A DNA stretch of 33,864 nt from Gammaproteobacteria bacterium (lineage in GTDB: Bacteria > Pseudomonadota > Gammaproteobacteria > Pseudomonadales > Azotimanducaceae), in NCBI GenBank assembly GCA_028821125.1, contig JAPPHD010000023.1, positions 1 through 33,864 on the forward strand. The letters are read 5' to 3'. Shown here piece after piece: positions 1-33,864 of the stretch (the stretch's first letter is position 1; the number at the start of each line of letters is the position of its first letter). The notes under the pieces are model-generated. The model searched no databases. It saw nothing but the letters and a program-made list of their open reading frames with translations, and was not told where the DNA came from. A program made the position numbers and the translations under genes.

Positions 1-73
1 TTGCGGTCCCTCACCGTATCCAGATACGCTTTCGGAACCGCGCCTTGCATCTGCATGCTTGCGAACGCGCTGA

Positions 74-103
74 TCCCGAATTATCAGTTGGAAGGAGCAC
101 TAG
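74..103 (+). repeat. Dispersed repeat, copy A
   Basis: Positions 82-103 are identical to one arm of the palindrome at 9321-9370. Positions 74-100 match, in reverse orientation and base for base over 27 bp, positions 24925-24951. The element ends in CTAG and lies 45 bp upstream of the molybdoenzyme start. Shared ends of this kind suggest the terminus of an insertion sequence or a MITE. The preceding bases 1-73 hold no gene that I can support. Confidence 0.75.
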
Positions 104-147
104 TATCCGGCTACCCTGCGCTCGAGTAGCCGCCTGCAGCGAACCCC

Positions 148-2418
148 ATGGCTGACGAAGTGGTCGTCAATACCGTCTGTGCCCACAACTGCGGCGGGCG
201 CTCGCCGCTGGCCTGCACCATACGCGACGGCCGCCTGGTACGCGTCGCCCCCGCGGATCACCCCGACGTCCGCTATCAGGGCCTGTGCGTACGCTGCCTG
301 ACCCTGCCACAGTGGGTCTACGCCGAGGAACGCATCGCCACGCCCATGCGCCGCACGGGCGAGCGCGGCAGCGGCGAATTCGAGCCGGTGAGTTGGGACG
401 ATGCGCTGGACGAGATCGCCGCGCGTTTCACCGCGCTCATCGATGCCCACGGCGCCCGGAGCATCGCCTTTTCGCGCACCTCGGGCTCGTCGCAACTGGC
501 CAACTACAACCGCCTGGCCGCACTGATCGGCGGCGGCGGCAGCGCGAATTTCTTCGGCGGCGTGGACATGGCCGTACACATGGGCCTGAACAACGTGCTG
601 GGCTTCAAGGGCATGTTCGGCCAGGCGGCCAACGAATGGACAGACCGGCCCAACGCCCGCATCTTCCTGGTGTGGGGAAACAATCCCGCGGAAACGTCCA
701 TGACCTCCATGCGCTTTCTGCTCGACGCGCGTGAGGCCGGCACCGAGATCGTCGTCATCGATTCGCGCTACTCGGCAACCGCCATGCATGCCACCTGGTG
801 GATCGCGCCGCACCCCGGCACCGACCTGGCACTGGCGCTGGGAATGCTGCACGTGCTTGTCGACGAAAACCTGGTAGATGAACCGTTCGCCCGCAAATAC
901 ACCGTCGCCCCGCTGCTGGTCCGCACGGACAACGGCAGGTTCCTGCGCGAGTCCGACGTATCCGCGACCGGCTCGGACAGCGGGTATCTCGTGATGGATG
1001 CAACCGGCGCCCCCGGCAATTCCTCGGCAGTCTCCAGCCCTCGGCTGCGGGGCCGTTTCGAGGCCGGCGGCCACCCGGTGGCGACGGCTTTCACCCTGCT
1101 CGCCGAGCTGGTGGCCGACTATCCGCCCGACCGCGTCGCCGGCATCACCGGGGTCGCCGCCGCCGACATCCGAGAACTCGCCCGAACGTACGCCAACGGC
1201 CCCTCCACCATCGGCTTCGGCTATGGCGTCGACCGTTACCTGCACGCCGAGGTGCTCACTCGCGCCGCCGCTACCATGGCAGTGCTCACCGGCAACATCG
1301 GCAAGCCGGGCTGTGGCGTCGGCGTGCAAAGCCATGGCATCGGCAGCCGCATGGCTGCGCTCGGCCCCACGCCGCCTCTGCCGGACTGGGCCGTGACCGA
1401 GTCGATCCCAAACATCGAAGTCTGTTTCCGAAAACTCCCGGTGCGCGCGCTGTTCTGCCAGGGCGACTGGCTGAACCAGCGCATGGCGCACATGGCGCGA
1501 GCCCGTGAGTACCTGGAGGGCCTCGACTTCGTGGTAACAGTGGACCACTTCTGGCAGACCACCGCAGAGTGGTCCGACATCGTCCTGCCCGCCTCAACTT
1601 TCCTGGAAGGCCGGGAACGGGTGCGCGATGTGGCGATGGCCGGCAACAGCGTGATGCTGCGCCAGCCAGTCATTCCGCCGGTGGGCGATTCGCGCCCCGA
1701 CAGTGACATCGAGAAGGCACTAGCACAACGGCTGGGGCTGGGCGAGCACTTCGAATCCTCGTGCGAAGACATGGTGCGCGCGCAGATTGACGGCTCCACC
1801 GACCCGGCCATGCAGGGCATTACCTTCGACGGCCTGCTCGCCTCGGGCGGCGCCGCCGCGCTGAGGGTGCCGGACACGCCCAATGTGCAGTACCGGAACC
1901 TGGAGTTTCCAACGCCCACGGGGCGGGCGGAGTTTTACGTGGAAGCGCTCGCCCCGCTCGGTGAAGCCCTGCCCGTTTACCGGGAAGACCACGAGGCGTT
2001 GCGGGGCCACCCCGGCGCCGACCGCTACCCGTTGGTGCTCGTGCAGGCGCACGCGCGCCAACGTGCCCATTCGACCTTTTTCAATACCCGCTGGACCCTG
2101 GAGATCTGGCCGGAGCCGGTACTGGAGCTCAACCCCGCCGACGCCAGCGCGCGGGGATTGACCGACGGCGACCTGGCCGAAGCGTTCAACGCCCGCGGAA
2201 ACGTCGTGGCGCGCGTGGCGGTCAGCGCCGACTATCCCGCCGGCATGGCCAATCTGTCAGAGGGATGGAAGCAGAACCAGTACGTGGCCGGAAACGTGCA
2301 GGCACTGACCAACGGTGACATCAACCCCGCGCAACGGCACCTGTGGGGCCACGCCAACATTCCCTTCTACGACACCCGGGTGGAAGTGCGGCTATGGAAA
2401 CCGGAGCCGCCGCCGTGA
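148..2418 (+). CDS. DMSO-reductase-family molybdopterin oxidoreductase, catalytic subunit
   Basis: This 756-residue protein has the layout of a bis-MGD molybdoenzyme (DmsA/PhsA/formate-dehydrogenase superfamily). It starts with an Fe-S motif (C11, C15, later C47 and C50), has a large central cofactor-binding region (VWGNNPAETS near 175; the stretch around D140 is where the Mo ligand is expected) and ends with a dinucleotide-binding C-terminal domain. In DmsA-type enzymes the motif is C-x3-C-x3-C; here the third position is Ser19, with C23 close by. No Tat leader is visible, so it is probably cytoplasmic. The start codon of the ferredoxin-subunit gene overlaps the stop codon, so the two form a translationally coupled pair, and acyl-CoA dehydrogenases follow. 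No membrane anchor subunit is present. The superfamily assignment is firm; the substrate is unknown. Confidence 0.9.
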   Translation: MADEVVVNTVCAHNCGGRSPLACTIRDGRLVRVAPADHPDVRYQGLCVRCLTLPQWVYAEERIATPMRRTGERGSGEFEPVSWDDALDEIAARFTALIDAHGARSIAFSRTSGSSQLANYNRLAALIGGGGSANFFGGVDMAVHMGLNNVLGFKGMFGQAANEWTDRPNARIFLVWGNNPAETSMTSMRFLLDAREAGTEIVVIDSRYSATAMHATWWIAPHPGTDLALALGMLHVLVDENLVDEPFARKYTVAPLLVRTDNGRFLRESDVSATGSDSGYLVMDATGAPGNSSAVSSPRLRGRFEAGGHPVATAFTLLAELVADYPPDRVAGITGVAAADIRELARTYANGPSTIGFGYGVDRYLHAEVLTRAAATMAVLTGNIGKPGCGVGVQSHGIGSRMAALGPTPPLPDWAVTESIPNIEVCFRKLPVRALFCQGDWLNQRMAHMARAREYLEGLDFVVTVDHFWQTTAEWSDIVLPASTFLEGRERVRDVAMAGNSVMLRQPVIPPVGDSRPDSDIEKALAQRLGLGEHFESSCEDMVRAQIDGSTDPAMQGITFDGLLASGGAAALRVPDTPNVQYRNLEFPTPTGRAEFYVEALAPLGEALPVYREDHEALRGHPGADRYPLVLVQAHARQRAHSTFFNTRWTLEIWPEPVLELNPADASARGLTDGDLAEAFNARGNVVARVAVSADYPAGMANLSEGWKQNQYVAGNVQALTNGDINPAQRHLWGHANIPFYDTRVEVRLWKPEPPP

Positions 2419-3077
2419 CCCGGTGGGCCATGACGTTCGATCTCGACCGCTGCATCGGCTGCTGGGCCTGCGCGGTGGCCTGCAAGGCGGAAAACAGCGT
2501 CGGGGAAGGGCTCTGGTGGCAACAGGTCGACTCCGTCGGCGGCACCCGGCGCGACATCGCCGCCGGCACGTTCCCCAAACCGGAAAAGCACTACCGGCCG
2601 CGCAACTGCTTCCACTGCGCCGATCCGCCCTGCCTGCCCGCCTGTCCGGAGGGCGCCATAAACCAACGCCCGGACGGCATCGTGAGCATCGACTACGACG
2701 CCTGCACCGGCTGCGGCGAATGCATACCGGCCTGCCCCTACGACGCCATCGGCCTCAACAGAACCGCTCCCCGCCTCCCGCACGGGCTGGAAAACGGGCA
2801 CGGCGACGCCGCCGTGCCGCCCCGCCCGGCGGGCGTTGCGGAAAAGTGCACGTTCTGCACGCACCGCCTGGACCGCGGCGAGGACCCTGCCTGCATGGCC
2901 GCCTGTCCCACCCAGGTCATCAGCTTCGGCGACCTCGAAGACGGCAACAGCACGGTGGCCGAGCATGCCTCCCGACACACCGCGCACCGTCCCCGGGAGA
3001 GCTCCGGCGCCCAACCGTCGGCCTGGTACCTCCCCTACTCCATCGGCTCACGCCAAAGACGCAGCGGCAGGAGCTAG
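2415..3077 (+). CDS. Four-cluster [4Fe-4S] ferredoxin subunit (DmsB/PhsB/NrfC type)
   Basis: The protein carries sixteen cysteines arranged as four cluster motifs: C13/16/19/23, C65/68/73/77, C97/100/103/107 and C155/158/170/174. This is the electron-transfer subunit expected next to a DMSO-reductase-family catalytic subunit, passing electrons between the Mo centre and an unknown partner. I chose GTG at 2415 because it overlaps the upstream TGA (GTGA) and has GGAG about 8 nt before it; ATG codons at 2394 and 2430 are alternatives. The C-terminal 40 residues are polar and low in complexity. No DmsC/NrfD-like anchor follows, so the complex is either soluble or uses an anchor encoded elsewhere. 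Confidence 0.88.
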   Translation: MTRWAMTFDLDRCIGCWACAVACKAENSVGEGLWWQQVDSVGGTRRDIAAGTFPKPEKHYRPRNCFHCADPPCLPACPEGAINQRPDGIVSIDYDACTGCGECIPACPYDAIGLNRTAPRLPHGLENGHGDAAVPPRPAGVAEKCTFCTHRLDRGEDPACMAACPTQVISFGDLEDGNSTVAEHASRHTAHRPRESSGAQPSAWYLPYSIGSRQRRSGRS

Positions 3078-3153
3078 TGCTAGATGCGGACGAGGTTCAG
3101 CAGGTATTCTGCGCCCCCAAATCGCTCAATCGGATGCTTGGTGGAAGAACGTA

Positions 3154-4353
3154 GTGGTTGACCTGTGCGCGGACGACACCCCGGAACTCAGGGCGTGGCG
3201 CCGGGAGGTTCGCGATTTCCTACAGGAAGCGCTGCCCGAGCCCTGGACGTTCTGGTACGACTACGATGAGAACCCCGAGTCCTGGGAACGCTATCTCGCT
3301 TTCTGGCGCAAGGTAGGGAAGAAGCGGTGGACGGCCCTGACCTGGCCCGCCGAGTACTACGGCCTCGGCCGCCCGGCCATCGAAAAATGGATCCTGGAAG
3401 AAGAGTTCGTCAACCACGACGTGCCCACCTACCCGGTGATCGGCATGCACGTCTCCGGCTACCTGTTACGCCACGGCACCCACGAACAACGCCTGAAGCA
3501 CCTGAAGGGCATCGCTGACGCCACAGTGCTCTGGGGCGAAGGGTACAGCGAGCCGGGCGCGGGGTCGGACCTGGCAGGACTGACCACCAAAGCACACCGC
3601 GACGGCGACGAATGGGTAATCAACGGCCAGAAAACCCTGGGCACCGCCGCCCACTTCTGCCAGTGGATGTCGGTACTGGCCCGCACCGACCCCGATGCCC
3701 CCCGCCATGCGGGCATTTCCTGTTTCCTGGTGCCGCTCGATGCGCCGGGCGTCGAGATGCTGCCCCTGGACAACATGGCCGACGGCCGCCAGAACATGAC
3801 CTACTTCGATGACGTGCGCGTACCGGCAGACAGCCTGCTCGGCGATGAGAACCAGGCCTGGACGCAGATCTGGTTCGGCATGGGCGGCGACCGGCTCGAC
3901 AACGCCGGCCCCAGCCTCGGCCCCCACAGCATGCGCATCGTACCGCTTTTGAACCGGGTCATCCGCTACTGTACCCGGACCTCCCGTGGCGGCCGCCGCC
4001 TTGCCGACGACCCGGTGGTGCGCCAGCAGCTCGGCGAACTCATGATGGGCGTGGAGGCCATCAGGCTGCAGGCCTGCGAGATGCACGGCATCGCGCAATC
4101 GGGCCGGCCGAGCCGCTTCGGTGAGGCGTCAATGCACATGCACCAGGCCGTCTTCAAGGAGTTCTGGCCGCACCTCGCGCAGGTGTGCATGGAGATCGTC
4201 GGCCCCATGGCGCAGATACAGGGCGGCCGATGGGCTCAGCTCAACGGCGACATCGAGCACTACTTCAGGGCCTCGTTCGGCAACCACGCCGGCGGCACTT
4301 CCCAGCTCAAGCGCATGGTTCTGGCCACCCGCGGCCTCGACCTGCCGCGCTGA
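3154..4353 (+). CDS. Acyl-CoA dehydrogenase, probable subunit of a heteromer
   Basis: A 399-residue acyl-CoA dehydrogenase (FAD-dependent alpha,beta-desaturation of acyl-CoA thioesters). Visible motifs are GEGYSEPGAGSDLAGL near 118-133, the middle-domain segment WVINGQKTLGTAAHF, and a C-terminal GGTSQLKR. The canonical catalytic Glu of medium-chain enzymes (YEGTS) is Gly here (AGGTSQ), but D246 in GGDRLDNAG falls where isovaleryl-CoA dehydrogenase keeps its base. The GTG start at 3154 gives a normal length; the open frame runs further upstream only through the ferredoxin gene. The next gene, 15 bp away, is a second, divergent acyl-CoA dehydrogenase, as in the FadE26/FadE27-type alpha2beta2 enzymes of steroid side-chain degradation. 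Confidence 0.88.
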   Translation: MVDLCADDTPELRAWRREVRDFLQEALPEPWTFWYDYDENPESWERYLAFWRKVGKKRWTALTWPAEYYGLGRPAIEKWILEEEFVNHDVPTYPVIGMHVSGYLLRHGTHEQRLKHLKGIADATVLWGEGYSEPGAGSDLAGLTTKAHRDGDEWVINGQKTLGTAAHFCQWMSVLARTDPDAPRHAGISCFLVPLDAPGVEMLPLDNMADGRQNMTYFDDVRVPADSLLGDENQAWTQIWFGMGGDRLDNAGPSLGPHSMRIVPLLNRVIRYCTRTSRGGRRLADDPVVRQQLGELMMGVEAIRLQACEMHGIAQSGRPSRFGEASMHMHQAVFKEFWPHLAQVCMEIVGPMAQIQGGRWAQLNGDIEHYFRASFGNHAGGTSQLKRMVLATRGLDLPR

Positions 4354-4368
4354 CACCGGAGAGCCGCC

Positions 4369-5505
4369 ATGGGCATCGATCTGCAGCTCAGCGAGGAACA
4401 GGAACTCATCGGCACCACCGCAAACGAGTTCTTCGAGAAGCAATGCCCGCCGAAGCTGGTGCGCGAGTATGAATCGGGCTCACCGGAGTTCCCCGAGGCG
4501 CTCTGGCGGGAGATGGCCGGTCTGGGCTGGCTCGGCATGCCGTTTCCGGAACGCTACGGCGGGCTGGAGCTGGCCATGCTCGACATGGTTCCGCTGTATG
4601 TCGAACTCGGGCGCCACCTGGTGCCCTGCCCGGTGCTCGATACCGTGGCGCTAGCCGGCTCCCTCGTCTACGCGCTCGGCAGCGACGAGCAGAAAAAGAC
4701 GCTGCTGCCGGGAATCGCCCGCGGTGATTCGACAATCGCTTCCGCCATCATGGAGCCGGACGGGGGATACGGGCCCGAGGCAATCCAGGTCAGGGCCACG
4801 CGCAACGGATCGGGTTTCCTGCTCAACGGAACCAAGGTGCTGGTCGCCTGCGCGCACTCCGCCGGCAGGCTGGTGTGCGCGGCAAGAACGGCGACGGGTG
4901 TAGATGAACACGGCATTTCCCTGTTTCTGGTCGATCCCCGGGCCCCCGGCGCAACCATCGAGCGCACGCCGAACATCGCCGGCTACCCGCTCTATGCGAT
5001 CGGCTTCGAGAACGTCTCCGTCGCGGAAGACGCCGTGCTCGGGGAAGTCGATGCGGCATGGCCGGCCCTGTATGGGACATCGATGAAAGCCGCGGTGCTG
5101 CAATCGGCGATGGTCGTCGGCGCCGGCGAGCGCCTGCTGGCCATGACCACGGATTACGCCAGGGAGCGCGAGCAGTTCGGCAAACCGATAGGAAAGTACC
5201 AGGCGGTACAGTACCTCTGTACGGACATCGCCATACACTGCCACCAGACCCGGCTGCTCACCCTGCAGGCCGCCTGGCGCATCGACTCAGGGAGGCCCTT
5301 TCTGCGCGAGTCGGCGCTTGCCAAGGCCTCCGCCAGCCGGGCCGCCGGCGCCATGACTTTCGCCGCCCACGAGGTGCACGCCGGCGTCGCCTTCGTCACC
5401 GACTACGACCTGCAGCTTTACACCCGCCGCGCCAAGCACTGGGAATACAACCTGGGGGACCTGCGCTACCACCTCGACCGGGCCTGCGCGGAAAGCGGGC
5501 TGTAG
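4369..5505 (+). CDS. Acyl-CoA dehydrogenase, probable second subunit
   Basis: A 378-residue acyl-CoA dehydrogenase of the smaller, divergent type that pairs with a larger partner. The N-terminal helical domain is clear (LSEEQELI, LGWLGMPFPERYGGLELAM), and the C-terminal domain has REREQFGKPIGKYQAVQ and an RRAK motif. The position of the canonical YEGTS glutamate reads NLGD, so the usual base is absent, and no acidic residue is obvious at the alternative site. This supports a heteromer in which the other subunit supplies the base. The start ATG is 15 bp after the previous stop codon. The gene ends inside a 22-bp tandem repeat. It is likely co-transcribed with the three genes upstream. Confidence 0.87.
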   Translation: MGIDLQLSEEQELIGTTANEFFEKQCPPKLVREYESGSPEFPEALWREMAGLGWLGMPFPERYGGLELAMLDMVPLYVELGRHLVPCPVLDTVALAGSLVYALGSDEQKKTLLPGIARGDSTIASAIMEPDGGYGPEAIQVRATRNGSGFLLNGTKVLVACAHSAGRLVCAARTATGVDEHGISLFLVDPRAPGATIERTPNIAGYPLYAIGFENVSVAEDAVLGEVDAAWPALYGTSMKAAVLQSAMVVGAGERLLAMTTDYAREREQFGKPIGKYQAVQYLCTDIAIHCHQTRLLTLQAAWRIDSGRPFLRESALAKASASRAAGAMTFAAHEVHAGVAFVTDYDLQLYTRRAKHWEYNLGDLRYHLDRACAESGL

Positions 5506-5530
5506 GTACGCGGAAAGCGGCCCGTAGGCA
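5487..5530. repeat. 22-bp tandem duplication at a gene end
   Basis: Copies at 5487-5508 and 5509-5530 share 19 of 22 bases (both begin CGCGGAAAGCGG). The stop codon of the acyl-CoA dehydrogenase lies in copy 1. The second copy fills most of the 37-bp gap between two convergent genes. Confidence 0.8.
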
Positions 5531-5542
5531 GAGGCCGCGCGG

Positions 5543-6766
5543 TTAAACCTCCCACACCAGGGGCAGGCTGCCGAGAGTGACCTGCCCGGCGTCATAGGCA
5601 AGTTCCGCACCCTCCCGGAGGCGGAACGGCGGCACCCTCTCGAGCATCTGCGTCACCGCAATGCGCAGTTCGCGGCGCGCGAGATGCGAGCCGGCACAGC
5701 GATGCACGCCGGCACCGAAACCCAGATGGGGGTTCGGTGCGCGGTGGAAGTCGATCCGGTCCGGGTCGGGAATGCTCGCCGCGTCGTGGCTGGCCAGGTA
5801 GGTGGCGCACATGACATGGTCGCCCTCGCGCATCTGCACGCCGTGAAACACATGGTCACGGGCCAGCACGCGGCTGGTGTTGATCCAACTGTGGTAGCGC
5901 ACCAGTTCCTCGATGGCTTCGGGGATCAGGTCGGGGTTGTCGCGCAGCCGCTGCTGTTCGGCGGGATGCTCCGCCAGGTAGCGGAATACATGGCCGAGAC
6001 CCGCCGTAACCGTGTCGAGGCCGGCCAGGAACAGCAGGAAGCCCATGTCTTCCAGCTTGTCCCGGGCGATGGGCTCGCCGTCGATGTGCGCCTTGACCAA
6101 CTGGCTCAGCAGGTCATCGCCGGGGTTCGCCCGCTTTTGTTCCACCAGCTCGGCGATCATCGATGCGACCTTGACCCCCGCGGCCTGCCGTTCCTCGGTG
6201 GTCTTGCCCTGGAACATGGTCCGCTCCCACTTCGAGAACTGTTCGCGCCGCTCAAGCGGAAATCCGACCAGTTCCATGAGCGCGATGATCGGAAACACGC
6301 GCGCGTACTCGACCATGAAGTCCACGGAACCGTTCCCGGCAAACCCGTCTATGATTTCCGCGGAGAGTTTTCTGAGCGGTGCTTCCAGGCCGTTGATCAT
6401 CTTCGGCGAGAACTCCGAGGCCAGGAGCTTTCGGTATTTCGTGTGCTCGGGCGGGTCGAGTTCGAGGGGAACCAGCTTGCGCGGCCATACGTTCGTGCCG
6501 CCACCCACGATAATGCGGCTGGAAAACACTTCGCCGTTCTGGAAAACCTCGCGCATCAATTCCGCGGTCTGCACGACCCAGGTGCCCGTAACCCGGCCCG
6601 GCCGCCAGTCTCTGGGCAGATAGAACAGGTCCGGCGCCTGCTCGCGAATACGATCGAGAAGCGCGTATGGCGCCTTCAGTTCTTCCAGGGGATACTCCGG
6701 TTCGAAGTCACAGACAAGCTCCGGCGGCACGTGGTCTGGAATCGTGTACGCAACTGCTTCAGCCAT
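5543..6766 (-). CDS. Cytochrome P450
   Basis: A 407-residue soluble bacterial P450. It has the I-helix oxygen-activation motif AGLDT (248-252), the K-helix ExxR (E287-R290) and the haem loop LGFGAGVHRCAG with the thiolate ligand C357. It would hydroxylate a hydrophobic substrate with electrons from a ferredoxin and reductase, neither of which is adjacent. The start is supported by GGAGG about 8 nt upstream. The gene converges on the acyl-CoA dehydrogenase operon and diverges from the crotonase gene. The AGxDT/HRCAG style and length resemble CYP families active on terpenoids and steroids, but the substrate cannot be read from sequence alone. Confidence 0.93.
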   Translation of the reverse strand: MAEAVAYTIPDHVPPELVCDFEPEYPLEELKAPYALLDRIREQAPDLFYLPRDWRPGRVTGTWVVQTAELMREVFQNGEVFSSRIIVGGGTNVWPRKLVPLELDPPEHTKYRKLLASEFSPKMINGLEAPLRKLSAEIIDGFAGNGSVDFMVEYARVFPIIALMELVGFPLERREQFSKWERTMFQGKTTEERQAAGVKVASMIAELVEQKRANPGDDLLSQLVKAHIDGEPIARDKLEDMGFLLFLAGLDTVTAGLGHVFRYLAEHPAEQQRLRDNPDLIPEAIEELVRYHSWINTSRVLARDHVFHGVQMREGDHVMCATYLASHDAASIPDPDRIDFHRAPNPHLGFGAGVHRCAGSHLARRELRIAVTQMLERVPPFRLREGAELAYDAGQVTLGSLPLVWEV

Positions 6767-6922
6767 GGCATGCCTCCAAGAATGATTGCTCCCTCCAGAA
6801 TAAAGTTAACCCATTAGCCTGGGCTTGCCCACCATGACCGCCGGCCGCTCGCGTACCCCAGTCGATGCATCCCCTACAGCGATGGGCTATAAAGGCCGCT
6901 TGCTGAAACAGGAGACCGGAGC

Positions 6923-7708
6923 ATGGACAGGATCGGCGATGTCGCCATCGAGATTCACGATCACGTGGCGCTGGTGGAAATCCAGCGGCCGCCGAACAAC
7001 TTTTTCGACGAGGACCTGATTCATGCATTGGGGGACGCCTTTCACCGCATGGACGAGACCCCGGAGGTTCGCGCCCTGGTACTGGCCGCCCAGGGCAAGC
7101 ACTTCTGTGCCGGCCGCAACTTCGCGAGCCCAAAGACGGAACGCGAAACCAAGGACCGGCCCGAGGGCTGGGGCAACGAGCTGTATGCCGCCGCGGTGCG
7201 CCTGTTCGAAGCGAAAAAACCCGTCATCGGCGCCATCCAGGGCGCCGCGGTCGGCGGCGGCTTCGGGCTCGCCGTCATGCCGGACTTCCGGATCGTGTGC
7301 CCCGAGGCGCGGTTCACCGCCAACTTCGTCAAGCTGGGTTTTCATCCCGGCTTCGGCCTGACCCACACCCTGCCCCGCCTGATCGGCCGGCAGAAGGCAA
7401 GCCTGCTGTTCCTCACAGGACGGCGCATCAACGGCGAGACGGCTTACGAGTGGGGGCTGGCCGACATCCTCACCGACGCCGCCTCGCTACGCAGCCGGGC
7501 CATGGAATTCGCCGCCGAGATCGCCGAGAACGCGCCGTTATCGCTGTTGACCATACGTGCGGCCATGCGCGAGGGGCTCGCCCAGCAGGTACGTGAGCAG
7601 ACCGACAAGGAATGGGCCGAACAGAAGTGGCTGCAGTCGACCGATGACCACAAGGAAGGCATTCGAGCGGTCGCCGAGCGGCGCGTCGGGAATTTCACCG
7701 GCAAATAG
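6923..7708 (+). CDS. Crotonase-fold protein (enoyl-CoA hydratase/isomerase family)
   Basis: 261 residues with the crotonase oxyanion-hole elements HFCAGRN and GAAVGGGFGLAV and the later PRLIGRQKASLLFLTGRRI helix region. Compared with rat enoyl-CoA hydratase, the two catalytic glutamates (E144 in GGGCELA, E164 in GQPE) are replaced by Gly and Phe, so plain hydratase activity is unlikely. Other crotonase chemistries (isomerase, hydrolase, retro-Claisen) remain possible. The start ATG follows two purine-rich stretches (GGAG at 6911, CGGAG at 6917), and a TATAAA lies at 6888. The gene is divergent from the P450. Confidence 0.88.
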   Translation: MDRIGDVAIEIHDHVALVEIQRPPNNFFDEDLIHALGDAFHRMDETPEVRALVLAAQGKHFCAGRNFASPKTERETKDRPEGWGNELYAAAVRLFEAKKPVIGAIQGAAVGGGFGLAVMPDFRIVCPEARFTANFVKLGFHPGFGLTHTLPRLIGRQKASLLFLTGRRINGETAYEWGLADILTDAASLRSRAMEFAAEIAENAPLSLLTIRAAMREGLAQQVREQTDKEWAEQKWLQSTDDHKEGIRAVAERRVGNFTGK

Positions 7709-7798
7709 GGGCAGCAAGCGCTGCATCCAGGTCTTGGGAGCGAGCGGTTCGAGAACGACGTGGGTCGTGCCGTTGCGCAACGGCTGCTTGGCGAGCAA
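7709..7798 (-). pseudogene. IS91-like transposase scrap
   Basis: Read on the minus strand, this stretch encodes AKQPLRNGTTHVVLEPL. It resembles the motif (YRDGTTHVVFEPLDF) near the C-terminus of IS91/ISCR-type Y2 transposases. Only about 30 codons are recognisable, immediately after the crotonase stop codon, with no start and no HUH or tyrosine motifs. It marks the left edge of a small accessory island. The assignment rests on one short motif. Confidence 0.4.
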
Positions 7799-7870
7799 AG
7801 CTGAAGCGAGGGTTCCGGCTGCGCCGGAACGGTGCGCAAGGTCAGTGCCTGGCGGGCTCCCGCAGCAGGC

Positions 7871-7985
7871 TCGACAAATCACCGATTGAATGCTCGACAT
7901 TTATCCGGTTATTTTTTCGACAAATCACCGGTTGACAGTTCGCCAAATCACAGGTTAGATAGTCGTCAAATCACTGGTTGAGTGG
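7871..7985. repeat. Five 23-bp tandem repeats (iteron-like)
   Basis: Units start at 7871, 7894, 7917, 7940 and 7963, an exact 23-bp period. The conserved core is close to TCGACAAATCACCGGTTGA; unit 2 is the most degenerate. The array ends 67 bp before the start of the ATPase gene. Period and position fit protein-binding iterons or operators. There are no unique spacers, so it is not a CRISPR. Confidence 0.85.
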
Positions 7986-8052
7986 TTGGTGCGCCGTCGA
8001 TTTCGCAGTTTGGCGGCCCAAGCCAGCAATTCAGCGCGAAGTTGTCTTGACC

Positions 8053-9306
8053 ATGGAATATCTTCCCCGAATCGTCGATGCGGAACTGAGCCTGCTGCTC
8101 GAAGCAAGCGGAGCGGTGCTCATTGAAGGCCCGAAGGCTTGCGGGAAGACCGAAACGGCATTGCGTGCGGCATCAAGCGAGGTACGACTTGACCGTGACG
8201 AAAACGCGAAACTGATGGTCGATTTGGACGTTGGAGCAGTGCTAGCCGGCGAAACGCCGCGCTTGATCGACGAATGGCAACTCGCACCAAGCATCTGGAA
8301 TCATGTGCGGCATGAAGTTGACCGCAGGCGCAGCCCGGGCCAGTTCATACTCACCGGCTCGGCCAAACCCGCCGACGACCAGACCAGGCACTCCGGAGCG
8401 GGTCGCTTTACCCGGCTGCGGATGCGGCCCTTCACCCTGAGTGAGTTGGGGAAGTCATCGAACTCGATTTCATTCGCCAAGCTGCTCCAAAGCGAGCCGC
8501 AAAGCGCAGAGCGACAAGAAATGACGATTTCCTCGCTCGCCGAAATCCTCTGCGCGGGGGGCTGGCCGGCAAACGTCGGTAAGCCCTCGGCCGCGGCAAT
8601 TCGCGCCAATCGCGGCTACATCAGGGAAGTCAGCCATGTGGACATCTCGCAAGCGAGCGGCAAGTCACATGATCCGATTAGGGTGGAACGACTGCTGCGG
8701 TCACTGGCAAGAAACATAGCGACTCCCGTGGCGACGAGTAGATTGGCCGCTGATGTCAGTGGAGCCAACGGCAAAAAACTGAATCCGGATACGGCTACGG
8801 AATACCTGGAGGCGCTCACCCGGCTGATGGTGGTGGAAGACCAGCCAGCCTGGTCTCCGAACCTGCGCTCCCGCACTCGGCTTCGCGCGGCCGCGGTACG
8901 TCACTTCGTGGATCCGTCTCTCGCCGTGGCGGCCTTGGGAATCGCGCCGGATCGTCTGCTGGCCGATCTCAACTATTTCGGACTTTTGTTCGAGTCGCTG
9001 GTGATGCGTGACCTGCGCGTTCATGCGCAGGCTGCGGACGCCCGCGTGTACCACTACCGGGAAAAGGACGGACTGGAGGTGGACGCCATTGTGGAAACGG
9101 CGGACGGCCGCTGGGCTGCGTTCGAGATCAAGCTGGGAGAGCGCTGGATAGCGGAAGGACGGAAGAATCTGCTCCGAGTCGCGGAACGGCTGGCTGGAAC
9201 CGACCATGGCAAACCCACCGCTCTCGCGGTGATCGTTCCTGGCGGCTATGGATACTTTCGGCCCGGTGAAGTCGGCCTCGTCCCGATCAACGCACTGGGC
9301 CCGTGA
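8053..9306 (+). CDS. AAA_14/DUF4143-type ATPase
   Basis: A 417-residue ATPase of the AAA_14-DUF4143 family. Walker A is GPKACGKT (26-33), Walker B-like LIDEWQ is at 71-76, and a sensor-like FILTGSAKP follows. The C-terminal half is DUF4143-like and contains EVDAIV and AFEIKLG, the spacing of a PD-(D/E)xK nuclease-fold site. Family members are common, often laterally transferred, and lack a firmly established role. ATG 8053 was chosen because it puts the protein start at the usual MEYLPR-type beginning and leaves the 23-bp repeats outside the gene. It is flanked by the repeat array and by a 50-bp palindrome, as a mobile or selfish cassette might be. Confidence 0.88.
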   Translation: MEYLPRIVDAELSLLLEASGAVLIEGPKACGKTETALRAASSEVRLDRDENAKLMVDLDVGAVLAGETPRLIDEWQLAPSIWNHVRHEVDRRRSPGQFILTGSAKPADDQTRHSGAGRFTRLRMRPFTLSELGKSSNSISFAKLLQSEPQSAERQEMTISSLAEILCAGGWPANVGKPSAAAIRANRGYIREVSHVDISQASGKSHDPIRVERLLRSLARNIATPVATSRLAADVSGANGKKLNPDTATEYLEALTRLMVVEDQPAWSPNLRSRTRLRAAAVRHFVDPSLAVAALGIAPDRLLADLNYFGLLFESLVMRDLRVHAQAADARVYHYREKDGLEVDAIVETADGRWAAFEIKLGERWIAEGRKNLLRVAERLAGTDHGKPTALAVIVPGGYGYFRPGEVGLVPINALGP

Positions 9307-9320
9307 ACAGCACCACAAAA

Positions 9321-9370
9321 CTAGTGCTCCTTCCAACTGATAATGCCGTATCAGTTGGAAGGAGCACTAG
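9321..9370. repeat. Perfect 22-bp-arm palindrome; dispersed repeat copies B1/B2
   Basis: Arms 9321-9342 and 9349-9370 are exact reverse complements around the 6-nt loop ATGCCG. Each arm starts (read inward) CTAGTGCTCCTTCC. The same arm is present at 82-103, and most of it at 24925-24951. It lies 14 bp after the ATPase stop. It could be two abutting element ends, a minimal MITE or a transcription terminator without a U-tract. Confidence 0.9.
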
Positions 9371-9372
9371 CT

Positions 9373-9477
9373 CTACTGAGCAATCTCCCGAGCGATCGCC
9401 ACGGCGCGTTGATAGTCCTTGAAGCTGCCCTCCACCTCGTTCGGCTGCAAGCGGCCCATGCCGCAATAGGCGCTCAT
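9373..9477 (-). pseudogene. Unidentified C-terminal gene remnant
   Basis: A 34-codon frame (ATG at 9477) reads MSAYCGMGRLQPNEVEG and then SFKDYQRAVAIAREIAQ. It looks like the tail of a longer alpha/beta enzyme. An in-frame TAA sits just upstream of LPEFG, so the body of the gene is missing. The CGMGR motif is vaguely like cobalamin-independent methionine-synthase-type proteins, but this is a guess. The remnant abuts the palindrome at 9370. Confidence 0.35.
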
Positions 9478-9541
9478 GCCGAACTCGGGCAATTACTTCT
9501 TGGCAACCTTAGTTATTGCATTGGCTACCGAGATTTGCGGG

Positions 9542-10699
9542 CTAGCCGCTCGACCCGTTGGCAGGCAGCGAGCGTTCGATCATTCCGTAGGCCGACTCGT
9601 CGCCCCAGGTATAAAGCGCCCCGCCCTGATGAAACGGCAGGGCACTGCCCCGATCGTGGGGCCAGTCGCCAAACATGGGTACCCCCTGCGTGAGATACGT
9701 GGAATCGTGGGTTTTCCCCGTGATGCGGGTCCGGCCTGCTTCGGTTTCGAGCACCACGTCCACGGGGCCGCCATGCGGCACGAACCCGGTCATCCAGGGC
9801 GCTTCAACGAGCCTTGCGTAGATTTTGCGCCGACCGTCGAAGACATAGCCTTCACTGTACGCCGGCGTGCCGTCGGAGCGTGGCGGGAATGCCATCATGC
9901 CGAACGCCCTGCCGCTCGGGAACAGGGCCGACTGCCAGCAGTGACCGGGGAAATCGCCGACATTGCGCACGCCAAAGCGCCGGATCTTCAAGCCGGTGCC
10001 CGTGAAGGCAAGGTCCGACTCGCCTTCGATGGCAAACCGGCCGCTGCAACGGAACAACTGCTCGTGCCGGTGGCCGCCCACGGCGCCTACCGCACGCTCG
10101 GTGACACGATCGCCGATGCGGGCCGCCTGCTCGCCGGGCGTCCAGGGCGGCGCCGCCATTACCGCGTCGATTTCAATCCGGACACGGCGCGCCCGGCCAC
10201 CCTGCTCGCCCATGGCCTGTCGCATTACGGTGGTCTCGTCGGCGTTTCCATCGAAGGTCATGCGCCAGCGCCGCAGCGGCTCGACAACCTCGAAAGTAAG
10301 CGGGCCCGCGTTCAGGGTCACCGCGCGGCCTTCCACCAGCTTTGCCGGCGCCGGCGCGAATCCCCCTGCGCCGTTTAAAACCCGACCGTCCGGAAACGCG
10401 ATGTTCGCTTGCACGCCCCGTTGCTCCCAGGCACCGGCAAGCGCTTCTATGCAGAACCGGGGAAAGCCGAATCGGCCCGCGTCGTCAGATATCCACATGG
10501 AAACGCTCTCACGCATGGCCGGATCGTCAGGCCGTTGCGCCAGCAGATAGTCCAGTGCCGGATCGTAGCCGCCCGTCACGTCGAAGCTGCCCGGGCTCTC
10601 TCCCTGCACCCCGCCGGCCGATGCGGGCCATCCGCGCAACAACGCCGCCGCACCCACTGCCCTGACGCCGAAGCCCAGGCTCGCACGCCGACTGAACAT
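9542..10699 (-). CDS. Tat-exported AttH/CrtC-like lipocalin-fold protein
   Basis: 385 residues beginning MFSRRASLGFGVRAVGAAAL, a twin-arginine leader (SRRASL) with an Ala-rich hydrophobic core ending near GWPASAGG, so the mature protein should be periplasmic. The body has repeated beta-strand segments (FEVVEPLRRWRMTFDG; RCSGRFAIEGESDLAFTGTG; EGYVFDGRRKIYARLVEA). These resemble the hydroxyneurosporene-synthase/AttH (CrtC) lipocalin-like proteins often found in lipid and terpenoid catabolic clusters. No catalytic residue can be assigned. It stands one base away from the downstream end of the decayed SDR gene at 10701, so the two were probably co-transcribed. The family call is moderate and the export signal is clear. 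Confidence 0.65.
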   Translation of the reverse strand: MFSRRASLGFGVRAVGAAALLRGWPASAGGVQGESPGSFDVTGGYDPALDYLLAQRPDDPAMRESVSMWISDDAGRFGFPRFCIEALAGAWEQRGVQANIAFPDGRVLNGAGGFAPAPAKLVEGRAVTLNAGPLTFEVVEPLRRWRMTFDGNADETTVMRQAMGEQGGRARRVRIEIDAVMAAPPWTPGEQAARIGDRVTERAVGAVGGHRHEQLFRCSGRFAIEGESDLAFTGTGLKIRRFGVRNVGDFPGHCWQSALFPSGRAFGMMAFPPRSDGTPAYSEGYVFDGRRKIYARLVEAPWMTGFVPHGGPVDVVLETEAGRTRITGKTHDSTYLTQGVPMFGDWPHDRGSALPFHQGGALYTWGDESAYGMIERSLPANGSSG

Positions 10700-10700
10700 G

Positions 10701-11281
10701 CTATTGATCCTCCCCGCCCATGAGCAGATCCGGGCGTCGCGCTTCCACCAATCGCCGCATGCCTTCCCGCCAAGTCACTTCGCACGCTCCGACTTGCGCG
10801 ATGCGCCTGGTGTTGTCCAGGGCCCCCTGCGGCATGGGGTTTTCGACCCCCCGTAAAACGGCGCGTAATCCGTGGCGCCGCCGATGCGGTCGCCCTCGCG
10901 GTAGCGATGAAAATGATCGGGATGGCGAGAATACACACCGGTCGTCGAGACGTGCAGGAAGGCTTGCGCACCGCGGCAGTGATGCATGAGCAACCCGGTA
11001 GCGTCCGCGTTGTCCTCCATGCCCTCGTCCTGGGTCGCCGGATTGGTATTGGCGGCGAAGTGCACCACGAAATCGAAATCGCCCGGCACGCTGTTGAAAT
11101 CTCCGTTGGTCAGATCGCATACCACCGGGACCAGGCCCATGCTCTCGGCGGCCTCCCGCGATCCCGGCCTGGAATAGCGGGCCAGGCCCCAGAGTTCGCA
11201 GCGCGGCGCCCAGTACTCGGCCACGGCATGACCGATCTGGCCCGTGTGCCCGGTGATGAGCACTTTCTTTCCGTTGAGCAT
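10701..11281 (-). pseudogene. Extended SDR (NAD-dependent epimerase/dehydratase), internally deleted
   Basis: The minus strand first reads a good Rossmann start (ATG 11281; LITGHTGQIG, CDLTNGDF, VVHFAANTNP, HVSTTGVYSRHP) up to YAPFYGGSKT near 10850. The frame then shifts, and the adjacent frame gives a normal extended-SDR tail (DNTRRIAQVGACEVTWREGMRRLVEARRP) ending at 10701. The roughly 150 residues that should lie between, including most of the substrate domain, are missing. It is therefore a deletion derivative with a frameshift at about 10840-10855, unlikely to be active. Confidence 0.75.
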
Positions 11282-11299
11282 GTGTTCTCCCCGGTAGGT

Positions 11300-11645
11300 T
11301 CCAGGTTTCCGCTTCGATTCCGAAACGATTCATGTAGCCGTTGAACGCGTAGCGAATGACGACCTCGTCGAGGCCGTAGTCCGCCGCGGCGTAGCGCAGG
11401 TGGAAAACCGCAGCCTCGCCATGGCGATCCAGCCCTTCCGGCAGCGGGGCATGCCCGAAGTCTTCAAGACCCACCTGCTTGCGGGCCTGCTCGCCCGCAC
11501 CGGCGTAGGTGTTGAGGCCACGATCGCTGGCGGTAGCGTAGCGTGCCAGCCCCCACACCTCGTTTTCCCGCGCCAGGTAGCCGGCCAACTGCATCCCGAC
11601 CAATCCGCTGGCTCCCGTAACCAGGATCTTTTCTCCGCTGATCAT
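11300..11645 (-). pseudogene. N-terminal half of a second extended SDR
   Basis: ATG 11645 starts a Rossmann fold (ILVTGASGLVGMQLAGYLAR, EVWGLARYATASDR) and continues through AAVFHLRYAAADYGLDEVV and FNGYMN, where an SDR would reach its Ser-Tyr-Lys active site. Instead it runs into the start of the neighbouring SDR gene in another frame. About 115 residues remain. The shared WGLARY segment suggests the two genes were paralogues in tandem. Both are broken. Confidence 0.7.
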
Positions 11646-11669
11646 CCTGTTCCACCCGTTATTGAGAAA

Positions 11670-12863
11670 TCAACCGTCTTCCAGGAGATCGTCAAAGCGA
11701 GCCCGGTACTCCGGAAACTGCTCCGGAAGCCCCAGGGCATCGATATCGAATTCGGCTGGGTCGTAGGTGTGTTTGCCGTGGCCCGCGCTGCGTGGCCTGT
11801 CGATATGTGACTGCAGCCGATCTTCAAAGGCAGTCGGCCACGGCAGCCGGAAGCGACCGTATATCCTGCGGACCACTCCGATGGGATCCCGAACGAGGTC
11901 CCGGTAGGCAATGTCCAGGAACCGCGCCTCCACGCCCGGGTCTTTTCGGCTTGCCACGCCTCGCTCCAGCGCAGCGCCGAAATGGGAAAGCACCGTGCGG
12001 GCGATCGGCTTCGGTTCCAGAAGCTCGGGAATGCCGGTAAGGCGCGCCCGGCGCAAAGCCCGGATCATGTTCGCAAGTGACGCCACCATTTTTGCCGGCT
12101 CGCGGTGGGTCTGAACCAGGCACGCATCCGGATACGCCGCCAGCAGGTCTTCAAGCATCAGCAGATACGGCGGCGACTTCAGCACCCAGCGCCCTTTTGG
12201 GCCTTTCCACTGAAGCTGTTGCAGAACCCGCCGGTGCGTATTCATGGCCCCCGCCGCCGGCGCATCGGTAAGCCAGCGGATGTAATCCGGAACGTCATAT
12301 GAGGCCCAGAAATTCGGGCTCGCGAAGTGAAGTTGCAGAATCGCATTGCACTCCGCCGGCATGGTGGCGCCGAAAGGATGCATGGTGGCCAGCTCCGGCA
12401 CCGCCCGCAGCATGGCATCGATTCCGGCCTGGCTTCGGGCGATGCGGGGGTCGGTCTCGAAGTTGGCAAAATCCGGTGCCGGGCACGGCGCGTCCACCTC
12501 CCAGGTAAGCGGCGCCCGCGTCTGTGGGTCCAGCGCCAGGAGATCGAAAAGCCACGTGGTTCCCGTACGCGGCAATCCCACGACAATCAGCGGGCGGCGA
12601 ATCTCGCCCGTGAGAACTTCCGGGTGTCGCCGGGCATCCTCCTCAAGTTGCAGCCTCGTGGTCAATAGCTGCGCCACGTGCCCTTGCACCGCTTCGCGAA
12701 GCGCCGCGGCGAACGGCATGGCCTCCAACGCGTCAACGAGCTTGCCGAGGCCCACCTCGAACGACCGGTCGGCACCCCAATCCGACAGCCCGGCGACCTG
12801 CTCCGCCTCCGCCATCAGCGCCGCCCCGTCGAGTGTGTGGGGCCGGGAAGTCTCACCTGTCAC
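11670..12863 (-). CDS. Sulfotransferase-family protein
   Basis: 397 residues with the PAPS 5'-phosphosulfate loop GLPRTGTTWLFDLL (from about 96), the 3'-phosphate-binding region RWVLKSPPYLLMLEDLL and the LVQTHREPAKMVASLANM helix. These define the bacterial Sulfotransfer_3 family, which transfers a sulfuryl group from PAPS to hydroxyl or amine acceptors. Members are frequent in lipid-catabolic gene neighbourhoods, where their substrates are mostly unknown. The gene is divergent from the MaoC gene. The start at 12863 precedes a long N-terminal helical segment; ATG codons further in are possible. Confidence 0.85.
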   Translation of the reverse strand: MTGETSRPHTLDGAALMAEAEQVAGLSDWGADRSFEVGLGKLVDALEAMPFAAALREAVQGHVAQLLTTRLQLEEDARRHPEVLTGEIRRPLIVVGLPRTGTTWLFDLLALDPQTRAPLTWEVDAPCPAPDFANFETDPRIARSQAGIDAMLRAVPELATMHPFGATMPAECNAILQLHFASPNFWASYDVPDYIRWLTDAPAAGAMNTHRRVLQQLQWKGPKGRWVLKSPPYLLMLEDLLAAYPDACLVQTHREPAKMVASLANMIRALRRARLTGIPELLEPKPIARTVLSHFGAALERGVASRKDPGVEARFLDIAYRDLVRDPIGVVRRIYGRFRLPWPTAFEDRLQSHIDRPRSAGHGKHTYDPAEFDIDALGLPEQFPEYRARFDDLLEDG

Positions 12864-12990
12864 CCGGTGCTTCCCTTACCGATTTCCCGATCGCAGGCGA
12901 AACCGCAACCGCCAGCTATCAACCGGCATGCAAATCATCCGGTTGGAGATATTTCCCAACGTCCCTCCCGAAACCAATCATCTTAATACG

Positions 12991-13020
12991 TTGACTAAAT
13001 TCGCGCCATATCGCCTAATG
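12991..13020 (+). promoter_or_regulatory. Candidate sigma70 promoter of the MaoC operon
   Basis: TTGACT (12991-12996), 17 nt, then CCTAAT (13014-13019) lie in an AT-richer stretch upstream of the ribosome-binding site at 13033. The -35 is good and the -10 matches 4 of 6 positions. Confidence 0.4.
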
Positions 13021-13046
13021 CGCGGCCATCTTGGAGGAACGTGGCA

Positions 13047-14315
13047 GTGGCCGAACCGCGAACAGGGAACATCATACGAATTACCGATGAGACCCTTGAG
13101 CGCATGCGCGAACGCGTGGGCATCGAGGTGCCCGAACCGCGCCGTTACCACAACGACGTGGTGACCCAGGACGGCGCCCGCCATTTTGCCTGGGGTTACG
13201 GCGACGACAACCCCCTGTACTGCGATGCGCAATACGGGCGCGGCACGCGCTGGGGCGGGCTGATCGCCGCGCCGGCGTTTTCCTACACCATGGGCGAAGA
13301 CGATGTCGGGCCGCTGTCGCCGGAGATGAAGCGCAAAACGAAGGGCGATCCCCTCGCCGGCCTCGGCCTCTACCAGGCCGAGATGCAGCTCGAGTGGTGG
13401 CAGCCCCTGCGCGAAGGCGACCGCTGCTACCTGCGCAAGGCGCTGGTGGGAACGCGGCTCACCGAGGGGCGCACCGGCGGCAGGTCGATTCACGAGGTGC
13501 GAGGCATCTTCCAGCGCAACCAGCACGGCGACCCGGTCGCCATGCGGCGCGGCACCTTTTTTGCGACCGAGCGCGACCCGGACAGCGGGAAGCGCCGCAA
13601 CAAGGCCGAGCCCGCACCGGCGCCCGAGCCCTATTCCCAGGCCGAGATCGACGCCATCGATGCCTGCTACGACGCCGAGGCGGCTGCCCGCCGGGGCGCC
13701 GAGCCGCGCTACTGGGAGAATGTCGCGGTGGGGGAAACCCTCGGGCCCATGGTAAAAGGGCCGCTCAAACTCACCGACATCATCCTGTGGCACATGGGCT
13801 GGGGAATGCACATGTCGCCCCCCGGGGCCTTCCGCATGACCCGCAACGTGCGCAAGAAGGTTCCGGGCATGTTCCCCAAGGACCCGATGGGCATTCCCGA
13901 CACCGTCCAGCGCTGCCACTGGCAGGCGGACTGGGCGCAACGGCTTGGCTTTTCCTCGGCCTACGACTACGGGGCCCAGCGGGAGGTGTGGTTCACCCAT
14001 CTCATCAGCGACTGGATGGGCGACGATGCCTGGCTATGGAAACTTACCGCCAAGCATCACAAATTCAATTTCCACGGCGATACCACCTGGATGACGGGCA
14101 AGGTAACGGCAAAGGAGGTCATCGACGCGCACAGGGCGGTGCACATCAACCTGACGGCAACCAATCGTGCTAAGGAAAACTCGTCTTCCGGCCATGCCGT
14201 GGTGCTGCTGCCCTCCCGGGAGGACGGGCCTATCGGCCTGCCAGACCCTCCGGCCCCCGACCTGAGCGGCCTGATCGCCCACCAGGTGGCCAAATACCGC
14301 GACACTTACGGCTGA
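13047..14315 (+). CDS. MaoC-like / FAS1-type double hot-dog dehydratase
   Basis: About 422 residues forming two hot-dog halves. The N-terminal half looks like the MaoC N-terminal (FAS1-like dehydratase) domain: HFAWGYGDDNPLYCD and RTRWGG-like GTRWGGLIAAPAF. The C-terminal half includes VGETLGPMVKGPLKLTDI and the long HHKFNFHGDTTWMTGKV segment. Proteins of this type hydrate or dehydrate enoyl-/3-hydroxyacyl-CoA, often for bulky polycyclic or branched acyl chains. GGAGG at 13033-13037 lies only 3 nt from the first GTG (13041) but 9 nt from the in-frame GTG at 13047, so I prefer 13047. It forms an operon with the SDR that follows after 13 bp. Confidence 0.85.
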   Translation: MAEPRTGNIIRITDETLERMRERVGIEVPEPRRYHNDVVTQDGARHFAWGYGDDNPLYCDAQYGRGTRWGGLIAAPAFSYTMGEDDVGPLSPEMKRKTKGDPLAGLGLYQAEMQLEWWQPLREGDRCYLRKALVGTRLTEGRTGGRSIHEVRGIFQRNQHGDPVAMRRGTFFATERDPDSGKRRNKAEPAPAPEPYSQAEIDAIDACYDAEAAARRGAEPRYWENVAVGETLGPMVKGPLKLTDIILWHMGWGMHMSPPGAFRMTRNVRKKVPGMFPKDPMGIPDTVQRCHWQADWAQRLGFSSAYDYGAQREVWFTHLISDWMGDDAWLWKLTAKHHKFNFHGDTTWMTGKVTAKEVIDAHRAVHINLTATNRAKENSSSGHAVVLLPSREDGPIGLPDPPAPDLSGLIAHQVAKYRDTYG

Positions 14316-14328
14316 ACACGCCCCGGCA

Positions 14329-15171
14329 ATGCCAACGCGAAAACGAGTCGTCGTCGCCGGCGCCAACTCCGGAATCGGGCTGAGTGCCTGCAAACAGTTC
14401 GCAGAGCGCGGATACCTGGTTGCGGCCGGGGCCCTCGACCCCGGCGCTTCGGCGCTGCGCGAAGCCGCGGAATCCGCACCGGGAAACCTGCGCATCGTTC
14501 CCCTTGACGTCACCGACGACGCCTCCGTTGACAACGCCTTCGCAGAGATATTCGACCAATTCGGTCGCGTGGACGTGCTCGTCAACAGCGCCGGCGCCGG
14601 CTGCATCGGGGCATTGGAAGAGTGCTCGCTGGCAGAGATCGAGCACACCATGGCGGTGAATTTTTTCGGCGTCGTTCGCGCCACCAAGGCCGTGCTGCCG
14701 CGCATGCGCGAAGCCGGTTCCGGGCGGCTGATTGCCGTCAGCAGCCTGGGCGGCCTGCTCGGCCAACCGTTTCAGGACGCCTATTGCGCTTCCAAGTTCG
14801 CCCTGGAAGGGCTGTATGAGTCGCTCAGGCCGCTGGCCGCACAGTTCGGCGTGCACGTCTCCCTGGTGGAACCCGGGCCGGTCGATACGGGTTTTCGCAG
14901 CAGCAGCCGGGGTTTCGATCGTGCCGCGGAAGGCACGGCGAACGATGCGTATGTGTCACTGCGGGCGCAGTACGATGCGCTGATGGCCGCGGGCGAAGGC
15001 CGCGAGCAATCACCCGAAGACGCGGCGGCCTGCCTCGTGGCGGTGGCCGAGAAGGCGGATCCCTCGCTCCGCTATCAAACTTCCCGGTTCGCCACAAAAC
15101 TGGCCGCCATCAAGATGGCAGACCTCGATGGAAGTGCGGTTAACGATTTTGCGGCCGACTGGTTCACGTGA
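14329..15171 (+). CDS. Short-chain dehydrogenase/reductase (17-beta-HSD-like)
   Basis: 280 residues. The cofactor motif GANSGIG (11-17), the LVNSAG variant of NNAG, Ser138/139 and the catalytic Y152-x3-K156 (YCASK) are all present. The long C-terminal part after the PGPVDTGF motif resembles 17-beta-hydroxysteroid-dehydrogenase-type and retinol-dehydrogenase-like SDRs, which have a substrate lid. It probably oxidises a secondary alcohol or reduces a ketone using NAD(P). It follows MaoC by 13 bp and is presumably co-transcribed. Confidence 0.87.
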   Translation: MPTRKRVVVAGANSGIGLSACKQFAERGYLVAAGALDPGASALREAAESAPGNLRIVPLDVTDDASVDNAFAEIFDQFGRVDVLVNSAGAGCIGALEECSLAEIEHTMAVNFFGVVRATKAVLPRMREAGSGRLIAVSSLGGLLGQPFQDAYCASKFALEGLYESLRPLAAQFGVHVSLVEPGPVDTGFRSSSRGFDRAAEGTANDAYVSLRAQYDALMAAGEGREQSPEDAAACLVAVAEKADPSLRYQTSRFATKLAAIKMADLDGSAVNDFAADWFT

Positions 15172-15221
15172 GTCCCCGGCAATACCGCTGAGCAACAAAA
15201 GCGTGTCCGAATTATCGAGCC

Positions 15222-15401
15222 TCAAGGACCGGGCCGCGACTCCTTTATTGCTTCGGCACGTATCTCTTCACGAGACAAATCCGTGAATCCGCTGAGTTCG
15301 GCCTCTATCAGCCGAGCGCGGGTGGCTTCGATCCCGCGGGCCCTGCGGATAAGATCGTTGACCGCTTCACCTTTGCTCTTGTTTTCCTGTTCGACGTTCA
15401 C
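15222..15401 (-). CDS. Small ParD-like antitoxin fragment
   Basis: A 59-codon frame with a GTG start, 10 bp downstream of the SDR stop on the same strand. The sequence NDLIRRARGIEATRARL and then ELSGFTDLSREEIRAEA resembles the C-terminal, toxin-binding half of ParD-type antitoxins. The N-terminal ribbon-helix-helix strand (about 25 residues) is absent, and an in-frame TAA blocks further extension. No ParE-like toxin gene is next to it. It is probably a remnant; expression from the SDR operon is possible. Confidence 0.45.
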   Translation of the reverse strand: MNVEQENKSKGEAVNDLIRRARGIEATRARLIEAELSGFTDLSREEIRAEAIKESRPGP

Positions 15402-15411
15402 CTTTCTGCGT

Positions 15412-16161
15412 CTACGGCATTACGCCGCCTCCATTGACGTACTGTGTCTGGCCAGTGATGTAGCGCGAGTCCGGGTGGCACAGGAACACCACCATGCGCG
15501 CGATGTCCTCGGGTTGCAGCAACGCGCCCATGGGATTGTAGAACGCCTTGCCCTTCACCAGGTCTTCCAGCGTATGCGGCGGCTTTACGAAAGCCCGGGC
15601 CATGGGCGTATCAACCGTTCCCGGGGAAACCGCATTGCACGTCACACCGTGCTTCGCCCCTTCGTAGGCGACCGCCTTGGTCAGGGTCTGCAGCGCCGCC
15701 TTTGAGGAGCCATAGGCCGCCGATCCCGTGGACGGCCGCAGGGCATTGCCCGACGAGATGTTGACGATGCGGCCGTAGCCGCGCCCGATCATGCCGCCGA
15801 GCACGTAGCGGGTAGTGAGGAACGGGCCGGTCAGGTTGACGTCCAGCACCCGCCGCCAACCGGCGATGTCGTGCCCGGCGACCTTGCCGGCATAGCTCAC
15901 ACCCGCGGCGTTCACGAGAATCTGCGGCTCGCCGAGCCGCGCGTGCAGGGCATCGAGCGCCCGGTGCAGGCCCGCCTGGTCGGCGACATCGCATTCTTCG
16001 GCGGCAAGGCCCAGTTCTTCGATCATCGAGGCGCCCTTGCCGATGTCGATGTCGAGTACACCGACCCGCGCGCCCTGAGCGGCCAGCGAACGGGCGGTGG
16101 CGCCGCCGATCCCGCTCACGCCTCCGGTGATCCAGGCTACCTGCCCGTCGAAATCGCCCAT
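15412..16161 (-). CDS. SDR family oxidoreductase (FabG-like)
   Basis: 249 residues of classical SDR: TGGVSGIG at 12-19, acidic LDIDIG after strand 2 (favouring NAD), VNAAG, Ser136/137, Y150-x3-K154 (YGSSK), PGTVDTPMA and a FabG-like tail (DSRYITGQTQYVNGG). It most likely interconverts a 3-hydroxyacyl-CoA or cyclic alcohol and the ketone. It lies 35 bp downstream of another SDR on the same strand, so the two probably share a transcript. Confidence 0.9.
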   Translation of the reverse strand: MGDFDGQVAWITGGVSGIGGATARSLAAQGARVGVLDIDIGKGASMIEELGLAAEECDVADQAGLHRALDALHARLGEPQILVNAAGVSYAGKVAGHDIAGWRRVLDVNLTGPFLTTRYVLGGMIGRGYGRIVNISSGNALRPSTGSAAYGSSKAALQTLTKAVAYEGAKHGVTCNAVSPGTVDTPMARAFVKPPHTLEDLVKGKAFYNPMGALLQPEDIARMVVFLCHPDSRYITGQTQYVNGGGVMP

Positions 16162-16196
16162 GCGGCGTACTCCAGGTCACACATCGTGCGCAGCGC

Positions 16197-17003
16197 CTAG
16201 ATCGGCAACTCGAATACCGGGGCGCGCTCGCCGATCATGGCGTCGACCCGCGCGCTCAGCGCATCGTGAAAGTTGTGATGCGTGAAGATCCAGAACCTGT
16301 TTCGGGCCAGCCCTTCGAAAATGCAGTCGGCCACCTGGCCTGCGGCGATTCCCGTGGCCTCGCGGAACCTCGAGATGCGGTCGCTCGCGCTCCGGGATCC
16401 ATGGCCCGTCATGCCGGCGTCCCGTTTCTTTTTCACCGCCCCCGGACATACAACGGAAATCCCGATAGGTGAATTGCGCGCCGCCAGCTCGTGGAATACG
16501 GTTTCGCTGATGCTGACTATGGCGGCCTTGGTGCCGTTGTAGGTGGCCATGGCCGGATAGGCAAGCAGCCCGTTCAGGGAACTCGTGTTCACCACGTGCC
16601 CGGCGCCGTCGGCGAGCATTCGCGGCATGAAGACCTTCATCCCGTACAGGGTGCCCCAAAGGTTGGTGTCGACCATGCGGCGCATGTCTTCAAGGGGAAG
16701 TTTCAGCAGCGAACCGGGCGTCATGGTGCCTGCATTGTTGAAGGCTAGGTGCACGGCCCCGAAACGTGCATACGCCGAATCCGCCAGCGCTTCCACGTCT
16801 GCAAGCCGCCCCACGTCGGCCGCCACAGACAACACCTGCGCACCCCGCGCCTGAAGGTCATCCTGAACGGCCTGCAGCCCTGCGCCATCGATGTCGGCCA
16901 GCACCAGGTTCATGCCGAGCGCGGCCGCTTTTGCCGCAATCGCTTCGCCGATGCCGCCGGCGGCCCCGGTGACTACGGCGGTCTTGCCGCGCCAGTCGTC
17001 CAT
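16197..17003 (-). CDS. SDR family oxidoreductase
   Basis: 268 residues from ATG 17003 (MDDWRGK, the usual SDR opening; an upstream in-frame start at 17045 would add 14 unlikely residues). Motifs: TGAAGGIG 12-19, LADIDG, NNAG, Ser141/142, Y155-x3-K159 (YNGTK), followed by PGAVKKKRDAG. The last 60 residues (GLARNRFWIFTHHNF and then HDALSARVDAMI) match the SDR subgroup common in steroid/terpenoid gene clusters. First gene of a two-SDR operon that is divergent from the PhyH gene. Confidence 0.9.
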   Translation of the reverse strand: MDDWRGKTAVVTGAAGGIGEAIAAKAAALGMNLVLADIDGAGLQAVQDDLQARGAQVLSVAADVGRLADVEALADSAYARFGAVHLAFNNAGTMTPGSLLKLPLEDMRRMVDTNLWGTLYGMKVFMPRMLADGAGHVVNTSSLNGLLAYPAMATYNGTKAAIVSISETVFHELAARNSPIGISVVCPGAVKKKRDAGMTGHGSRSASDRISRFREATGIAAGQVADCIFEGLARNRFWIFTHHNFHDALSARVDAMIGERAPVFELPI

Positions 17004-17028
17004 CCTCTCGCTCCAGCCGGCCCTCGCA

Positions 17029-17058
17029 TTGTCCGCCCCCCGCACGCGCGGCTATAGT
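17029..17058 (+). promoter_or_regulatory. Candidate promoter of the PhyH operon
   Basis: TTGTCC (17029-17034), an 18-nt spacer and TATAGT (17053-17058) lie 33 bp before the PhyH start. The -10 matches the sigma70 consensus at 5 of 6 positions. Confidence 0.45.
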
Positions 17059-17091
17059 GTATCGCCAAAAGAGTTACCTCAAGCGACGACC

Positions 17092-18012
17092 ATGCCGAAA
17101 TTCGATTTCGACGGCCCGACCGACAGAGTCGATCCGGAGCGTGATCGGCAGGAGATCCTGGAAGAGATCGACGCCCTCGACCTGCACAGGTACGTCACCG
17201 AACTCGATGTGCAGGGTTACACGGTGCTCGAGCCCGGAGTCGCCGCCCCCATTGAATACACCGAGCGGCTCCGCGATGCGGTGCTCGAGGTCTGCGCGGA
17301 CCGTCTCGTGGGCTTCGATGCCGATGCCGGCATCGTCCGGACCGACCGAAGCGGCGTCAAGGGCGCCTATGCAAACCTTTTCTACCTGATCTTCGCAGGC
17401 GCCATATTCGAAGAGGTGGTGCTCAACCGCGCTGCCATGGCCATCGTCGACTACCTGTGCGGGCGCAGTTGCCAGCTACTTAGCCTTAACGCGCAGGTCA
17501 AGGGAACCGGCACCCAGGTGACGGCCATGCACAACGACCTCAGCCGCCAGCCCGCCCCGCTGCCGGTGTACGCTCAGATGGCCAATGCCACCTGGTGCCT
17601 CACCGACTACAGCCGAGAGAACGGCGGCCTCGCCATGGTGCCGGGCTCCCACCGCTGGTGCAGCCATCCAAGGCGCGAGGACCGGGACCCGCACGCCAAC
17701 GACAAGGCGATTCCCGTCGAGGCGCCCTTCGGGTCGCTGATCGTCTGGCACTCCAACACCTGGCATGGCGCCTACAGGAAGACCTCACCGGGCCTGCGCC
17801 TGAACCTGATCATGTATTACGGCCGCCCCTACCTGGAGCAGGCCGAGATCTACTGGGACAAGGTTACCGACGAGTTCCTGGAGCGCACGCCGCCGCGCAT
17901 GAAGACGCTGCTCAATCTCGATGCCCGGTGGCCCATTTATACCGACGTGGACATCGACCTGCGGCGCATCTCGCCTCGGGCCGGTGCTTCCGGACTGAGC
18001 CAGTACAGTTAA
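17092..18012 (+). CDS. Phytanoyl-CoA dioxygenase (PhyH) family protein
   Basis: 306 residues of the Fe(II)/2-oxoglutarate oxygenase PhyH family. The metal facial triad is H147-x-D149 (MHNDL) plus the distal H225 (TWHGAY), and R236 can hold 2-oxoglutarate. GGLAMVPGSHRW is the typical family segment. It would hydroxylate a lipid-like substrate while decarboxylating 2-oxoglutarate. ATG 17092 gives a full-length protein, and a candidate promoter lies upstream. The next SDR starts 7 bp after its stop, and the luciferase-like gene follows, so this is a three-gene operon. Confidence 0.9.
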   Translation: MPKFDFDGPTDRVDPERDRQEILEEIDALDLHRYVTELDVQGYTVLEPGVAAPIEYTERLRDAVLEVCADRLVGFDADAGIVRTDRSGVKGAYANLFYLIFAGAIFEEVVLNRAAMAIVDYLCGRSCQLLSLNAQVKGTGTQVTAMHNDLSRQPAPLPVYAQMANATWCLTDYSRENGGLAMVPGSHRWCSHPRREDRDPHANDKAIPVEAPFGSLIVWHSNTWHGAYRKTSPGLRLNLIMYYGRPYLEQAEIYWDKVTDEFLERTPPRMKTLLNLDARWPIYTDVDIDLRRISPRAGASGLSQYS

Positions 18013-18019
18013 ATCACCG

Positions 18020-18889
18020 ATGGATTTCTCGGGCGGCGTGGCCGCAGTCACCGGCGGCGGCAGCGGCATCGGCGAGGCGCTGTGCCTGGCCCTGGCGGGC
18101 GAAGGCATGCGGGTGGCGGTTCTGGACGTGCACGCCGAGCGGGCCGAATCCGTCGCCGGGCGCATCGGCGGCCGCGCGCACCCGTACACGATCGACGTGA
18201 CCGATCGCGAAGCGCTTGAAAACCTGGCGGCGCGCATGGAACAGGACCTGGGCCCGGTCAACCTGCTCTGCGCAAACGCCGGGGTGGTGATGCCCTTCGG
18301 CTCCGTCATCGATCGCGACGAAGCCGACTGGCGGTACGTTCTTTCAGTGAACCTGTTCGGCGTGATTCATACCGTGGACGCCTTCATCGAACAACTCCGC
18401 ACGAACGCCGGCAACGCCCACGTGATGGTGACCGCTTCCATGGGCGGTCTGGTTGTCGGCGGCCACATCCCGCTGGGGCCGTACACCGTCTCCAAGTACG
18501 CCTGTGTCGGCTATTGCGAAGACCTGCGCGCCGCACTGACCCCGGAACGGATCGGGGTTTCCGTGCTGGCGCCGGGCGTGGTGGCCACGGAGATCATGCA
18601 CAACTCAAGCGAGACACGGCCCGGCGCTCTCGGCAGCCAGCCTGCTCCGCCACGGGACCGCGGCTATGTCACGCCCCGCCTGGCCGCCCAGGCGGTCACT
18701 CCCGCCCAGTCGGCGGAGGCGGCCCTGGCGGGCATAAGAGACGCCCGCTTCTATATCCCCACCCACATCGACGCCGCGAAGCGGCTGAAACGCCACTACG
18801 ATGCGATCGTCAACGAGATGGTCGGTCAAGGGCACCGGGCGGGGCTGGATGGATACAAGCATCCCGCCAAGCCGGGCGACGCCTTGTGA
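18020..18889 (+). CDS. SDR family oxidoreductase
   Basis: 289 residues: TGGGSGIG at 11-18, VLDVHAE (acidic, NAD-type), CANAG in place of NNAG, Ser140, Y155-x3-K159 (YTVSK) and PGVVATEI. A C-terminal extension of about 80 residues follows, with an IPTHIDAAKRLKRHYDAI helix. The start is 7 bp after the PhyH stop. It most likely acts on a hydroxylated product of the same operon; the substrate is unknown. Confidence 0.9.
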   Translation: MDFSGGVAAVTGGGSGIGEALCLALAGEGMRVAVLDVHAERAESVAGRIGGRAHPYTIDVTDREALENLAARMEQDLGPVNLLCANAGVVMPFGSVIDRDEADWRYVLSVNLFGVIHTVDAFIEQLRTNAGNAHVMVTASMGGLVVGGHIPLGPYTVSKYACVGYCEDLRAALTPERIGVSVLAPGVVATEIMHNSSETRPGALGSQPAPPRDRGYVTPRLAAQAVTPAQSAEAALAGIRDARFYIPTHIDAAKRLKRHYDAIVNEMVGQGHRAGLDGYKHPAKPGDAL

Positions 18890-18905
18890 AACCGGGAGAA
18901 CCCCC

Positions 18906-19775
18906 ATGAAGTTCTGGCAATTCCTGAGGTTCGCGCCGCCAGAGATGCTCCCGCGGCTGGCGCAGGTGGCCGAAGACGCGGGTTTCCACGGCGTCATGCT
19001 GGTCGACCACATGTTCGTTCCCGAGAAACTCGACACCACGGGCACGCTCTACAGCACCCGGGAGGACGGCAAACCGTTCTGGGGGGAGGAGGACCCCTGG
19101 CCGGACCCCTGGGCGGCGATCGGCGCCATGGCGGCGGTCACCACGCGCCTGAAGTTCTCCACCTGCATCTACATCCTGCCGCTGCGCAACCCCTTCGATG
19201 TGGCCAAATCCATGGCCACCCTGTCGGTAGTGTCCAGCAACCGTGTGGCACTGGGGTGCGGCGCCGGCTGGATGAAGGAAGAGTACGCCGCCATGGGCAT
19301 CGACTTCGCCACACGCGGCCGCCGCTACACCGAGATGCTCGAGGTCATGCAACTGCTGTGGCGCAGCGAGATGGTCGAATATCACGGCGAGATATTCGAC
19401 TTTCCCCGGCTGCGGATGTCGCCCGCGCCCGCGGCCGAGATCCCCATCTACCTGGGCGGCAACGCCCGGGTCGCCAAAAGGCGCGCCGCCCGCTATGCCA
19501 ACGGCTGGATCACCCACGTGTTCCGCCGCCCGGAGATCGGCGGCATGGTTGCCGAGATGCACGGCATGCTCGCTGCCGAAGGCCGAGGCGGCGAACCTTT
19601 CGAGATCATCGTCCCGGCAGGCAGCAGCATGGATGCCTACAGGCAGTTCAGTGACGAGGGCGTGACCGCCATCGTCAACCTGCCGACCCTCGATGAGGTC
19701 GGGCCGAGGGCCAGCCTGGACGACATGAGGCGCTACATCGAGAACTACGCCAATACATTTGTCGGCAGGATATGA
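18906..19775 (+). CDS. Luciferase-like (LLM class) flavin-dependent oxidoreductase
   Basis: 289 residues with the bacterial-luciferase TIM-barrel signature: MKFWQFLRFAPPEM, AEDAGFHGVMLVDHMF, LKFSTCIYILPLRNP, RVALGCGAGWMKEEYAAMGIDF and the RGRRYTEMLEVMQLLW helix. Members use FMNH2 or F420H2. The LGCGAGWMKEEY type is common in the F420-like subgroup found with terpenoid/steroid genes, but the cofactor cannot be settled here. The start is 16 bp after the SDR stop with GGGAG just upstream. It is the last gene of the PhyH-SDR-LLM operon. Confidence 0.88.
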   Translation: MKFWQFLRFAPPEMLPRLAQVAEDAGFHGVMLVDHMFVPEKLDTTGTLYSTREDGKPFWGEEDPWPDPWAAIGAMAAVTTRLKFSTCIYILPLRNPFDVAKSMATLSVVSSNRVALGCGAGWMKEEYAAMGIDFATRGRRYTEMLEVMQLLWRSEMVEYHGEIFDFPRLRMSPAPAAEIPIYLGGNARVAKRRAARYANGWITHVFRRPEIGGMVAEMHGMLAAEGRGGEPFEIIVPAGSSMDAYRQFSDEGVTAIVNLPTLDEVGPRASLDDMRRYIENYANTFVGRI

Positions 19776-19810
19776 ACCGCACACATCACTTGCCCGCCCA
19801 TACCTCAAAG

Positions 19811-19831
19811 AGTAGACTCGCTGTCTAGTTT
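19811..19831 (+). promoter_or_regulatory. Putative TetR operator in front of the PQQ-dehydrogenase operon
   Basis: AGTAGAC (19811-19817), 5 nt, then GTCTAGT (19823-19829) form a near-perfect inverted repeat. The 21 bases share 16 identities with 26223-26243 in front of the TonB receptor, including GTCTAGTTT. It lies 28 bp upstream of the PQQ-dehydrogenase start. The regulator gene is the second gene of the operon, which fits autoregulation. Confidence 0.6.
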
Positions 19832-19858
19832 GCGCACCGCAAGCTCAGGGAGGCCAGG

Positions 19859-21799
19859 ATGCACTCACTTGTCAATCTGAATTCAATGTCGTTCCGTTGC
19901 GTCGTGGCACTGGGTGCACTTCTACTTGCAAACTCCGCTGCTGCCCAGACTTCCGACTACCGGGGAGTCATGGAATTCCAGGAGTACTGCGCCTCGTGTC
20001 ATGAAACACCAGCACCCGGTACGAGGGTACCCACACGCGCAGAACTGAAAGCAATGCCGCCGGCAATGATATTCGAGTCCATGACGGTTGGCACGATGAA
20101 GCCGAACGCTCAGGAGCTCAGTGAGGAGCAGATGCGCAGAATTGCCGAGTGGTTGAGCGGACGGCCACTGGTCGACATCGACCGCTCCGCGGACGCCATG
20201 GCCAATGCATGCCCCGACGGCGCGAAGTTGGGCAATCCACTTGTCGGTGGACGCTGGCTCGGATGGAGCCCCGACTCGACCACGAATGGCCGATACCAGT
20301 CCGCCGGCGCTGCGGGTCTCGATGCAGCAGCAGTGCCGAAACTGAAGTTGAAGTGGGCATTCGGTCTACCTGGAGCTGCATCGCTGCGAAGCCAGCCCGT
20401 GGTGGGCGGTGGATGGCTGTGGGTAGGGAGCGATAACGGCATGGTCTATGCGCTCGATGCGGATACGGGTTGTGTACATTGGTCCTTCGAGGCTCAGCGA
20501 CCGGTGATCAGCACGGTCAGTATCGGCCCCACACCGGGTTCCCCGGGGCGGTACGCCGCGTACTTCGGTGATTTCGGCGCCAACGTCTATGCCCTCGATG
20601 CGGAGACTGGGGAGCAGCTTTGGGTCACACAAGTTGACCCACATCATGCGGCGGCGGTCAGCGGTTCCGTTGTTCTGGACCCGGCGGGTGAGCGCGTCGT
20701 TGTTCCCGTCGGCTCGTGGGAGGAGCCAATGGGTGTTTCCGCAAACTACGAGTGCTGTACGTCTCGCGGTGCCGTTGCTGTTCTTGATGCAAAAACCGGC
20801 AATCGGATCTGGAAAACCTATACGCTGGAAGAAGAGGCGAAGCCGTTGTGGAAGAACAGCGCCGGCGTCCAGAAGTTTGGTCCCTCTGGTGCGGCGATCT
20901 GGAGTACGCCGACAATCGATCCTCAACGGAATGCCGTTTATGCGGGTACGTCCAATGCCTACGTTCCGGTACCGGATGGCGGTGCCAGTGACGCCATATT
21001 CGCTTTCGATCTGGGCACGGGAAAAGTGCTCTGGTCGCAGCAGCTTCTTGAAGACGACGCCAATGACTTCGGTTGCGGAGAAACGCCGGAAGAATACCAG
21101 AAGAACTGTCCTGGCAAGCAACAGGGGCCCAACGATGACATCGGGGCGTCACCGATTCTCCACACGCTGGAAGGTGGGCGGCAGGTCCTGATAGCGTCAC
21201 AGGAAAGCCGAACCACCACTGTGCTCGACCCAGACCGCGATGGCGCCATCATTTGGCAAGGTATTCCCTCGGACCGCAAGACGTCGACAGGCGGAAATCT
21301 GGGCCCGGCGCACGACGGCGAGCATCTCTACGTACCCCTTGGTTTTGAGAGCCGGCACGAGTTCGAAAGTGCTGAGACCCTGGATTCCGAAGGTGGGCTG
21401 GTTGCACTGGATGCTGAATCCGGACACCCTGTGTGGACGACAATCATCCCCAAGCCCGAAAACTGCGAGGACCCGACATCGAGCTATTGCACCTCCGCAA
21501 ATCAGGCTGCCATTACCGCTATTCCCGGCGTCGTGTTTACAGGCTCAGTGGACGGTACAATGCGTGCGTTCTCAAGCGCCGATGGCGCTCTGCTGTGGTC
21601 CTACTCGAGCAATCGCCCTTTCGAAACCATTAACGGAGTAGAGGCTCACGGGGGCGCACTCGGCGGACCCGGACCCACGGTTGTTGACGGAACGGTCTAT
21701 TGGGGTTCCGGTTATGCGATTCTGGGCACTACTCCCGGAAACGCATTGCTTGCCTTCGAGGTCGAGTCCGATCCCGCTGCCTCGGGCCCGGGCGAGTGA
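19859..21799 (+). CDS. PQQ-dependent alcohol dehydrogenase with N-terminal cytochrome c domain (polyvinyl-alcohol-dehydrogenase type)
   Basis: 646 residues. A Sec signal peptide (hydrophobic 12-27, cleavage after AAA) leads into a cytochrome c domain with CASCH at 44-48 and a likely Met ligand in VGTMKP. The rest is an eight-bladed quinoprotein propeller with repeated YALDADTG/LDAETG/LDAKTGNRIWKTYT blade motifs. The vicinal cysteines in NYECCTSRG are the PQQ-contacting disulfide. This fusion order matches polyvinyl alcohol dehydrogenase (cytochrome); homologues also oxidise other secondary or polymeric alcohols. It is periplasmic and feeds electrons to the cytochrome chain. PQQ synthesis genes are not in the window. 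AGGGAGG lies 5 nt before the ATG. It starts an operon preceded by a putative operator. Confidence 0.88.
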   Translation: MHSLVNLNSMSFRCVVALGALLLANSAAAQTSDYRGVMEFQEYCASCHETPAPGTRVPTRAELKAMPPAMIFESMTVGTMKPNAQELSEEQMRRIAEWLSGRPLVDIDRSADAMANACPDGAKLGNPLVGGRWLGWSPDSTTNGRYQSAGAAGLDAAAVPKLKLKWAFGLPGAASLRSQPVVGGGWLWVGSDNGMVYALDADTGCVHWSFEAQRPVISTVSIGPTPGSPGRYAAYFGDFGANVYALDAETGEQLWVTQVDPHHAAAVSGSVVLDPAGERVVVPVGSWEEPMGVSANYECCTSRGAVAVLDAKTGNRIWKTYTLEEEAKPLWKNSAGVQKFGPSGAAIWSTPTIDPQRNAVYAGTSNAYVPVPDGGASDAIFAFDLGTGKVLWSQQLLEDDANDFGCGETPEEYQKNCPGKQQGPNDDIGASPILHTLEGGRQVLIASQESRTTTVLDPDRDGAIIWQGIPSDRKTSTGGNLGPAHDGEHLYVPLGFESRHEFESAETLDSEGGLVALDAESGHPVWTTIIPKPENCEDPTSSYCTSANQAAITAIPGVVFTGSVDGTMRAFSSADGALLWSYSSNRPFETINGVEAHGGALGGPGPTVVDGTVYWGSGYAILGTTPGNALLAFEVESDPAASGPGE

Positions 21800-21843
21800 C
21801 TATCCGCAATCCCCGGCGTGTCGAACCACTCCAACTTGCCGGC

Positions 21844-22467
21844 ATGAAACGACAACCGTCTCAGGCTCGAGGGATTACTCGAGTCAACGATATTCTGGAC
21901 GCCTGCGAGACTCTCCTTGGTGAAAAGAGTTACGAGGAAATCAGTATCGATGCCATCATCGAAACAGCAGGTGTTGCGAGAGGGACGCTGTACCATTTCT
22001 TCGAAAACAGACGATCTGTGTTTCTGGCGGTGATGCACCGGGCTCTGGTGGAAATCGACGAACAGACCAACCCCAAACCTGGTGAAGACAAACTTGAATT
22101 TGTCGATTACGTGGCCAGGGTTGAGCGCCGGCTTCAAAAAGTGTGGAAAAGGCATGATCAAATCGTGGAATTTTATGAAGCCAACAAATATAGCCCTGAT
22201 TTCAACGAGCGAAGGCAGCAACAGCATTTGCGTTCGGTCGAGGTAATGGCAGATGAACTGCGGTCTCGCCATCCGGAAATCGGCCTGACCAGGGCACAGA
22301 GCATCAGCCGGACCTTGTTGCTGGCGATTTGCACGGGGCTCGATGCGGTCAGTTTATCGCAACCCAATAGAGCAGCCGGGTTCAGGTATGAATGGCAGCA
22401 GATGATAATGGCCTACATCGACAGTCTGGAATTGTCGAAACAGACCTGCATTAGCGGGGAGGTGTGA
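21844..22467 (+). CDS. TetR/AcrR-family transcriptional regulator
   Basis: 207 residues. The N-terminal helix-turn-helix is clear (ILDACETLLGEKSYEEISI, IIETAGVARGTLYHFFENR); the all-helical C-terminal ligand domain is divergent, as usual. I list ATG 21844, which gives the normal TetR spacing; a GTG at 21796 overlaps the dehydrogenase stop (GTGA) and would add 16 residues by translational coupling. The LDI-like gene starts 1 nt after its stop. It is the obvious candidate for binding the GTCTAGTTT sites at 19811-19831 and 26233-26274, with an alcohol, aldehyde or CoA thioester as effector. That pairing is inferred from position and motif. Confidence 0.9.
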   Translation: MKRQPSQARGITRVNDILDACETLLGEKSYEEISIDAIIETAGVARGTLYHFFENRRSVFLAVMHRALVEIDEQTNPKPGEDKLEFVDYVARVERRLQKVWKRHDQIVEFYEANKYSPDFNERRQQQHLRSVEVMADELRSRHPEIGLTRAQSISRTLLLAICTGLDAVSLSQPNRAAGFRYEWQQMIMAYIDSLELSKQTCISGEV

Positions 22468-22468
22468 T

Positions 22469-24118
22469 ATGTCGTTGCGATTTCACTTCATCGCCTTCTG
22501 GGTCGGCGCAATGTCAGTCGCCACTCCCGTTGCGGGGCTGGCCGACGCACCGGCCGCGGCGGACTATCCGGCGCTCTCGACCAAACAGATGGGCCATGTT
22601 CGCCACATGATCAATCTGGCGAACCAGCTTGAGGGCGATTTTTCCCAGATGGGTCAGATGGATCCCGTCTACCACATGAGCTTCCACGCCTACCAGTTTC
22701 AGTTCGCATTCGCACACTACGCGCTGGCATCGGCTCACTACCACTACACCCCTGCCCACCGCGATCTCTATCGGGAAGCGTCGGCCAGGTTGATCAAGAG
22801 GATGATCTACAAGGACGTGTGGGACTACTGGGCGCACGTCAGCAAGTACGACATCACGGGAAGAACCGAGGCGGGCGGCGAGAACGTGATGCGCACTGAG
22901 GATGACTGGTACGGTTGGATCGATCCAATCATCAGGAAGAACATCATGTACAGCGGCCACCTGCTGCAAATGGTGGGTCTGCACGCGACACTGTTCGACG
23001 ATCACCGCTACGATGAACCAGGCTCTCTCACCTTTCGCTATGCCCCGACGGAATACGGCCAGGATCCCATCGAGATGAAATACGATCACGACCGGCTGGC
23101 GAAGGTTATCTATCAACAATTCGTGGAGGATCATTTCCGCGGAATCGAGTGTGAGCGTAACGCCGTCTACGCCGAGTGCAACCAGCATCCGATTCTCGGC
23201 CTCATGTCTTACGACCTGAAACGCGGCACGAGGTTCTCGACCGAGGTCCAACGGGAGTTCAAAAAGGTGATGGTGAAGCGGAACTACATTGACCCGGAAA
23301 CCAACACCACGATGTATTTTCTTAAAGTTCGGGAAGATCAGGTCATTCCGGCGACCTACGCGTGGGCCGATGGCTGGAACGGCCATGCCCAACATGTGTG
23401 GGACAAGCAGTTCATCGAGAGCATCTACCCGGATCAGCGAAATCGTTACATACCGTCGATGTTGAAGGGGGCTCCCGGAGAGGACATGGGTTATACCGTG
23501 TCCTTCGACTTTGGCTGGTTCGCCCTGCTTGCCTCCGAGGTTGGCGATAGCGAAACGGTTCAGACAATGACCAACTATGCGGATGCGCACTTCAATCCAA
23601 CCTGGATGGATGGTGGCTTACTGTATCCGGCCACCCCGGACTACCTGTGGAACTTCACGCGGGACGAAAAAGGGTTCATTCAGAATGTCGGGCCGGTGAC
23701 GGGAAACGTACTGATCGGGTTTGCACGCATCAATCCGGCAGACGGGCTCTGGCAGATCTACAATGAGCCCTTTGACAACTCGCACTTCGCCGATCCGCAC
23801 ATCACCGATGTCGAGTACCTCGAGGCCAGTGTCACGCGGGCGGTCTACGACGCGAGCAAGGACGCACTGATCGTAACCCTCGCGCCAGGGCCCGTTAAAA
23901 GCGAAACTACTTCCTTCACGGTCCGCCAGCTCGATTCGGAGAAGAGCTACACGCTGATCAAGGACGGCAAGTCTCTGGGCGAGATCAGCGGCACGAGAGG
24001 ATCCACGCCGCCCCGCACCGAGTGGCGGCCAGATGGTTCGCTGCGAATCACCACCGGATTGGACGAACCGCACTCTTTCGTGTTGCAGGCAATATCGACC
24101 AACCTGGCTGCTCGCTAG
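22469..24118 (+). CDS. Exported linalool dehydratase/isomerase-like protein with C-terminal extension
   Basis: 549 residues with a Sec leader (hydrophobic 5-23, cleavage near GLADA). The body matches the linalool dehydratase/isomerase (LDI) of Castellaniella defragrans as I remember it: NIMYSGHLLQMVGL (LDI NIMYKGHLNLMYGL, with the active-site His, here H164), GIEC218ERNAVYAEC227N (LDI GIVCEPDNYFVQCN, with both catalytic cysteines at identical 9-residue spacing), and D65 in the place of the catalytic Asp. LDI interconverts myrcene, linalool and geraniol in the periplasm. This protein is about 150 residues longer; residues from about 445 onward (VEYLEASVTRAVYDASKDA onward) look like an added beta-rich domain. 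Its position between a PQQ alcohol dehydrogenase and a geraniol-type dehydrogenase fits alcohol dehydration or isomerisation. The true substrate is unknown. Confidence 0.8.
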   Translation: MSLRFHFIAFWVGAMSVATPVAGLADAPAAADYPALSTKQMGHVRHMINLANQLEGDFSQMGQMDPVYHMSFHAYQFQFAFAHYALASAHYHYTPAHRDLYREASARLIKRMIYKDVWDYWAHVSKYDITGRTEAGGENVMRTEDDWYGWIDPIIRKNIMYSGHLLQMVGLHATLFDDHRYDEPGSLTFRYAPTEYGQDPIEMKYDHDRLAKVIYQQFVEDHFRGIECERNAVYAECNQHPILGLMSYDLKRGTRFSTEVQREFKKVMVKRNYIDPETNTTMYFLKVREDQVIPATYAWADGWNGHAQHVWDKQFIESIYPDQRNRYIPSMLKGAPGEDMGYTVSFDFGWFALLASEVGDSETVQTMTNYADAHFNPTWMDGGLLYPATPDYLWNFTRDEKGFIQNVGPVTGNVLIGFARINPADGLWQIYNEPFDNSHFADPHITDVEYLEASVTRAVYDASKDALIVTLAPGPVKSETTSFTVRQLDSEKSYTLIKDGKSLGEISGTRGSTPPRTEWRPDGSLRITTGLDEPHSFVLQAISTNLAAR

Positions 24119-24150
24119 AACAGAAACCGAACGGGGAGGTCGAGCGGAAC

Positions 24151-25011
24151 GTGCGCAAAGTCCTGCAAAACCTGTTTGCAATTGCAATCGTGTTGACTGC
24201 AGCGGCCTGTGCAGAGGGTGGCAAAGGCGAGGCTTCCACCGCGCAGGTCACGCACGAACAGGTTCGACAATACCTCCTCGAGCACCCCGAACTCGTTATC
24301 GACGACCCGGAAATCGGGAACGCGATCGAGCGAGCCCGTTCGAAGCAAGAGCGCAGGCGTGCCGCTTCCCAGCGCAGGTTCGTTCTCGAAGAACGAGCCG
24401 ATCTCCTGAGTTCTCCTCTGACGCCCTATTCCGGCGATGCGGGCTCGGCGCTGATGTTCATCGAGTTCTACGACTATCAATGCTCCCCCTGCAAAGCCAA
24501 CTATCCAGAGCTTGAGCAGGTGCGGGCAACGCAGGCGAACGTGCGCTTCCTCTATGGCCAGCTTCCGATCTACGGCAGCCACTCGATCATGGCCGCGCGG
24601 GCGGCCATCGCTGCCCACCGGCAGGGTCTCTTCGCCGCCTATCACGCCGCCCTGATGACGGCGAACACCCGTCTGAACATGGATTCGCTCTACGCCACGG
24701 CAGTCAACGTCGGGCTCGACGTCGAGAAGCTGCGGGCCGATATGCGCGATCCACAGGTCCTTCGGTACCTGGAGGAGATCCGACTGCTCGCGGAGTCGCT
24801 TGGTGTGACGGGCACTCCGGCATTCATCATCGGAGATGCAATGCTGAGTGGCGGAGCGACGGCGGACGAACTCAAAGCTGAACTTGAGCGCCAGCGCGCT
24901 CGGAGTGACGATGCGACCGATTTGGTGCTCCTTCCAACTGATAATTCGGGACCATTGGCCGCGGGCACGTTCCTGGCAAGGCGCGGCCCGCCTGGTGAGG
25001 AAATGACATAG
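24151..25011 (+). CDS. DsbA-family thiol-disulfide lipoprotein
   Basis: 286 residues. The GTG start at 24151 is preceded by GGGGAGG (24133-24139). The leader ends in TAAAC, a lipobox, so it is probably anchored in a membrane facing the periplasm. A charged helical linker (HPELVIDDPEIGNAIERARS) precedes the thioredoxin fold with CSPC in DYQCSPCKANY and the cis-Pro loop TGTPAFIIG, as in the DsbA/Com1/ScsC group. It sits between the LDI-like gene and the alcohol dehydrogenase (whose ATG immediately follows its stop), which suggests it keeps the LDI cysteines in the right redox state. The last 34 residues include LVLLPTDNSG, encoded by a dispersed repeat, so the natural C-terminus has probably been replaced. 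Confidence 0.85.
   Translation: MRKVLQNLFAIAIVLTAAACAEGGKGEASTAQVTHEQVRQYLLEHPELVIDDPEIGNAIERARSKQERRRAASQRRFVLEERADLLSSPLTPYSGDAGSALMFIEFYDYQCSPCKANYPELEQVRATQANVRFLYGQLPIYGSHSIMAARAAIAAHRQGLFAAYHAALMTANTRLNMDSLYATAVNVGLDVEKLRADMRDPQVLRYLEEIRLLAESLGVTGTPAFIIGDAMLSGGATADELKAELERQRARSDDATDLVLLPTDNSGPLAAGTFLARRGPPGEEMT
24925..24951 (-). repeat. Dispersed repeat, copy C, inside a coding sequence
   Basis: These 27 bases are the exact reverse complement of 74-100. They share the GTGCTCCTTCCAACTGATA core with the palindrome at 9321-9370. They lie in frame in the 3' end of the DsbA-like gene and encode LVLLPTDNSG. Confidence 0.85.
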
Positions 25012-26109
25012 ATGAAAATTCAAGCTGCGGTCGTCAGGGAAAAGTCGGGGCCGTTCCAGATTGCCGAACTGGACCTCGCAGATCCGGAAGACGACGAGGT
25101 GCTGGTGCGAATCGCCGGCGTGGGCATATGCCACACCGACCTCGTCTGTCGCGACCAGTACTTTCCGGTGCCGTTGCCCTGCGTGTTCGGCCACGAGGGC
25201 AGCGGCACTGTCGAAGAAGTCGGCAGCCAGGTTACAGCATTCGAGAAAGGCGACCGCGTCGCGGTCTCGTACAAAACCTGCGGTAGCTGCGAGCCTTGCC
25301 TGCAGGGTGACATCGGCTATTGCCATGGGCTCTACGAGCATAATTTCCTCGGCACACGGCCCGATGGCAGCAGTGCAATGAGCGAGAACGGTCAGACGGT
25401 GCACGGGCATTTCTTCGCGCAGAGTTCCTTCGCCTCGCACGCGCTGTGTCATACCTCCAACCTGGTCAAGGTCGATGCGGACCTGCCGCTGGAGCTGCTC
25501 GGCCCGTTGGGCTGTGGCGTCCAGACCGGCGCCGGGGCGGTCATGAACGCGCTGAAGCCGCAGGCCGGAACCTCCATTGCGGTCTTCGGCACCGGCACTG
25601 TCGGTCTGAGTGCGGTGATGGCCGCGCGCGTAGTCGGATGTGCGACCATCATCGCCGTCGACATCTCGGCGGACCGGCTCGCGGCAGCGGCCGAGTTGGG
25701 CGCCACGCACACGATCGATGCGTGCAACGAGGACCCGGTGGTGCGGATTCAGGAGATTACGGGCTCCGGCGCGCACTATTCCCTGGAGTGCACCGGGGTG
25801 CCGGAAGTGGCGCGACAGGCCGTGGACAGTCTGACGCTGACCGGGGTTTGCGGTGTCATGGGCGTATCTCCGCTGGGAACGGAGTTCAAGCTGGACATGA
25901 ACGCAGTGCTGTTCGGCCGCTCGGTGCGCGGCATCATCGAGGGCGACAGTGTGCCGCAGGTCTTTTTGCCGCGCCTTGTCAACCTTTATCGGCAAGGACG
26001 ATTTCCGTTCGACAAGTTGATCCGGACCTACCCGTTTTCGGAGATAAACCAGGCGGTTGAAGACGTGGAGTCCGGCAAGGTGATCAAGCCGGTGCTGCTG
26101 ATGAACTGA
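25012..26109 (+). CDS. Zinc-dependent alcohol dehydrogenase, geraniol/aryl-alcohol dehydrogenase type
   Basis: 365 residues of the medium-chain dehydrogenase family. Catalytic zinc ligands are C40 (GICHTD), H61 (GHEGSG) and the Cys in LGPLGCGVQTGAG; the structural zinc is bound by C90, C93, C96 and C104. The NAD motif is GTGTVGLS, followed by an acidic VDIS. The segments HTDLVCRD, PVPLPCVFGHEGSGTVE and ELLGPLGCG closely resemble GeoA (geraniol dehydrogenase) and XylB (benzyl alcohol dehydrogenase). It would oxidise a primary allylic or benzylic alcohol to the aldehyde in the cytoplasm. The start ATG directly follows the previous stop codon. A terminator comes 12 bp after its end, closing the operon. 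Confidence 0.88.
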   Translation: MKIQAAVVREKSGPFQIAELDLADPEDDEVLVRIAGVGICHTDLVCRDQYFPVPLPCVFGHEGSGTVEEVGSQVTAFEKGDRVAVSYKTCGSCEPCLQGDIGYCHGLYEHNFLGTRPDGSSAMSENGQTVHGHFFAQSSFASHALCHTSNLVKVDADLPLELLGPLGCGVQTGAGAVMNALKPQAGTSIAVFGTGTVGLSAVMAARVVGCATIIAVDISADRLAAAAELGATHTIDACNEDPVVRIQEITGSGAHYSLECTGVPEVARQAVDSLTLTGVCGVMGVSPLGTEFKLDMNAVLFGRSVRGIIEGDSVPQVFLPRLVNLYRQGRFPFDKLIRTYPFSEINQAVEDVESGKVIKPVLLMN

Positions 26110-26120
26110 CATGCAGCCGC

Positions 26121-26147
26121 AAACGCGAGCGGCCATCGCTCGCTTTT
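26121..26147 (+). terminator. Rho-independent terminator of the LDI-like operon
   Basis: Stem GCGAGCG (26125-26131) and CGCTCGC (26137-26143), loop GCCAT, preceded by AAA and followed by TTTT. It lies 12 bp after the alcohol dehydrogenase stop. Confidence 0.75.
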
Positions 26148-26232
26148 GCCGTTCCCGTGCGCATCGCTTCACGCAGGCTCGATCGATAGCGGACCGTTTG
26201 CTGCGCGGCAAAACGGAAATACTGGACTATTT

Positions 26233-26274
26233 GTCTAGTTTAATCTATAAACTAGTTTAACCTATAAACTAGAC
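26233..26274. promoter_or_regulatory. 42-bp symmetric operator array in front of the TonB receptor
   Basis: GTCTAGTTTA (26233-26242), 5 nt, the palindrome TAAACTAGTTTA (26248-26259), 5 nt, then TAAACTAGAC (26265-26274). The half-site CTAGTTTA is thus present four times with exact two-fold symmetry. The 5' half-site recurs at 19823-19831. TATAAA hexamers at 26246 and 26263 could serve as -10 elements, so a bound repressor would block initiation. The TetR protein encoded at 21844 is the likely ligand. Confidence 0.8.
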
Positions 26275-26304
26275 CGACAATCCAGAACTGGTCGGGGGGA
26301 AATC

Positions 26305-28554
26305 ATGTCCGGAAAGTCATTTGGCTCATGGGTCGTCGAAATTGCGATCGTCCTGTCACTGGTCGCTCCAGCGGTTGGTTCGGCGCAGAGCTCCGCAATC
26401 GAAGAAATCGTCGTCACCGCTCAAAAGCGGGAGCAGAGTCTTCAGGATGTGCCTATCTCCGTGACGGCCTTCAGTGGCGACATGGTCGATGATTTCGGTT
26501 TCGAGGATACCCGGGATATCTTCTACCAGACGCCCAACGTGGACATAAGCCAGTATTCCTACTACGGCAGTATCACTATTCGCGGCAACCCGACTTTGAA
26601 CAATTCCCTGGCGGGTGAAGGCAACGTCTCGCTGTATTTCGACGAGGTCTATCGCCCTACCGCCTTTTACGGTGGCAATGAAATGCTGGACGTGGAGCGC
26701 GTGGAAGTGTTGCGTGGGCCACAGGGCACCCTGTTCGGCCGCAACTCAACGTCGGGTCTGGTGCATTTCATTTCGCGCAAGCCCACCGGGGAACTGGAGG
26801 GCTATGCGAATCTTGAACTCGGCTCGTACGACACCCGAATTCTTGAAGCCGCAATCAGCGGGCCGCTGAGCGATCGGGTGCGTGGCCGATTGGCTGTCAA
26901 GTACCATGAGAACGACGGTTTTCAGACCAACCAGGGGCCAGCCGGCGGAAAGCTGGCCGTAACCGACAGGCTGGCCGCCCGCGGCCATCTGGAAATCGAT
27001 CTCAGTGACTCGGTGAATCTCCTGTTATCGGTCGAAGCCAGCGATCTCGACGATATTGGCAAGGCATTCAATTTCTGGGGACTGCTGGATCCGGCGACTC
27101 TGGCGCAGTGCGAGCCAGAGCGAATCTGGGGCGGGGAATGTGTCGGGGGCGGAGCCTTCTTTGGATTGCCCTCCTTCGGCGATCCGGACCCGAGCGTAAA
27201 GCGGCCGTATACCGAGCATGACCCGGACAATGGCGACGGCCGGTATACCCTGGAGACGCTGTCGGCAACGGCAAAATTGCGTTGGCAGTTGTCGGACTCG
27301 ATAGAACTCGTTTCCATCACCGCTTATGACAGCCATGATCGCTTTTTCAACACCGATGAGGATGGCAGCGCGGTTGGCACATTCGGCGGCCTTTTCCAGT
27401 ACAACGATAGCTATACCAGCGAAACGGACCAGTTTACCCAGGAGTTCCGCTTGTCGGGCGGTAACGGTGAAACAGATTGGCTGCTGGGTCTATTCTATTT
27501 TTACGAAGATCGCGGTTCGACCAGTCACGTACAGGCGTTTGAGGGTGTGATCAGTTCTCAGGTTCCAGGAACGATCGTTGATCTGGAAACGAAGTCATGG
27601 GCGGTGTTCGGGGAGTTTGGCCGGTCACTGACCGAGACAGTCCGATTGATCGGCGGCTTTCGCTACACCGACGAAGAAAAAGAGACAGACGTGCTTACCG
27701 AAACCTTCCCCGGTTCGCAGGAACTCAGCGATGACAACTTCTCCGGCAAGGCTGGGCTGGAATGGCGGCCGCGTGACGAGTGGTTGGTTTACGGCACCGT
27801 TTCGAGCAGCTTTCGTTCCGGCAACTTCGCCACGGACTTGTTGTTTGGCGACCTCAATCAGTTGCGAGCCGTGAAACCGGAGGAGGCCGTGTCCTTTGAA
27901 TTGGGCAGCAAGTCGACCCTGTTGGACGGGCGCATGAGTCTGAACGCGACCCTGTTCTACCAGGACGTTACAGACAAGCAAGGTCTTGTCTATGATTCGG
28001 GCGTTGCGGCACCCGTGACCCTGCTCATCACCGTGGGTGATGCGGACATTTACGGCGCGGAGTTCGAGCTGTTCATGGCACCGGCGGATAGCCTGGAGTT
28101 GAGCCTTGGGGTGGGCTGGCTGGATTCAGAGGTCAATGCCCCCCCAACGTTCGGTTTCAATGCGGGCTTCGGTACCGGCGCCAATGCTTTTGTCGGCGAC
28201 CCGTTCTTCCTGGATGGCAGTAAGCTGGGGTCAGGCTGGTCCCTCAATGGGGTGGTGCGCTACCACATATCGCTGGGCGGTGGCGGTAACCTGACACTGC
28301 AGGCAGACTACGACTGGCGTGAGGAAAACATTGGCCAGAACCGAATTGACTATGCTGAGGATCGTTTGCTGGTCAACCTGCGCGCGTTCTGGAGTTCGCC
28401 CACAGAGCGCTGGGAGGTTCAAGCCTATGTCGAAAACGCTTTCGACGAGAAGTATATCGACAACCTGGGCGCGATAGTGGCGGGTGGGGACTATGCCTTG
28501 GGCAACATGGGCATGCCGCAGTGGTACGGCGTCAAGATCGGCATGAATTTCTAG
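26305..28554 (+). CDS. TonB-dependent outer-membrane receptor
   Basis: 749 residues. Signal peptide (hydrophobic 10-25, cleavage near GSAQ), TonB box IEEIVVTAQKRE just after it, a plug domain (VPISVTAFSG, VERVEVLRGPQGTLFGRNST), then a 22-strand barrel ending in the aromatic terminus GMNF. The style is that of the sphingomonad-type receptors that take up small organic compounds rather than siderophores. It has its own promoter region with the 42-bp operator array, after the operon terminator, and is likely induced together with that operon. Two cupin genes follow on the same strand. Confidence 0.93.
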   Translation: MSGKSFGSWVVEIAIVLSLVAPAVGSAQSSAIEEIVVTAQKREQSLQDVPISVTAFSGDMVDDFGFEDTRDIFYQTPNVDISQYSYYGSITIRGNPTLNNSLAGEGNVSLYFDEVYRPTAFYGGNEMLDVERVEVLRGPQGTLFGRNSTSGLVHFISRKPTGELEGYANLELGSYDTRILEAAISGPLSDRVRGRLAVKYHENDGFQTNQGPAGGKLAVTDRLAARGHLEIDLSDSVNLLLSVEASDLDDIGKAFNFWGLLDPATLAQCEPERIWGGECVGGGAFFGLPSFGDPDPSVKRPYTEHDPDNGDGRYTLETLSATAKLRWQLSDSIELVSITAYDSHDRFFNTDEDGSAVGTFGGLFQYNDSYTSETDQFTQEFRLSGGNGETDWLLGLFYFYEDRGSTSHVQAFEGVISSQVPGTIVDLETKSWAVFGEFGRSLTETVRLIGGFRYTDEEKETDVLTETFPGSQELSDDNFSGKAGLEWRPRDEWLVYGTVSSSFRSGNFATDLLFGDLNQLRAVKPEEAVSFELGSKSTLLDGRMSLNATLFYQDVTDKQGLVYDSGVAAPVTLLITVGDADIYGAEFELFMAPADSLELSLGVGWLDSEVNAPPTFGFNAGFGTGANAFVGDPFFLDGSKLGSGWSLNGVVRYHISLGGGGNLTLQADYDWREENIGQNRIDYAEDRLLVNLRAFWSSPTERWEVQAYVENAFDEKYIDNLGAIVAGGDYALGNMGMPQWYGVKIGMNF

Positions 28555-28602
28555 CCTCAACCGGATTCAAAGTTGGGAGAAATCGTTGAGGGAAGCAGAA
28601 AC

Positions 28603-29070
28603 ATGACAGAAAACAGGTTGCTGACGCTGATACTCGGCGGAGTACTTGCGGCGCTGCCATTGTCTTCATTGGGTGGAGACGCCGACAAGACAACGGCCCA
28701 CCCATTGAGGCTTGAGCCGGAGAAAATACCCTACTCGGAGATGAATACCGATATTCCTCCCTGGCCAGAGGAAGACATTCTCTCAGGCGTCTCCGAGCAT
28801 CGATACAAGTATCTGTACTCGGGCGATATCGACGTGGCGATTTACGAAGCCAAGCCCATGACATTGCGAATCAAGGACTACTCCATCGATGAGTTTGTCA
28901 CGGTGGTGAGTGGAACCCTCATCCTTACCGAAGAAGGGGGGTCGCCTCAGCGATTCGGTGCCGGCGAGAGTGTACTGGTACCGAAGGGATTCACCGGGAC
29001 CTGGGAAATGCAGGGGAATTTCCGGGAAATGGTTGTGATCATGAATGAGAACCGACGTAGTCAACAATGA
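28603..29070 (+). CDS. Exported cupin (DUF861-like)
   Basis: 155 residues from ATG 28603 (GAGGGAAG about 7 nt upstream). The N-terminus (MTENRLLTLILGGVLAALPL) is a signal peptide, so the cupin is probably periplasmic. The core reads YSIDEFVTVVSGTLILTEEGGSPQRFGAGESVLVPKGFTGTW, the pattern of the EutQ/ureidoglycine-aminohydrolase-like cupins (cupin_3). His metal ligands of classical cupins are mostly absent. It is 48 bp from the receptor gene and a paralogue of the cupin that follows. The role is unknown; ligand binding or isomerisation are possibilities. Confidence 0.75.
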   Translation: MTENRLLTLILGGVLAALPLSSLGGDADKTTAHPLRLEPEKIPYSEMNTDIPPWPEEDILSGVSEHRYKYLYSGDIDVAIYEAKPMTLRIKDYSIDEFVTVVSGTLILTEEGGSPQRFGAGESVLVPKGFTGTWEMQGNFREMVVIMNENRRSQQ

Positions 29071-29106
29071 TCAATCTTGTTCGGCGCCGATTCGACCGAG
29101 GAGGAA

Positions 29107-29484
29107 ATGACGATTAAGAACATAGTGGATCTGAAGCCAGGCGAATTGGAAACCGTCGAACTGTCTGCCGTGACGGACCATTCCTATATGAAGGTCGTTG
29201 CCGGCGGCAACCCGGTAGCGGGCGGTTTGACAAGCTATCAGTCGAGTGATGGAAAATTTGAGGCAGGCTTCTACCATGGCTCGGAGGTCACGTTGCGCAT
29301 AACTGGCTGGCCGGTGGATGAGTTCATGTATTTTCTTGAGGGTCAGGTTGAGATTACCAATGAAGACGGTTCATCGAAAACCTACGGCCCTGGAGACGCC
29401 CTCGTGATGCCAAGGGGTTTCAAAGGTATCTGGAGACAACTCGGCCCGATCAAGAAGATCAACGTTTCATATCCTGCGGAATAA
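29107..29484 (+). CDS. Cytoplasmic cupin (DUF861-like), paralogue of the preceding gene
   Basis: 125 residues; ATG 29107 is preceded by GAGGAGG (29098-29104), which decides the start over the TTG at 29077. The core VDEFMYFLEGQVEITNEDG, GPGDALVMPRGFKGIW aligns with the neighbour's DEFVTVVSGTLILTEEGG and GAGESVLVPKGFTGTW. It lacks a leader, so the pair covers periplasm and cytoplasm. It is presumably in the receptor transcript. No function can be assigned. Confidence 0.75.
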   Translation: MTIKNIVDLKPGELETVELSAVTDHSYMKVVAGGNPVAGGLTSYQSSDGKFEAGFYHGSEVTLRITGWPVDEFMYFLEGQVEITNEDGSSKTYGPGDALVMPRGFKGIWRQLGPIKKINVSYPAE

Positions 29485-29798
29485 AAATACCGCGGCAGTT
29501 GCCGGTGACGTGCCACGCACAAGATCAAGGTTTTATCGCACGCGGGGAACACCAATACGGACAGTGCCCGTCTCTGGAGATCGACGGTTCAGCTCCGCCA
29601 ACGCGGGGATAATCCGTGCTCGACCGTCAGGAGCTGCCAGGAGGCGTCATAAGTGTCGTAACCGTCTGACTATTCTGCAATTCGTTACAAATCGGGCCTC
29701 CATAAGGCGCCATACGTCGTCATGCAATGGCATCCCAATTCCGGTACGTGAAGTGATAACTGAGGGGCCGGGCACGAGAGGTCGATTGCAGCAGGGCA
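29485..29798. other. Intergenic stretch without recognised genes
   Basis: This 314-bp stretch between the cupin and the IS6-family element contains short open frames on both strands with no recognisable motif, ribosome-binding site or repeat. Confidence 0.6.
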
Positions 29799-30659
29799 GT
29801 GTCAGAGAAAACCGGGTTGAGCCACAAAGCAAGCTCTCGTAGCCTGTACTGATGAACAACCCCTTCCGTTATTTCAAGACCTCGCCGGAGATCATCCGCC
29901 TCGCCGTGATGATGTACATCCGCTATCCGTTGTCGTTACGCCAGGTCGAAGAATTCCTGTTCGAACGGGGAATCGACGTTTGTCACGAGACGATTCGATA
30001 CTGGTGGAATCGGTTCGGTCCGATGTTTGCCGCCGAGATCCGGAAACGGCGCCTCTGCGGACGCAACTACTCGAACTGGCGCTGGCACCTCGATGAGGTT
30101 TTTGTCCGGATTAACGGGGAGCGCCGTTACCTGTGACGCGCTGTCGATTACGAAGGCGAGGTGCTTGAGGCGTTCGTCACCAGCCGGCGAGATCGCCGAG
30201 CGGCGCTGAAGTTCCTCAGGCGCACGATGAAACGCTATGGCCGACCGTGGTCAATCGTAACCGATCGTCTTCCATCCTTTCGAGCCGCCATGACGGGACT
30301 CGGGAATGCTGGTCGGCAGCAATGCGGGCGCTGGTTGAACAACCGTGCCGAGAACTCGCATCTCCCGTTTCGAAGGCGGGAAGGGGCAATGGCGCGATTC
30401 AGGGACATAAAGACCCTGCAGAAGTTCGCTGCAGTCCATGCCTCGATTTACAATCACTTCAATCACCAAAGCAATCTCAACCACCGCCAAATCTTCAAAC
30501 AGCTTCGGGCCTCTGCCTTGGCCGAGTGGCGTAAACTGGCAGCCTGAGAATCATCGACAACAGATTTTGTAGGTCTATTGCCAGTTATTTTGACAAGGCC
30601 GTTCATCGGTACAGGCTATGAGAACTTGCTTTGTGGCTCAAGCCGATTTTCTCTGACAC
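29799..30659 (+). mobile_element. IS6-family insertion sequence
   Basis: The ends 29799-29857 and 30601-30659 are inverted repeats, 54 of 59 bases identical, with outer ends GTGTCAGAGAAAA. They enclose one transposase frame, which begins inside the left repeat. The total size of about 860 bp is normal for the family. The 8 bp flanking each end (GCAGGGCA and GCCCCCTG) are not direct repeats, so the insertion may have been followed by a deletion or cointegrate resolution. Confidence 0.85.
29852..30547 (+). pseudogene. IS6-family DDE transposase with an internal stop
   Basis: The frame reads MNNPFRYFKTSPEIIRLAVM, a helix-turn-helix region (RQVEEFLFERGIDVCHETI) and the DDE residues in WHLDEVFV, IVTDRLPSF and NNRAENSH. 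A TGA at 30134-30136 interrupts it after ERRYL, exactly where relatives have Trp (YLWRAVD). The rest of the protein continues in the same frame to 30547. A single TGG to TGA change explains it, so the copy is probably inactive by itself. Confidence 0.85.
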
Positions 30660-30807
30660 GCCCCCTGCGCGCGCGCATGCTCCCTCCAGGGTCGGCGGGG
30701 CTATGCTTGATGAGTCGCCTAACATCAGTTGTTGTGGACTTTCTGGAAAGGAACCGATAAACAATCTCACGAAAATGGAACTGGTCTTCAGTGAGAGATG
30801 TATCCAC
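30660..30807 (-). pseudogene. Acyl-CoA dehydrogenase N-terminus truncated by the IS
   Basis: GTG 30807 starts VDTSLTEDQFHFREIVYRF and then LSRKSTTTDVRRLI, the typical opening of an acyl-CoA dehydrogenase. After about 49 codons the sequence runs into the IS6 terminal repeat and the rest of the gene is not found on the far side. It starts 1 nt after the hydrolase stop on the same strand, so it was the next gene of that operon. Confidence 0.65.
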
Positions 30808-30808
30808 G

Positions 30809-31573
30809 CTACAATCCTTGTTTGGATAAGAAATCCAGAACGACTCGATTAAATTCGTCAGGCTGGTCGATGTTGACTGCGTGGCCGGCGTTTGCGATTA
30901 CACTCATTTTCGCGCCGGGAATCTTCTTTGCCATGTAATCGGAGGCGTTTCTGAAAGGTTTGTCCTCTGCACCAACGACAACCAATGTCGGTTTGCTTAT
31001 GCTGGGTAACGATTCGATAACGTTGGCATTTTGTTGGGTCAACATATGTCTGCCAGCAAGCACCAAACCTTCGAGTGATCTGTGCTTGGATTGTGCCATT
31101 TCTGGGGTCCGCCCCAAAAGCGATTCAAGTCCATTGCGCGAGAGAACGTCAGCCGTGCCATTGGCATGAACATTCCAAGCGTTGCGACTTTCGTCACTTT
31201 TGAAGCCTGGGCCGGTGTCAATGATGAGCAGCGCGTTCACACGATCCTCAAAAGTTCTATGGAACTCTAGCGACATGTACCCCCCGAGCGACAGTCCGCC
31301 AATGGTAGCGTCAACAATGTTCAGTTCGTCGAGCAATGCAGCCATGTCTTCAATAGTGTGATTGGCTGAGTACTCCGATGCACTCCCGGGAGAGTCGGAT
31401 TGTCCATGGCCCCTCATGTCCCATGTAATGAGGGTATGATTCCTGCTGAATGCGTCCAGCTGCCCCTTCCACATTGCGGTAGTTGCCGCATATCCATGCG
31501 ATAACAGTATAGCCGGACCAGATCCATTAACCTCAAAGTAGATTTCGACCCCACTACGACTTATGGACGGCAT
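30809..31573 (-). CDS. Alpha/beta hydrolase
   Basis: 254 residues of alpha/beta-hydrolase fold 1. HGYAATTAMW carries the oxyanion region, the nucleophile is Ser in GGLSLGGYMS (GxSxG), the acid lies in VVGAEDKPF and the catalytic His in NAGHAVNIDQP. It resembles the 3-oxoadipate enol-lactonase/carboxylesterase group, but the substrate is open. All catalytic residues are intact although the downstream gene is truncated by an IS. The composition is less GC-rich than that of the left half of the window. Confidence 0.88.
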   Translation of the reverse strand: MPSISRSGVEIYFEVNGSGPAILLSHGYAATTAMWKGQLDAFSRNHTLITWDMRGHGQSDSPGSASEYSANHTIEDMAALLDELNIVDATIGGLSLGGYMSLEFHRTFEDRVNALLIIDTGPGFKSDESRNAWNVHANGTADVLSRNGLESLLGRTPEMAQSKHRSLEGLVLAGRHMLTQQNANVIESLPSISKPTLVVVGAEDKPFRNASDYMAKKIPGAKMSVIANAGHAVNIDQPDEFNRVVLDFLSKQGL

Positions 31574-31642
31574 ACGGAGCTCTCCATTGGTCTTCCCTTA
31601 GAAATGAGTAGTCCATGTTGGTCCATTGAGATGTGCGAAGAC

Positions 31643-31683
31643 TAGTAGCCCGTGGCAAAACTGGCTTTTGCCACGGGCTGCTA
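31643..31683. repeat. CTAGT-type hairpin with 14-bp perfect stem
   Basis: AGCCCGTGGCAAAA (31647-31660), loop CTGGC, and TTTTGCCACGGGCT (31666-31679), with an imperfect outer extension (CTAGT on the left, GCTAAG on the right). It lies upstream of the hydrolase start on the far side of its promoter region, so a role as that gene's terminator is excluded. It could be a MITE or a terminator for transcripts coming from outside. Confidence 0.75.
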
Positions 31684-31809
31684 AGGGATCAAATGATAGC
31701 AACCCTGCCCGGACCGCGCTCAAGTCACGAATATTCAATTTTCCTTGTAACCCATTGTGCCTCATCCATAAAACCACAAATTTTCCGTCTTTAGCAGGAA
31801 ATTGGTGAT

Positions 31810-31891
31810 GTCACTAGTGTCCCAAGCAACTGGTCGAAGTTTATCCTAACGTCACTAGTGTCCCAAGCAACTGGTCGAAGTTTATCCTAAC
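31810..31891. repeat. 41-bp perfect tandem repeat
   Basis: Positions 31810-31850 and 31851-31891 are identical; each unit starts GTCACTAGTGTCCCAAGC. The sequence after the CTAGTG start looks like a transposon end, and a truncated IS4-family transposase begins about 100 bp downstream. Two abutting ends would result from tandem insertion or replication slippage. Confidence 0.9.
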
Positions 31892-31993
31892 GTATTGATT
31901 CTATGTTAGAAATATCGAACTTTCGGTGTCACCGACTTGAGTGGCCGATGGGCTTCGGCAAGGATTGCCGCCTCTGTTTCGAGGCTGTCCATC

Positions 31994-32452
31994 ATGTATG
32001 CAGGCCAACTCGTGTTCTCCCAGATCATGGCCCATCTGCCGATGCCTGTCTTGCGCCGGTGCGTTCGCCGCTATGGGGGAAACCGTTACGTCAAAACCTT
32101 CCCCTGCCTCTCGCAGTTTCTGTGCATGGCATTCGCGCAATTGGCCCGCCGCGAGAGCTTGCGCGACATCGAAGTCTGTCTGCGCGCCCAGCACAACAAG
32201 CTCTACCACATGGGCATCCGCGGCAAGGTCTCGCGCAACACGCTGGCCAACGCCAACAAACAGCGCGACTGGCGCATCTACGCCGAGTTCGCCCAGGCGC
32301 TGATCCGCATTGCGCGGCCGCTGTACGCCGAGGACGACCTGGGCTTGGAACTCGACAACACCGTCTATGCCCTGGATGCCTCGACCATCGACCTGTGCCT
32401 TTCGGTCTTTCCCTGGGCGCTGTTCCGGTCCACGAAGTCCGGTGTCAAGCTG
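31994..32452 (+). pseudogene. IS4-family transposase (DUF4372 type), 3' truncated
   Basis: ATG 31994 starts MYAGQLVFSQIMAHLPM, then CVRRYGGNRYVKTFPCLSQF and ARRESLRDIEVCLRAQ, the DUF4372 N-terminal domain of IS4 relatives. The first catalytic Asp is present in ALDASTIDLCLSVFPW. Similarity stops after STKSGVKL near 32452, so the second Asp, the Glu and about 220 residues are missing. Confidence 0.8.
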
Positions 32453-32572
32453 TGCTACCAACGGTGTGAACTTGTATCAGATCCACCGGTTTGAAGTTGT
32501 AGGAATTCGAGCCGTGTTTTCGGCGGTCACGCTTCGGGGTTGGCGTCTTTCATCCGGAAGCTTTTTCCCTCT

Positions 32573-32770
32573 ATGACACTGCCGCGCGAGCTCGTGGAAC
32601 GGCTCGACGAAGTGATCTCGGCGGGCGGAGGCGTCCGGGCTGCGCAGCGAGCACCGCAATCCGTTGGGTGCCGGGTGCGGATACGTCATTGACGGACGGG
32701 ACGGCGAACGCCAACCCGAGACCGCTCTGGCCGCATCGACCCAAACTGGCACCCGCCGGCGCGGCCGACA
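32573..32770 (+). pseudogene. IS630-like transposase remnant
   Basis: One frame reads MTLPRELVERLDEVISAGGG and VRAAQR, a second gives STAIRWVPGAD from 32650. Together they resemble the N-terminal helix-turn-helix of IS630-family transposases (RERVVAAVEAG...AARRF...VSTAIRWV). A frameshift and small deletion separate the two parts, and nothing recognisable follows. Confidence 0.45.
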
Positions 32771-32854
32771 CGAAACGCCCGACTACGCACCGCCATCCAC
32801 CCGGCGAGGACAGCAATCGAGCTAACGACCCCCTGCCACGTGGTTAGAGCGCTT

Positions 32855-33142
32855 TTACCGCAAGGTCTCCTCGCAGACATGTAGGTCTGAGCCTGGCGTG
32901 TACGGCTTGCAGTTCAGGCCGCACTCGTAGTCGAGGCGTTCCCAATCCCAACCGGCCGCCGCGGCGTGCCGCCGAACGGTCTCCCGGCAGGCCTCCAGCG
33001 ATGTGTTGGGAGTCAGTCTCGTGTACTCGAGCAGGTTGTTTCGATCAGGGTAGACGACGCCGGTCCACTCGTCTCTCGAACATCCCGCCAATAGGAAGAC
33101 CACCACCAGCGCGCCCCGGAACATCGGTGGTTGCATCGTCAT
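32855..33142 (-). CDS. Small Cys-rich lipoprotein, hypothetical
   Basis: 95 residues. The leader MQPPMFRGALVVVFLLAGC has a clear lipobox (LLAGC), so the mature protein is lipid-anchored. It is short and has four further cysteines (C53, C74, C78 and C90 approximately) that may form two disulfides. No family is recognised. It is surrounded by transposase remnants, and its start lies against the end of one, so it may be a passenger gene or a survivor of rearrangement. Confidence 0.6.
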   Translation of the reverse strand: MTMQPPMFRGALVVVFLLAGCSRDEWTGVVYPDRNNLLEYTRLTPNTSLEACRETVRRHAAAAGWDWERLDYECGLNCKPYTPGSDLHVCEETLR

Positions 33143-33300
33143 CGCTTCGGCACTGGCCGCGCGGACTCGACGAGATCGACCACTATCCCCAATCTCGTGC
33201 CGCCGGTGCGTTACCCCGGCTGGCGTCGCCCGGCGTCACGCGCAAAGTCTCGTGAATCATGCAGAGATTGTAGTGCATGAATTGCACCGTATCACCGAGT
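33133..33300 (-). pseudogene. IS1-like transposase C-terminal remnant
   Basis: The minus strand reads VQFMHYNLCMIHETLRVTP, close to the conserved tail of IS1-type transposases (HYNFCRIHxTLRVTPAMAAG). It then continues in other frames with AGVTHR, EIGD and VDLVESARPVPKR. At least two frameshifts are needed to read through. The upstream part of the gene is not recognisable. Confidence 0.55.
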
Positions 33301-33545
33301 ACCGTGTCGTCCCAGCCGAAAGTGAGCAGCCGCCACCGGGATGGTTCGGGCAGCGCGCCGGGGTTGCATCGCGCCAGCCTTGGGTCGTAACGTATTGCTT
33401 GCCGGTAAGCCCCGTCCGAAAACGAAGCAGCTCCCGGCCGCGGCCCGGCGGAGTTACGGTCCGCGCGGGCCAACTGCTCTTTCTTCTTCGACGGGTTCAG
33501 CTTACCCGGCCGCCGCCGGCGGGTCGCCGGGCGTTTGCGGCAAGC

Positions 33546-33604
33546 TCATGGCGCGCGCCTGACTCGGTCGAGCTACGCCCTCCCTCCCCAGGCGCGCGCC
33601 ATGA
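33546..33604. repeat. 16-bp perfect inverted repeat, 27-nt spacer
   Basis: TCATGGCGCGCGCCTG (33546-33561) and its exact reverse complement (33589-33604). The inner GGCGCGCGCC is itself palindromic. It lies in a non-coding stretch between transposase remnants. Confidence 0.8.
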
Positions 33605-33749
33605 TCTCAATCAACTTGGTTGGGAATGACAGGCTGCAAGAACAGCCTTGGCCGTGGGGAAACAACTCGGCATTTATCGCTTTGCTCCATCGCAACCGTT
33701 TGTTCGGTGATGGGTCAATGCGGCAAATGATCCTGGACTTCTACTGAAC

Positions 33750-33864
33750 TTACGCGGGGAACAACAGGTGTGGCCGCACGCGTTGGATGTACTCCCGTAC
33801 GATGCTGATGCCGCCGGTGAAGCCGTTCTCGCGCAGGCGCTGGAAGATCTGCGTGCCGGTGTAG
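33750..33864 (-). pseudogene. IS21-family IstA fragment (runs off the window)
   Basis: The minus strand reads YTGTQIFQRLRENGFTGG and then SIVREYIQRVRP, typical of the region before the DDE domain of IstA. It then ends prematurely at HLLFPA-stop (33750), where IstA should continue toward its PGExxQVDWG motif. The 5' part lies beyond the window. Confidence 0.7.

Follow-up and report, generated by a model that had tools for sequence, protein, structure and literature searches.

Gene Content and Composition of the Locus

The window, i.e., the whole stretch of 33,864 nucleotides that was analysed, carries genes for a PQQ dehydrogenase, an LDI-family protein, a DsbA-like lipoprotein, and a zinc alcohol dehydrogenase (Zn-ADH), all on the + strand and all within positions 19859-26109. 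The earlier note had listed these four genes with their families, and the profile matches agree with it; however, it overlooked a TetR-family gene between the first two, as well as the operators, the composition shift, the absence of PqqC, and the thiol logic linking the LDI-family protein to the lipoprotein. The features are as follows:

19825..19831, +, single CTAGTTT half-site ahead of the PQQ gene, operator-like but weak
19859..21799, +, PQQ/cytochrome c dehydrogenase, polyvinyl-alcohol-dehydrogenase-like (PQQ_2/PQQ and Cytochrome_CBB3 profile matches)
21844..22467, +, TetR-family regulator between the PQQ and LDI genes (family match; start inferred, the ORF opening at 21700)
22469..24118, +, LDI-family protein (Ldi PF18566; N-terminal signal sequence by eye)
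24151..25011, +, DsbA-like thiol lipoprotein (DSBA PF01323, E=9e-19; lipoprotein by eye)
25012..26109, +, zinc alcohol dehydrogenase, benzyl alcohol dehydrogenase-like (ADH_N and ADH_zinc_N)
26125..26147, +, hairpin GCGAGCG-GCCAT-CGCTCGC followed by TTTT, weak terminator candidate by fold
26235..26272, +, probable operator made up of two palindromes CTAGTTTAAYCTATAAACTAG that overlap
26305..28554, +, TonB-dependent receptor (family match), followed by two cupin genes
28603..29070, +, cupin 1 (export by eye; start inferred at Met 11, ORF from 28573)
29107..29484, +, cupin 2 (start inferred at Met 11, ORF from 29077)

With the TetR gene, the run comprises five genes separated by gaps of 44, 1, 32, and 0 bp, the values of 44 and 32 depending on inferred starts; the lipoprotein probably starts at the GTG at 24151 and not at the ORF start at 24022. 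The tight, one-direction spacing claimed before thus holds for genes 0-44 bp apart on the same strand, but it left out the TetR gene, and the TonB receptor gene stands beyond a 195-bp gap that has its own operator-like palindromes. The terminator proposed at the end of the operon is also a partial case. Indeed, a 7-bp hairpin (26125-26143) with TTTT after it exists, in a stretch that folds at -15.0 kcal/mol, but the terminator scan does not list it and the candidate is therefore weak. The GC content left of the operon is 0.63-0.68 in 12 of 13 GC windows (0.602 in the remaining one), and it falls to 0.56-0.61 across the operon. This copy of the module was probably acquired horizontally.

Conservation and Regulation of the Module

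Orthologs of the module genes recur jointly in 12 other loci, so the neighbourhood is more than a chance arrangement; a conserved neighbourhood in relatives, whose lack the earlier note would have held against its proposal, does exist. By their labels, the carriers span several bacterial phyla, and they include the named strain Pseudohalioglobus sediminis NY5. The most constant element is the DsbA-like gene, which follows the LDI gene in all 11 loci that extend past the latter. The other genes vary: a Zn-ADH ortholog is nearby in 5 of the 12 loci, a TonB-receptor ortholog above 50% identity in three, and both cupins in two. The PQQ-dehydrogenase ortholog is found in three (in one as a fragment of 41 aa at the end of the contig) and is not seen in the other nine, several of these contigs being short. 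It is adjoined by an aldehyde dehydrogenase gene in L019 and by an AMP-binding ligase gene in L016. The periplasmic alcohol route suggested earlier is partly backed by a conserved, mainly periplasmic alcohol-handling set, but none of the 12 loci shows the genes in exactly the order found in the window.

Regulation of the module is not conserved: no ortholog of the TetR gene turned up in the 12 loci (E<=1e-6), and the 11 loci tested for the palindrome of the window all lack it. Within the window, the half-site CTAGTTT has six matches against 0.84 expected, four of them inside the palindromes and one at 9318, and the CTAGTTTAAYCTATAAACTAG palindromes give two matches and none in each of 100 shuffles. 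A different sequence, TGTCANNTGACA, is present in 8 of the 12 loci (13 sites in 174,774 bases; mean 0.1 and maximum 2 in 60 shuffles). By position, nine of the 13 sites lie upstream of the LDI or receptor gene, and the others are at L011 4015, L012 7244, L016 8731, and L021 8311.

The LDI-Family Protein and Its Proposed Thiol Partner

LDI-type enzymes convert alcohols to alkenes such as myrcene. The protein of the window contains the Ldi domain PF18566 (E=1.2e-80, 271.8 bits for a cut-off of 26.1) and possesses only two cysteines, C228 (23150-23152) and C237 (23177-23179), which align with the Cys-x8-Cys catalytic pair of the LDI crystal structures; its His164 lies within NIMYSGHLL. The alignment to Castellaniella LDI is good mainly at this histidine and the cysteine pair and weak beyond that region, and equivalents of the active-site Asp and Tyr residues could not be aligned with confidence. 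An AlphaFold model of the LDI clade (12 rows) was set aside, its mean pLDDT being 49.6 and its active site unreadable. The cysteine pair is kept in 11/11 alignment rows covering it, and among these the only extra cysteine is at residue 2 of L015 (L017 being partial and L021 containing a masked run).

The two cysteine pairs of LDI differ in state: 48/101, which forms the cap, is oxidised and essential, whereas 170/179 must remain reduced; the enzyme is oxygen-sensitive and requires DTT (PMC6600392, in part). The window protein, with no other cysteine, has no equivalent of the capping disulfide Cys48-Cys101. A role of the lipoprotein as the maker of such a disulfide was therefore ruled out. Since only the catalytic pair is present, the lipoprotein more likely keeps the C228/C237 thiols reduced than builds a disulfide. 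Its CSPC motif (24481-24492) recurs as CxPC in the 10/10 lipoproteins read (L017 and L083 left out), a motif that by itself is no proof of reductase activity. DsbD_TM is over its cut-off in the window's own genome. The lipoprotein does not belong to the Rcas_1661 thioredoxin-like (seleno)lipoproteins as defined by NF041057 (52.3 bits, under the cut-off of 190). A search of 18 further Ldi regions (L023-L030, L044-L053; E<=1e-4) gave no DsbA ortholog, and neither did three plasmid regions. If true, a natural partner keeping LDI thiols active in air would be directly testable and useful.

Probable Selenocysteine Forms in Relatives of the Bacterium

In the family to which this bacterium belongs, 11 genomes encode an LDI-family protein in which the codon of the second catalytic cysteine is replaced by TGA, in frame, and four relatives have TGT at this position. 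A SECIS-like hairpin is located directly downstream of the TGA and is missing in the four Cys-codon forms. These relatives, unlike the window gene, thus combine an in-frame TGA at a conserved cysteine, a downstream hairpin, and Cys-codon homologs. SelB is over its cut-off in 7 of the 11 TGA genomes and tRNA-Sec in three of the four searched; the tRNA-Sec search responds in every genome and in 14/14 controls, so that only matches over the cut-off were counted (38 of 58 genomes, 5 of 14 controls). Covariation of the hairpin amounts to a single compensatory pair, shared by two sister rows; 9 of 500 shuffles reached its score and 179 of 500 its number of such pairs, so it is supportive, not decisive. 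The TGA-bearing protein is probably an undescribed selenoprotein, in spite of the incomplete SelB record, and a selenocysteine version of LDI, if true, would likewise be directly testable and useful. Within the window, selenocysteine was dismissed, as the LDI-family protein and the lipoprotein both have cysteine at the motif positions, and such a reading of the split L017 lipoprotein was rejected because its two pieces lie in different frames.

A C-terminal Cys-Pro-Cys-Cys tail was present in 7/7 Cys forms and 0/9 Sec forms, the tail and selenocysteine being mutually exclusive in the sequences read. We tentatively propose, at somewhat less than even odds, that the Ldi superfamily carries out an oxygen-threatened thiol catalysis with several separate safeguards: the DsbA-like lipoprotein of the present module; the Cys-Pro-Cys-Cys tail, seen in Cys forms of the Tat type and in related ones; and, in relatives of this bacterium, selenocysteine in place of the second catalytic cysteine.

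The PQQ Dehydrogenase and the Supply of PQQ

The PQQ enzyme has a heme motif CASCH at residues 44-48 and a vicinal pair, C299-C300, invariant in 5/5 rows. An N-terminal heme c, a PQQ propeller, and vicinal cysteines, which we take as defining the polyvinyl alcohol dehydrogenase (PVADH) family, are all found. Among plasmid records, its closest match is a protein of Sphingopyxis sp. 113P3 (38.3% over 92%), presumably the PVA dehydrogenase itself. PqqC was found in none of eight genomes, including G000 and the 100%-complete G163, with G080 as the positive; the pqqE search gave a match below the cut-off, and all 14 controls also responded. As no PqqC was found, PQQ may be scavenged. PQQ synthesis genes are likewise missing in S. 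granuli TFA, which has similar pva genes and whose growth on PVA was not detected (PMC7250832, in part).

Comparison with Known Systems

The system of Castellaniella defragrans (LDI and GeoA) shares with the window the Ldi family, the Cys-x8-Cys pair, the NIMY-GH region, and a Zn-ADH partner, and export is common to both LDI proteins (signal by eye here). However, the window protein is longer (549 aa vs 371-397 in the crystal chains) and lacks the second cysteine pair, and the window adds a dedicated thiol lipoprotein, a PQQ enzyme, and a TonB receptor. The Zn-ADH matches structures 5tnx (E=1.3e-122) and 1f8f, a benzyl alcohol dehydrogenase (E=9.1e-114), and falls in the benzyl-alcohol-dehydrogenase branch, where we presume that GeoA-type geraniol dehydrogenase also belongs, the comparison containing no GeoA sequence.

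The linalool isomerase of Thauera linaloolentis was found by LDI homology and is activated by reductants (PMC4791888, in part) but, unlike the window protein, is membrane-anchored and encoded near atu and geoAB genes (PMC4847356, in part). On a plasmid of Rhodococcus erythropolis BG43, an LDI-family gene (32% identity) sits beside genes for an ALDH, a Zn-ADH (49%), and an AMP-binding protein, but nothing in this 19-kb region matches the lipoprotein or the PQQ enzyme. No description of LDI combined with a PQQ dehydrogenase was found, and the main text of PMC3490891 does not contain "PQQ"; within the literature searched, the combination is undescribed, as had been supposed. The module also points to a catabolic route for alcohols or terpenoids that has so far gone unrecognised.

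A Possible Route and Its Alternatives

We give a probability of roughly 0.5 to an acquired, regulated module that couples TonB uptake, a periplasmic LDI step, and oxidation, with the lipoprotein as redox partner and scavenged PQQ. The module appears to isomerise and oxidise an alcohol outside the inner membrane, the locations being predicted from signals recognised by eye. A hydrophobic or large alcohol would enter the periplasm via the TonB receptor. There, the two reduced cysteines and the histidine of the LDI-family enzyme would serve in acid/base catalysis, isomerising or (de)hydrating an alcohol not open to direct oxidation; the best guess is a tertiary or allylic terpenoid alcohol, notably a tertiary allylic one, with polyols as rivals. 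The product alcohol would be oxidised by the PVADH-like enzyme, electrons passing to the respiratory chain, and also by the cytosolic Zn-ADH. In the oxic periplasm, the lipoprotein would hold the cysteine pair in, or return it to, the thiol state, with reducing power supplied by DsbD. Since the PQQ gene is unseen in nine of the 12 loci, the PQQ and LDI enzymes may serve different steps or substrates.

A polyol module is rather unlikely. Here, the PVADH-like enzyme would oxidise secondary alcohols of a TonB-imported polyhydroxylated substrate (polyvinyl-alcohol-like or polyketide), and the LDI-family protein would dehydrate the beta-hydroxyketone so formed or an internal alcohol. Because the nearest counterpart of the PQQ enzyme in plasmid records comes from a bacterium that degrades polyvinyl alcohol, the polymer-like substrate offered earlier as an alternative still has to be weighed. 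The pva operon of 113P3 is located on a megaplasmid (PMC7250832, in part). Near the 113P3 match are genes for a c-type cytochrome and a TonB receptor, and the "hypothetical" gene preceding it looks hydrolase-like by eye. However, the PQQ enzyme shares 38-40% identity with polyvinyl alcohol dehydrogenase, its neighbours in the window are instead the LDI, thiol lipoprotein, Zn-ADH, and cupin genes, and the two 113P3 neighbour genes tested, the hydrolase-like one and that for the c-type cytochrome, are unmatched in the window and the 12 loci (E<=1e-3). The benzyl-alcohol type of the Zn-ADH and the company of the Rhodococcus homolog also argue against a polyol.

The lipoprotein, as a member of a DsbA-like Pfam family, could instead be an ordinary periplasmic oxidase or foldase joined to the LDI-family protein by operon inheritance only. 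We consider this unlikely, as the pair is kept in 11/11 loci while other genes vary, and the LDI-family protein offers no second cysteine pair to oxidise. Returning to the preferred route, its receptor would import the alcohol; that it imports PQQ, as a PqqU-like protein, seems improbable. The lack of PqqC in the genome would suit PQQ import, and PQQ scavenging via TonB receptors is widespread (PMC12124388, in part). On the contrary, YncD/PqqU is absent among the 26 PDB sequences listed for the receptor at E<=0.001, and L011, L012, and L014, with no PQQ gene in reach, nevertheless carry a remote relative of the receptor (32-33% across roughly 180-200 aa).

Gene organization and conservation of the module

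In the window, the genes of the module form a tight run on one strand, as follows:

19859–21799, + strand, PQQ/cytochrome c dehydrogenase
ending at 22467, + strand, TetR-family gene
22469–24118, + strand, gene of the linalool dehydratase/isomerase (LDI) family
24151 (probable start)–25011, + strand, DsbA-like lipoprotein
25012–26109, + strand, zinc alcohol dehydrogenase (ADH)

The gaps across these five genes are 44, 1, 32, and 0 bp, and a TonB receptor followed by two cupins lies downstream of the ADH gene (the cupin ORFs are preceded by gaps of 18 and 6 bp, which grow to 48 and 36 bp with Met 11 as the start of each). The four families that the earlier note had described as a one-strand set are indeed all present on the + strand, but the TetR gene had been left out of its list; the terminator proposed at the operon end corresponds to a candidate that is present, but weak. 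To the right of the module, where GC is 0.53–0.58, we noticed by eye two transposase-like ORFs (29852–30547 and 31937–32494). Elsewhere in the window, two overlapping ORFs in different frames of the − strand (10701–11645 and 10775–11281) each resemble, by eye, part of one NAD-epimerase-type gene, which suggests a frameshift in a single gene.

Searching named genomes for the LDI-family protein yielded 12 loci, of which L018 duplicates L011, and L083 was added from 140 genomes of the Pseudohalioglobus sediminis family, in which four matched and the other three were apparently contigs already in the set. We thus compared 12 distinct loci besides the window; L011 and L012 are near copies. The LDI–lipoprotein pair is kept in all 11 loci reaching beyond LDI, the lipoprotein ortholog lying 3' of it (L022 ends inside LDI). 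Since short contigs carry several of these loci, the other ortholog counts are lower bounds: ADH in 5/12 (65–84%; L013, L014, L019, L021, and L022), PQQ dehydrogenase in 3/12 (L016, L019, and L021, the last as a 41-aa piece), TonB receptor above 50% identity in the same three (partial in L016 and L019), both cupins in 2/12 (L016 and L019), and TetR in none of the 12. A distant TonB receptor (32–33%) is found in L011, L012, and L014. The order LDI–lipoprotein–ADH recurs in L013 and L021, and ADH is divergent from the pair in L014, L019, and L022. A conserved neighborhood, whose absence would have counted against the reading of the earlier note, is borne out. The module is genuine and conserved, and the periplasmic route for tertiary or allylic alcohols or an isoprenoid polymer-like substrate that the note proposed is a plausible hypothesis. 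In L011, a sulfatase-family gene (13468–14883) and another such gene from its cluster (ORF from 15346) are located near the LDI–lipoprotein pair, a possible hint of a sulfated substrate.

Origin and regulation

The module has probably spread laterally. The record titles of its loci name Halieaceae or Halioglobus, Porticoccaceae, Woeseia, Myxococcota/Deltaproteobacteria, Planctomycetota, and Spirochaeta, most of them MAGs in which some taxon labels may be binning errors. In the tree, the nine module rows form a single group (100/98) within which taxa labelled as different phyla are intermixed; P. sediminis is closest to the window (91/89; branch not starred), and the long branches flagged by the tree tool fall outside this group. 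Any Ldi match was obtained in 9 of 97 relatives, 11 of 390 genomes of the order, and 3 of 398 of the phylum, the window's own genome being counted each time; among the 97 relatives, the only module-type Ldi by sequence is that of the window. GC is 0.56–0.61 across the operon, against 0.63–0.68 to its left, where a single one of 13 intervals falls below that range, at 0.602. Taken together, the rarity of Ldi in relatives, the mixing in the tree, and the GC shift suggest that the window copy was horizontally acquired.

Two overlapping palindromes precede the TonB receptor gene in the window, and one half-site precedes the PQQ gene. Eight of the 12 other loci carry TGTCANNTGACA instead, for instance in the ADH–LDI interval of L019 and L022 or upstream of LDI in L013 and L016. 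Thus, the window copy seems, from these motifs, to be controlled by a different regulator.

Catalytic thiols and the proposed lipoprotein partner

According to published work, the Castellaniella LDI is oxygen-sensitive (PMC6600392, PMC4791888) and has four cysteines, 48 and 101 forming an essential disulfide while 170 and 179 are required reduced (PMC6600392). The window protein contains only C228 and C237, which align with the catalytic pair. This two-Cys pattern is common to all 11 module rows covering the pair (L015 has an extra Cys at residue 2), and the lipoprotein bears a CxPC motif in 10/10 sequences read. The CxPC form is characteristic of thioredoxin-fold proteins that act as reductants. 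The presence of such a lipoprotein beside an enzyme bearing catalytic thiols alone points to a role in reducing or rescuing these thiols. DsbD, whose DsbD_TM domain was found in the window's own genome, could be its electron source. No ortholog of the window lipoprotein turned up in 18 regions that surround other Ldi genes or in three plasmid regions. On an Agrobacterium vitis plasmid (L076, 8941–11014), 10 bp separate an LDI-family gene from a downstream gene annotated as SCO-family; SCO proteins have a thioredoxin fold.

PQQ enzyme and PQQ supply

A heme motif is present in the PQQ enzyme, as are vicinal cysteines, which are invariant in 5/5 aligned rows. Among plasmid proteins, Sphingopyxis sp. 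113P3 provides its best match, encoded near a c-type cytochrome and TonB receptor genes, and we infer that this protein is the polyvinyl alcohol (PVA) dehydrogenase; for two neighbors of the gene in 113P3, no match was obtained in either the window or the 12 loci. PMC7250832 places the pva operon of this strain on a megaplasmid and describes S. granuli TFA as having similar genes without those for PQQ synthesis, growth on PVA not being observed. Among nine genomes searched, PqqC was detected in one (the positive, G080) and was not found in the window genome (G000) or G163.

Relatives with a probable selenocysteine

A related LDI-family gene (E ≤ 1e-20) occurs in 17 of the 206 genomes of the family to which the window belongs (loci examined for in-frame TGA: L005–L010, L057–L066, and L068). 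The codon at the second cysteine position of Cys-x8-Cys is TGA in 11 and TGT in four (one genus), the site being missing in two fragments. A stem GGNCTC/GAGNCT around a loop GGTNT, starting 18 bases past the TGA, can form in all 11 TGA forms and belongs to the predicted minimum-energy fold in nine (not L058 and L064). The four TGT forms do not fold this SECIS-like hairpin, and their amino acids at that stretch differ too. The protein runs on past the TGA in the first six of the TGA-containing forms, five of which are 71–85% identical to the sixth, L008. Seven of the 11 TGA genomes, like the window genome, have SelB above cut-off; its best match was under cut-off in G026, G048, and G055, and G823 gave no match. 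tRNA-Sec was above cut-off in three of four TGA genomes searched, G026 being under. In G000, SelB directly adjoins the tRNA-Sec gene (contig C142, 90561–92549), so that this genome can probably make selenoproteins. The single TGA form compared with NCBIfam gave no match there, and literature searches turned up no paper that links linalool dehydratase or linalool isomerase to selenocysteine or to a selenoprotein. The TGA-containing relatives are a probable undescribed selenoprotein. A C-terminal Cys-Pro-Cys-Cys tail is present in 7/7 Cys forms (L004, L036–L039, L055, and L056) versus 0/9 TGA forms read; L036 has a Tat signal match, and L037–L039 start similarly by eye.
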